Part shown: one piece after another, positions 1-41,268 of the stretch
Layout: each line of letters starts with the position of its first letter
How positions within the stretch are numbered: position 1 is the first letter of the stretch
IMG/VR virus record: IMGVR_UViG_3300009788_000064
Location: 1-41,268 of that record
Source of the DNA: a virus
DNA: 41,268 nucleotides
Strand: one strand, 5' to 3'
Notes under the pieces: model-generated
Seen by the model: only the letters and a program-made list of their open reading frames with translations
Databases searched by the model: none
What the model was told of the DNA's origin: nothing
Translations under genes and position numbers: made by a program

Positions 1-123
1 AAGCAAATATATCATTACAAAGAGAACGGAAGTTCTCAAGAGGAGAAGAGCGATGAAAGAAGTGCTGTTCAAGTATGACGTTAATGAAATTGTTTGTGTC
101 AAAGCAATCAATATCAGAGGCGT
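1..123. repeat. Terminal direct repeat, left copy (circular-assembly overlap)
   Basis: Bases 1-123 are identical to 41146-41268. The repeat covers the 3' end of the gene at 40927-41223 and the 5' end of the gene at 53-226, and both frames read through intact. The simplest reading is a circular or circularly permuted genome with an assembly overlap. A true short terminal redundancy cannot be excluded from sequence alone. Confidence 0.97.
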
Positions 124-226
124 CGTCAAAATGTGCGCGTTTGACAGAGGTGGTATAGCTTATTATATTACCACTGACAAAAGTTCGGAGTGGTGGCACG
201 AGGATCAGCTCGAAAGCTGCGAATAA
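53..226 (+). CDS. Small hypothetical phage protein (57 aa), SH3-like by appearance
   Basis: An ATG at 53 follows an AGGAG ribosome site about 8 nt upstream; the frame ends with TAA at 224-226. The product is short and acidic at its end, with alternating beta-type residues and a closing WWHEDQLE motif. That pattern is often seen in small SH3/Tudor-like phage proteins, but the fold is only a guess. Across the circular join the preceding 98-aa HTH gene ends at base 78, so the two genes overlap by 26 nt and are probably co-translated. Function unknown. Confidence 0.75.
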   Translation: MKEVLFKYDVNEIVCVKAINIRGVVKMCAFDRGGIAYYITTDKSSEWWHEDQLESCE

Positions 227-228
227 AA

Positions 229-311
229 AAAGCGGGAGCGTAATAATGTTCGAGGGAGGTTCCTGTCCCGCGCTTAAATGATCAGCCTATAAGCTGGCGT
301 CCCGCTATTTT
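229..311 (+). ncRNA. Branched RNA-like element D (outer helix plus two hairpins)
   Basis: Outer arms AGCGGGA (231-237) and TCCCGCT (300-306) are exactly complementary. Inside are a GGGA/TCCC hairpin (about 257-270) and a CAGC/GCTG hairpin (about 283-296), separated by a linker ending AAATGATCAGC. T-rich ATTTTGTT follows, then the GAGGAGG ribosome site of the next gene. The layout and linker resemble the element at 36868-36944. It could be a translational regulator, a processing site or an attenuator. Confidence 0.5.
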
Positions 312-327
312 GTTGAGGAGGTAAAAA

Positions 328-507
328 ATGGAAATGGAAATGACAAAAGAAAACTCAGAATATATTGGTGATGGTGTGTATGCCGGATATGATGGAATGG
401 GCATTTGGCTTTATGCTAATAGTCATGATCACCCTACAGAACAAATATACTTAGAGGACTTTGTATTGACAGCTTTGATAAACTTCGCCAAGCGCTTTGG
501 TATGTGA
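328..507 (+). CDS. Small conserved-looking phage protein (59 aa)
   Basis: The ATG at 328 follows a strong GAGGAGG site with a 7-nt spacer. The product reads EYIGDGVYAGYDGMGIWLY and so on. This IGDGVYA-x-(Y/F)DG-x-x-IWLY signature recurs in many unrelated tailed phages as a small hypothetical protein, in my memory of the family. It overlaps the next start by 4 nt. No function is known. Confidence 0.85.
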   Translation: MEMEMTKENSEYIGDGVYAGYDGMGIWLYANSHDHPTEQIYLEDFVLTALINFAKRFGM

Positions 508-695
508 AAATGTATACAATAAAACAATTTGTAAACTATCGAAGAAGCTTGGATGACTTGCGAAATCAATTAAAAATCACTATGTTTAGTAAAACTATGA
601 CGTTCAGGTTTGCGCAAGCTGCACAAAGTTTTCTTGATATTATTGAAATGGAACATGAAGCTTGTAACAAAAAGATCGGCGAGTTAACTAAATGA
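504..695 (+). CDS. Hypothetical helical protein (63 aa)
   Basis: Starts either at GTG 504, overlapping the previous stop, or at ATG 510; neither has a clear ribosome site, so translational coupling to the 59-aa gene is likely. The product is mostly helical with a basic N-terminal half. Its stop overlaps the ATGA start of the SNF2-type helicase at 692, so it belongs to the same transcript. Not recognised. Confidence 0.65.
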   Translation: MKMYTIKQFVNYRRSLDDLRNQLKITMFSKTMTFRFAQAAQSFLDIIEMEHEACNKKIGELTK

Positions 696-2350
696 TTTTC
701 AAGACAAAGCCTTATGACCATCAAGGAGTTGCATTTGAGAAGTTTAAGGACTCAGAATATTTCGCTCTCTTTGCTGATATGGGTACTGGCAAGTCTAAGA
801 TTGCTATTGACATTTGTGCTTATCGCTTTCAGCAAGGTAGGATTAATGCTTGCCTCATTATTGCTCCAAATAACGTTCATACTCAATGGGTAAGAGAACA
901 ATTTCCAGCTCACTGCCCGATTGAGTATAAGTCTTTTATTTGGTCTTCAAGTAAGCGTGGGAGTAAGCAGTGGGTCGAAGCACTTGCTTTGTTTCTTGTT
1001 GAAGATTCAATTAAACTTAAAGTGCTTGCTGTAAACGTTGAAGCTTTTCAAAGTGACAGTGTGATCTCTACTGTAGCAACCTACGTCAAAAATCATTCAG
1101 TATTTATTATTGTAGATGAGGCAACTCGAATTAAAAACCGTGCAGCTAAACGAACCAAAACAATTCATAGGTTAAACAAGTATGGGATTAGGTGCATACT
1201 AACTGGGACGCCAACAGCAAAGTCTCCGTTTGATCTTTGGTCTCAAATGGAGTTTTTGCAAGCAAACTACTTTGACACTTCATATTTTATTTTTCAGCAT
1301 CGATATGGAATCATGATGCAAGGCGTTAACCCGTACAACGGCGGGCGTTACCAAACGCTTATTGACGAGCGAATGTACAACATAGTTTTGAACCGACTTA
1401 AAAAGTTTAAAGAAGCTCGTGGTGGAACGTTAATGCCTGATGATTATGAAACTGTTGCAGCACTTTACAAAGTGTCTGAAAAGAACGTTCGCTTTATAGA
1501 GCAACACCCAGAGTATACAAGGTACAAAAGGCTTGACGAGCTTAAAAGTTTGATAGCTAAAGACGTATTCTCTGTTAAGAAAGAAGACTGCCTCGACCTT
1601 CCACCCAAAGTGTACGAAAAGATTTATGTTGATATGTCAAAAGAACAGCGCCGTATTTACAAGAGTCTAAAGACAGAGCTGTTAGCTCAGTATGAAGGTC
1701 AAGAGTTAACGATCGCAAACAAGGTAGCACTAACTCTTCGCTTGATGCAAGTGATGGGTGGATTTTTTCCATACACTGAGGCTGCTATTGTTTTACCTGG
1801 CGCAAATCCAAAGTTTGTTTCCCATGACAGAGTGGTCAAGGCAAAGTTAATAGGCGAAACAAATCCAAAGCTTGAAGCAATTAAAGCAGACCTTGATGAA
1901 GTGCCTGACGAACAGCGTATTATAATTTGGGCTCACTTTGTAGCTGAGCTTAAATTAATATATGCTGAGCTAAAGAAAGATTACTCTTGCTGTTTATACT
2001 ATGGAGCAACACCCGCTAATGACCGACTTAAAATCATCGAAGATTTTAAAGCAAACAAGTACAAAATATTTATAGGTAACGCCGCGACTGCTGGGTTCGG
2101 GCTTAACCTGCAGAACGCCACTCTTCAATACTACTTTTCAAACACTTTCAAGGTAGAAGATCGGTTGCAAGCTGAAGACAGGTCTCATCGCATAGGCGTT
2201 AAGTCAACTGTAGTTTATAAGGATGTTATAATGAAAAACACAGTTGACGAAAAGATACATGCAAATATAGCAGCAGGCCGAAACTTAAATGATTTTTTTA
2301 AGAGCACGTCACTGCATGATATGTTGGAGGATAAAGATGAAGTATTTTAA
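692..2350 (+). CDS. SNF2/DEAD-type superfamily 2 helicase
   Basis: A 552-aa ATPase with both RecA-like lobes. Lobe 1 has the Walker A motif DMGTGKSK (about residues 29-36), motif II DEAT (about 142-145) and motif III LTGTPTAKSP with the FDLWSQMEFL stretch typical of SNF2 proteins. Lobe 2 has the motif V region AATAGFGLNLQNA and motif VI EDRSHRIG. Such enzymes translocate on double-stranded DNA. In phages they sit beside polymerase and primase genes and are thought to help replication or recombination. It starts with a 4-nt ATGA overlap. Two SF2/SF1 helicases in this genome with no DnaB-like hexamer suggest they carry the unwinding work, which is inference. Confidence 0.92.
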   Translation: MIFKTKPYDHQGVAFEKFKDSEYFALFADMGTGKSKIAIDICAYRFQQGRINACLIIAPNNVHTQWVREQFPAHCPIEYKSFIWSSSKRGSKQWVEALALFLVEDSIKLKVLAVNVEAFQSDSVISTVATYVKNHSVFIIVDEATRIKNRAAKRTKTIHRLNKYGIRCILTGTPTAKSPFDLWSQMEFLQANYFDTSYFIFQHRYGIMMQGVNPYNGGRYQTLIDERMYNIVLNRLKKFKEARGGTLMPDDYETVAALYKVSEKNVRFIEQHPEYTRYKRLDELKSLIAKDVFSVKKEDCLDLPPKVYEKIYVDMSKEQRRIYKSLKTELLAQYEGQELTIANKVALTLRLMQVMGGFFPYTEAAIVLPGANPKFVSHDRVVKAKLIGETNPKLEAIKADLDEVPDEQRIIIWAHFVAELKLIYAELKKDYSCCLYYGATPANDRLKIIEDFKANKYKIFIGNAATAGFGLNLQNATLQYYFSNTFKVEDRLQAEDRSHRIGVKSTVVYKDVIMKNTVDEKIHANIAAGRNLNDFFKSTSLHDMLEDKDEVF

Positions 2351-2435
2351 AACGACTTGGTTCTTGATCGGTTGGTTAATACTTAGCATCTTAGCTATAG
2401 TATGCCTTGTAAAAATGATTAGTATAATTCCATAA
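2337..2435 (+). CDS. Small single-pass membrane protein (32 aa)
   Basis: An ATG at 2337 lies inside the last codons of the helicase gene in another frame and has a textbook GGAGG (2326-2330) six nt upstream. The product starts MKYFKTTW and then has one hydrophobic helix (FLIGWLILSILAIVCLV), ending in a short polar tail. The ribosome site is not needed by any other gene, which supports translation. It may be an inhibitor of host functions or a superinfection-exclusion peptide; the sequence does not say which. Confidence 0.65.
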   Translation: MKYFKTTWFLIGWLILSILAIVCLVKMISIIP

Positions 2436-2447
2436 AAGGAGCAAAAC

Positions 2448-2699
2448 ATGAGAGGCGCAGAGATCGAAGTAAGCCTGCCTTATTTTCTTAACAGTTGTGG
2501 CTTACATGCTGGGAGCATTAAACTTCTTGACGCGCACAGAGCTGTAGACCGGCCTGACGTGTTTGTTATTGTATTGTATGGCGAAGATGAGCGACTACCT
2601 GAAACTAAAGACGGGCTGCAATTTTCAAAGGCTCAAATAGTTATAAAAGAAAATCCGTACACTTATAAAAGAACCGGCAAAATCGTAGTTAACAAGTGA
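2448..2699 (+). CDS. Hypothetical protein (83 aa)
   Basis: ATG with AAGGAG about 7 nt upstream. The product is a small mixed alpha/beta protein with no motif I can place and no membrane segment. The next gene starts at a GTG overlapping its stop (GTGA), so the two are translationally coupled. Function unknown. Confidence 0.75.
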   Translation: MRGAEIEVSLPYFLNSCGLHAGSIKLLDAHRAVDRPDVFVIVLYGEDERLPETKDGLQFSKAQIVIKENPYTYKRTGKIVVNK

Positions 2700-2881
2700 A
2701 AATAAAAACAAAGACTTGTGAAGACTGTGGAGAAAGCGTTGTTATGTTGTTTGAGGACAAGGGCAAGTTTATTAAGTACAAAAAAATGTGCTCATGTTTA
2801 ACTGAGATTATGCGACTTCGCAATAGGCGTCAAAGTGATTTTGCAAAGTTTAGAGAAGAGCAACGTAAGACAGCAAAATAA
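2696..2881 (+). CDS. Small zinc-ribbon-like protein (61 aa)
   Basis: GTG start overlapping the previous stop by 4 nt. The product has CEDC near residues 8-11 and CSC near residues 32-34, a CxxC...CxC set able to bind one zinc ion, followed by a basic Arg/Lys-rich helix. This suits a small nucleic-acid or protein-binding adaptor. It is one of several tiny Cys-rich proteins in the rightward block. Confidence 0.7.
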   Translation: MKIKTKTCEDCGESVVMLFEDKGKFIKYKKMCSCLTEIMRLRNRRQSDFAKFREEQRKTAK

Positions 2882-2903
2882 ATTTAAAGTTAAGGAGTAA
2901 GTT

Positions 2904-3185
2904 ATGATTCGTCGAATCTGGGCAATTGTAAGTGAGGTTGACTTTTATGCTTTTCGTGACAGAGCAAGAAAGTCAAATCTTAAAATGGGGCCAGCGCTTG
3001 CGGCGCTTGTTCACTTGTACGCGAAGGGTGCTGACTTTGATTTAACCGCGCACAAAGGTTACTACGATCATGTTATAGCAGGGGTTGACTATGTGAAAGA
3101 GCACCGGCTTGACGAGGTTGACAAGGCTTTGGTCGGTGAAAAAATAAATAAGCCGAAGGAGAAGAAAGATGAAACTAAAACTTAG
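2904..3185 (+). CDS. Hypothetical DNA-binding-like helical protein (93 aa)
   Basis: ATG with AAGGAG upstream. The N-terminal half (VDFYAFRDRARKSNLKMG and on) looks like a ribbon-helix-helix protein: a short strand, then two amphipathic helices. The C-terminus is a charged Lys/Glu tail. A regulator role is only suggested. It overlaps the next small gene by 17 nt. Confidence 0.7.
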   Translation: MIRRIWAIVSEVDFYAFRDRARKSNLKMGPALAALVHLYAKGADFDLTAHKGYYDHVIAGVDYVKEHRLDEVDKALVGEKINKPKEKKDETKT

Positions 3186-3315
3186 GTTCAAAGTAAAGGT
3201 AGCTATTAAGTGGATTAAAATCTCGCTGCCTATTCCAACAGTTCAGGTCAAGCCTAACCCAACTTTAACCTCAACACCAAAGTCAAAGTTGCCGGTAGGA
3301 AAATGGAAAATATAA
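3169..3315 (+). CDS. Small basic protein (48 aa)
   Basis: ATG at 3169 with AAGGAG nine nt upstream. The product is strongly basic at its N-terminus (MKLKLRFKVKVAIKWIK) and Pro/Thr/Lys-rich afterwards. It overlaps both neighbours (17 nt and 13 nt), typical of this tightly packed operon. No family recognised. Confidence 0.55.
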   Translation: MKLKLRFKVKVAIKWIKISLPIPTVQVKPNPTLTSTPKSKLPVGKWKI

Positions 3316-3455
3316 CACCGGTCGAAGAAAAGTGCGCAGAGTGTAATAGAAAATTGGGCGGGTTAAGATTTACTTTGCCTAACGGTAAAAAGATATGCAG
3401 CGAATGTTTATACGTTAAACATGGTTATGACAAAGAGCCAGAAAGAAATGAGTAG
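3303..3455 (+). CDS. Small two-knuckle zinc-finger protein (50 aa)
   Basis: ATG at 3303 with GGTAGG just upstream. The product has CAEC (about residues 11-14) and CSEC (about 32-35), spaced as in a treble-clef or zinc ribbon. It overlaps the start of the RecB-like nuclease gene by 35 nt in another frame. It may be a replication or transcription adaptor; no precise family can be given. Confidence 0.65.
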   Translation: MENITPVEEKCAECNRKLGGLRFTLPNGKKICSECLYVKHGYDKEPERNE

Positions 3456-4074
3456 ATTAATTACAGCGTCGATCGTAGGCGCTATGGACTGGGTAGACGA
3501 GTGTCCACGCTCTTGGCAAAAGCGAGCAATTGATAGTGCAACACTTCAGCTATCTCGCATTTATCCTGAGCCAAGACCTGAGCCAATGGAAAAAGGCATT
3601 AAGCTTGAAAATGCAGTATACGCTCATGTCCTGCAGCATAGTACTGCAGGGTCTGAGCATTTTAAGTGGCTCGTCGAACAATCTACTGGCGGTGTTTTTC
3701 AAAAGAAAACAAAGCGCTTTATAGACATTGATGGTGTAGAGTATTGTCTTTACGGAAAAATAGATGTATGGTTTCCGGATATTATTAAAGACATTAAAAG
3801 CACAAGTGCATATGGGGGCAAGCATAAATACTTGAAGTCTATTCAACATAAACTCTACTGTTATACAGAACGTATTTCAAAGTTTCAGTATATTATAGGT
3901 GAGTTTGCTGAAGGTACTTCTAAACTGATTGGTCACTACAGTGTTTTATATGAGGTCACAGACTGGGAGGTATTGCGTCAAGAGCTTATAGAGCGAATAA
4001 AGCGCTTTATAGATTCTTTAAAACGCAATGAAAACTTGTTCGAGCTTTATACAAGTACCTTCTCGCGGTACTAA
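3421..4074 (+). CDS. RecB-like PD-(D/E)XK nuclease (Cas4/RecB family)
   Basis: The 217-aa product has the core of the PD-(D/E)XK superfamily: GKIDVWFPDIIKDIKST gives the Asp of motif II and the D-x-K catalytic signature (about residues 119-135), and QHKLYCY is the downstream helix motif with Gln and Tyr seen in RecB/AddB-type nucleases. Such phage enzymes act as 5' or 3' exonucleases in recombination or end processing. It lies between the SNF2-type helicase and the ssDNA-binding protein, as in recombination modules. The start may instead be ATG 3427 or 3448; no site decides it. No iron-sulphur cysteine cluster is visible. Confidence 0.82.
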   Translation: MVMTKSQKEMSRLITASIVGAMDWVDECPRSWQKRAIDSATLQLSRIYPEPRPEPMEKGIKLENAVYAHVLQHSTAGSEHFKWLVEQSTGGVFQKKTKRFIDIDGVEYCLYGKIDVWFPDIIKDIKSTSAYGGKHKYLKSIQHKLYCYTERISKFQYIIGEFAEGTSKLIGHYSVLYEVTDWEVLRQELIERIKRFIDSLKRNENLFELYTSTFSRY

Positions 4075-4077
4075 GCT

Positions 4078-4239
4078 ATGTTTAAAATATCATTGCGATT
4101 CGGTCAGCAAGACGATCCAAGAGCGGACAGATTTTTAAGAACAGAAATGCTGCATCCATCGAAGAGCTTTAAATTGTTTACAAAGAATTGTATTTTATTG
4201 AAATTAAAATATGGACCTATATGGTACATGATTAATTAA
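4078..4239 (+). CDS. Possible small basic protein (53 aa)
   Basis: An open frame from ATG 4078 to TAA 4239 fills the gap between two genes on the same strand. It has no clear ribosome site; initiation would depend on the gene ending 3 nt upstream. The product is basic and rich in Phe, Leu and Lys. No similarity is recognised, so its coding status is uncertain. Confidence 0.4.
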   Translation: MFKISLRFGQQDDPRADRFLRTEMLHPSKSFKLFTKNCILLKLKYGPIWYMIN

Positions 4240-4269
4240 AACCCGGCGGGGATACGCGGAGGTATTAGG

Positions 4270-4527
4270 ATGGGCAAAACAGCAGAGAAGAAAGGTTTTT
4301 TAATAACCTGCAAACAGTTCTTTGGTTATCGCCACAAGCAAACACTCAAAGGTTTTGCTGACGAAATGGCTGAGGTAGACATGGCATTCAGAAAAGAGAT
4401 ATATGAATATCTCAAGTCAATAGGTATTGAATGCAGAGCGCCGGATGCTTTTCATAAAACAAAAGTTATGCCTGACGCTCAAGTCGAAGATGCTCATATA
4501 CCTGATGATCAGGTTGAGGGAATATAA
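4270..4527 (+). CDS. Hypothetical protein (85 aa)
   Basis: ATG with CGGAGG upstream. The N-terminal half is basic and helical; the C-terminal third is acidic with the near-repeat PDAQVEDAHIPDDQVEG. Its stop overlaps the next start as TAATG. It lies directly upstream of the coiled-coil partner of the ssDNA-binding protein, so a role in replication or recombination is possible but unsupported by motifs. Confidence 0.75.
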   Translation: MGKTAEKKGFLITCKQFFGYRHKQTLKGFADEMAEVDMAFRKEIYEYLKSIGIECRAPDAFHKTKVMPDAQVEDAHIPDDQVEGI

Positions 4528-5120
4528 TGGCCGAGACACCTAAGTTTTTGTTAAGTCTACCAAAAGAAAAAATTAGTAAAGACGCTTTAAATGAGCTTAG
4601 CAATCTCACAACCAAGTACCTTTCATACGAAGAGGACATTGAATCAGCTGAGTTAGTTCTTAAGGAATTAAAGCGTGAGTTTAATAAAATAAGCCAAGAA
4701 AAAATACCGGAGCTGTTGGCTACGTATGGCTTGTCTGAAATTAAACTTGCAACAGGCGAAAAAGTTATTGTAAAAGAGAACGCTTCAGTCACTGTTCCTG
4801 TAGAAAAGCAAGAAGCATTTTATGATTTTCTTAAAGACCGTGATGAAGAGGACATAATCAAACTGCACTTTCATTTTAGCAGAATGGCAACTGAAAAAAT
4901 GACAAGTCTGTTTGGCTTTTTAACAGAGGAAGAATATGATTATGATTCTGATCGAGGCGTTCATACGCAAACACTTAAGAAGTATTTTAAAGAATTACTT
5001 GGTATAGGTGTTGACAAAGAAGAGTATGCTATAGGCGTGTCTGATGGTGTGTTCTTAAGAAAGGAGGACGTTGTAAACATAGCAAATGTATTCACGTTTT
5101 TTAGCACGAAAATAAAGTAA
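4527..5120 (+). CDS. Coiled-coil DNA-metabolism-associated phage protein (197 aa)
   Basis: The N-terminal ~60 residues form a coiled coil (LSYEEDIESAELVLKELKRE region), followed by GLSEIKLATGEKVIVKENA, a pattern I know from small proteins placed next to single-strand binding proteins in many siphophages. The family has no fixed function; Gam-like host nuclease inhibition has been proposed for proteins with a similar long helical hairpin. It is coupled to the 85-aa gene by TAATG. The C-terminal half is acidic and specific to this phage. Confidence 0.7.
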   Translation: MAETPKFLLSLPKEKISKDALNELSNLTTKYLSYEEDIESAELVLKELKREFNKISQEKIPELLATYGLSEIKLATGEKVIVKENASVTVPVEKQEAFYDFLKDRDEEDIIKLHFHFSRMATEKMTSLFGFLTEEEYDYDSDRGVHTQTLKKYFKELLGIGVDKEEYAIGVSDGVFLRKEDVVNIANVFTFFSTKIK

Positions 5121-5180
5121 CTATGCAACAGTTACATAATGTTGTTGTGACAGTGGGTTGCATCTGCTGTCACACTATTA
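5119..5180 (+). promoter_or_regulatory. Leader with mutually exclusive inverted repeats before the SSB-like gene
   Basis: The 79-nt gap holds three exact inverted repeats that cannot all form together: GTAACT/AGTTAC (5118-5136), ATGCAAC/GTTGCAT (5123-5129 with 5157-5163) and TGTGACAG/CTGTCACA (5146-5153 with 5167-5174). The last contains the GTGACA/TGTCAC motif repeated in the 35-kb non-coding region. This could be an operator or an RNA switch for the downstream gene. AAGGAAA then serves the ATG at 5200. Confidence 0.55.
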
Positions 5181-5199
5181 ACCTTTAAGGAAAATTAAT

Positions 5200-5961
5200 A
5201 TGGCAAAGTTTAACACAAGTGGAAAGAAGTCAAATGCAAAGTCAAATGGGCTCTTTGATACAGTTAATGATACCATGGAAGGTTTTGAAGAAATCAGCCA
5301 AGCAACGATGGCAATACCTTTCATTCGTATCCTTCAAAAGCTCAGCCCGCAACTTAACAAGCAAGAGCCTGGGTTCATTGACGGAGCCGAGGAAGGTCAC
5401 TTTGTTAATACAATTACAAAGCAAGTACTTGGCTCATCATTTAAATGTATTGTGCTCAAGTTTGAACATATATACATTGAGTGGCGACCTAAGCGTGGTG
5501 GGTTTGTTAGCTATCACGCTGTAGAAAATGCTGAGCGACTTGCTGTTGAAAAAACGTTTGGCAAGTGGAAAACTGAAGAGGGAAACCTGCTTCAAGAGAA
5601 CTACGTTTATTTAATACTTGTTGAACACTTTGAAAATGAAGGCGTTGCAGTTTTTTCACTTTCTTCAAGTATGATTAAAACAGCACGAGAGTGGAACCGC
5701 TTGATGACTTCGCACATGATGGACAACGGCAAAAAAGCTATGCCTTACTACCTTGTTTGGGAATTGCAAACTGAGTACAAGTCAAATGAAAAAGGTAGTT
5801 GGTACACTCCAACTGTAAAGTTCAGCAGGTACATTGGTCCAGAGCAATACAAGATAACACAAAAAGAAAGGAAGATATTGCCGAGTCGACAAATAGATTA
5901 CGCCCAGCTTGAAAGCGCAACAGCAAAAAGCGACGAACTGGAAACTGAAGAAGCTTTCTAA
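5200..5961 (+). CDS. Putative single-stranded DNA-binding protein
   Basis: A 253-aa protein with a basic low-complexity start (MAKFNTSGKKSNAKS), a central beta-rich region (FKCIVLKFEHIYIEWRPKRGG; YVYLILVEHFENEGVAVFSL; KSNEKGSWYTPTVKFSRYIG) with aromatic residues on strands, and an acidic tail (ATAKSDELETEEAF). Basic start, OB-like beta core and acidic C-terminus match phage SSBs of the T7 gp2.5 type in organisation. The tail usually recruits replication proteins. Position between nuclease and primase genes agrees. I rely on architecture, not on a diagnostic motif. Confidence 0.6.
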   Translation: MAKFNTSGKKSNAKSNGLFDTVNDTMEGFEEISQATMAIPFIRILQKLSPQLNKQEPGFIDGAEEGHFVNTITKQVLGSSFKCIVLKFEHIYIEWRPKRGGFVSYHAVENAERLAVEKTFGKWKTEEGNLLQENYVYLILVEHFENEGVAVFSLSSSMIKTAREWNRLMTSHMMDNGKKAMPYYLVWELQTEYKSNEKGSWYTPTVKFSRYIGPEQYKITQKERKILPSRQIDYAQLESATAKSDELETEEAF

Positions 5962-5964
5962 CAA

Positions 5965-6040
5965 AGAGCGAGCTACGCGATAACAATGGCTGTGAACCAA
6001 GAGTTGCAACTCTTATGCTTTAGGCCCGGTAGCTCGCTTA
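5965..6040 (+). other. Stem-loop element C between SSB-like and primase genes
   Basis: Arms AGCGAGCTAC (5967-5976) and GTAGCTCGCT (6029-6038) are perfectly complementary over 10 bp and enclose a perfect 16-bp palindrome, AAGAGTTGCAACTCTT (5999-6014). A T-rich TTATTATTTTTG follows, so this may be a partial terminator or an mRNA processing and stability structure. The primase ribosome site AGAGG lies just after it. Confidence 0.6.
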
Positions 6041-6071
6041 TTATTTTTGAGCAAAAAATTAAAGAGGCAAT

Positions 6072-7670
6072 ATGTCCACACCACAGCTTCAGCTTGCCGA
6101 CTTTATGGACTTGTTCTCTGGCAATATTCACAATTATGGTCAGCATCAATATGAGTTTACTTCTAAGGGAAAAGAGCAAGGGAAAAATGCTACAATTAAA
6201 AGCAAGTTATTAAGGAGTGAACAGTTCAAGAATCATTTAGCTGGAAAAGTCGGCTTAGGTATAATACCGATAACAGAAAAGGGCGAGTGCAAGTTTGCTG
6301 TAATTGACATAGATGTTTATGACTCTAACTTAGATCGCTATTTAAAAGCTATTGAGGATAATAGCTTTCCGCTTATACCCTTTAAATCTAAGTCGGGTGG
6401 TATACATTTATTTCTATTTCTAAAACAAATGGTAAACGCAAAGGCTGTCATCAGTCTTATGCAATCCTACACTTCAGTTTTAGGGATTGACTTATACGTT
6501 AAGAAAGAACTAAATAAAATAATTGAAATATTCCCTAAGCAAGATAAGTTAGTTGAAGGTGCAGTAGGCAGCTGGATTAATCTGCCGTACTACAATTCAA
6601 AAGATACACGACAATTTGCAATTAGAAACGGAAAGAAGCTATCCTTTGATGATGGCTTGTCTTATATAAAAAGCAAGCGGCGAACATTAATGGAAATCAG
6701 AAGCTTTCTTTCTGATATACCTTATAGTACTGGGCCACCCTGTTTACAATCAATAAACTTGCTTAATATAATGGACGCAGGTAGTGGGCGAAATAATTAC
6801 CTCTTCTCGTTCGGCGTGTACCTAAAGAAGCAAGACCCAGAGTTTTGGGAACAAAAGCTCTTTAACATTAACAACGCAATGAAGGCGCCGCTGCCAAAGG
6901 ACGAGCTCGAGAATACAATAATAAGCTCGCTTAGAAAAAAGGATTATATTTATAAATGTCTTGAAGCACCCTGTGTTGACTTTTGCCGAAAAGCAAAGTG
7001 CAACCTGCGAAAGTACGGGGTAGGGAAAGAAGGTGGATTTTTCTCAGAGCTTGAGTATGGCAAGCTCTTTCAGATTAAATCACATGAGCCTTACTACGAG
7101 TGGGAAGTAAAGGCGCAGACTGATGATAAGTTTAAGCTGCTTAGGTTTAAAAACGAGGATGAAATAATTAAGCAAGATGTATTTCTAAAGCTTTGTTTTC
7201 GTGAGCTGCACAAGTTGCCTATTAAGATGAAGCAAAGCGAATGGTTCAAGCTTGTTAATCAAGGGCTTAGTGAAATAGAAGTTAAGGAAGTAAGGGAAGA
7301 GGACGACACTTCTTCGTTGATGCTGCTTAAGAATCTTTTCATTGAGTTCTTATTAAACAGGGCCGCGGCTCAAACTAAAGATCAAATCTTAAACAAGCGA
7401 GTGTTTAAGGATGAAACTAAACAGTCTTACTATTTTAGAATCAATGACTTAATTGAGTTTATTTTTATTAACAAAAACTTTAGATTCTTTTCACCCAGTG
7501 AGCTGCATGGAATATTACGGGACTTTAATATACGCTCTACAAGAATTAGAACAGAGTCAAACAGACAATTAAGAGTTCACGAAATATCTAATATTGATGC
7601 TGAGAAATTAGCTGTGTTACAAATAGAACCGTTCAAAGCTGACTTCAGTGATAAGAAGGAACAATTTTAA
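6072..7670 (+). CDS. Archaeo-eukaryotic primase (TOTE-type AEP domain)
   Basis: A 532-aa protein whose N-terminal ~170 residues carry the AEP signatures: the acidic pair in AVIDIDVYD (Asp79, Asp81), SGGIHLFLFL with the nucleotide-binding His112, and the third acidic motif IIEIFPKQ (Glu153) followed by GSWINLPYYN, which is typical of primases in TOTE conflict systems. A middle segment has four cysteines (CLEAPCVDFCRKAKC) that probably bind zinc. The rest resembles a helical and winged-helix primase C-terminal region. It would make primers de novo for the PolA-type polymerase and thus replace a DnaG primase. The start is set by AGAGG at about 6063. It overlaps the next ATG by 1 nt. Confidence 0.85.
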   Translation: MSTPQLQLADFMDLFSGNIHNYGQHQYEFTSKGKEQGKNATIKSKLLRSEQFKNHLAGKVGLGIIPITEKGECKFAVIDIDVYDSNLDRYLKAIEDNSFPLIPFKSKSGGIHLFLFLKQMVNAKAVISLMQSYTSVLGIDLYVKKELNKIIEIFPKQDKLVEGAVGSWINLPYYNSKDTRQFAIRNGKKLSFDDGLSYIKSKRRTLMEIRSFLSDIPYSTGPPCLQSINLLNIMDAGSGRNNYLFSFGVYLKKQDPEFWEQKLFNINNAMKAPLPKDELENTIISSLRKKDYIYKCLEAPCVDFCRKAKCNLRKYGVGKEGGFFSELEYGKLFQIKSHEPYYEWEVKAQTDDKFKLLRFKNEDEIIKQDVFLKLCFRELHKLPIKMKQSEWFKLVNQGLSEIEVKEVREEDDTSSLMLLKNLFIEFLLNRAAAQTKDQILNKRVFKDETKQSYYFRINDLIEFIFINKNFRFFSPSELHGILRDFNIRSTRIRTESNRQLRVHEISNIDAEKLAVLQIEPFKADFSDKKEQF

Positions 7671-9076
7671 TGAACAACGTTAGTATGATACTGGGTGCGC
7701 CAGGCTGTGGGAAGACCACTCGACTGATGGAGATACTCGAGAAGGAGCTGAAGCAAACTGAACCAAATGAAATTGCCTTTGTTTCGTTTACACGGAAAGG
7801 AACATACGAAGGAGCTGACCGAGCAAAGGATAAATTTAATTACAAAGATGCTGACATTCCTTACTTTAGAACCTTGCATTCTTTAGCCTTTAGAGCTGGA
7901 GGCTTTTCTAAGTATGACATAATAAGCAAGAAAGATTATAAGATATTTTCGGATGCTATGGGAATGAAGTTTACTGGGTACTACACTGAGGAGTTTTTTA
8001 ATAACGACGACAAGTATTTATTCATGTACTTTTTAGCACGCAATAATCCAGTTATGGCTGAAGCTTATATGTATGATATAAATGTTACTCTTTTGCAAGA
8101 CGTTCAGTCAAACTTTATTAGATATAAAGAACACGCTCATGTCTATGATTTTTCGGATATCATAGAAAGGTTTATAATAACTAACAACGCTCTTCCAGTT
8201 AAGGTTGCAATCATTGATGAGGCGCAAGACTTAACGTCGCTTCAGTGGGAAATGTGCAAGGTTGCTTTTAAAGATTGTAGAAAAGTTTATATTGCAGGCG
8301 ACGATGATCAAGCAATCTACGAGTGGTCAGGTGCGGACGTAGCACAGTTTCTTCACATAGATATAGTTGAACGTGAAATACTTCATCAAAGCTATAGGCT
8401 TCAGAAAAAGATTCTTGACCTGTCTAAACGAATAAGTGCTATGATAAAGAACAGAGCTGACAAGGTGTTTGACCCTATAAGCGACGAAGGTCAAGTATAC
8501 TTTTATAACAGCATAAACGAAATAAAAATTAACGACAAGCAAACATACTATTTCTTGTCAAGAAATAATTGGTTCTTATCCTTCTATCGCGATTGGCTTA
8601 AGCAGCAAGGCCGAGTTTACATAGACAAGCATGAGCTGTCTTATAATCCTCGGCATATTGAGGTAATTAATATTATTGAGCGAGCACGAAAAAGAAATAA
8701 GATAACTGAGACTGATGAGATTCGCGTAAAGCTATTTCTAAAGGACAAGTTTAATATAGACAAGTCTTGGTTTGAACAGATGAACCTTGATAATGATACA
8801 GTAGCTTACTACAAAGATTTAATCAGATGGAAATCAGATTTAAAAAGTAGGTCGCTCACAGTTAATACAATACACGGAGTCAAGGGCGGAGAAGCAGACA
8901 ACGTTGTATTAATGCTTGACTTCACTCGGTCAGTTCAAAACAACATGGAGCATAACCCGGACTCTGAGCTACGCTGCTTGTACGTTGCTTGCACCCGCGC
9001 GAAAAAGAACCTGCATATTGTGTACTCAAGATCAAAGAATGGGTATGACAAATATATTAATTTTAATGGAGGATGA
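7670..9076 (+). CDS. UvrD/Rep-type superfamily 1 DNA helicase
   Basis: The 468-aa product shows the SF1A motif series: GAPGCGKTT (motif I, residues ~9-17), VSFTRKG (Ia), IIDEAQDLT (II), AGDDDQAIYEWSGAD (III), QSYRL (IV), TVNTIHGVKGGEADNVVL (V) and YVACTRAKKNLHIV (VI). It is shorter than UvrD (about 700 aa), as expected for compact phage versions lacking large 1B/2B inserts. Such helicases move 3'-5' on ssDNA. It is adjacent to and overlaps the primase gene, suggesting a working pair at the fork. Confidence 0.93.
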   Translation: MNNVSMILGAPGCGKTTRLMEILEKELKQTEPNEIAFVSFTRKGTYEGADRAKDKFNYKDADIPYFRTLHSLAFRAGGFSKYDIISKKDYKIFSDAMGMKFTGYYTEEFFNNDDKYLFMYFLARNNPVMAEAYMYDINVTLLQDVQSNFIRYKEHAHVYDFSDIIERFIITNNALPVKVAIIDEAQDLTSLQWEMCKVAFKDCRKVYIAGDDDQAIYEWSGADVAQFLHIDIVEREILHQSYRLQKKILDLSKRISAMIKNRADKVFDPISDEGQVYFYNSINEIKINDKQTYYFLSRNNWFLSFYRDWLKQQGRVYIDKHELSYNPRHIEVINIIERARKRNKITETDEIRVKLFLKDKFNIDKSWFEQMNLDNDTVAYYKDLIRWKSDLKSRSLTVNTIHGVKGGEADNVVLMLDFTRSVQNNMEHNPDSELRCLYVACTRAKKNLHIVYSRSKNGYDKYINFNGG

Positions 9077-9077
9077 G

Positions 9078-9236
9078 ATGGCTTACTTAAGACAGATTCC
9101 AGCACATAAATGTAGGTGTGGTAAGAAAGCAACCGTTGAATTAATTAATAGACATAATGCTCCACAGGGAAAGTACTGTGACCTCTGTGGTAGACAAGCA
9201 TTACGCAAACAAAAGATTATTGAAGATGGAGGATAA
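9078..9236 (+). CDS. Small zinc-ribbon protein (52 aa)
   Basis: ATG at 9078 is chosen for the GGAGG site six nt upstream, just past the helicase stop. The product has CRC (residues 12-14) and CDLC (34-37) knuckles and basic flanks. A short zinc ribbon of this sort usually binds nucleic acid or a protein partner. Its own 3' end carries the GGAGG used by the MazG-like gene that follows. Confidence 0.75.
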   Translation: MAYLRQIPAHKCRCGKKATVELINRHNAPQGKYCDLCGRQALRKQKIIEDGG

Positions 9237-9237
9237 A

Positions 9238-9540
9238 ATGGGTATTATGACAAAGGATGCAAGACATCAAGAAACGTATGAACACCTTGAAGAAAAGTTC
9301 GGTCGCAAGCATCAACTTGACGTAGCGATCGAGGAGTGTGCTGAATTAATCAAGGCACTATCCAAGGCCGTTCGCGGTAACGAAGATGACATGAAGATTT
9401 GCGAAGAGATCGCGGACGTGGAGGTGTGCATAGATCAGCTTAAATTGTTCTATGATCCAACGACCTTGAAAGTAGCCATGTTCAAGGAGTTTAAATTGAG
9501 GCGATTAGAAAAGTTTTATATTGATGGAAATCACAAATGA
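9238..9540 (+). CDS. MazG-like nucleotide pyrophosphohydrolase (100 aa)
   Basis: The start ATG 9238 follows GATGGAGGATAAA. The all-alpha NTP pyrophosphatase signature is visible: EECAELIKALSK (metal-binding EExxE) and EEIADVEVCIDQL (ExxD). Such enzymes cleave (d)NTPs to monophosphates and pyrophosphate. Phage versions tune nucleotide pools or lower host ppGpp. Only one domain is present, as usual for phage MazG. It overlaps the next gene by 4 nt. Confidence 0.88.
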   Translation: MGIMTKDARHQETYEHLEEKFGRKHQLDVAIEECAELIKALSKAVRGNEDDMKICEEIADVEVCIDQLKLFYDPTTLKVAMFKEFKLRRLEKFYIDGNHK

Positions 9541-9950
9541 GCAAGCTTGATAAAACTAAGTACCAACCTACACTGATTTACACGTCGCTAATTAAAGCGA
9601 TTGCAAGTGCTCGTGAACACGGAAGAAAAAAGTATGGGTCAACAGAAACCTGGCGTGAAAATCCACCAAACTTTCACTTTGATGCAGCAAAGCGACACCT
9701 TAACGCTCACCTTGATGGAGAGTACTGGGACAAGAGCAGCGAGCTTCCGCACTTGCATCTTGCAGTAACAAATCTTATGTTTGAGATTGAGCGAATTGCA
9801 ACAGCAGTAAATAGCCCAATAGATATTGACGTTGAAGTTGAAATCAAATGCTTAAGGTGTGGGTCAATTGACCTGTACCCGTTTAAAGGCGTGCACCCGT
9901 GTACTAACGATTGCGGCTACATGCTTGATCCGACTATAGCTTTAAAATAA
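9537..9950 (+). CDS. dATP/dGTP diphosphohydrolase-like domain with C-terminal zinc ribbon
   Basis: Residues 1-90 contain KYGSTETWRENPP, AAKRHLNAHLDGEYWD and ELPHLHLAVTNLMFEIERIA. This fits the phage family annotated as the N-terminal domain of dATP/dGTP diphosphohydrolase (formerly DUF5664), whose final helix carries the HLA-x-x-x-N-hh-F motif. Residues ~101-130 form a separate zinc ribbon (CLRC...CTNDCG). The fused ribbon is unusual in my experience. With MazG and ThyX it points to nucleotide-pool control. Confidence 0.75.
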   Translation: MSKLDKTKYQPTLIYTSLIKAIASAREHGRKKYGSTETWRENPPNFHFDAAKRHLNAHLDGEYWDKSSELPHLHLAVTNLMFEIERIATAVNSPIDIDVEVEIKCLRCGSIDLYPFKGVHPCTNDCGYMLDPTIALK

Positions 9951-9990
9951 ATCTTCACAGTGCTCTTACACTCTAAAGATTTATTTTTAG
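9945..9990 (+). terminator. Probable hairpin terminator or stability structure
   Basis: AAATAAATCTT (9945-9955) and AAGATTTATTT (9976-9986) are exact 11-bp complements overlapping the stop of the preceding gene, with a smaller AGTG/CACT hairpin inside and a TTTTTAG tail. The stem is AT-rich, so termination would be partial. The remaining gap to 10081 is AT-rich, with TATAGT at about 10033-10038 as a possible -10 box but no convincing -35. Confidence 0.55.
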
Positions 9991-10081
9991 GGCATACTTA
10001 TATACGCCTTTATTTATAAAACTTCCAGGTCGTATAGTACAGAAGAACAGTATAAAACAAATAGCGTACAAAGGACAGCCT

Positions 10082-10561
10082 ATGGACTTAATAATACCAA
10101 AGAGCAATCAAAAGCACAGTCAGCCGACTGCGGACAGTATGTCACAGTTTGCTATGAAACGTTGTTTATGTGGTGAAATGTTTGAACCTTATCGACCATA
10201 CCAGCGTTTCTGTAATGACGATTGTCGCAACTTGTTCTGGAAGACACACTCACATTATAAAAAGAAAGAAGTAATAACGCGGATGTGCAAAGAGTGTGGT
10301 ACACCGTTTGAAACTAATGACAGAAAGCGTAAGTATTGCAAGGACAAATGCTACGAGCTTCATGAATCAAAGCGCCGCAAGCCACAGCAAAAACGAATTT
10401 GTTTTTATTGCGGAGAAGAGTTTCTCACATCACATTGGTTAAAACATTATTGTTGTCCCGAACATAGACTTGCTATGAAAGGACAAGTTAAACGAATGTT
10501 AGATATTCATAAATCAAATCCAGAGTATAGAAATAAACATCAAGATGAGGTTGTAAAGTAA
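10082..10561 (+). CDS. Triple zinc-finger protein (159 aa)
   Basis: Three similar treble-clef-like modules stand in a row: CLCGEMFEP...RFCNDDC, CKECGTPFET...KYCKDKC and CFYCGEEFLT...HYCCPEH, each ~28 residues with a CxC/CxxC knuckle and a second C-x3-C or C-x3-H pair, separated by basic linkers. Repeated modules of this sort bind nucleic acid or serve as protein docks; some phage HNH-type proteins carry them, but no HNH catalytic motif is seen here. AAGGA precedes the ATG. Exact role unknown. Confidence 0.8.
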   Translation: MDLIIPKSNQKHSQPTADSMSQFAMKRCLCGEMFEPYRPYQRFCNDDCRNLFWKTHSHYKKKEVITRMCKECGTPFETNDRKRKYCKDKCYELHESKRRKPQQKRICFYCGEEFLTSHWLKHYCCPEHRLAMKGQVKRMLDIHKSNPEYRNKHQDEVVK

Positions 10562-10570
10562 AGCAAAAAA

Positions 10571-10780
10571 ATGTATGAACGTAAGTGCATGACAGAAGAA
10601 GAGATTAATACTAATCGCATAGCATTACGTGATCAATTCAGAATGGCTTCAAAATTAAACAAGATAGCTTGTGCATCTTGCAAAAGAGTTATAAGATTGA
10701 TTCATGCTTACAAGTGTTATTACTGTGATCTTTGGTATTGCAAACAGTGTGGAGGTACTCACTTTGAACAAGTATCCTGA
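10571..10780 (+). CDS. Small Cys-rich zinc-binding protein (69 aa)
   Basis: The C-terminal half has CASC, CYYC and CKQCGGTHF in a RING or ZnF-like spacing, with an acidic then basic N-terminal helix. No good ribosome site is seen, so it may rely on coupling to the upstream triple-finger gene. Its last 17 nt overlap the start of the DNA polymerase gene, whose ribosome site lies within this coding sequence. Confidence 0.7.
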   Translation: MYERKCMTEEEINTNRIALRDQFRMASKLNKIACASCKRVIRLIHAYKCYYCDLWYCKQCGGTHFEQVS

Positions 10781-12614
10781 CCTGTCAAGTGCTAAACAAA
10801 TTGGTGTTGATATTGAAACGTACGACCCAAACTTAGAAAAGCTTGGTCCAGGTGTTTATAGAAAAGATGGGAAAATACTTGGCGTTTCACTCAGCGATGG
10901 TGAAAGTTTTGCAGCGTACTACAATCTTGGCCACTATGATTGTAGCCCAGACGAACAAGCTCATAACTTAACGTACCTTCGTAAAGTACTTGCTCTGCCT
11001 GTGGTCAAAGTTGGTCAGCATATAATCTATGACATTGATTGGTTAGAGAACGGCGAGCATAAAATAAAAGTAAACGGCTTGCTTAGATGCACAGAAATTG
11101 CAGAGGCGTTGATCGACGAAAACCAAGGAGAATACAACCTGGAGTTTATGGGCAGAAAGTATTTAAATCGCGGAAAGAAAAAGACTCTGCCTGAAAGATT
11201 CTGCGAGGAGAATGGGCTTAAAGGTAAGTTTCAAAAATGGCTGTGGAAAATGCCTTACTCACAGGTTAGAGAGTATGCAATCGAAGACGCCAATCTACCT
11301 ATTGTTATTAACAAGTTGCAGCTTGCTCTTTTAGAAAATGAAAATATGTCTGAGCTATACGACCTTGAGTGTGAGCTAATAAGATGCTTGTTGCATTTCA
11401 AAAAAACTGGCGTTAGAATAGACGCAGAGAAGCGTGACAGAAATGCACTTAAGGTTCAAAATATAATTGAGGCAGGTTTAATAGAGCTGTTTGAAAAGTT
11501 TGGTAAGTTTAATCCAAACAGCTCGCAGCAAGTTGCCAAGATACTGGACAAAGAAGGAGTTGCTTATCCGAAGCATTCTACTGGTAACCCAAAGATAAAC
11601 ATGGCTTTTTATAAGTTGAACAGGGACAAGCATGAGTTTCTCAGAAAAATCCAGTTTACAAAGCAAGGAAAACATGAGCTGACAACGTACCTCGACGGAG
11701 CACTTGTAAGATTCTTAACTGCTGACGAGCTTATTCATTGTAACTTTTATAACACGCGGACTGATGAATATGGTACTCGCTCCGGAAGACTTTCTGCTGC
11801 TCAGCCAAACTTAATGCAAATATCATCTAAGGATAAGTTTCGAGATCCAATCTGGGGCCAGCTTTGTAGAGAAGTGTTTTTGCCTTTTGCAAATTGCTAT
11901 TGGTTAAAAATAGATTGGTCACAGATTGAGTATAGGTTTATAGCACACTACGCAAGAGGTGAAGGAGCTGAGGAGCTTAGGGCTGCTTATAATAATAATC
12001 CAAAGATTGACTATCACGCCTATGTAATGGAGCTAACTGAGTTGCCAAGAGGTCAAGCAAAAGCCATGAACTTCGGCATACCCTACGGCATGGGAATAAA
12101 AGGAATGTGTGAGCAATTCGGATGGAGCGAAGAAAAAGCAACTGCTATAAAAGAAGTGTACCTTGCAAAGGCTCCGTACTTAAAGCAAAGCATAGCTGAT
12201 GTGACAAGAATAGCTGAGCGACGTGGCTATATTAAAACTATTCTAAATCGTCGCTCACGCTTAATTGACAAGAGCAAGTCTTATATAATGTACTGCAGAT
12301 TAATTCAAGGCAGCGCTGCCGATCTTATGAAGAAAGCTATGAATGATTGTTACAAGGCTGGAATATTTCATGTACTACCTCCGCACCTAACTCTTCATGA
12401 TGAGATAGATGTTTCAATGCCAAAAACAAAACAAGGTCTCGAGGCTGCTAAAGAAATGGCAAACATAATGGAAACATCTATTAAGATCAGTGTACCAATA
12501 AAGGTTGACCCAGCAACAGGTTTAAACTGGGCAGATGTTAAAAAAGTTGAATGGAAAGATTTAGAAAAGGAGTTACGCTATGACAGAAGCTTCGATACGT
12601 CGATGGCTAATTAA
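10764..12614 (+). CDS. polA-like: Family A DNA polymerase with 3'-5' exonuclease
   Basis: Start chosen as TTG 10764: it has GGAGGT at 10751-10756 with a 7-nt spacer, and the upstream in-frame extension would lack a site and overlap the previous gene. The 616-aa protein has Exo I DIET (Asp16, Glu18), Exo II in GQHIIYDIDWL, Exo III YAIEDANLP, polymerase motif A KIDWSQIEYR, motif B RGQAKAMNFGIPYG and motif C LTLHDEIDV. There is no 5'-3' exonuclease domain, as in T7-like and other phage PolA enzymes. The B motif has Phe at the position that selects against dideoxynucleotides in E. coli Pol I. This is the replicative polymerase. Confidence 0.96.
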   Translation: MNKYPDLSSAKQIGVDIETYDPNLEKLGPGVYRKDGKILGVSLSDGESFAAYYNLGHYDCSPDEQAHNLTYLRKVLALPVVKVGQHIIYDIDWLENGEHKIKVNGLLRCTEIAEALIDENQGEYNLEFMGRKYLNRGKKKTLPERFCEENGLKGKFQKWLWKMPYSQVREYAIEDANLPIVINKLQLALLENENMSELYDLECELIRCLLHFKKTGVRIDAEKRDRNALKVQNIIEAGLIELFEKFGKFNPNSSQQVAKILDKEGVAYPKHSTGNPKINMAFYKLNRDKHEFLRKIQFTKQGKHELTTYLDGALVRFLTADELIHCNFYNTRTDEYGTRSGRLSAAQPNLMQISSKDKFRDPIWGQLCREVFLPFANCYWLKIDWSQIEYRFIAHYARGEGAEELRAAYNNNPKIDYHAYVMELTELPRGQAKAMNFGIPYGMGIKGMCEQFGWSEEKATAIKEVYLAKAPYLKQSIADVTRIAERRGYIKTILNRRSRLIDKSKSYIMYCRLIQGSAADLMKKAMNDCYKAGIFHVLPPHLTLHDEIDVSMPKTKQGLEAAKEMANIMETSIKISVPIKVDPATGLNWADVKKVEWKDLEKELRYDRSFDTSMAN

Positions 12615-12993
12615 GTTATTAAAGAATCAGCCTATAAAGCTACAGCCTATAGAGTCAGGCAGTACAGGTCTTGGAATACCTGATCTTTATTTTCGTGCAG
12701 TTAAGCAAGCTGGATGGATAGAGTTTAAGGTTGGCAAGATGAACAAACTCGGTGAAATAAAATTGAGGTGGGAGCCAGGCCAATTAAACTGGATCAAAGA
12801 GCACGCAGAGCTTAACGGCAAGACATTTTTATTTATTGGCATACGACCTACTGATCTGTTAATGATTTTAGTACTAAATCAATTCTGCATGGTGTATGCT
12901 AACGTTGATCCGTTAATAGAAGCTATGCACTATATACAAGAAAGTCGATTCATTAGCAGAGAGAAGATGCTGGGAATATTAAATACTTATTAA
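12580..12993 (+). CDS. VRR-NUC domain nuclease (PD-(D/E)XK)
   Basis: A 137-aa protein starting at an ATG with AAGGAG upstream, overlapping the polymerase by 35 nt. SGSTGLGIPDLYFR followed by GWIEFKVGK gives the catalytic P-D...E-x-K set of VRR-NUC proteins (Asp near residue 35, Glu-Phe-Lys near 48-50), and QLNWIKEHAELNGKTFLFIG is the usual closing helix-strand. Stand-alone phage VRR-NUC proteins are structure-specific nucleases, perhaps resolving branched DNA before packaging. It is the last rightward gene and overlaps the opposing gene's end by 4 nt. Confidence 0.88.
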   Translation: MTEASIRRWLIKLLKNQPIKLQPIESGSTGLGIPDLYFRAVKQAGWIEFKVGKMNKLGEIKLRWEPGQLNWIKEHAELNGKTFLFIGIRPTDLLMILVLNQFCMVYANVDPLIEAMHYIQESRFISREKMLGILNTY

Positions 12994-13271
12994 AATACGT
13001 TTGGCAATATTGGAAACTGTTTAATCTCGGCATGGCCTTTCCAACTTGGTGTCTCAGCATAGAGTTGCAAGTCCCATTTACCTGACTGATCTAAGTCTGT
13101 TACTAACGTAGTTTCAAACTTTGCTCCGTAAGTATCATAAAGCACTCCGACCCACTGACCTGTGGTCTTGTCTGGTTTTCTGTATTTGAGTATTAATACA
13201 TCGGCAATAGACAAGTCAGTCTTTGATCTATAACTAATAATTGTTCCAATATCACCTACATGTGCTCCCAT
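12990..13271 (-). CDS. Small distal tail or fibre-associated protein (93 aa)
   Basis: Last gene of the leftward virion block. The sequence looks all-beta, with DLSIADVLILKYRKPD and DLDQSGKWDLQLYAETPSW. The pattern 'declared input value ... DLDxSGxWxLQ' resembles small beta-sandwich domains of receptor-binding baseplate proteins. No hydrophobic segment. It overlaps the convergent VRR-NUC gene by 4 nt, with no visible terminator hairpin between the blocks. Confidence 0.65.
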   Translation of the reverse strand: MGAHVGDIGTIISYRSKTDLSIADVLILKYRKPDKTTGQWVGVLYDTYGAKFETTLVTDLDQSGKWDLQLYAETPSWKGHAEIKQFPILPNVF

Positions 13272-13272
13272 A

Positions 13273-14949
13273 TTAATCCTCCAGTATTTCGCCCTCTACT
13301 TCTATTGTATGTGTAAACTCACCCTCTACTTCTATTGTATGTGTGAACTCACCTGAAACTTCAACCTTTTCTCGTGCGCCTTTACCAAACAGCAGACCAG
13401 TAAATTTAATTACACCACCAAGCATTTTCTTGATTGCTCTTTTTATAGAACCAGAAAAAGTCAGTGTACCGCTAAAGAATTTTTTAGTTAGTTTCTTTAC
13501 AGAACCAGAACAAACTAAATTACCTTGCCTTATTATTTTAGTGTTCTTAATTACATTTCCTATGAAAGCAATATTTCCTACTCTTATTACTTTAGAACGC
13601 TTTAACAATCCACCACTAAAAGTGAAGGCACCTGCTAAACTCTTGTAAGTTACTGGGGAAGGTACCGGACCAATTGGTCCAGTCTCAGCTAATACAATAT
13701 CATCAATATAAATCCAATCTCCGGCATCAGGTACACTATTAAATGCTCTTTGCCCAATCCGAAGTAGGCTTATTGCATATGCAGAATAATTCATACCAGT
13801 AACTTCATAAGCTAAATCGCCATCAATCAAATAACGAACAACACCGTCCGCACCGCTTCCGGCAAAGAAATATATATCAATATAATGCCATGCATCAGCA
13901 GAAAAATTTGTTGCTGGTAATTGAAGACCATCGAACTGTGTTGACAAGGCCCATGATTCGGGATGAGTAGTTGCACCACAATAGAAACCTACTTGACTAA
14001 GATAGGTTGCTCCAGAAAGTGATTCGTAAGCAAAGAAAACTGTTGAAGCTGATTGCCTTGTAAAGGTTGAGGGAAACTTAATATAGATACGAGAATGAAG
14101 TATTGCTTTTGCAGTAAAAGCCTTGATCCCATAAGCTTGTTTATTTGATCCATCGCCAGTAAACTTGTAGCCAAAATTACCATGACATGCTGCCAGAGCA
14201 TCCAAAGTAAGAGTACATCCACCTTGCTGATAAAGAGAATCAAACTCCCAAGGAGTACCACCAGCATCTTCTCCATCTATTTCAATAGGAAACTCAGGAG
14301 TAGGATTAATACCAATTTGAAAATAAGCAGCACCATCTGATAAAGAACAAGTGACGCTGGCGGCTCCTGATGCTCCAGCAGTCGCTAAATCTCTACTTCC
14401 CCAACAAGCACTATTAAAACCTTGAGATTGCGGATTTTGGACTTCATCCTCTTCTACAAAAGGGCCGGCTACAGAGAAAGGGAAACCATCAGAACCATCA
14501 AAAGAAAGACCATACAAAATTAAACAATTATCTACATCTGTTATAATAGAAGGAATAACGTGTACGCTTTCACTAAATGTACTTGCGAAGTTACTAATGT
14601 TAATAGGATTATCTGGGTTTACACCGCTGATTCGCGCATAAAACATACACCACTGATCAGCAGATTCCGCGACTACCGTTTCACTTGCATCTTCTGTACC
14701 AGTCGCGATCCGATAAAATACACCGATGTGAGCATCTGACGAAAAATCACCTGACTCATCTATAAACTCCCATCCAGCTTTATTGTCCCAGAATTGTGGA
14801 ACAGCAGAGTCATCTTCATTCGCACAGATCAAGACTAATAAGTCACCTATCTCAACACCAGCAGGTTTATTACACGTTAAGTTAATAGACTGACCTGCGC
14901 CACCCTGATTTTTTTCAATGGTCTCAATAACAGGTATAGATGTAGGCAT
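13273..14949 (-). CDS. Distal tail/fibre-like protein with LamG-like domain and two C-terminal repeat arrays
   Basis: The 558-aa product has an N-terminal beta-rich region (residues 1-220), a concanavalin/LamG-like region (about 235-425, with VRYLIDGDLAYEVTG and DWIYIDDIVLAE), then about four copies of a G-x-(L/I)-x-F-x-G-x-(I/V)-K-x-x-x-K repeat (about 435-525). It ends in a short repeat, GEFTHTIEVE, about two and a half times. Such domains bind carbohydrate or form host-contact appendages. The ribosome site is weak (GAGGCG). The position after the lysis genes fits a receptor-binding accessory. Confidence 0.7.
   Translation of the reverse strand: MPTSIPVIETIEKNQGGAGQSINLTCNKPAGVEIGDLLVLICANEDDSAVPQFWDNKAGWEFIDESGDFSSDAHIGVFYRIATGTEDASETVVAESADQWCMFYARISGVNPDNPINISNFASTFSESVHVIPSIITDVDNCLILYGLSFDGSDGFPFSVAGPFVEEDEVQNPQSQGFNSACWGSRDLATAGASGAASVTCSLSDGAAYFQIGINPTPEFPIEIDGEDAGGTPWEFDSLYQQGGCTLTLDALAACHGNFGYKFTGDGSNKQAYGIKAFTAKAILHSRIYIKFPSTFTRQSASTVFFAYESLSGATYLSQVGFYCGATTHPESWALSTQFDGLQLPATNFSADAWHYIDIYFFAGSGADGVVRYLIDGDLAYEVTGMNYSAYAISLLRIGQRAFNSVPDAGDWIYIDDIVLAETGPIGPVPSPVTYKSLAGAFTFSGGLLKRSKVIRVGNIAFIGNVIKNTKIIRQGNLVCSGSVKKLTKKFFSGTLTFSGSIKRAIKKMLGGVIKFTGLLFGKGAREKVEVSGEFTHTIEVEGEFTHTIEVEGEILED
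13291..13350 (-). repeat. 30-bp tandem repeat (2 copies) encoding GEFTHTIEVE
   Basis: Bases 13291-13320 and 13321-13350 are two 30-bp units differing at two positions (first base and one A/G), within the 3' end of the 558-aa gene. The unit keeps the reading frame (10 codons), so copy number could vary without a frameshift. A diverged third copy (EKVEVSGEFTHT) precedes them. Confidence 0.9.
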
Positions 14950-14955
14950 GATTAC

Positions 14956-15459
14956 TTACGCCTCAGACTGACAAGTCAACTCATAGGTGAACTCTATTCT
15001 TTCGGTAGCTACTACATTAATCACAGCAAATACCGAACGATCCATTAATGTAGCTCCAGCTCCTGCTGAGAAGACACCATGTTCTGTGATTGCAAAAGGT
15101 CCAGCATAAGTGTGCTCAGCTACCGTCCTAAATATCCAAGCTGAAGCTCCTTCGATCTGTGTTCCAACGTCACGTGCTTCACCACATGGAGTCTGTAGTG
15201 CAGTGTCCGTTTTGTTTTCTGCATTTGTACCTGTACCTGAATCATGGTACTTAAAAACATCCATTGGTTCAGTGGTCGAGTCTTGCAAGCTGTCTACAAG
15301 ATACGCTACAAATGCATCTGTAACTTTCTTCCTGGCAATAATGCCAAGTTCTTCGACGGTGCCGTTTTTGCGAGTGACTCGTGCTGACAGTTGACCCTTT
15401 AATGTTAAGGTACAGTTGCCTTGTTCTTTTGACTTTCTAAGAAGTTTTATTAGGTTCAT
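14956..15459 (-). CDS. Tail fibre-type structural protein (167 aa)
   Basis: Start ATG 15459 is chosen for the GAGGAG seven nt upstream; a longer frame to 15525 has no site. The product contains FKYHDSGTGTNAENKTDTALQTPCGEAR, matching the 'YHGxGTGTxAExxxDTALxT' pattern common in phage tail and appendage proteins, and ITEHGVF, also typical. Probably an accessory fibre or receptor-binding component. It overlaps the upstream gene by 23 nt. Confidence 0.75.
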   Translation of the reverse strand: MNLIKLLRKSKEQGNCTLTLKGQLSARVTRKNGTVEELGIIARKKVTDAFVAYLVDSLQDSTTEPMDVFKYHDSGTGTNAENKTDTALQTPCGEARDVGTQIEGASAWIFRTVAEHTYAGPFAITEHGVFSAGAGATLMDRSVFAVINVVATERIEFTYELTCQSEA

Positions 15460-15751
15460 TACTTGCTCCTCGTTTAAGATTAAATCTATTTTCAAACTCT
15501 TCGGCCTTGGGCCGAAAGTCTGCATGAAATCTGTCTAAAGACTCTTTACCTTCTGGACATACAATCAAGAGTCGATACTTCTGCTCATCAGCTAACAATA
15601 TAAAACCATCGGCTTCTCTATGGCCACAGCAACTCATGGCAGTCTTTACTCCACCAAGATTTAATGCTTGAACAATATCAGCAAGACATTCGTCAAGCAT
15701 TACATTTCGTTTATTAATTACAATAGGTTTTCTACTACCGTGAAGACACAT
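15437..15751 (-). CDS. Conserved CCGH-motif phage protein (104 aa)
   Basis: The core LNLGGVKTAMSCCGHREADGFILLADE resembles a small protein found in many phages with the pattern T-x-x-(S/C)-C-C-G-H-x-x-x-x-G-x-I-x-L-x-D. It probably binds metal through Cys-Cys and His, but its role is unknown. It overlaps the spanin-like gene by 17 nt, so it lies in the same transcript as the lysis genes. Confidence 0.75.
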   Translation of the reverse strand: MCLHGSRKPIVINKRNVMLDECLADIVQALNLGGVKTAMSCCGHREADGFILLADEQKYRLLIVCPEGKESLDRFHADFRPKAEEFENRFNLKRGASNEPNKTS

Positions 15752-16274
15752 CTTTTAATACCCATCCAGTAAAGCTGCCAATTAATAAAGCAAGCAAAAC
15801 AAATACTAAAGATTTAATCTTGCTCCGACGAAGTTCTCGCTCCATTACTTGAAGCGTCTTCTGCCAAGTCTCTTCGGAAGCCGCGTAAATCTCGCAGAGC
15901 GTTTTCAGCTTCACCTCTAATTGATCTATTATATTCAGAAGCTCGTCCACTCGACTCTTGTATCTTCGTGTTAGATTCCTCGAGACTTCTAACCTGGTCT
16001 TCCAATTGTTTAACTCCGTCAATAGTTTCCTGGTAGATAAGACCTGCTCTTGCGAGATCGTTTGCGAGTCCTTCAATTGTTTCTCGAGCTTCTTTGAGTA
16101 ACTTAGAATCTTCATCAGCCTCGATTCGGTGTTGTTCAGAAAGCTGTTTAGACTTTCGCTGAAGATCGGTGATGGTAATAGAAGCAGGACGATACACAAA
16201 GTAAAGCACAGCACCTGCACTGAGAATCGCGCCAACCAAGAATGTGATCGCGCACCATTTGAATATTTGCACAT
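15735..16274 (-). CDS. Spanin-like lysis protein: signal peptide, coiled coil, C-terminal TM (179 aa)
   Basis: The ATG at 16274 shares its A with the stop of the holin-like gene (TAATG) and has GGAGGAGG at 16285-16278. The product has a Sec-type signal region (VLCFTLCIVLLLLPSPIFSES, about residues 20-40), a long coiled coil (about 45-150) and a C-terminal membrane helix (LVFVLLALLIGSFTGWVL). This topology, exported and anchored at its C-terminus, resembles unimolecular spanins (T1 gp11), although no clear lipobox cysteine is seen. The first 460 nt are shared with another frame that also looks like a spanin. It would act in outer-membrane disruption at lysis. Confidence 0.72.
   Translation of the reverse strand: MCKYSNGARSHSWLARFSVQVLCFTLCIVLLLLPSPIFSESLNSFLNNTESRLMKILSYSKKLEKQLKDSQTISQEQVLSTRKLLTELNNWKTRLEVSRNLTRRYKSRVDELLNIIDQLEVKLKTLCEIYAASEETWQKTLQVMERELRRSKIKSLVFVLLALLIGSFTGWVLKDVSSR
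15814..16272 (-). CDS. Rz-like inner-membrane spanin candidate in an overlapping frame (152 aa)
   Basis: Lies wholly inside 15735-16274, in the +1 frame. The best start is GTG 16272, whose first base is the last base of the other gene's ATG (ATGTG); it uses the same GGAGGAGG with a 5-nt spacer. ATG 16293 is an alternative with a poor site. The product has an N-terminal membrane helix (CAITFLVGAILSAGAVLYFVY), then a ~110-residue charged coiled coil ending hydrophilic, the classic Rz (i-spanin) layout. Two such plausible proteins in one stretch argue for true dual coding. Confidence 0.62.
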   Translation of the reverse strand: MQIFKWCAITFLVGAILSAGAVLYFVYRPASITITDLQRKSKQLSEQHRIEADEDSKLLKEARETIEGLANDLARAGLIYQETIDGVKQLEDQVRSLEESNTKIQESSGRASEYNRSIRGEAENALRDLRGFRRDLAEDASSNGARTSSEQD

Positions 16275-16477
16275 TAGCCTCCTCCGTTTTCATACTTTTT
16301 CTGCAGCGTCTTTGTGGCAAGACCTACAGCAGTTAAAGTAGAGCCAGATACCACAGCTTCAGGCATTGCAATGATCACGCCAATAACTGCGACAATCGTG
16401 CCAGTGACATAGCACCCAAAGCTTAATAATCTGATCATGCTTTTATTACCTTTGTCGTCTTCAAAAAATCCCCTCAT
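16274..16477 (-). CDS. Holin-like small membrane protein (67 aa)
   Basis: Start ATG 16477 has AAGGAGT seven nt upstream. After a polar N-terminus (RGFFEDDKGNKS) come two hydrophobic stretches (LLSFGCYVTGTIVAVIGVIIA and VVSGSTLTAVGLA), then a basic tail. It lies between endolysin and spanin-like genes, where holins usually sit. The last codons encode the ribosome site used by the spanin-like genes. It could instead be an accessory membrane protein, since a second small TM protein lies upstream. Confidence 0.65.
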   Translation of the reverse strand: MRGFFEDDKGNKSMIRLLSFGCYVTGTIVAVIGVIIAMPEAVVSGSTLTAVGLATKTLQKKYENGGG

Positions 16478-16478
16478 T

Positions 16479-16976
16479 TTAATACTCCTTACCGCAAGCT
16501 TGAAAATGCATCCCATCAAAAGCTGGAAAGTTTATAAAACCACGTCTTAAGAACGCTTCTACTATTACCCAAGGCATTAATGATGGTTCATTATATGGCC
16601 CAAGACCTGGACACTGATCAACAGAGATTGCAAAAGCATGAGTAGACGGTTCTTTCTTTCCACGTTTAAATCTTGGATTGTATATGCCACCAAAAAAATC
16701 AAGGCCTTTTAATCGCATAACACGAAGACCATAGAACTCATGTATTTCTTCAAAGGCGTCTACCATCACAGCGCCAACTAATCTATGAGCGTGGAAAGCC
16801 CTGACCTCTTTATAGTCCCAGCTTTGTCTTAAAGGAAAAGAAAGGCGAAACACCTCAACATTTTCTTTAAACCAATTGGTATTTGTGACAAACTTTCCAC
16901 GTTCTACTTGGCCAGGAATGCCGTAGTACTTGACAATATCATCAATGCCATTAGGAACGTATCTTAATTTTAACAT
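16479..16976 (-). CDS. Endolysin, M15-type L,D/D,D-carboxypeptidase-like
   Basis: The 165-aa protein carries the zinc-peptidase set of the VanY/M15 family: STHAFAISVDQ (His113, Asp120) and DGMHFQ (His157). The usual form is S-x-H-x-x-G-x-A-x-D...H; here Phe-Ala replaces the common Gly step, a variant seen in phage endolysins. It would cut peptide cross-bridges of peptidoglycan. No signal peptide or wall-binding domain is present, so it needs a holin for release. Ribosome site AAGGAGTGAG precedes the ATG. Confidence 0.8.
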   Translation of the reverse strand: MLKLRYVPNGIDDIVKYYGIPGQVERGKFVTNTNWFKENVEVFRLSFPLRQSWDYKEVRAFHAHRLVGAVMVDAFEEIHEFYGLRVMRLKGLDFFGGIYNPRFKRGKKEPSTHAFAISVDQCPGLGPYNEPSLMPWVIVEAFLRRGFINFPAFDGMHFQACGKEY

Positions 16977-16986
16977 ATCTCACTCC

Positions 16987-17220
16987 TTATGTAAGATAAA
17001 CAAATAAACCAAGACCTAAGAAAATAAGACTAATTATACTAATTGTAAGAGCCAATTCTTTTCGAGTCACAAACGCCTTTTGTCCTTCTTCCAACTGTCG
17101 AACATCATCAACAACACCACCTCCTCCGTTTCCTAATACGCCTTTAATGTGTTCTACGTCACCAAAAGTTTTAACAAGAAGCTCACGGTCAGATAACTTT
17201 TCCATTTCTTTTTGTGTCAT
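16987..17220 (-). CDS. XhlA-like lysis accessory protein, C-terminal TM (77 aa)
   Basis: An amphipathic, partly coiled N-terminus with an odd Gly tract (GNGGGG) is followed by one membrane helix (LALTISIISLIFLGLGLFVYL) at the very end. The order helix-linker-helix-TM resembles haemolysin XhlA-type proteins beside endolysins. The start overlaps the stop of the tail gene as TAATG. It may be a holin partner or antiholin. Confidence 0.6.
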   Translation of the reverse strand: MTQKEMEKLSDRELLVKTFGDVEHIKGVLGNGGGGVVDDVRQLEEGQKAFVTRKELALTISIISLIFLGLGLFVYLT

Positions 17221-20200
17221 TATATAGCCTCTGGTCCTACCTTATTAATAATTACACAGCTACCTTCCATTAATCTTGCATATGATCCAGGCACTTCGCT
17301 GGCAAACCATAATTCCAAATTACCTATTGCAGATACAACAATCATACCTTCAATTGTAATACAAATATTGGCGTCTGCCGTTGTTACAGCCGTTAACCCA
17401 GTAAGATTAGGTGTTGTAGTACTTTCTAATCTTGTCACTTGCATTGCTTGAAGATTAACTGTACCACCTGAAACTTCATCGTCTGCTGTACCTACTGCAC
17501 CAGCAGCATTATTTGTAGGAAATATTAACTTTGCAAAGAAGGCTGTTTGAGTACCTGTAAAATTAATTCCAAATCTTGCACCAGTCGTTGTAAGTACAGT
17601 TTGAAGAATTAAACAAAACTTAAAATGATATCCACCTGGTGGAAGTCTCCGCCAAAGCTCCCATACCTTTTGTCCAGTCGTGAGTAAATTAGAAAATGTA
17701 TGTTTCAACATACCTTTAGGACTATCTAACAACCGAACTATACCATCTTCTCTTGCTTCTAAATATAGATCATTACGACTGTAGCCTACTGCACTGGCCC
17801 AAGTCACTTGTCGAATATGATGCTGAATTAAATAATCAATGTTGCAAAATCTTCGTACCGACATTGCTAACTCATCCATCCGCATACCTGCAACTAAAAG
17901 TTGAATACTACAATTTGCACCTGATGTAGCTCCCCATGATCCGCTTGGTTGCCAACTCATGACTCCACCATCTGTAATCAAATAAGCATAATTCGTATCT
18001 ACATTATAAGTAAAAGATATAGAGTGCCATGCATTTTCTGCCATGACTGCACTTTCCCGAAGCGTTGACGTACCATTCTTATAAACTTTTAATTGTGCTC
18101 TATCTGAAGAAACAATTCTTAATGCAAAACCATCTGTAGTATTGCCCATCGTGAGAATGTCTGAGTTTGTAGCATATCCAGTTGGAAGGAAAAACTTTAA
18201 ATCAGCAGTAACACTTTCTCCCGCGTCATATGGTCCACCAAAAAATCCAAACGTTAACATAGTACCAACAGTGATAGCAGCACCATCCCAACCAGAGCCA
18301 GTATAATTAACAGCTATTATAGTAAGTGAACCAATGCCATCTTCATCATCTACATTATTTTGAAACTTAAAGAAATAAAACGATTCGTCGGGAAGTGGAT
18401 CAAGCAGAGGCGAAGTAGTTATATCTCCTAACACTCCCCGACATGATAAAAAGGGACGAAAGTTACTATTGCCATCAACGCCACCAAAAGTAATCTGACG
18501 CTCAGTTGACCAATTCCCATTTGTAAAAATCTGAAATAATACTTCATCACCATCAAGACGTTGCCTCCTATCTCCTTCGTCTGGACTATCCGGCGTACCT
18601 GTTCCACTAAAACCAATAGTCAAAGCAAAAGAAACATTTACAAACTGCGCCTGTAACGCTGCTACAGCAATTTTTTCAGCGGTAACTGCAAGAGCATGAA
18701 GTTTATCTGTCTCAACTGCACCTGCCGAAATCTTTGCAGCCGTGACCGCAAGAGCATGAAGCTTTGCAGTTTCAACAGCACCTGCAGCTATTTTACCAGC
18801 TACTACTGCAAGAGCAAAAAGTTTATCAGTAACTACTGCACCTGCTTTAATCTTAGCTGCAACTACAGCGTCTGCTTTTATTTTATTTTCAGTGACAGCA
18901 TCAACAGCAATCTTAGCTTCTTCTACAGCAGCATTAATTAATTTTGCAGTAGTTATAGCATCTGTTTTAATGTACTTGCTCTCAATTAAGTTTATTGTCG
19001 CATCAACGGTGTCTGACCAATCACCTTCATCCGGTGCTAATGAGACTACACGAACACGATAAAACAATTGAATTGGTACAGGATTATCCGGATCAGCAGC
19101 AGGAATATTTTGATGTGTCATATACTCATCAAGCACTGAAGTGACTTGTCCTTCAACGCCTTTCCAATCTACACCATCATTACGCAATTTATACCAATTA
19201 GTTTCATTACTTGAAACCTGTATTTCATAATGACTGAAATTGGTAAGATTATGTTGACGCTCCCAACTTAAAGTAATTCCATTAAAACCTATAGCATAGC
19301 AATTGGAAACTACTATCTTTGCAGCTACAGTGGTACCACCTCCACCAATATAACCTACTTGATCTTCTACTTTGGTTACATAACGTTCTTCTGCATCACG
19401 AATGGTTGTAACGATTGGCGGAGAAGTAATATCATTTTGTTCTTCCATTGACCCCAAAGTATAAGCATCTACGCCTTCGCATCGAATACGCTTATCTCCT
19501 TGTTCGTTCTCTATAATTTCAACAACTCGAAGACTTGTTGTTATATCTAAAACACCCTCATAAAAGTCAAGATACTCACCAACTACATAAGCTTCTCCAG
19601 TTGGAAAAGAGTATGTAAAATCAGCAAAGTCATACCACTTTACTAAACCATTACAAAGTCGATCAGAGTCTGCCTTACTTGTTATGTATCGAGCTTCTAT
19701 CTCCCTAATCTTTTCTGTGCTGGGCACAAGATATTGTACTGATCTATTAATTATATTCCTATCAATTACTACAGGGTCGCCATTAATATCAAACCGAGTT
19801 ATTGACCCACCTGCTGGTGAAGTAAACTTTACAAGGGCTCGTTTATACTTAGGCGTCCACGTGTTTAAAGTAACACTTGTCTTTGCCCAATTAAGATAAG
19901 CATTTAAAACTATGATAAGATCATAGTCAGTAAGCTGATACTTTGAGTGTACATCCAAAGTATCAGCACCTACCGGATACCAGTCGCCTGCTCCAAGTGT
20001 AATGTTACATTTATTTGTAGAGTCACCATCTGTAGTGTCTGAGAAAACAACTCTGTCAGTGAGCGTTAAATGAGGATGCCATGTGACTCGCACACCGCTA
20101 TACTTTGTCTCAACCTTTTGTACCTTTAAATCATGATAAATCTTTGAATCATCTACAACTGTTTGAGCAGGTAATGAGATTGGAAATAAATCCTGTAATT

Positions 20201-20762
20201 CAAATATCCCACTGCCCTTACAATCATAAACATAGCCAAACTCAAATAAGAGTGCAGTAATTTCATCAAGATAAACAGCTTTGTCTTCGCGTTCAATTAC
20301 GAAGTAGTCTATGACCTTATCAATAAGGATAAAATCCAATTCACCGTCAGATATTCCAGCTTCATAAAAAAGCTGGTGCATAATGCTTGAACCTTTATTA
20401 GCAGGGTCGCTCACCTTATAGTCTGCATATGCAAAGCTCTGATCAATTTGCTTTTGTAGTAAGATACCTTTATCATAGCCCTCAACGTTAAAGACTTTTA
20501 AACTTGCACCAACAGTATTTTCAAACGTCGGACGTATAAGGCCAACGAACCATAAAACATCATCCTTTTTTATTTGCAGAGGCAAATCAACGTTACTCGT
20601 GTTAAACTTATTTGCGGTTGTCTTATCTCTGACTGTAAATCGACAAGTATTTATAGTTGGCCCTAAACCATTATGTAAACATTGAGTCCGCTCAATATCA
20701 CCACAGTGCTGAGTAATGTGTTCAAAGCCTGTACCAAAGTCAACCTCAATTGTAAAGCCCAT
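17220..20762 (-). CDS. Tail-tip/central fibre protein (1180 aa)
   Basis: Residues 1-400 resemble the hub and baseplate proteins that follow the tape measure in siphophages. About 490-590 is a fibronectin type III-like domain (ITLSWERQHNLTNFSHYEIQ). About 600-700 is a run of ~10-residue repeats (AVTAAKISAGAVETDKLHAL). Later parts contain a LamG-like beta-sandwich (NAWHSISFTYNVDTNYAYLI) and a C-terminal beta domain. The combination suits a trimeric tail-tip protein with host-binding end. Start at ATG 20762 in TGATG with the tape measure stop; a GTG one codon upstream is possible. No strong ribosome site, so coupling is likely. Confidence 0.82.
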   Translation of the reverse strand: MGFTIEVDFGTGFEHITQHCGDIERTQCLHNGLGPTINTCRFTVRDKTTANKFNTSNVDLPLQIKKDDVLWFVGLIRPTFENTVGASLKVFNVEGYDKGILLQKQIDQSFAYADYKVSDPANKGSSIMHQLFYEAGISDGELDFILIDKVIDYFVIEREDKAVYLDEITALLFEFGYVYDCKGSGIFELQDLFPISLPAQTVVDDSKIYHDLKVQKVETKYSGVRVTWHPHLTLTDRVVFSDTTDGDSTNKCNITLGAGDWYPVGADTLDVHSKYQLTDYDLIIVLNAYLNWAKTSVTLNTWTPKYKRALVKFTSPAGGSITRFDINGDPVVIDRNIINRSVQYLVPSTEKIREIEARYITSKADSDRLCNGLVKWYDFADFTYSFPTGEAYVVGEYLDFYEGVLDITTSLRVVEIIENEQGDKRIRCEGVDAYTLGSMEEQNDITSPPIVTTIRDAEERYVTKVEDQVGYIGGGGTTVAAKIVVSNCYAIGFNGITLSWERQHNLTNFSHYEIQVSSNETNWYKLRNDGVDWKGVEGQVTSVLDEYMTHQNIPAADPDNPVPIQLFYRVRVVSLAPDEGDWSDTVDATINLIESKYIKTDAITTAKLINAAVEEAKIAVDAVTENKIKADAVVAAKIKAGAVVTDKLFALAVVAGKIAAGAVETAKLHALAVTAAKISAGAVETDKLHALAVTAEKIAVAALQAQFVNVSFALTIGFSGTGTPDSPDEGDRRQRLDGDEVLFQIFTNGNWSTERQITFGGVDGNSNFRPFLSCRGVLGDITTSPLLDPLPDESFYFFKFQNNVDDEDGIGSLTIIAVNYTGSGWDGAAITVGTMLTFGFFGGPYDAGESVTADLKFFLPTGYATNSDILTMGNTTDGFALRIVSSDRAQLKVYKNGTSTLRESAVMAENAWHSISFTYNVDTNYAYLITDGGVMSWQPSGSWGATSGANCSIQLLVAGMRMDELAMSVRRFCNIDYLIQHHIRQVTWASAVGYSRNDLYLEAREDGIVRLLDSPKGMLKHTFSNLLTTGQKVWELWRRLPPGGYHFKFCLILQTVLTTTGARFGINFTGTQTAFFAKLIFPTNNAAGAVGTADDEVSGGTVNLQAMQVTRLESTTTPNLTGLTAVTTADANICITIEGMIVVSAIGNLELWFASEVPGSYARLMEGSCVIINKVGPEAI
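18655..18960 (-). repeat. About ten ~30-bp repeats coding for A-K-(L/I)-x-A-x-A-V-x-T/A units
   Basis: Within the tail-tip gene the units KIKADAVVAA, KIKAGAVVTD, KLFALAVVAG, KIAAGAVETA, KLHALAVTAA, KISAGAVETD and KLHALAVTAE follow each other with a 10-residue period. Alternating units end in ALAV or AGAV. At DNA level the copies differ, so they are old duplications. Such repeats are common in phage tail fibres and are thought to form an extended trimeric shaft. Confidence 0.9.
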
Positions 20763-23632
20763 CACATTCCCAAGATGGCAAGAGATTCAAACTCTTGACG
20801 TAGTAGGATAGCAAACTCTCGCAGCGTATTGCCTGCTATTGTATTATCGTGAACGTCAATATTTACTTCGATTGGTCGAGCTTGTTCGTAAGTAGCACCT
20901 ACGCCTGCTGTTCCTGCAGCACCTCCAGCACCTCCAGCACCTCCAGCACCAGTAGGTGGAACATAAGGTTCTATAGTTAAACCTGTTGATACTCTATTAA
21001 GCGCATCTTTTAATGTGCCACCCCAGTCAATCCTTTTTATCTTTCTCCACTGGAATGTAACTGCATACCATATAACTTTGCCGAATGCTACTATCTTAGT
21101 TAACAGCCAACCTATTACAGCGCCAACCTTTCCAACTATAGTAGCAAATATTACTAAGGGCTTTTCCAAGAGTGCAAATATCTGTGCAACTATATCTAAG
21201 ATCGGTGCAAAAGCATTTAAGATTGGAACAAGAGCTGCCAGCAGCGGAGAAAGCATAGCTCCAATAATATGTACGACTATGCCAATCACGTCAGCTATTG
21301 CTTTCCAAAAAGGCAATGTCTCTTGAATTAATGCACCCAACATCTGGAATATTTGTATAAAGATCGGCATAACATTAGTGAGCAACTGTATAAAAATATC
21401 TATGAGTGGGGACAGTGCATTTAATAATGGACCAACGGCCTGACTGAGTATCTTAGATAATGATTCGTTAATCTTTTCAATAAAGTTTTTGAATTCATCT
21501 GTTGACGTAAACAGACTTAATAAATGTTGACCCAAAGACTGAGCAGCACTACCAATAGTTTGAAGAGCACGAATACCAATTTCAACGGCAAAGTGAGCAA
21601 CTGCTTCAGTGGCTTTCTCAAGAGCTCTGCGAAACTTTTGAGGAATTAATTCAAAGCGAGCCATTCCAGTTCCACCACCTCCAATGGCTGGTGCTGCGGC
21701 TGGAGTTGGCCCTGCTCTTCCACCACCACTTAGTCGATTAAGAATCTCCTGTATTCTGGCTTCAAGCTCAGCTAAGCCTGCTGTACCAAAAGCTCCTGCA
21801 CCAAAAAGTCCTTTAATTGTTCCGGACATATTACCTACAAGGCTCTTGATCTTTGTAAACATTTCAATAGCTTTTTCTTTTGCTGCATCAAAGGCGTCTG
21901 TGAAAACTACTGCTATTTCTTGACCACCTTCTTTTAATAAAGCAGTACCAGTCGCTATAGATTCTTGAAGCTGACGCTTTCCTTCTGCAATTAGTTTATC
22001 ACCAAAACCTCTTAGTCGCTCAAGGTCTCGTTCTAACTGTCGAATTGGAACAAGCGGCTTTCCTTCTCCACCCAATAACTCTACTATAAAGTTTCTTGCT
22101 TTCATGTAAACATTAGAAACTTTTGCCCAAGTCAATTTAAGCCAAGTCAGTATTGTTTCAAACTTGTCAATCAGCCATCCCTTAACCTGTTTATAGATGC
22201 CTACTACGACACCAACAATAATTGTTTTGATTCCAACCCAAATCTTTTGAAGGCCTTTACCAAGTTTCAACGTAGCTGCTTTAATCTTTTCCCAGTTCTT
22301 AACAATTATAACGACTAAGCCAATAGCCGCTGCTGCAATCAGTACGTATGGATTAGCAAGTAAACGTATGACTTGACCTAATGTGCCAAACACTTTAATC
22401 AAGCCACCTACCATCATTATTGCCGGACCCAAAGCCAACGCGGCAAGCGCTACGTTTACTGCGAAACGTTTCGTCTCAGGCGCCAAGTTAGAAAAGCGAT
22501 CAGCAAGACCAGCTATAAAGTTTGAAAACTTTTCAATCATTGGAATAATTATAGGTCCCAACACGTCGCCTATCATAATAAGCGACACTCTTAATCTTTG
22601 AACAATTCGAGCAAATCGTTGTGCGATTGTTTTGCTGGCCTCTTCAAACGCTGTTTGACCAGAGCCTACTGCATTTGCAAGAGACTGAAAAATACCTGCA
22701 GTATTTTCTGCCTCTCCACCAAGAAGACCAAGTGCACCAATTACTGCTCGAGACTCTGGAAGTATTTTGATTAAAGCTGCTTCATTTCTACCTAAGGCAT
22801 CATACAAGCGATTAAGAGCAACATAAAGCCCTTCTTCTCTAATTGTTTTCCGTAATCCCTCAGCAGACATACCTACAGCCGCAAGAGCGTCAGTTGCCTC
22901 TTTAGCCGGCTTAAGTAATGAAACCATAATAGCTCGAAAAGAAGTCATGGCTTCATCAGCAGTAAAATTAATACGAGTTAATGTAGCCATTATAGCACCA
23001 ACTTGATCAAAGGACACACCCATTTGAGCGGCTATAGGTATTACTCGACCAATCGAAGTTGCTATTGAATCAGCCGAAGCTTTTCCTTCGCGCACTGTAG
23101 CAGTTAAAATATCCACGGCTTCTGCTGCATTAATATTTGCTGAACCATAAGCATTCATAACACCTGTCACAGCATCTGCAACAACCTTCGCAGAGCCTAA
23201 CCCAGCAACAGCGGCTTTTGTCGAAGCTACTAAAGTGTCCATGGCTTCAGCTCCGCGAAGACCTGCAGAAGTAACAAAGAACATAGCCTCAGCTAATTCT
23301 TTTGGGGACTTTCCAAGCAGCGGTGCCAAATCCAATAAGTCCTTTCTCCAAAGGTCAACTTGTTTTCTTGACACGCCTACTAAGCCTACAATCTGCGACA
23401 GAGCTTTATCGAAGTCTGCAGACATTTTAACTGCTGCCGCTCCAAATGCAGCTAAAGGAAGTGTAAGCGACATAGAAAGACTCTTACCAAACCTTGTAAG
23501 ATTTTGTCCTACTCGCTTAAATGTCTTGTCAAGCGCTATGGCTCTTTTATGTGCAGTTTTAAGACCTCTATCAAACTTCACGCCATCAGTGCGAAGCTCT
23601 AATACTGCCTCACCTAATTTTTCGCCTGGCAT
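20762..23632 (-). CDS. Tail tape measure protein (TP901 family)
   Basis: The 956-aa product sets tail length and enters the cell with the DNA. Residues ~70-260 match the TP901 tape-measure core (SADFDKALSQIVGLVGVSRK, FFVTSAGLRGAEAMDTL, ATSIGRVIPIAAQMGVSFDQ, ATLTRINFTADEAMTSFRA). Hydrophobic segments follow at ~390-450 and ~790-860, as usual in such proteins. A Gly/Ala run (GAGGAGGAAGTAG), coded by 9-bp repeats, lies near residue 905. The start ATG 23632 lacks a strong site and sits inside the 3' end of the chaperone extension (19-nt overlap). Confidence 0.95.
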   Translation of the reverse strand: MPGEKLGEAVLELRTDGVKFDRGLKTAHKRAIALDKTFKRVGQNLTRFGKSLSMSLTLPLAAFGAAAVKMSADFDKALSQIVGLVGVSRKQVDLWRKDLLDLAPLLGKSPKELAEAMFFVTSAGLRGAEAMDTLVASTKAAVAGLGSAKVVADAVTGVMNAYGSANINAAEAVDILTATVREGKASADSIATSIGRVIPIAAQMGVSFDQVGAIMATLTRINFTADEAMTSFRAIMVSLLKPAKEATDALAAVGMSAEGLRKTIREEGLYVALNRLYDALGRNEAALIKILPESRAVIGALGLLGGEAENTAGIFQSLANAVGSGQTAFEEASKTIAQRFARIVQRLRVSLIMIGDVLGPIIIPMIEKFSNFIAGLADRFSNLAPETKRFAVNVALAALALGPAIMMVGGLIKVFGTLGQVIRLLANPYVLIAAAAIGLVVIIVKNWEKIKAATLKLGKGLQKIWVGIKTIIVGVVVGIYKQVKGWLIDKFETILTWLKLTWAKVSNVYMKARNFIVELLGGEGKPLVPIRQLERDLERLRGFGDKLIAEGKRQLQESIATGTALLKEGGQEIAVVFTDAFDAAKEKAIEMFTKIKSLVGNMSGTIKGLFGAGAFGTAGLAELEARIQEILNRLSGGGRAGPTPAAAPAIGGGGTGMARFELIPQKFRRALEKATEAVAHFAVEIGIRALQTIGSAAQSLGQHLLSLFTSTDEFKNFIEKINESLSKILSQAVGPLLNALSPLIDIFIQLLTNVMPIFIQIFQMLGALIQETLPFWKAIADVIGIVVHIIGAMLSPLLAALVPILNAFAPILDIVAQIFALLEKPLVIFATIVGKVGAVIGWLLTKIVAFGKVIWYAVTFQWRKIKRIDWGGTLKDALNRVSTGLTIEPYVPPTGAGGAGGAGGAAGTAGVGATYEQARPIEVNIDVHDNTIAGNTLREFAILLRQEFESLAILGM

Positions 23633-24009
23633 TGTACTTTAATCCCCATCGATTCAATGTGACTTTTTTGCTCGTCACGCGATAATTTCTTTTTTTGCTT
23701 ACGCCTTGGCATAACAGCTTCCGACTTCATAGCCCTTCGCCAGTTCTGCAATACGGTGTGCTGTTCAGACTTCTTCATTACACCGTTACCAATAGCAATC
23801 TCATCTACTCGTCGAAAAGATTCTTCAGCTTGTAACTGTGGAAGCATTTCCAAGTAAGCATTTACATATACTAACTTGGTGTGGAGCCAACCTTCGACGC
23901 TTCCTCCGTAGAATCTTTGGAGTCTGGGGAGGACTCTTGCCCACCATTTGGCCGCGGAATCTCCCCGATGCTTTCCACGGCTTCCGAGAAAACCCGTATA
24001 ATGGCGAGT
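23614..24009 (-). CDS. -1 frame extension of tail assembly chaperone (G-T type)
   Basis: This frame is open from 24009 (after a stop at 24012-24010) to 23614 and is -1 relative to the chaperone gene. It has no good start: the first usable codon is TTG 23853 without a ribosome site. Yet the translation upstream of that TTG is protein-like: AAKWWARVLPRLQRFYGG, then WLHTKLVYVNAYLEMLPQLQ. This is the WW...FYGG...AYLEMLP pattern of the T domain in G/GT chaperones. A -1 ribosomal shift between about 24000 and 23955 would give the longer GT form that binds the tape measure. No canonical X-XXY-YYZ heptamer is present; GGTTTTC at 23994-23988 is one weak candidate. Confidence 0.72.
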   Translation of the reverse strand, partial: TRHYTGFLGSRGKHRGDSAAKWWARVLPRLQRFYGGSVEGWLHTKLVYVNAYLEMLPQLQAEESFRRVDEIAIGNGVMKKSEQHTVLQNWRRAMKSEAVMPRRKQKKKLSRDEQKSHIESMGIKVQCQAKN

Positions 24010-24314
24010 TTATGTGAGGCCTTTAGTTTTTTAAATATAGCATCAGGCACAAGAACAACCTTTTTAGCAAGATCGTCAAGCTTAATGTCAAGGTCTGCTC
24101 CATCCTTTTCATTATAGCTTTCACCCATCAACTCACCAATTTTTTGACCACGATCAGCAATCCACATAAACTCATGCATCTCAAAATCTTCGGGTGAGGC
24201 GAGCTCATAGAGCTCGCCATCAATCCGAATCCTTTGTCGTGTAATCGCTGTACTAATATCAAGAAGTGCTTCTTTCTCTTTTACAATACCATCTTTAACA
24301 TTCTTTTTTTCCAC
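23871..24314 (-). CDS. Tail assembly chaperone (G-like, 147 aa)
   Basis: Located between major tail protein and tape measure, where the lambda G/GT pair lies. It begins with basic/acidic helices, then RQRIRIDGELYELASPEDFEMHEF, typical of phage chaperones that start with a 'required property' beta hairpin. It ends in a low-complexity acidic Ser/Glu tail (GGQESSPDSKDSTEEASK). The tail may be the part bypassed by frameshifting. It would coat the tape measure protein during tail assembly. Confidence 0.8.
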   Translation of the reverse strand: MEKKNVKDGIVKEKEALLDISTAITRQRIRIDGELYELASPEDFEMHEFMWIADRGQKIGELMGESYNEKDGADLDIKLDDLAKKVVLVPDAIFKKLKASHKLAIIRVFSEAVESIGEIPRPNGGQESSPDSKDSTEEASKVGSTPS

Positions 24315-24329
24315 TTAATTCTCCCTTGT

Positions 24330-24926
24330 TTATGCTAACGCATCAGCATCCTGAATTACCAGTTTGCCAAAACGCTCTGCCTCTGTCGCAGCGTCCGGGT
24401 CTTCCAGCGCCAAGAACTCACAAGCCAAACCAACTGCATCACCCTTGTTGAATACTGGTGATGGGTTTCCAAACTGAATGACTCTGGGTATTTGATACTG
24501 AGCAGCCCAAGAATCACCATAGCTCGAAGGCCCTTTAATCAGCATCTTAAACTCTGCTACGTCCGGACCTTGCCTAAGCGTAATGTCTCTGTGACCAGGC
24601 ACTCCTGATTCAGCAGCTATGTCCGAAACACTAACGTTGTTAAGTACCTTTGCGTACTCTTCCGCAGTCATGTCTTCGAGAATAAGGCTGATACGTAAAT
24701 CCTCTTCAGTCCGAGCGGCCTTCACCGGACCAGTCGAGCCGAGAACTCGATGTGTACTGATTGACTGTTCATGAGCTACAGTCACTCCATCTTCGGCAAG
24801 GTTATACTTGCCGTTGGTGCCGAGCTTTTTCCAGTTTCCTGCAGGCGTTTCATCTGGGTCTGGCCAAGCTTCAGTTGCTGATAACCAAACTTCAAACGGT
24901 GCCATGACAATTTCAAATGGCTTCAT
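24330..24926 (-). CDS. Major tail protein
   Basis: Start ATG 24926 is chosen for GGAGGATAAAG directly upstream; a longer frame to 24992 has no site. The 198-aa product opens KPFEIVMAPFEVWLSATEAWPD and has WKKLGTNGKYNLAEDGVTVAHEQ, the beta-rich style of tail tube proteins. Codons are GC-richer than in early genes, as expected for an abundant virion protein. Position between the terminator and chaperone genes agrees. Confidence 0.82.
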   Translation of the reverse strand: MKPFEIVMAPFEVWLSATEAWPDPDETPAGNWKKLGTNGKYNLAEDGVTVAHEQSISTHRVLGSTGPVKAARTEEDLRISLILEDMTAEEYAKVLNNVSVSDIAAESGVPGHRDITLRQGPDVAEFKMLIKGPSSYGDSWAAQYQIPRVIQFGNPSPVFNKGDAVGLACEFLALEDPDAATEAERFGKLVIQDADALA

Positions 24927-24928
24927 CT

Positions 24929-25345
24929 TTATCCTCCATCTGTAGGTCGTGCATCGGCATAGATCACAACGGACCGCCAAAGCGCTGGCCACCCAGTCAA
25001 GTCATCACGGACCATGAATGGTCCACCGCTCCAACCGATGCTATGTATAAGCACACTGTCAACCACTCTGCGCACTAAGTGTCTAAGCACTTCGCACACT
25101 GCAAGGTCGAGAGCGTTTGCTTCAAAATAGGTTTTACCTAAAGACCAAATATCAATTCTTGGATCAAGCAGAGGCAAGAGCCTATTATGAATCAAGCCAC
25201 CTGCTGGCACCAAAAGAATTACCTTGTCGGGAAGTTCTTCTATCTCATCCCGCGGTATCTCCCCAACGTACACGCGATCAGTTAAACTTGTAATTGTTGG
25301 TTCTGATCGTAACAAACTCCTAAACGTTGCATGAACGTTAATCAT
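24929..25345 (-). CDS. Tail terminator / tail completion protein (138 aa)
   Basis: The order neck protein, this gene, major tail protein is that of tail terminators (lambda gpU or SPP1 gp17 type). The sequence VYVGEIPRDEIEELPDKVILLVPAGG and RIDIWSLGKTYFEANALDLAVCEVLRHL fits the alpha/beta fold of that family. It would cap the tail tube and join it to the head. ATGA overlap with the upstream gene. Confidence 0.75.
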   Translation of the reverse strand: MINVHATFRSLLRSEPTITSLTDRVYVGEIPRDEIEELPDKVILLVPAGGLIHNRLLPLLDPRIDIWSLGKTYFEANALDLAVCEVLRHLVRRVVDSVLIHSIGWSGGPFMVRDDLTGWPALWRSVVIYADARPTDGG

Positions 25346-25752
25346 AATCTTTTTATCCTGCTTGTTAACGTTGGGTAAAGCGCGTCAGCTGCAGGCCTTA
25401 AATACGGATACGCTTTTGTACCTTTTCGAGCTATAGCTCGAGCTATTGCCCAAGCATGTTGGGCTGAAACTTTCATACTTCGACGAATTGCCTCAACAGG
25501 CGGAAAGTGCGGCCGTGTACCTTTCTCTACATAAATCGCATAAAGCACAGCCCAAACTCCCCACAGCCCGACCAGCACATTCTTTTTTTCAAGTCGAGTC
25601 CTGCGCATTTGTATTCCGCCTTGAAGCACTGCTGTTCGTTTTCGCACATTAGCTTTGGCGTGCGTCACACAGTCTACCAATACTGAGTCCATAGCCCAAC
25701 CGACGTTTTTGTAGACTTTATTCTTTACCTCTTCGCCCCGCCAATTAAGCAT
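25342..25752 (-). CDS. HK97 gp10-like neck protein (136 aa)
   Basis: The motif YAIYVEKGTRPHFPP, followed near the end by TKAYPYLRPAADAL, is diagnostic of the HK97 gp10 family (head-tail joining). The N-terminal helix is rich in Lys and Val. It overlaps the upstream gene by 8 nt and the downstream one by 4 nt. Confidence 0.85.
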   Translation of the reverse strand: MLNWRGEEVKNKVYKNVGWAMDSVLVDCVTHAKANVRKRTAVLQGGIQMRRTRLEKKNVLVGLWGVWAVLYAIYVEKGTRPHFPPVEAIRRSMKVSAQHAWAIARAIARKGTKAYPYLRPAADALYPTLTSRIKRL

Positions 25753-26086
25753 TCTCGCCTACCTTGCATTCAATATGATTAGCTCGTTGCATCGGTGTTT
25801 CAAGTTTTAACTTACTAAACAATTCCCTGCCTCTGCGATCCCATACGCTGTTAATTGTATCTCCAACCTTTATGTCTGTACCTAAAGGTACAACCATAAT
25901 TAAATCTCTTATACTAACAGTTGACTGATTACGCCTGGCAAGGTAACCTGAAGAGTACCAAACTCGACAGGGTGTTTCACCTATAACCTCAGGTGTAGGC
26001 GGACCTTTATGACCAAAGCCATCCTCCGCAGTTTGAGTGTCTCGAAGGATTCTCGCTGTCATGGTCATCATTGATCGAACGCTCAT
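25745..26086 (-). CDS. Head closure (stopper) protein (113 aa)
   Basis: A small beta-rich protein with TARILRDTQTAEDGFGHKGPP at the start and DLIMVVPLGTDIKVGDTI in the middle, like SPP1 gp16 or phage head-tail joining proteins. Its place between adaptor and gp10-like genes supports this. It would plug the portal after packaging. ATGA overlap with the adaptor gene. Confidence 0.75.
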   Translation of the reverse strand: MSVRSMMTMTARILRDTQTAEDGFGHKGPPTPEVIGETPCRVWYSSGYLARRNQSTVSIRDLIMVVPLGTDIKVGDTINSVWDRRGRELFSKLKLETPMQRANHIECKVGENA

Positions 26087-26613
26087 GCAAAAGGAAAGCC
26101 TCCTAACTTTCTTAAGGCTTCAGCTTTTTTAGCTTCATGCTTGCTTTGTGAAGCTGACCACTCACCTATTTTCTCAGAATCAAGTCCTGAGAACTGCACC
26201 GCCAGTTTCACCAAGTCTATTGTGACGCCAACTCTTACAGAGGCGTCACTCTCAGGTACATAAATGATTGTTACGAGATCACCCCAGGTTCCTCTTGGAT
26301 TAGTGCCTGAAGATAATCGCTTCAGCTGATTTGTGCTGAGCAGCCGATAATCATCTGTAGCTAATGTGGTCGCCACAAATGTACCTTCTACAGTTTCAAG
26401 CTCTTCAATTACGGTGGTGATTGAAGAAGCTACTCGCTTCAGGAACAGCACGTTAGCTCCAACGGCGTATTTAACTACGTCAGATTCTGTATGCAACTCT
26501 CCTGCTACTTTAATAATCTGCTGTTCTGCGTCATTAATATAACGTTGAAGAGCGGCGTCTACAAGATCAGTTTCCAGATGCTCCCGAAACTGTGCTACGG
26601 TCAGTGTGCTCAT
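26083..26613 (-). CDS. Head-tail connector (adaptor) protein (176 aa)
   Basis: The N-terminal LTVAQFREHLETDLVDAALQRYINDAEQQI is the helical pattern of gp6/gp15-type adaptors: a short entry helix, then DxxLxxxIxxAexxI. A beta region and a final helix with WSASQSKHEAKKAEALRKL follow. It would bind the portal's outer rim. It is the first of the connector set after the decoration-like pair and overlaps both neighbours by 4 nt. Confidence 0.78.
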   Translation of the reverse strand: MSTLTVAQFREHLETDLVDAALQRYINDAEQQIIKVAGELHTESDVVKYAVGANVLFLKRVASSITTVIEELETVEGTFVATTLATDDYRLLSTNQLKRLSSGTNPRGTWGDLVTIIYVPESDASVRVGVTIDLVKLAVQFSGLDSEKIGEWSASQSKHEAKKAEALRKLGGFPFA

Positions 26614-26954
26614 ATTTCTAAAGCTGCTACTTTTAGTCCGGCAATATTATCAGCTACCGTAAATCGCACATCACCGAGCCCATCGTTAAAGATCGAAGGT
26701 GCGAACGGACCAATTATCTTATCACCAGAAGAGGCAGGTACCGCAAGTGCCTGTTCTTGCACGGTTAACCCATCCACCGTCATGGGTGTTTCTACTGTAA
26801 CGTTAGCAATTACAGCTTCGGTCTTTAAAAAATGCAAGACCATTCGCCCAGTGTTCCGAATCAAGTATGTATCCGTCAAAGTCAACGGAGTCGTGTAACT
26901 CGGAATAATCCCAGCCTTGAGTATTTTTTGCGGAACAATTCTAATATCACCCAT
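26610..26954 (-). CDS. Head-region beta protein, copy 2 of a tandem pair (114 aa)
   Basis: A paralogue of the next gene upstream (26995-27345): both have MGD(I/V)RI-x-PQKILK(A/S)GI, RNTGRM-x-LHFLKT, GLTVQE and IGPF-x-PSIFNDGLGD-(V/L)-RFT. The pattern is that of a small protein found between capsid and connector genes in many siphophages, probably a capsid decoration or head protein. No function is proven. Ribosome site AAGGAG lies upstream of the ATG. Confidence 0.75.
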   Translation of the reverse strand: MGDIRIVPQKILKAGIIPSYTTPLTLTDTYLIRNTGRMVLHFLKTEAVIANVTVETPMTVDGLTVQEQALAVPASSGDKIIGPFAPSIFNDGLGDVRFTVADNIAGLKVAALEI

Positions 26955-26994
26955 TGTTTTTCTCCTTCCTGTTAATTAGGTATGATCGGTGCAC

Positions 26995-27345
26995 TCATAT
27001 CTCAAGAGCTGCTACCGACAGTCCATCAATATTATCTGTTATGGTGAACCGCAAATCACCAAGCCCATCATTAAATATTGATGGCGGAAATGGACCGATC
27101 AGCTTGTCACCCACAGTTGCAAGCACTTCTAATCCTACCTCTTGCACTGTCAACCCAGCTACTGTCACAGGCGTCAAGATTATAAGATTAGCATCCACAG
27201 CCGATGTTTTTAGGAAATGTAAAAACATTCGTCCAGTGTTCCTGACCACGTAGGTTGAAACACCAACAAGCACTAAGGGAGCTACGTTGTTTGGCACGAT
27301 TCCTGACTTGAGTATCTTTTGCGGTGTGATTCTAACATCACCCAT
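26995..27345 (-). CDS. Head-region beta protein, copy 1 of a tandem pair (116 aa)
   Basis: About half of its residues match the 114-aa gene downstream, over the full length and with the same conserved blocks (QKILK, RNTGRM, SIFNDGLGD, VAALEI at the end). The two differ most around residues 20-32 and 60-75. This copy sits directly after the duplicated basic-tailed pair and overlaps it by 8 nt. AAGGAG precedes its start. Probably a virion surface protein; inference from location. Confidence 0.75.
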   Translation of the reverse strand: MGDVRITPQKILKSGIVPNNVAPLVLVGVSTYVVRNTGRMFLHFLKTSAVDANLIILTPVTVAGLTVQEVGLEVLATVGDKLIGPFPPSIFNDGLGDLRFTITDNIDGLSVAALEI

Positions 27346-27601
27346 TATTTTTCTCCTTACCTTCAGATTTTACGAACTTATTGTTCGGTTTGCTTGCCAT
27401 CTTGTCAGGTGGTTTTTCTGTCATCTTGTCAGCAGCTTTCTTTTTCTGCTTTAAGCGACCGTCGACAATTCCGTATTTTTCTGCAATCACTTTCGGTACC
27501 TCCTGACCTTTTGCGACTAACAAGAAGGCAGCCCTCTTGTCGCCATCCCGAACAGCTACTTGACGATCTTCTGTAACGTGAAGCCTTTCTCGCATGATCA
27601 T
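27338..27601 (-). CDS. Small head-region protein with basic tail, copy 2 (87 aa)
   Basis: The first ~50 residues parallel the upstream gene: M(R/K)ERL(H/Y)(V/L)TE(D/N)R, then a Gly-Glu-(V/L) step and (A)-E-(K/Y)-YG-(I/L)-VDG-x-L. The rest is a Lys-rich low-complexity tail (KKKAADKMTEKPPDKMASKP). Such small proteins lie between capsid and connector genes in many phages; no role is proven. It starts in an ATGA overlap with the upstream stop; ATG 27595 is an alternative. Confidence 0.7.
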   Translation of the reverse strand: MIMRERLHVTEDRQVAVRDGDKRAAFLLVAKGQEVPKVIAEKYGIVDGRLKQKKKAADKMTEKPPDKMASKPNNKFVKSEGKEKNNG

Positions 27602-27933
27602 TTCTTTTTATCCTTCTTGCTTCCACCGAAATTAATCACACGGCCTGTGCTCTTTGTTGCTACCTTTTTTACTCGTGTGCTTTTTGACGAAGGCTTTTTT
27701 CTTGTGCGCTTTACTTCAGCAGCAGCAATCTCATCGAACTTTTTCTGCATAGCTTTGCTTACTTGTTTAGCTACAGCAAGGTCTAAACCTCCATCAACAA
27801 GGCCGTACTCAGCAGCTACTTTGTCATCAAGCTCCGCGCCTTTTTTGCACAGTAAGTGGCGTCCACTGCGATCATCTTCTTTAACTACCTTTAACCTATT
27901 TTCGGTTAAGTATAATCTTTCTTTCATTCTCAT
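27598..27933 (-). CDS. Small head-region protein with basic tail, copy 1 (111 aa)
   Basis: Start ATG 27933 follows AAGGAG with a 6-nt spacer. The N-terminal domain (MKERLYLTENRLKVVKEDD through AAEYGLVDGGL) matches the 87-aa gene downstream. The C-terminal half is Lys/Arg/Ser-rich (RTRKKPSSKSTRVKK), suited to contact with DNA or the acidic capsid interior. Function unknown. Confidence 0.7.
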   Translation of the reverse strand: MRMKERLYLTENRLKVVKEDDRSGRHLLCKKGAELDDKVAAEYGLVDGGLDLAVAKQVSKAMQKKFDEIAAAEVKRTRKKPSSKSTRVKKVATKSTGRVINFGGSKKDKKK

Positions 27934-27951
27934 TACCAACTCCTTAAATAT

Positions 27952-27975
27952 GCGGCGGGATTGGTTACCCGCCGC
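27952..27975 (-). other. GC-rich hairpin between capsid-region genes
   Basis: GCGGCGGG (27952-27959) and CCCGCCGC (27968-27975) form a perfect 8-bp stem with an 8-nt loop, just upstream (in the leftward sense) of AAGGAG. In the leftward transcript no U-run follows, so it is more likely an mRNA stability or processing hairpin that sets apart the highly expressed gene ahead of it. A T-rich tract follows only in the opposite direction. Confidence 0.6.
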
Positions 27976-27997
27976 TGATTTCTTTTTGTTCTTGTGC

Positions 27998-28630
27998 TTA
28001 CTTGTTGATGTAACCCATCACCAAGTGTTCGAGGAAGCCGGCATTTGTGGCGTTGTCGATACTCAGGTAAAAGGGCTCGCTCATGTACGGATGTACAATG
28101 GTCAAGTGGCCTTGTCCCTTTCTCGTAACTACGCTGGCCGTTAGGCTAACGTTCATCACAGCACCGTCCGCGATGGCACCAAAGATCATCACTCTCGCAC
28201 CGGCCTCGACGGCGACTGCACCGGCTCCAGCATCCACGCCCTGAATGTTGCCCGTCATCGTGATTGCTTCAGAAGCGACTGACGCGATAATTCCATACTC
28301 CCACGTTCCGTCCGGCAGTTGCCACGCGATGATATCCAAATTTGCTACGGCATTGCCCGCCGGATCAGTGGGTGTGGTGACCACGTTGAGCACCTTCTGC
28401 CCTGATACCGCTGGTGTGTCACAACGATTTCGACAGCTTCCCGGTGTTGCAGCTGGGTCCTTGGCGTACATGAATGATGCGAGGTGCGCCGTAGCCGCAT
28501 TGAGATATTCCATCTCCAGCAAGGCCAACCTCATGCCGTTCTGTGCTGGCAGCTCTTCATCAATAACGGTGTTAGCTGCCTCAGTGTGATAATCTTTTGT
28601 CAAGAAACCATAAACATATGCAGGAATCAT
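27998..28630 (-). CDS. Probable abundant capsid-associated protein (210 aa)
   Basis: It immediately follows the major capsid gene, has a strong AGGAGGTAGC ribosome site, and uses GC-rich codons like the capsid gene. The sequence is Ala/Gly/Val-rich and beta-type in its second half (GVDAGAGAVAVEAGARVMIFG), with no membrane segment. A cement, decoration or head-fibre role is likely but inferred from position and codon use only. Confidence 0.65.
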   Translation of the reverse strand: MIPAYVYGFLTKDYHTEAANTVIDEELPAQNGMRLALLEMEYLNAATAHLASFMYAKDPAATPGSCRNRCDTPAVSGQKVLNVVTTPTDPAGNAVANLDIIAWQLPDGTWEYGIIASVASEAITMTGNIQGVDAGAGAVAVEAGARVMIFGAIADGAVMNVSLTASVVTRKGQGHLTIVHPYMSEPFYLSIDNATNAGFLEHLVMGYINK

Positions 28631-28691
28631 AATAGCTACCTCCTATAATGTTTCCTTTATTAAATGCGAGTTGACTTTATAGCCAACGTCC

Positions 28692-29930
28692 TTAGAACTC
28701 TGTGATTGCACAGAAAGCCGCGGGGCGATAACAAGGGAACGCCATGCGAATGTCTGCCCGAACTGCTTTCTTGTTGTAAATGAAGTACGTGTCGTGGCTG
28801 TCTGAGATTTGAATGTCGATGCCTTTCTTTTCAAACAGCTGACAGAAGTTAGCAAAGTCGCCAACAAGAACTGTGTTCTCTGTCTCGACCGTTGACTCCA
28901 CTACTGGCAAACCCCAGATTCGGACTGGGCCTGGCTCGCTCGGATTACCGAGAATGTACAAGCCGTCATTAGTCCGCATCAAGCGGAGTTGCTGCCAGTC
29001 GTTGGGGTGAGCTATAATAACATTCGGATCGGCTCGCCCTGTTACTCTGACACGTTTGATTGCTTCGTATATTGCATCGAAGCGATCGCCTGCCAGCACA
29101 AAGGTCTGAATACCTGCAACGTTTAGCAAGCCGGTCAGCTGAGGAGCTATGCCTGTTCCTGTTACAAGGTACTGATCCAAGCGCTGTCGCAACATGAACG
29201 TCAAGCGGTTAGTCAGATATGACTGAATGCCTTCGACGTCTTCGAGCTGCTCGTCTGTCACTGGTATCCAAACTGCGATCTTGCGAACCGGGCTTGAACG
29301 CTCGGTCAAGGCCAGCGCTGCCTCAGGCTTTTCTCCAGCTTCTGCAACAGCAGCCGCAGCGTTCGTGAAAGTCGTTTCTTCCATGTAAACAATAGCCGTT
29401 TGGTTTGTTGCACCAGAAGGAATAATGTCTACAATACGAATCGGCGTAGTGGCAAAAGGAACCATGAGTCCGGTTCTGATTGTCTCAGGCGCCCAGCCTG
29501 CAGCGGTCTGAAAAAGTGTTTTGAGGTTTAGGTTTTTCAGCTCAGCGATTGGGCCTTCTTTTGTTCCTCGGCGATAGTTCTTGAAGGCATCTGACTCGAC
29601 GAAAAGCTGACCTATTGTTTTAGGCCTTTGGTCAGTGTCACCTTCTGGCTGAGGAAGATGAACTCCGCCCATTGCTTCAAGCCCCTTCTCGCGAGCCGCG
29701 TCAGCCTTGATGACGTTCTCTTGTGCGACAAGTCCATCAATCTCTATGCCTAAGTCCTCAAGCTCTTTGTTCATCTTTGTGATAGCTTCAGTTTTGGCCT
29801 TGCTGTCCCCTTCGAGAGACGTGACCTTTTCCATGTCGAGCTCTGCGCCCGCCTCCTCTATAACCTTGTGAAGCTTGTCCTGTTTGGTTTCAAACTCCTT
29901 ACGTTTTTCCACTAACAATTTTAGTGCCAT
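28692..29930 (-). CDS. Major capsid protein, HK97 fold
   Basis: The 412-aa protein has an N-terminal coiled coil (about residues 1-75, delta/scaffold domain), a linker, and the HK97 core: GWAPETIRTGLMVPFATTPI, PVRKIAVWIPVTDEQLEDV (spine and E-loop region), FMLRQRLDQYLVTGTG, NVIIAHPNDWQQLRLMRTND and FFIYNKKAVRADIRMAFP-like end. The N-terminus is expected to be removed by the neighbouring protease. Codon use is GC-richer than early genes. It overlaps the protease gene by 32 nt. Confidence 0.95.
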   Translation of the reverse strand: MALKLLVEKRKEFETKQDKLHKVIEEAGAELDMEKVTSLEGDSKAKTEAITKMNKELEDLGIEIDGLVAQENVIKADAAREKGLEAMGGVHLPQPEGDTDQRPKTIGQLFVESDAFKNYRRGTKEGPIAELKNLNLKTLFQTAAGWAPETIRTGLMVPFATTPIRIVDIIPSGATNQTAIVYMEETTFTNAAAAVAEAGEKPEAALALTERSSPVRKIAVWIPVTDEQLEDVEGIQSYLTNRLTFMLRQRLDQYLVTGTGIAPQLTGLLNVAGIQTFVLAGDRFDAIYEAIKRVRVTGRADPNVIIAHPNDWQQLRLMRTNDGLYILGNPSEPGPVRIWGLPVVESTVETENTVLVGDFANFCQLFEKKGIDIQISDSHDTYFIYNKKAVRADIRMAFPCYRPAAFCAITEF

Positions 29931-30786
29931 CTTTTCTTCTCCTCTCGCCTATGATTTTTTGAAAACGCAAAAACTCTTTGTACAATACTTGGTGTCTTTC
30001 TCGAAGCTCATCCAACTCGTGCATAAGCTTACCAAGCACTGTTTGAAATTGAGCTGTACGCTTCATCGTGTCTTCTGAGGGATGATTACCTTTGGCGTCT
30101 CTCAGGTCGCCAATCTTTTGAACTCGTTCTACAAGTCGCTCTACGTCTGCTTGCACTACCTCGAAGTGTTCAGCCAGAGGCATCGACTCAATATGTACAG
30201 CCTTTGACTCTTGATCAGAGGCTTCTAATTCATTATTTAAAATGAATATGTAACCAAACTTTTTGCCCAGTCTTGCAAGCTCGTCTTTGTCCGCGTTCGA
30301 AAAAGTACCCTTAATGCTTAAGAGCCGAGTATCAACACCTGAGCCCATCAGCACAGGGCTAACCTCGTTGACTTTAATTCGCTTCAGTACACGAACGCGC
30401 CGGCCATCTGCTTCCTGCATTTCATAGTCAATTTCAGGAAGAGCGTATGACCATTCTTGGGTGCGGCCTTTTTCATGCAAGTACTTAATAGTCTTATAGG
30501 TCTTGAGCCCATCTTCACTATCAAGATTAAACTCACCATGAATAACAGCAGTATCACCTCGCTCAAATATTTTGCCAACGCCGATCGGTAAAGCAGCAGC
30601 GCCGCTTCCCCAAGAACCATGATTGTACTGTGACAGAATCACGTCTTGGTTACCAAAAGCTCCTGGAATCGTAATGTCGTCATCAGCATCAACAACATTT
30701 AATGTTGCAAACACCGCTTCAAACTCACCTTGATCGCCCACAAGCTTTAGGTCAATTAGCACTGTGCGCTTTGTTTCGGTTTTCAT
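29899..30786 (-). CDS. HK97-type prohead protease (U35/S78 family)
   Basis: The first ~160 residues show the family layout: LVGDQGEFEAVFATLNVVDADDDITIPGAF split over two strands, SQYNHG (His56), LPIGVGKI, RTQEWSYAL (Ser113) and VNEVSPVLMG. It would cleave the capsid delta domain and mature the prohead. The C-terminal ~120 residues form a charged coiled coil, probably a scaffolding part that overlaps in sequence with the capsid gene start. Ribosome site GGAGG lies before the ATG. Confidence 0.92.
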   Translation of the reverse strand: MKTETKRTVLIDLKLVGDQGEFEAVFATLNVVDADDDITIPGAFGNQDVILSQYNHGSWGSGAAALPIGVGKIFERGDTAVIHGEFNLDSEDGLKTYKTIKYLHEKGRTQEWSYALPEIDYEMQEADGRRVRVLKRIKVNEVSPVLMGSGVDTRLLSIKGTFSNADKDELARLGKKFGYIFILNNELEASDQESKAVHIESMPLAEHFEVVQADVERLVERVQKIGDLRDAKGNHPSEDTMKRTAQFQTVLGKLMHELDELRERHQVLYKEFLRFQKIIGERRRKDGTKIVSGKT

Positions 30787-30807
30787 TCTATTCCTCCATA
30801 TAAAGTA

Positions 30808-32880
30808 TTATGCCGGAGGCGCTTCCATCACCGGCGTCCAGCTTAACGTTCCGTTTGGATGTTCGTATAAACCAAACGCCTCATCAAGCAACATAACTGT
30901 TTCATCCCGAGCTATGCACATATCACATGAAGTATCAATTTGCCCATCTACTATTGTTACATTATCAAAACCACCAGCTTTATAAGCCTGAAGGCTTGAT
31001 AAGTTTTGCGCAAACTTTGTTTCAGTTCGACCAATCACAGCACCACGAATCTCAGGAGTGCTCCAAGGCCCAGCTGCTACAAATGTTTCGATATTCATAC
31101 CAGCCTTTAGTGCGCCTTCACCAGCAGCCCGCGCCTCAGCTATTGCTTTATGAACAGCTTCCTTAGTCTGTTTGTCAAGGTCAAGCAGCCCACGCTTAGT
31201 TCCACCGGCGCTTGCAATCACAGACTCAGCAGGTGCGCTCATATTAATGCCAAGACCAAGAACGCTTTCTATTGTATCATACGTTGTTTTCCCAACTCGA
31301 ATAAAGTGATGCTGATACTGAGCATAGTCAGTAGTCTTTATTTGCTCTGCTATAAGCTCAGCATAAAGATTGTCTAAGTCAACTTTAGTTTCGGCGCTTT
31401 GTTTTGCAAGGTCTATACCTTGCTCTTCAACAATTTTTTGCCATGCTTTTCGAGCTTCTCGACCAAGCCGCTTGAAGTCTCGTGTAAGCTCCTTTGCCCA
31501 GATTGTTGACAAGTGTTGCCAATCTTTATAAAACGCTTGAACAAGATTTACTTGCCACGCTTCAATTTTAAGCTGAGTAGTTGGTGAAAAAATCGAGAAC
31601 AGTTTAAAACCAAGCGCCTTGTCCTCACCGTTGCCGCTTACATCAATAGGCTTTGGTTCTGGTTCACTTAAAAGAGCAGCGGCCGGAATAACAAGCATGT
31701 TGAAACGCCTCATGTAAGCATCATGTTCAGGCCTTACTTCATATCCTAATTCTGCTCGAGCTTCACCAATAGTAATAAGGCTTGATTCAGTAAGCTTAGT
31801 TACCCGCTCAGCATGTTTGTTTTCATCTTCTTGAAGTACTCGAATGTCAGAAAGGTCAAAGCCTACATGGTAACGCTTTATATCTGTTTCAAAATCTGGA
31901 AGCAACTGTGTATCAAGCTCCTCAGCAAAAGTATTCTGCATTGGAATAATGCAATCTTCATAAGCTGATTCTCGAAGCTCCTTCATAGTTGCTCCGACCT
32001 TTGTCTGCTGCATTCCAGTTCCAAGGCCAACCACTGCGGCGTGAACGCCTATGACTGCACAGACTCGCTCTTCAGGTATTTCACGAAGTCTACCAAGATC
32101 CATTTCTTGTGGATTAAAGCCAAACTGCTTGACCTCTGTTTTACGCTTCATGACAAGAGGCTCACCTCGAGAGTCGCCAGTCTTAGCTTTAAAAAACTCT
32201 TTAATAGTGCCAGGCGTGCCTTTCTCCATTTCAGCTTCATCAGTGCCAGGCGATATGACTAAGCCCGGTATACCAAAGTTTCGAAGTAATGATGCTGTGA
32301 AGTTAGCTGCCTCATCATCGGTGAACACTTCACGGACAAGCGACTTTAATGGAGCAAGGCCTTTGCGAGTGTTGTTTGGATCAAGGCCAAATCTAATATG
32401 AATAACGTCTTCTGGGTCGACTTTAATTGGAAAACCTTGCGGGTTATAATTGTAATAATCAATATACTCAGCTCCACCTGGAGGCCAGTGCGGTTCCATC
32501 ATCCAGTGCGGCACGTACCAAAGCTCAGTAGGTTTTAATTGATTATTGCGTATTTTAAGAGCATAGGCGTTTCCATCTGTTTTGTAAGACAAGCTTAACG
32601 CCATTCGCAGCAAGCGTCCACTGTAGTATTGATTTGGTCTATGCCAAAGGTCTAACAAAGCATGATCTCGTTCAACCTCATCATCTACTTTTATGATCAT
32701 GTCAGCCTCAGCAAACCGGCGCATTACCCAAAACAAAACAGCTACCAGTACCGAAGACCTAAGCCCATCACCAACGTCACGGGCATAGTTATATGACGTT
32801 CTTGGCAATAGCCATTGCCAGTGACGGGACGTTGAAAATACCATTTGACTAAATAGCTTTACTCGACTAATAAAGTTCAT
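30808..32880 (-). CDS. Portal protein fused to MuF-like minor head domain (690 aa)
   Basis: Residues 1-~400 are an HK97-type portal (LLDLWHRPNQYYSGRLLRMA, DGNAYALKIRN, VIHIRFGLDPNNTRKGLAPL, GIPGLVISPG, ITIGEARAELGY). Residues ~430-690 carry a SPP1 gp7/Mu gpF-type domain: helical stretch, then GRTETKFAQNLSSLQAYKAG, IVDGQIDTSCDMCIARDE and EHPNGTLSWTPV. The usual terminal Cys-rich 'PNCRC' is replaced by PNGTLSW. The portal ring is the DNA gate; MuF proteins enter with DNA or help head assembly. One open frame covers both with no stop between. Confidence 0.9.
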   Translation of the reverse strand: MNFISRVKLFSQMVFSTSRHWQWLLPRTSYNYARDVGDGLRSSVLVAVLFWVMRRFAEADMIIKVDDEVERDHALLDLWHRPNQYYSGRLLRMALSLSYKTDGNAYALKIRNNQLKPTELWYVPHWMMEPHWPPGGAEYIDYYNYNPQGFPIKVDPEDVIHIRFGLDPNNTRKGLAPLKSLVREVFTDDEAANFTASLLRNFGIPGLVISPGTDEAEMEKGTPGTIKEFFKAKTGDSRGEPLVMKRKTEVKQFGFNPQEMDLGRLREIPEERVCAVIGVHAAVVGLGTGMQQTKVGATMKELRESAYEDCIIPMQNTFAEELDTQLLPDFETDIKRYHVGFDLSDIRVLQEDENKHAERVTKLTESSLITIGEARAELGYEVRPEHDAYMRRFNMLVIPAAALLSEPEPKPIDVSGNGEDKALGFKLFSIFSPTTQLKIEAWQVNLVQAFYKDWQHLSTIWAKELTRDFKRLGREARKAWQKIVEEQGIDLAKQSAETKVDLDNLYAELIAEQIKTTDYAQYQHHFIRVGKTTYDTIESVLGLGINMSAPAESVIASAGGTKRGLLDLDKQTKEAVHKAIAEARAAGEGALKAGMNIETFVAAGPWSTPEIRGAVIGRTETKFAQNLSSLQAYKAGGFDNVTIVDGQIDTSCDMCIARDETVMLLDEAFGLYEHPNGTLSWTPVMEAPPA

Positions 32881-34130
32881 TCAGCAACACCCCACATTCT
32901 GGCCTTGGTGAACGTTCTGTAAATTACTGAGTCAATTCCATGGTCATTGCCATCCATAGGTATTGGCATAAACTGACCAGACACTTTGTCTTTCTTCCAT
33001 GACCACGTTGAAAACTCTCGAATTAAGTTAGTTGATTTTTTTGTAATGTGTATCTTAAAGCCTTTTAAATATCGAATAGCAGCTCGCTTGTAATCCGGGC
33101 CTTTGTCACAGCGTGTTATAATCCAGCCAAGATTCTGAAACTCTTTAATGCTTTTAGGCTCGGCAGAATCAGCGACTATATGGTCTTCATGTCGCTTCAT
33201 ACCACGCTCTTCCATTAGCTCCGAAGCTTGGGCGTTGGTCAACTCTATTTCATAAACAATCTCTTCAAGCCAAAACTCCTCATGCGATTTCCAAACCCGA
33301 GTAATAGCGAGCGGATCATTAGCAAAACCAAAGTCAAGACCAAAGCCAACAAGGTCAACACCATCCGGCACACTGTCACAAGTATCCCAATTCTTAAATA
33401 TAACTCCTGCCAGATAGGTAAACTCACCCAACGCCCACATCTTATACAAATCCGGATTAGTTTCTTTGTAGCCTTCAAGGAGCTTTTTAATTGCATCAGG
33501 ACAGAAAGCATTATCTTTGTACCAAGATCGAAGAACACAAATATCACCCTCTATTGCGATTCGGCTCATTTCGTGACTTACTTTATTAATAAACCTCGAG
33601 ACAAGCCAAGGAGTAAAGCCTTGAACAAAAGGTATTGGGTTAAACGTCAACCATACTTGTGGAGGTGGCTCGACAGCAGCAGACAGGCCAGCGTCAACAG
33701 TGTCAAGGTCAATCTCGTCAAACTCATTAGCCTCTTCAAGCCAATAGTCTGTTATGCCTTCAATTGATTTTAACTTCTGTGGGTCATCAGCTCCAACGAA
33801 ATAAAAGACTGAGCCACTTGGTAATATTATGTACCGCTCAGTTTTATTAATGCTACACTCTCGAAGAGTAATGCCTGTTTCCTCTATTGCGCTTTTTGTC
33901 CTTGCCCAAATCGAAAGCTTAATAGTCGTAGCATACTTCCGCATTCCAACTATTCTTCGATCACCATACTCACAAGCCTTGCGTACTAAAAGCTGACTCA
34001 CTGAAAAACTTTTACTTGACCGGCGTCCACCATATATAACCATGTAGCGAGACTTAATCTGATAGAGCGGATCAAACGTTTTATTGATTCTAACAACACT
34101 CTGCTTTGGCCGCTCCATAGTCAACATCAT
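32877..34130 (-). CDS. terL: Terminase large subunit (PBSX/T4-like family)
   Basis: The 417-aa packaging motor has Walker A YGGRRSSKS (Gly34-Ser41), Walker B and catalytic Glu in ITDYWLEEANEFDE, the coupling motif VWLTFNPIP, and the RNase H-like nuclease with Asp residues in VGFGLDFGFANDP, HIVADSAEPKSI and DGNDHGIDSVIYRTF. It cuts and translocates phage DNA into the prohead. Length is usual. It overlaps both neighbours by 4 nt. Confidence 0.95.
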   Translation of the reverse strand: MMLTMERPKQSVVRINKTFDPLYQIKSRYMVIYGGRRSSKSFSVSQLLVRKACEYGDRRIVGMRKYATTIKLSIWARTKSAIEETGITLRECSINKTERYIILPSGSVFYFVGADDPQKLKSIEGITDYWLEEANEFDEIDLDTVDAGLSAAVEPPPQVWLTFNPIPFVQGFTPWLVSRFINKVSHEMSRIAIEGDICVLRSWYKDNAFCPDAIKKLLEGYKETNPDLYKMWALGEFTYLAGVIFKNWDTCDSVPDGVDLVGFGLDFGFANDPLAITRVWKSHEEFWLEEIVYEIELTNAQASELMEERGMKRHEDHIVADSAEPKSIKEFQNLGWIITRCDKGPDYKRAAIRYLKGFKIHITKKSTNLIREFSTWSWKKDKVSGQFMPIPMDGNDHGIDSVIYRTFTKARMWGVAE

Positions 34131-34483
34131 GGCGTTGGCTCTACTACTTCATATTGAATTGTTCGCTGTTTGCGTATTGACTGGCCATCGTCTCGGAAGC
34201 GTTTCGGGTAGTACGTCTTGCCTAACTCTTTTAATGCAGCAAGCCTGACGCCTTCGTTATAGGCTGACGTACTAAGCTCACGTAGCTGAACTAACATATT
34301 AGCCTTATTACCAGCGTCTAAAATAAGTATTCGAGCCTCAAGCTCTTTATCGTTTAATATTAATGTTTGTTCTTCTTCAGACAAGCCAACAAGTGTCATA
34401 GCTAAATCAATATCAAGGCACCTATCGTACTCTTGATATACAAGCTCTTGCTTTACCCAATAGTCTTTATTTCTTTTAGCCAT
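34127..34483 (-). CDS. terS: Putative terminase small subunit (118 aa)
   Basis: It lies directly before terL. ATG 34483 is preferred over an upstream TTG frame. The N-terminal HTH-like segment (DIDLAMTLVGLSEEEQTLIL) and central helices (ILILDAGNKANMLVQLRELS, GVRLAALKELGKTYYPKRF) follow the DNA-binding and oligomerisation layout of TerS proteins. It would recognise the packaging site. It overlaps the HTH gene by 8 nt. Confidence 0.7.
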   Translation of the reverse strand: MAKRNKDYWVKQELVYQEYDRCLDIDLAMTLVGLSEEEQTLILNDKELEARILILDAGNKANMLVQLRELSTSAYNEGVRLAALKELGKTYYPKRFRDDGQSIRKQRTIQYEVVEPTP

Positions 34484-34703
34484 CACTCTCAACGCTTCCA
34501 AATATTTGGTCAGCCATTAAAAAGGCTTTAAGCTGTTCATGTGGTGAAGTGCTTTCAAGCTCTGTCATAGCTATATTAATTCTACGCCTTGAAACTCCGA
34601 ATATTTTAACTAAGTCTACAGTACGAATATAGTCTTCTGGCCAGTCAAGTATTGCCTCCTCTATTCTGAGTCTTTCATTTATATCAGTTAATACCTTTGG
34701 CAT
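34476..34703 (-). CDS. Small HTH DNA-binding protein (75 aa)
   Basis: Start ATG 34703 has GCAGGTG upstream; a longer frame to 34787 would use the non-coding region. The middle, YIRTVDLVKIFGVSRRRINIAM, is a helix-turn-helix with a basic recognition helix. As the first gene of the virion block it could regulate late transcription, bind the dyad repeats nearby, or act with TerS in packaging. The sequence does not choose among these. Confidence 0.65.
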   Translation of the reverse strand: MPKVLTDINERLRIEEAILDWPEDYIRTVDLVKIFGVSRRRINIAMTELESTSPHEQLKAFLMADQIFGSVESDG

Positions 34704-34772
34704 TATACACCTGCCTATAATGTAGCACAAGTGCAAGCGTAATTGCAAGCTTTCTGCTTCACTTAAACATAA

Positions 34773-34790
34773 TATATGACATATCATATA
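34773..34790. promoter_or_regulatory. Imperfect palindrome upstream of the leftward virion block
   Basis: TATATGACATATCATATA reads the same as its reverse complement at 16 of 18 positions. It lies 70 bp before the first leftward gene, in AT-rich DNA with several possible -10 boxes on the leftward strand (for example ATTATA). It may be an operator for the late block; no complete promoter can be assigned with confidence. Confidence 0.4.
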
Positions 34791-34825
34791 ATGATTAAGA
34801 TCTGGCCTGCCTCAGCAAAAGCACA

Positions 34826-34837
34826 CTACTATAGTAG
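34826..34837. promoter_or_regulatory. Perfect 12-bp palindrome CTACTATAGTAG
   Basis: A perfect dyad in the divergent region. Its ACTATA/TATAGT core resembles the ACTATATAG sites near the promoter at 38004-38032 and the palindrome at 34930-34944, so these may be one operator family. Confidence 0.45.
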
Positions 34838-34929
34838 GAAGTTGACAATTCCTTACAGTGCAAGGAATTAGAAGACGTTTTTGTTGCCAAAGCGACGTAA
34901 GTCTTTACAGTGTAAGCAATTAAATCTCT

Positions 34930-34959
34930 CTATATAGTATATAGCAGTATGATATACTG
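34930..34959. promoter_or_regulatory. Two adjacent perfect dyads
   Basis: CTATATAGTATATAG (34930-34944) is a perfect 15-bp palindrome, and CAGTATGATATACTG (34945-34959) has perfect 6-bp arms around GAT. They abut one another within the iteron-like zone and could overlap a rightward promoter; no -35 with proper spacing is clear. Confidence 0.5.
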
Positions 34960-35328
34960 TCACAAGTGTCACGAGGGTGGCACACTATAAGTCCTTAGTA
35001 TCTAAGGATTTAGAAGTTTTTGTGACAGCCGTGACAGTGTGACAGCAATAAATAGTGCATAGGGCATAATGCCTCTTTATGCCCTATGGTGTTATTTTGA
35101 GGGTGTCACATGTCACGAAGCACCTTGAAAGTAACCTAACTCCTTACACTACAAGGAATTGTCTCCGTGACAGTACCGTGACACTCGTGACACCATTTCG
35201 ACCATCTCCTTACACTGTAAAGAATTATAATACATGATCACGTTAGTTAGCTATATTGATCTAACTCCTTGCACCATAAGCAATTACACTCATTCTGCCA
35301 TAAACGGCCTGGCCCTTATAGGTGTCAC
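34958..35328. repeat. Cluster of eleven GTGACA/TGTCAC motifs
   Basis: TGTCAC starts at 34958, 34967, 35104, 35111 and 35323; GTGACA starts at 35022, 35031, 35039, 35167, 35178 and 35187. Neighbouring sites are 7-11 bp apart within groups, close to one helical turn. The same motif forms the 8-bp inverted repeat upstream of the SSB-like gene (5146-5174). This points to a sequence-specific phage or host binding protein. Confidence 0.8.
35058..35088. other. Perfect 12-bp stem-loop in the non-coding region
   Basis: CATAGGGCATAA (35058-35069) and TTATGCCCTATG (35077-35088) flank a 7-nt loop. Only a weak T-rich GTTATTTT follows, so it is not a good intrinsic terminator. A replication hairpin, nuclease site or bidirectional terminator is possible. 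Confidence 0.7.
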
Positions 35329-35406
35329 AAAAGAACTTTCTCTGTATGAAATCTTTTAATTGCTTACACCATAAGTAATTACAGCGCGGTTCTAACTTAA
35401 TGATAA

Positions 35407-35691
35407 CTCTTCTAAACTCTTCTGAGCTCTACTTGCTCTATTTGCTCTATAATCGATCTTCTAAGCTCTTCTAAGCTTTCATTAGCTCTTCTAAACTCTA
35501 TTTGCTCTTCTGAGCTCTATTTGCTCTATGACAGTTCTTCTGAGCTCTTCTACGCTCTTCTAAACTCTTCTGAGCTCTATTTGCTCTATTTGCTCTATGA
35601 TGAATCTTCTAAGGCTATTTTGCTTACTGATAACTCTTCTAAGCTCTTCTTAGCTCTATTTGCTCTATTTGCTCTATGATAAATCTTCTTA
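35407..35691. repeat. Pyrimidine-rich tandem array of GCTCTTCTAA and GCTCTATTT units
   Basis: About 285 bp made of 9-10-bp units with at least 15 GCTCT cores; the top strand is nearly all C and T outside the unit starts. A larger unit of 48 bp recurs at 35565-35612 and 35644-35691 with few differences. An AT-rich stretch (35685-35735) follows. The array is not coding: open frames on either strand are only repeat translations. It may be part of an origin or a packaging site near the terminase genes. Confidence 0.85.
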
Positions 35692-35728
35692 TAATTTTTT
35701 AAAAGTTTACTGTAATTAGAAGCTTTTA

Positions 35729-35827
35729 TTTTTAAGCGTTTTAAAAGTGGGTCAGTTCGACCCGCCCCTTTGTTGCACAAAAGTAGACAATTCGTGTCAG
35801 TTCGACTCACTTTAAGCGTGTTTTTAA
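35729..35827. repeat. Paired direct repeats GTCAGTTCGAC and TTTAAGCGT
   Basis: GTCAGTTCGAC occurs at 35751-35761 and 35796-35806; TTTAAGCGTKTTTWA-like sequence occurs at about 35730-35743 and 35811-35825. GGGTCAGTTCGACCC at the first site can form a 5-bp hairpin. The rest of 35828-35945 is AT-rich with one iteron-like copy and nothing else that I can support. Confidence 0.65.
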
Positions 35828-35945
35828 ACAAGTGTATCAAAAAGACCCAAACACAGAAAGAGGCTTGAATGCTCTAATTTTAACTACTTTAACTGATTAT
35901 ACTATAAGCAATTAGGAGCAAAGTTATATCAACTGTTCGGCACGC

Positions 35946-35972
35946 TTATTGCATATATATATGTAGCAATAA
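35946..35972. promoter_or_regulatory. TTATTGC/GCAATAA inverted repeat around an AT run; possible early promoter region
   Basis: TTATTGC (35946-35952) and GCAATAA (35966-35972) flank ATATATATATGTA. The alternating AT run offers -10-like hexamers just upstream of the structured leader at 35975. No convincing -35 is seen, so either an activator-dependent promoter or an operator is possible. Confidence 0.4.
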
Positions 35973-35974
35973 CA

Positions 35975-36160
35975 GCTAACCGGCTGATACCAGTTGGAAG
36001 TCCTAATGGCGGACTAAAAGGTGGTGAACAAAACCGGGGTTAAGAGAAGGATGATTGAGGGACTAAGTGAATGCAGCTCCAATAATTGAGGAGCGTCAAG
36101 AATGGTCAAATGTTAATAGTAACATTTGGTTTACATTCAAGCAAGAGTGGACTTAGTAAG
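35975..36160 (+). ncRNA. Structured leader RNA, including branched element A
   Basis: The 5' part (35977-36052) can pair TAACC with GGTTA around hairpins CTG/CAG and AGTCC/GGACT. The 3' part (36062-36157) is a clear nested set: ACTAAG with CTTAGT, GAATG (36069) with CATTC (36134), hairpin GCTCC/GGAGC (36076-36094), linker GTCAAGAATGGT, and a 9-bp perfect hairpin CAAATGTTA/TAACATTTG with loop ATAG. No start codon with a ribosome site lies inside. It is the 5' leader of the rightward early block. No known RNA class is recognised. Confidence 0.6.
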
Positions 36161-36171
36161 CAAATCAAGAA

Positions 36172-36196
36172 AGCCTCTCCATTATTAAGCTCGCTT
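36172..36196. repeat. Left arm of a 25-bp long-range inverted repeat
   Basis: This 25-nt stretch is the reverse complement of 36868-36892 with one mismatch (24 of 25). The arms are 671 bp apart and enclose four small genes. Either the RNA arms pair, or these are remnants of a small inserted segment. Confidence 0.85.
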
Positions 36197-36231
36197 AATT
36201 TAAAGCTAATAGCTTAGTACAGGAGAATCAA

Positions 36232-36450
36232 ATGAACAATTCTAATTATTCAATGTCAGAAAAATTGCGGAACATGGTAGTTCGTAGCCGAGCTGCAGAA
36301 TCTCGAAGCACGTACTCGATGGCCGACGTAATTCGTTGGTTGGGTACTACTGAGAAGAATCTCAAAAACTTGGTTCACTGCTTGAATTGCCGCGAATCTT
36401 TGGGCATTACGTTCAAAGGCAAAGCACTGTTTTTTGAAGTTGGAATCTAA
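36232..36450 (+). CDS. Hypothetical protein, first early gene (72 aa)
   Basis: Ribosome site CAGGAG lies 6-7 nt before the ATG, after ~250 nt of structured leader. The product has a Ser/Arg-rich start and a helical middle (YSMADVIRWLGTTEKNLKNLVHCL) that looks like a small HTH, then a short beta hairpin. It may be a DNA-binding early regulator, but no family is recognised. Confidence 0.7.
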   Translation: MNNSNYSMSEKLRNMVVRSRAAESRSTYSMADVIRWLGTTEKNLKNLVHCLNCRESLGITFKGKALFFEVGI

Positions 36451-36451
36451 C

Positions 36452-36523
36452 ATGAAGATCAAAACCTACAAGACCTTTGATCGTAATGGCAAGCCAATCC
36501 GTGTAACAGTTCCAAAGAATTAA
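36452..36523 (+). CDS. Possible micro-protein (23 aa)
   Basis: ATG 36452 directly after the previous stop, ending TAA 36523. The product MKIKTYKTFDRNGKPIRVTV is basic and beta-hairpin-like. No ribosome site, but the frame fits neatly between two genes without leftover bases, so coupling is possible. Confidence 0.4.
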   Translation: MKIKTYKTFDRNGKPIRVTVPKN

Positions 36524-36527
36524 CAAC

Positions 36528-36659
36528 ATGGCAAAACCAAAAAAGATCAAAGTAACAGAGCTCAAAAACATGGCGCGTATACTTGCTGAAGCTGCAATTA
36601 AACAACACGGTGAATATCGATGTTTAATTAATGGCAAGCAAGTAGTGGTTTACAAGTAA
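36528..36659 (+). CDS. Small basic protein (43 aa)
   Basis: ATG 36528 to TAA 36659. The product has a Lys-rich start and KVTELKNMARILAEAAIKQH, then a beta hairpin around LINGKQVVVYK. Its stop overlaps the next start as TAATG, supporting translation in the chain of small early genes. Ribosome site is weak. Confidence 0.5.
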   Translation: MAKPKKIKVTELKNMARILAEAAIKQHGEYRCLINGKQVVVYK

Positions 36660-36859
36660 TGAATAAATCAAAACTTGAAATCATGAAAGACGTTCTCACT
36701 GCTGTGAGTGGATTGGTTACAATAGTAACTGATTTAACTCACACTTGTGAGGAATCGCTCGGACAAGACTATGGCTTGTTTCAAGTCACAGCTTTGTTAA
36801 AGCTAACTCAAGAGGACGTTGCAGTAGACGCTTACTTTCTTGGAATAACTGAAAAGTAA
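36659..36859 (+). CDS. Hypothetical helical protein (66 aa)
   Basis: Coupled by TAATG to the 43-aa gene. Mostly helical with a Val/Thr-rich middle (LTAVSGLVTIVTDLTHTC), not hydrophobic enough for a sure membrane helix. The branched RNA element B begins 8 nt after its stop. Not recognised. Confidence 0.6.
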   Translation: MNKSKLEIMKDVLTAVSGLVTIVTDLTHTCEESLGQDYGLFQVTALLKLTQEDVAVDAYFLGITEK

Positions 36860-36867
36860 TTCCAACA

Positions 36868-36944
36868 AAGCGAGCTTAATTATGGAGAGGCTGAAGGTTG
36901 TAGTTGCAACCTTGTTCAGGAAATGGTCAGCACTGCTGACGCTT
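36868..36944 (+). ncRNA. Branched RNA-like element B; also right arm of the 25-bp inverted repeat
   Basis: Outer AAGCG (36868-36872)/CGCTT (36940-36944) encloses hairpin AAGGTTG/CAACCTT (36894-36913), linker GTTCAGGAAATG, and hairpin GTCAGC/GCTGAC (36926-36940). Linker plus second hairpin (AAATGGTCAGC...GCTGACG) parallels element D (AAATGATCAGC...GCTGGCG). Bases 36868-36892 are the reverse complement of 36172-36196, so the upstream leader could compete with this fold. CAGGAGG for the next gene follows at 36970-36976. Confidence 0.55.
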
Positions 36945-36981
36945 GAATTAAACAATAACAAAACTTTTCAGGAGGCCAAAC

Positions 36982-37431
36982 ATGGCAAAAGAAAGAACCG
37001 ACGAACAGATCAAAGCAGCTGAAATCAAAAAGCTGGAACGGATCGAAGCGAAAAAGCGAGTGCTCGCATTTGTAGAAGCAAATGCCGAACAGCTCGACAC
37101 GATCGCCGCTGACATTCTCATGTTCGTGGGCAAGGCTCGGAGAGCTCGTGCTCCTCGGTCTTCCATCAACGCCGCTCTGCGCACTGCCTTGCTCGAAGCA
37201 AAAGACAAGGGCTTGTCCGAAATGGACGTCTTCAAGGCGTTCAAGATCGGGCGTCCTGAGATGAGTATCAAGTCTCGGTTGTTCGTGCAGGTCGAACCCA
37301 AAGATCGCGTTTGGTTCAAACTCTTCGAGGGCGAAGACGGAGCCGACGGGACCTACAAGGTTGTTGCAACTGGCCCCAATCCTCCGAAAGGCTGGACTGG
37401 CCACGTGCCGGCTGACAAAGAAGACTTGTAA
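36982..37431 (+). CDS. Probable highly expressed early protein (149 aa), composition outlier
   Basis: Strong CAGGAGG site, GC-rich codons unlike the AT-rich early neighbours but like the capsid genes, and a strong terminator right after it: all signs of high expression. The N-terminal third is a charged helix (TDEQIKAAEIKKLERIEAKK), followed by ADILMFVGKARRARAPRSSI, a helical region, and a C-terminal beta part (RVWFKLFEGEDGADGTYKVV). No known motif. It could be an abundant DNA-binding or host-takeover protein. Confidence 0.75.
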   Translation: MAKERTDEQIKAAEIKKLERIEAKKRVLAFVEANAEQLDTIAADILMFVGKARRARAPRSSINAALRTALLEAKDKGLSEMDVFKAFKIGRPEMSIKSRLFVQVEPKDRVWFKLFEGEDGADGTYKVVATGPNPPKGWTGHVPADKEDL

Positions 37432-37464
37432 GTTTAAAGCAAAAGCTTGAAACTTAAAGCAAAG

Positions 37465-37494
37465 GGCCAAGCATTAATTTGCTTGGCCTTTTTT
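37465..37494 (+). terminator. Strong intrinsic terminator
   Basis: GGCCAAGCA (37465-37473), a 6-nt loop TTAATT, and TGCTTGGCC (37480-37488) give a perfect 9-bp stem followed by six T (37489-37494). It ends the transcript of the 149-aa gene. Confidence 0.93.
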
Positions 37495-37510
37495 GTCAAG
37501 GAGAAAACAA

Positions 37511-37693
37511 ATGAGCAGTACTTATGTTGATGGTGTGCAAACTGTTATAGTGAAAAACAAGTATGCTTATCACTATAATAAAGCTGGGTCTTGCATAGGC
37601 AAGTCTCAGTTTGAACCTACAGTAAAAGATCGTTGTCATTTTATTAAAAAGCTTTTTGCTGCTGGGTTTACACGTGAGGAGAAACTGACATGA
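37511..37693 (+). CDS. Hypothetical protein (60 aa)
   Basis: ATG 37511 is chosen for AAGGAG about 8 nt upstream, after the terminator; an upstream frame would overlap the terminator. The product is basic with aromatic residues (NKYAYHYNKAGSCIGKSQFE) and a final helix. It overlaps the next gene by 4 nt (ATGA). Not recognised. Confidence 0.7.
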   Translation: MSSTYVDGVQTVIVKNKYAYHYNKAGSCIGKSQFEPTVKDRCHFIKKLFAAGFTREEKLT

Positions 37694-37899
37694 GCTTTAT
37701 CTGTGACAGGTGCAAAAAGCCGCAGCCTCGAAAAGCAAAGCCTCACCGCATAGTTGCAGAGATTCGACCAAAGATTTATGAGGCTCGCTTTAAAAATGGC
37801 TACCAAATCGATCCAGGTGGCGTAGGCAAAGAGATTGTTCAAGAAAAGCAGCTTTGCAAGAAGTGTGCAACTCGAAAAAAGAGCAAGTTTATTTTATAA
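37690..37899 (+). CDS. Small zinc-ribbon protein (69 aa)
   Basis: CDRC (residues 5-8) and CKKC (56-59) flank a basic beta-rich loop, the layout of a zinc ribbon. Coupled to the 60-aa gene by ATGA overlap. A terminator follows the stop within 6 nt. It may bind RNA polymerase or nucleic acid. Confidence 0.72.
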   Translation: MSFICDRCKKPQPRKAKPHRIVAEIRPKIYEARFKNGYQIDPGGVGKEIVQEKQLCKKCATRKKSKFIL

Positions 37900-37904
37900 A
37901 CTTG

Positions 37905-37937
37905 AAGCCGATTGGTTAAAGCCGATCGGCTTTTTTT
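37905..37937 (+). terminator. Strong intrinsic terminator
   Basis: From 37906 a 10-bp stem (AGCCGATTGG with CCGATCGGCT, one G-T pair) with loop TTAAAG is followed by TTTTTTT (37931-37937). It closes the preceding two-gene unit. Confidence 0.93.
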
Positions 37938-37969
37938 GTGCTTTGGTGCATAGGTTTTTTACTATATAG

Positions 37970-38067
37970 AGAAAAAAATTTTTAAAAAAAATCGCAAAAA
38001 GGCTTTACAAGATTTTAAATCCATGTTACAATACTACTATATTGTAGCTTACATTTAGTATATAGTA
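37970..38067 (+). promoter_or_regulatory. Sigma70-type promoter with ACTATATAG operator-like sites
   Basis: TTTACA (38004-38009), exactly 17 nt, TACAAT (38027-38032) form a near-consensus promoter. Flanking it are TACTATATAG (37970-37979) and the perfect inverted repeat TACTATAT (38035-38042)/ATATAGTA (38060-38067) at the expected start site. The repeats could be sites for a repressor that blocks initiation. An A/T-rich UP-like tract (37980-38000) lies upstream. It drives the operon from 38080 onward. Confidence 0.85.
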
Positions 38068-38079
38068 AAAGGACTATGT

Positions 38080-38295
38080 ATGCAACGAACTATAATCGAA
38101 AAGCACAACATGAAAGAATTGATTAGACTTAAAGTAAATAATTTCAATGATCGACGAACAGTCATGGGCATTCTTGCTTGCAACGGGTATTTCGTTAAAG
38201 AACAAATAATCCAAAAAGAATTAATCTCGACTCTTGACAGCTACGAAATTATCGTGTTAAAGGAGGCACAAGATGCCGGAAACAAAAGCAGTTGA
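38080..38295 (+). CDS. Hypothetical protein (71 aa)
   Basis: First gene after the promoter; AAAGGA lies about 6 nt before the ATG. The product has a basic helical start and the pattern RRTVMGILACNGYFVKEQI, like a small alpha-beta domain in which the 'ACNGY-V' step forms a hairpin. Function unknown. It overlaps the next gene by 23 nt. Confidence 0.7.
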   Translation: MQRTIIEKHNMKELIRLKVNNFNDRRTVMGILACNGYFVKEQIIQKELISTLDSYEIIVLKEAQDAGNKSS

Positions 38296-38506
38296 TCATG
38301 ATGCAGAAATCAGTAAAGTTTTTGCAGGCAGCAACAAAAGCCGGATGTTAGTTAACTGGCTGGAGTTCGAGCGAGCACTTCGGTTAGTACTAAGCGACTT
38401 TAATGCTGGTGAGCTTTCGATGCTGCACACTTTGAAGTTTATTGATGGCTACCTTGGAGCTTACACTCTTCGAGGGTGCGAGTTAAATGGAGGTAAAGAA
38501 TGGTAG
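38273..38506 (+). CDS. Hypothetical helical protein (77 aa)
   Basis: The AAAGGAGG ribosome site lies inside the upstream gene, 7 nt before this ATG. The product is helical, with LVNWLEFERALRLVLSDFNAGELS and MLHTLKFIDGYLGAYTL. No motif recognised. It overlaps the next start by 7 nt. Confidence 0.7.
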   Translation: MPETKAVDHDAEISKVFAGSNKSRMLVNWLEFERALRLVLSDFNAGELSMLHTLKFIDGYLGAYTLRGCELNGGKEW

Positions 38507-38751
38507 TTATGACAAGTCAAGACGGGCAGCATTTATGTGACGCCCGCTGTTACAACGCAAAGTGGTTCACGTGTTCCTGCATCTGCGGCGGAAAGAATCA
38601 TGGCGTCGGACTTAGGCAAGCTGCGCAGGCGTCAAGTCTTGATTTAAGTATTTACGGCGACACGCCAAGCGAGCAAGCAGAAGGTTTACGCTTCGAGTTA
38701 GAAAATGAACAGCTACAAGATGTATTTAAAATACAAGGCAAACAGAAATGA
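38500..38751 (+). CDS. Conserved Cys-rich phage protein (83 aa)
   Basis: CDARCYNAKWFTCSCICGGK followed by NHGVGLRQA matches a small protein seen in many actinobacterial and other phages (CDARCYxAxxxxCxCICGGxNHGxG), in my memory of the family. Six cysteines and a His suggest metal binding. Its function is unknown. GGAGG is placed seven nt before the ATG. Confidence 0.85.
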   Translation: MVVMTSQDGQHLCDARCYNAKWFTCSCICGGKNHGVGLRQAAQASSLDLSIYGDTPSEQAEGLRFELENEQLQDVFKIQGKQK

Positions 38752-38843
38752 ACAAGAACGAAAATAATTGGCTAAGCTTGATATTATTTATTATCGTAGT
38801 AGTTGCTATTGGTATTTGTCTTTTGGTATATGGATGGCACTAA
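38748..38843 (+). CDS. Small single-pass membrane protein (31 aa)
   Basis: ATG overlaps the previous stop (ATGA). After MNKNENNW comes one hydrophobic helix (LSLILFIIVVVAIGICLLVY) and a two-residue tail. Like the 32-aa protein at 2337 it is a tiny TM peptide in the early block; either may affect host membrane or exclusion. Confidence 0.6.
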   Translation: MNKNENNWLSLILFIIVVVAIGICLLVYGWH

Positions 38844-38847
38844 GCAA

Positions 38848-39075
38848 ATGACCAAAGTATTTGGATGCGAACACGAGATTGATCTTGATACAATTAAATA
38901 CCATAAGCGTGGGCGAGTAGGCCTTTGCAAAAAATGCAAAGTTCGAGTATATCTTATAATGAGCAGAGAACACCCGAAGCCACGTACACGACCTAAAGGT
39001 TCAAAAAAAGCAAGAAAACGGGCACGCCAAAAAATCAAAGAAAGGAACGGTTCTCCTTCCAGTTTACCTACCTAA
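38848..39075 (+). CDS. Small basic zinc-binding protein (75 aa)
   Basis: ATG 38848 is taken as the start (an ATG at 38830 is possible; neither has a strong site). CEH (residues 6-8) and CKKC (about 27-30) give a zinc-binding set; the last 30 residues are very basic (RTRPKGSKKARKRARQKIKE), fit for nucleic acid. The 3' end also codes the left side of stem element E. Confidence 0.65.
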   Translation: MTKVFGCEHEIDLDTIKYHKRGRVGLCKKCKVRVYLIMSREHPKPRTRPKGSKKARKRARQKIKERNGSPSSLPT

Positions 39076-39098
39076 CTTCGAGAAGGACGTGCCCGTTT
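39016..39098 (+). other. Branched stem element E with T-rich end
   Basis: Outer arms AAACGGGCACG (39016-39026) and CGTGCCCGTTT (39088-39098) are perfect over 11 bp. Inside are hairpins AAGGA/TCCTT (39042-39058) and CTT-CGAG-AAG (about 39077-39085). TATTTTTAG follows. The plan (outer helix plus two hairpins) is that of elements A, B and D. It overlaps the 3' end of the 75-aa gene and precedes AAGGAG of the next. It may act as terminator or processing structure. Confidence 0.6.
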
Positions 39099-39121
39099 AT
39101 TTTTAGTTAAGGAGAAATTAA

Positions 39122-39316
39122 ATGGTAAAGGCAACAGCTTATTATAAAGGCAGAAAGTTTATTTATGTGAAGATCAAAAAGAAACACTTTGTTGTTGATC
39201 CACACTGGGAGACTTACCTCAAGTTTCGACGAGAAGTTCCGCCGGAGGTAGAGCTGTTCAGCAACTTAAAAGGGTTAAGGCATAAATTATTTCACCAGTT
39301 AGGAGTATTGATATGA
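39122..39316 (+). CDS. Hypothetical basic protein (64 aa)
   Basis: TTAAGGAG lies about 8 nt before the ATG. The product has a beta hairpin start (ATAYYKGRKFIYVKIKKKHFVV) and a helical end. No family recognised. It overlaps the PC4-like gene by 4 nt. Confidence 0.7.
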   Translation: MVKATAYYKGRKFIYVKIKKKHFVVDPHWETYLKFRREVPPEVELFSNLKGLRHKLFHQLGVLI

Positions 39317-39582
39317 GCACACCGAAAGAGCAAGTAGGCGAAAATCTTATTGAATTAAGCGCAGATGTTTATGGAGAAGTCTCAACTCACAACGGCAGAG
39401 TTTACGTAAACATTCGACGTTGGTTCCGAGCCGATGATGGGAATTGGTACCGGACTAAGAATGGTCTTCACCTTAGGTATAGCGACATGATGGAAGTGCT
39501 CGGACTCTGCGAACCATTAATTAACTTTGTCCAGAAAAGAGCAGAGCACTTTTCAAAGGAACAAAACATTGAGCTTATTTGA
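39313..39582 (+). CDS. PC4/YdbC-like ssDNA-binding protein candidate (89 aa)
   Basis: THNGRVYVNIRRWFRADDGNWYRTKNGLHLRY resembles the beta-sheet of the transcriptional coactivator PC4 family: a strand with (Y/F)V-x-IR-(R/E)-(W/Y)(F/Y), a turn with polar residues, then K-x-G-(L/I)-x-L, and a C-terminal helix. Such proteins form dimers that bind single-stranded DNA. In the early block it could serve replication or transcription control. The match is by pattern only. Confidence 0.6.
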   Translation: MSTPKEQVGENLIELSADVYGEVSTHNGRVYVNIRRWFRADDGNWYRTKNGLHLRYSDMMEVLGLCEPLINFVQKRAEHFSKEQNIELI

Positions 39583-40048
39583 CATGAGCCGAGAACTACT
39601 CGCTCAGGAAGCTCGAGAGATTGCGCCTATTCTTCTTGTTGCCGCGACACTTGTAGTTTGCTTGTTTGTTGGTTACTGCATAGGCCGTGCTCAAATGGCA
39701 AGAAAGTACAGCAAAAAGAATATGCCCGAGATTGGTAGGAAGCAACTTAACTACCTTGCTTTAAAACTTCGCACTACTGAGAGTGATCGCGACAAGCTCA
39801 CCGAAGAAAACAAAACACTTGTTAGTCGCTTACGCGGCGTAGCTTCGTTGGCAAACTTTCGTAGTCACTTTGGAGGCGGGTTGTTACAAGATCATTGGAA
39901 GCTAACAAAAGAACAAGTCAAGGATGCTGTACCTATGCCTAAGCTTCTTGGGATGGATGTTATACTTGACGAAAGCTTACCTGAGAATGTAGTTATATTA
40001 AAGAACCTAAAGAAGAAGAAACCAATCAACGTAAAGAGGACAAAGTGA
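39569..40048 (+). CDS. Membrane-anchored hypothetical protein (159 aa)
   Basis: Start taken at TTG 39569, which has AAAGGA and an 8-nt spacer; ATG 39584 is the alternative. One membrane helix (IAPILLVAATLVVCLFVGYCIG) follows a short N-terminus, then a basic coiled-coil region and a C-terminal domain (LLGMDVILDESLPENVVILK). It could be an inner-membrane anchor of phage replication or an exclusion protein; unknown. Confidence 0.65.
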   Translation: MSLFDMSRELLAQEAREIAPILLVAATLVVCLFVGYCIGRAQMARKYSKKNMPEIGRKQLNYLALKLRTTESDRDKLTEENKTLVSRLRGVASLANFRSHFGGGLLQDHWKLTKEQVKDAVPMPKLLGMDVILDESLPENVVILKNLKKKKPINVKRTK

Positions 40049-40209
40049 AAGAGAGATTTACAAAGTTTCGAAAACGCGATTTGATTAGAATGTGGCGTAC
40101 ACTTAAAGCTGAGTCAGGTTATCGCAGGACTTTAGCTTATGACAAGCCTACTAAGTGGGACTGCTTACTGCGGGAGTTGATGGACGCTCATGAGGAAAGA
40201 ATAAAATGA
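40045..40209 (+). CDS. Small basic protein, GTG start (54 aa)
   Basis: GTG 40045 overlaps the previous stop (GTGA) and has AGAGGA four nt upstream. The product is basic (KERFTKFRKRDLIRMWRTLK) and helical. Its stop overlaps the ThyX start (ATGA). No function recognised. Confidence 0.65.
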   Translation: MKERFTKFRKRDLIRMWRTLKAESGYRRTLAYDKPTKWDCLLRELMDAHEERIK

Positions 40210-40910
40210 AAGACGACAAACGAATTGTTTCCAGCTTAGATGCAAGTCAAATAAGCGCAGACAAAATACAGATAGAACCAATCAATACACAAACTTATGT
40301 AATGCTAACAATGAAAGTAAATCTAATCAACCAAAGCTTTGAAGTACTAACGCCTTCGTACGTTTACGTGGACTTTGCTCGTAACATAGAACGCTTTGGT
40401 CGAGTCTGCTATAAGTCTGAAAAAATAATAACAGCGCAAAGCTCAGAAAGATTCGTTAAGAAACTTATAAGAAGCGGCCACGAGTCTGTTCTTGAACACT
40501 GTAACTTAACTGTTAAGTTTATAACAGACAGAGCTACGGCAAACGCTCTTGTTCGACATAGGCACTGTGCATTTTCTCAGGAAAGCACCCACTATATTGA
40601 TTACCTTATAAGGGACAAGCTTGAAATAATTAAACAAGCTGGGTTTACTGACGAGCAACTACTTAAAGAAGTAACAAAGATATTAAGTATTTACTTAGAT
40701 AACGAACAGATTGCGCCATCAATTCGAAGAGCACTATTGCCTTTGTGTTTTAAGACAGAGTTAATTATGACGACTAATCTTCGGGAGTGGAGGCATATTC
40801 TTAAAATCAGAACAGCAGCTAACTGTCACCCACAAATGAAAGAGTTAATGCTAAAGCTACTTGATTGGTTTGAAGAAACGCTTCCAATTATAGTTCCTGA
40901 GTTTACATAA
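40206..40910 (+). CDS. thyX: Flavin-dependent thymidylate synthase ThyX
   Basis: The 234-aa enzyme makes dTMP from dUMP with FAD and methylene-tetrahydrofolate. The diagnostic RHRHCAFSQES fits the RHRxxSxxxxS motif with one extra residue in the first gap (RHR-x3-S-x2-S), so it is slightly altered. HESVLEHCNLTVKF supplies the FAD-binding His/Glu region, and LREWRHILKIRTAANCHPQM the C-terminal substrate-binding part with Arg and His. The first ~37 residues before MKVNLINQ are extra. It supplies thymine nucleotides for phage DNA. Confidence 0.92.
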   Translation: MKDDKRIVSSLDASQISADKIQIEPINTQTYVMLTMKVNLINQSFEVLTPSYVYVDFARNIERFGRVCYKSEKIITAQSSERFVKKLIRSGHESVLEHCNLTVKFITDRATANALVRHRHCAFSQESTHYIDYLIRDKLEIIKQAGFTDEQLLKEVTKILSIYLDNEQIAPSIRRALLPLCFKTELIMTTNLREWRHILKIRTAANCHPQMKELMLKLLDWFEETLPIIVPEFT

Positions 40911-40926
40911 AAATAATGGAGGTTGA

Positions 40927-41223
40927 ATGAAACCTACTGACCTAACAATTGAGATTAATGGTAACGCTTACTTTACAATAAAGGACTTTGCAATAGTAAC
41001 GAAAAGGTCACAGCAAAGTGTACGCTTTTTAATCTCGAAAGGCAATCGTATTCGTAAACTAAAGGTAGTGCATTTCGCTGACAAGCCTTACGTTCCTTAT
41101 GCAGAAATGCTTGAGTTTCCGTTCACTACAGCGGGCCGAAACTCAAAGCAAATATATCATTACAAAGAGAACGGAAGTTCTCAAGAGGAGAAGAGCGATG
41201 AAAGAAGTGCTGTTCAAGTATGA
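40927..41223 (+). CDS. Excisionase/MerR-like HTH protein (98 aa)
   Basis: TGGAGG is about 5 nt upstream of the ATG. YFTIKDFAIVTKRSQQSVRFLISKGNRIRKLKVV is a winged-helix DNA-binding pattern (A-x-x-x-x-R-S-x-x-x-V-R), followed by KPYVPYAEMLEFPF, the usual last part of such domains. The C-terminal tail is polar. No integrase is present, so it is more likely a transcription regulator than an excisionase. Its end lies in the 123-bp terminal repeat. Confidence 0.75.
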   Translation: MKPTDLTIEINGNAYFTIKDFAIVTKRSQQSVRFLISKGNRIRKLKVVHFADKPYVPYAEMLEFPFTTAGRNSKQIYHYKENGSSQEEKSDERSAVQV

Positions 41224-41268
41224 CGTTAATGAAATTGTTTGTGTCAAAGCAATCAATATCAGAGGCGT
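41146..41268. repeat. Terminal direct repeat, right copy
   Basis: Identical to bases 1-123. See the left copy; unique genome length is 41,145 bp if circular. Confidence 0.97.
41198..41268 (+). CDS. Partial copy of the 57-aa gene at 53-226
   Basis: The first 71 nt of the gene at 53, repeated because the window runs past the circular join. Not a separate gene. Confidence 0.95.
   Translation, partial: MKEVLFKYDVNEIVCVKAINIRG

Follow-up and report, generated by a model that had tools for sequence, protein, structure and literature searches.

Twin-start genes in a phage lysis cassette: a probable overprinted pair behind one ribosome site, with two opposite inner-membrane rods as candidates for the spanin step

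When two long open reading frames occupy the same stretch of phage DNA and begin two bases apart, a double question arises: are both of them genes and, if so, what could their products do together? The locus that raises it lies in a DNA stretch of 41,268 nucleotides, hereafter the window, an IMG/VR virus record (IMGVR_UViG_3300009788_000064) of a siphovirus-like phage with HK97-type head genes, a tape measure and a tail protein. Frame A (15735..16274, minus strand; 179 aa, ATG start) is predicted to encode a signal peptide, a long helix and a C-terminal transmembrane segment (TM), with no lipobox; frame B (15814..16272, minus strand; 152 aa, GTG start) is predicted to encode an N-terminal TM and a long helix, in the manner of an i-spanin.

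The twin start and its cassette

An earlier sequence-only reading had described both frames behind a single ribosome site, with some 460 bp coding twice, and re-reading showed this to be exact, the overlap being 456 nt. The ribosome site (SD) GGAGGAGG (16278..16285, minus strand) is followed by CTA and then by ATGTG, so that the start codons of A (16274) and B (16272) are two bases apart, with A in the +1 frame of B. The A-only tail past the stop of B (15735..15813, minus strand), as read directly, corresponds to the C-terminal TM of A. The same SD also encodes the C-terminal codons (ENGGG) of the 67-aa holin-like gene directly upstream (16274..16477, minus strand), whose stop codon TAA (16276-16274) overlaps the ATG of A as TAATG; the coupling to the holin noted in the earlier reading is supported.

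Other starts were considered for both frames. An in-frame ATG of B at 16291..16293 (minus strand) has no good SD and is the less likely start; in one relative, G037, which has ATGTG as in the window, a stop lies 12 nt before the GTG, so that B must begin there at GTG, and for this reason GTG 16272 is preferred. As to A, an in-frame stop lies 18 nt upstream of ATG 16274 with no other in-frame start there, and starts further downstream (ATG 16115 or 15845) were ruled out by their weak SDs and by the selected signal peptide at 16274 (see below).

On the minus strand the cassette runs from a 77-aa gene of XhlA-like layout with a C-terminal TM (16987..17220) through an M15-type endolysin (16479..16976; 165 aa) and the holin-like gene to A/B. 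The endolysin matches an endolysin PHROG with an E-value of 2.5e-13, and its relatives reach the Pfam Peptidase_M15_4 cut-off. Proteins recognisably related to the 77-aa protein occur in two pair-bearing relatives; its motif SDRELLVKTFGDVEHIKGVLGNGGG recurs in L183 and L155, and no Pfam family was found for the L155 version. Elsewhere in the window, positions 13273-14949 encode a 558-aa structural-like protein with near-perfect C-terminal repeats (EVEGEFTHTIEVEGEFTHTIEVEGE).

Are both frames genes?

The simplest doubt is that only B is a gene, A being a frame left open by chance, with hydrophobic ends that follow from the composition of B. Several observations are in line with it. The GC content of B at the three codon positions (0.562/0.418/0.353) is typical of the phage (0.54/0.41/0.33 for minus-strand genes), so that B looks like a normal coding frame and A like its shifted image; frames shifted against each other tend to resemble one another in hydropathy; and bare twin-start overlaps are not rare, 97 being found among the 12,750 ORFs of at least 100 codons in the loci examined. 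Codon preference, which by itself favours B only, was not taken to disprove A, since a +1 frame necessarily mirrors B in shifted form. Equally, bare twin-start counts were discarded as evidence by themselves, and what decides the matter is that ten relatives carry such a pair at the corresponding position.

Within the window, the openness of A already exceeds expectation. With the B protein fixed and codons drawn by genome usage, about seven stops are expected in frame A and none is seen (P(none) = 1.5e-4); permuting the codons of B itself gives P = 0.002 for a stop-free frame A. In the reverse test, with A fixed, about 16 stops are expected in B, so that B too is much more open than predicted. 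Among 6,428 minus-strand codons, off-frame runs that stay open by chance reach 101 codons at most; A has 179.

The relatives proved hard to reach. A and B gave no matches when phages were searched directly by tblastn, pattern scans of viral contigs for A/B yielded nothing, the endolysin alone as a query brought up no relatives with the pair, and a protein search for A/B in 28 contigs related by their capsids found none. The productive anchor was the tail protein beside the cassette (17220..20765, minus strand; 1181 aa). Capsid relatives led to contig IMGVR_UViG_3300028837_001110, whose tail protein is 49% identical to that of the window; shortly after its tail gene and a small gene with a C-terminal TM, a 135-aa frame with an N-terminal TM and a coil is paired with a 156-aa frame with a signal peptide, a coil and a C-terminal TM, their ATGs lying 4 nt apart (AAGGAGGAATGAATGAATGAAA). 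At an earlier stage, scanning 2.1 Mb for the strict architecture had yielded only the window and G005. The relatives were gathered from IMG/VR by profile scans with the tail protein and the endolysin and by a mechanical pair scan, which makes eleven pairs in all: the window, G005, G029, G030, G031, G036, G037, G039, L182/L183, L185 and L188. All pair-bearing relatives are IMG/VR contigs; two scans of genome contigs were empty. The aligned identity of the relatives to the proteins of the window is mostly at or below 25%.

The pair is present in all eight members with the tail gene that reach the cassette (the window and seven relatives); the contigs of the remaining tail relatives stop within or soon after that gene. 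The pair scan demanded hydrophobic N-termini, a selection bias by which no cassette-reaching tail relative was lost. An endolysin relative, L186, has no pair after its holin, where a terminator-like stretch is found. In L008 and L149, two fragments from other metagenomes, the capsid and tail proteins show 100% identity to those of the window; neither fragment reaches the lysis region.

Across the eleven pairs the layout is strikingly regular. Frame A is without exception +1 relative to B. The start offsets are -2 (twice), +4 (five times), +7 (three times) and +10 (once), so that 2-10 nt separate the two starts; both follow one SD-like site, a weak one in G039, and 98-100% of B lies within the overlap. 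A starts with ATG in ten pairs and with TTG in one, the stop of B falls at or just before the C-terminal TM of A in most members, and the holin stop overlaps the start of A or B in most as well. In several relatives the SD is likewise written into the last codons of the holin, giving N-G-G-G-like C-termini. The pair stays beside the endolysin and holin genes even though the type of endolysin differs (M15, Amidase_2 and some with no assigned type). A frameshift at the end of the holin (79 vs 70 aa) distinguishes L182 from L183, which represent the same cassette; it reflects either natural variation or a fault in the assembly.

The earlier reading had named homologues with one frame full of stops as the finding that would speak against it. 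Given the B proteins of the eleven diverged pairs, 80.5 stops are expected in frame A under genome usage, or 29.3 when the codons of each B are permuted, and none was observed; the claim of two genes in one stretch of DNA is upheld by ten diverged relatives that keep the pair in the same +1 relation. Moreover, the second codon position of A is the third position of B, so that synonymous choices in B write the hydropathy of A. The N-terminus of A is more hydrophobic than in synonymous permutations of B (Stouffer z 5.1; p 0.01 for the window), and the 3.5-residue (heptad) periodicity of A also exceeds that of the permutations (Stouffer z 3.5).

The A proteins form a recoverable family: with leave-one-out HMMs run against 9,524 ORFs, the held-out A ranked first behind the ten training sequences for nine of the eleven (E 2e-4 to 7e-12); for B, the held-out protein took this rank in five of eleven. 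Coiled coils yield weak, unspecific family matches. The A and B of the window itself, too diverged, were not recovered by these profiles (E 3.2 and 3.9), and the membership of the window pair therefore rests on synteny, layout, the twin start and codon statistics. Together with the C-terminal TM of A, which mostly lies past the stop of B, these data refute, at the level of the family, the view of A as a chance frame, which we consider very improbable.

A different doubt is that A might be made from B by a +1 ribosomal frameshift, yielding a fusion with TMs at both ends, as the invariable +1 relation could suggest. Against this, each A has its own start codon beside that of B, in 10/11 pairs an in-frame stop lies at most 18 nt upstream, so that the N-terminus of A must lie there, and the selected signal peptide sits at that very start; on these grounds the fusion was rejected as scarcely credible. 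It appears, then, that dual coding from twin starts is almost certainly real, and that both frames are kept open under selection across diverged relatives is established as well as sequence alone allows.

What the pair may do

The complementary membrane topologies proposed earlier are supported as predictions, the signal peptides being judged from hydropathy and model only. The AlphaFold model of A (mean pLDDT 85.9) has helices at residues 13-32 (the signal) and 36-178, the second running through the C-terminal TM, and that of B (mean pLDDT 89.1) has helices at 2-26 (the TM) and 31-151; the B layout of an N-terminal TM and a long helix is also found in the relatives. By simple arithmetic, the non-membrane helices of about 110-120 residues would be roughly 170-180 Å long, which is about the width of a periplasm.

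Is this, as was suggested, a spanin pair? The suggestion is partly supported. B has the predicted features of an i-spanin, an N-terminal TM and a periplasmic, often coiled-coil domain, and the B proteins of relatives match the Rz-like spanin PHROGs phrog_739, phrog_89 and phrog_2466 (best E 6e-6); the matches of the window B are weak (E 0.09 and worse). The placement, too, is that of spanin genes, which lie in the lysis cassette as separated, overlapped or embedded genes, with an overlap far more extreme than described. A matched no specific family. O-spanins are outer-membrane lipoproteins with a lipobox, and u-spanins combine a lipobox with a C-terminal TM in one protein; A has the TM, and the lipobox is absent in ten of the eleven A proteins, that of L182 having AGWC. 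Most A proteins have no cysteine at any possible lipidation site, and a pattern search of all six frames of the window found no lipobox ORF as a lipoprotein candidate. A as an o-spanin or u-spanin was accordingly rejected, a classical i-/o-spanin pair is unlikely, and, because A falls outside the definition of an outer-membrane lipoprotein, the pair is not filed as a two-component spanin or a u-spanin.

It could still be that B is an i-spanin whose lipoprotein partner, encoded by phage or host, went unrecognised, and that A plays an accessory part or is a u-spanin anchored in a non-canonical way. A does have the u-spanin order of an N-terminal export signal and a C-terminal TM; besides the AGWC of L182, an A-like protein of the distant phage ctLpZ231, in a pair with a short overlap, has an LMSC-like box, and unusual lipoboxes such as AWAC exist (PMC6139136). 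This reading is nevertheless quite improbable in view of the missing cysteines and the lack of a lipobox ORF by pattern in the window; in addition, the u-spanins of the T1 family are predicted to be beta-rich (PMC6139136), whereas A is helical in the model.

Alternatively, both genes might be real and serve some other function, such as holin/endolysin regulation, a membrane tether or an exclusion factor. The absence from A of the lipid anchor that defines spanins, the lack of an outer-membrane component in the window and a functional link consisting mainly of the position in the cassette all speak in its favour. However, several B relatives match Rz-like spanins, the length of the rods fits a periplasm, and the place after endolysin and holin is the usual one of Rz/Rz1. 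We regard such a function as rather unlikely.

The reading that we prefer is an overprinted lysis-cassette pair behind one ribosome site, whose products would form two opposite inner-membrane rods performing the spanin step; it is probably the best explanation of the sequence data. Ribosomes leaving the holin gene, or binding GGAGGAGG afresh, would start at ATG 16274 or GTG 16272, so that the same 456 nt would yield two long-helix proteins of similar length and opposite topology. The N-terminus of B would hold it in the inner membrane (N-in, C-out); A, once its presumably cleavable signal peptide has directed its export, would be held there by its C-terminus (N-out, C-in). After the action of the endolysin, helical rods of about 170-180 Å, rooted in the inner membrane and formed by A and B, would disrupt the outer membrane, a spanin-like step with no outer-membrane lipoprotein, assuming a diderm host envelope. 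A fixed A:B ratio set by the shared ribosome site is plausible. That the pair has a role in lysis is quite likely; the spanin-like role in the form just outlined, which draws on the cassette position, the resemblance of B to Rz-like spanins and the rod-like build, is favoured by a modest degree of confidence. Known spanins need an outer-membrane anchor, which counts against A, as it has none.

Comparison with known lysis systems and overlapping genes

The Rz/Rz1 pair is the textbook case of a nested lysis gene. As in the embedded spanins of lambda, two lysis proteins are encoded here in one stretch of DNA, the second in the +1 frame; the cassette position is similar, and lambda Rz is a type II inner-membrane coiled-coil protein, as B is predicted to be. 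However, genes of the Rz1 type have their start within the i-spanin gene, and for about 70% of the embedded ones it lies at 0.4-0.5 of the length of that gene (PMC6139136), whereas the starts of A and B are only 2-10 nt apart and nearly all of B is overlapped. Products of the Rz1 type are short lipoproteins; A is as long as B, predicted to be non-lipidated, and has a C-terminal TM. The pair thus goes beyond Rz/Rz1 in that nearly the whole of both proteins is written in one stretch of DNA, with adjacent starts, and is kept in strongly diverged phages.

In overlapped spanins of the P2 LysB/LysC type, the second gene runs past the end of the first, as A runs past B, but the two genes share only part of their length, and the second encodes an outer-membrane lipoprotein. 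U-spanins (T1 gp11) resemble A in combining an N-terminal export signal with a C-terminal TM; unlike A, which is co-encoded with B, they carry a lipobox and work alone. For about 13% of genomes, the 2018 survey by Kongari et al. reported no spanin; as a possible component that its criteria ignored, it pointed to a type I inner-membrane protein with a C-terminal TM (PMC6139136). This is exactly the predicted topology of A, and the A/B type is a candidate for such spanin-less phages. A gene caller that does not allow large overlaps would discard either A or B, so that the class has probably been overlooked.

Looser arrangements were also seen. At positions 6754-7264 of L190, a B/A-like pair overlaps partially; its A frame, again +1, has an SD to itself and starts about 130 nt into B. 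In L002 (MW202444, ctLpZ231), whose capsid protein is 47% identical to that of the window, an unannotated coiled-coil ORF (964-1284) overlaps by 62 nt an ORF (1223-1666) that is in +1 and has a signal with an LMSC box, a coil and a C-terminal TM, possibly a u-spanin-like protein or a looser version of the pair. Judged by layout, these two cases could be evolutionary intermediates and hint that the twin-start form may have arisen from genes that overlapped only in part.

No description of a twin-start lysis arrangement was found in the spanin literature covered, which was limited to open-access papers, and the pair appears to be a design not described before for the lysis step that breaks the envelope. 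We would only tentatively speak of a third class of outer-membrane disruption, with type II B rods and type I A rods, no lipoprotein, and one almost fully dual-coding gene behind a single ribosome site; if there is such a class, the overlap would tie together the lengths and the supply of both partners. Twin-start overlapping genes are known from eukaryotic viruses, for example influenza B NB/NA or tymovirus p69/p206, in which, as in A/B, the starts lie a few bases apart in different frames. There, however, scanning ribosomes make unrelated proteins, whereas in the phage pair one bacterial SD serves both starts.
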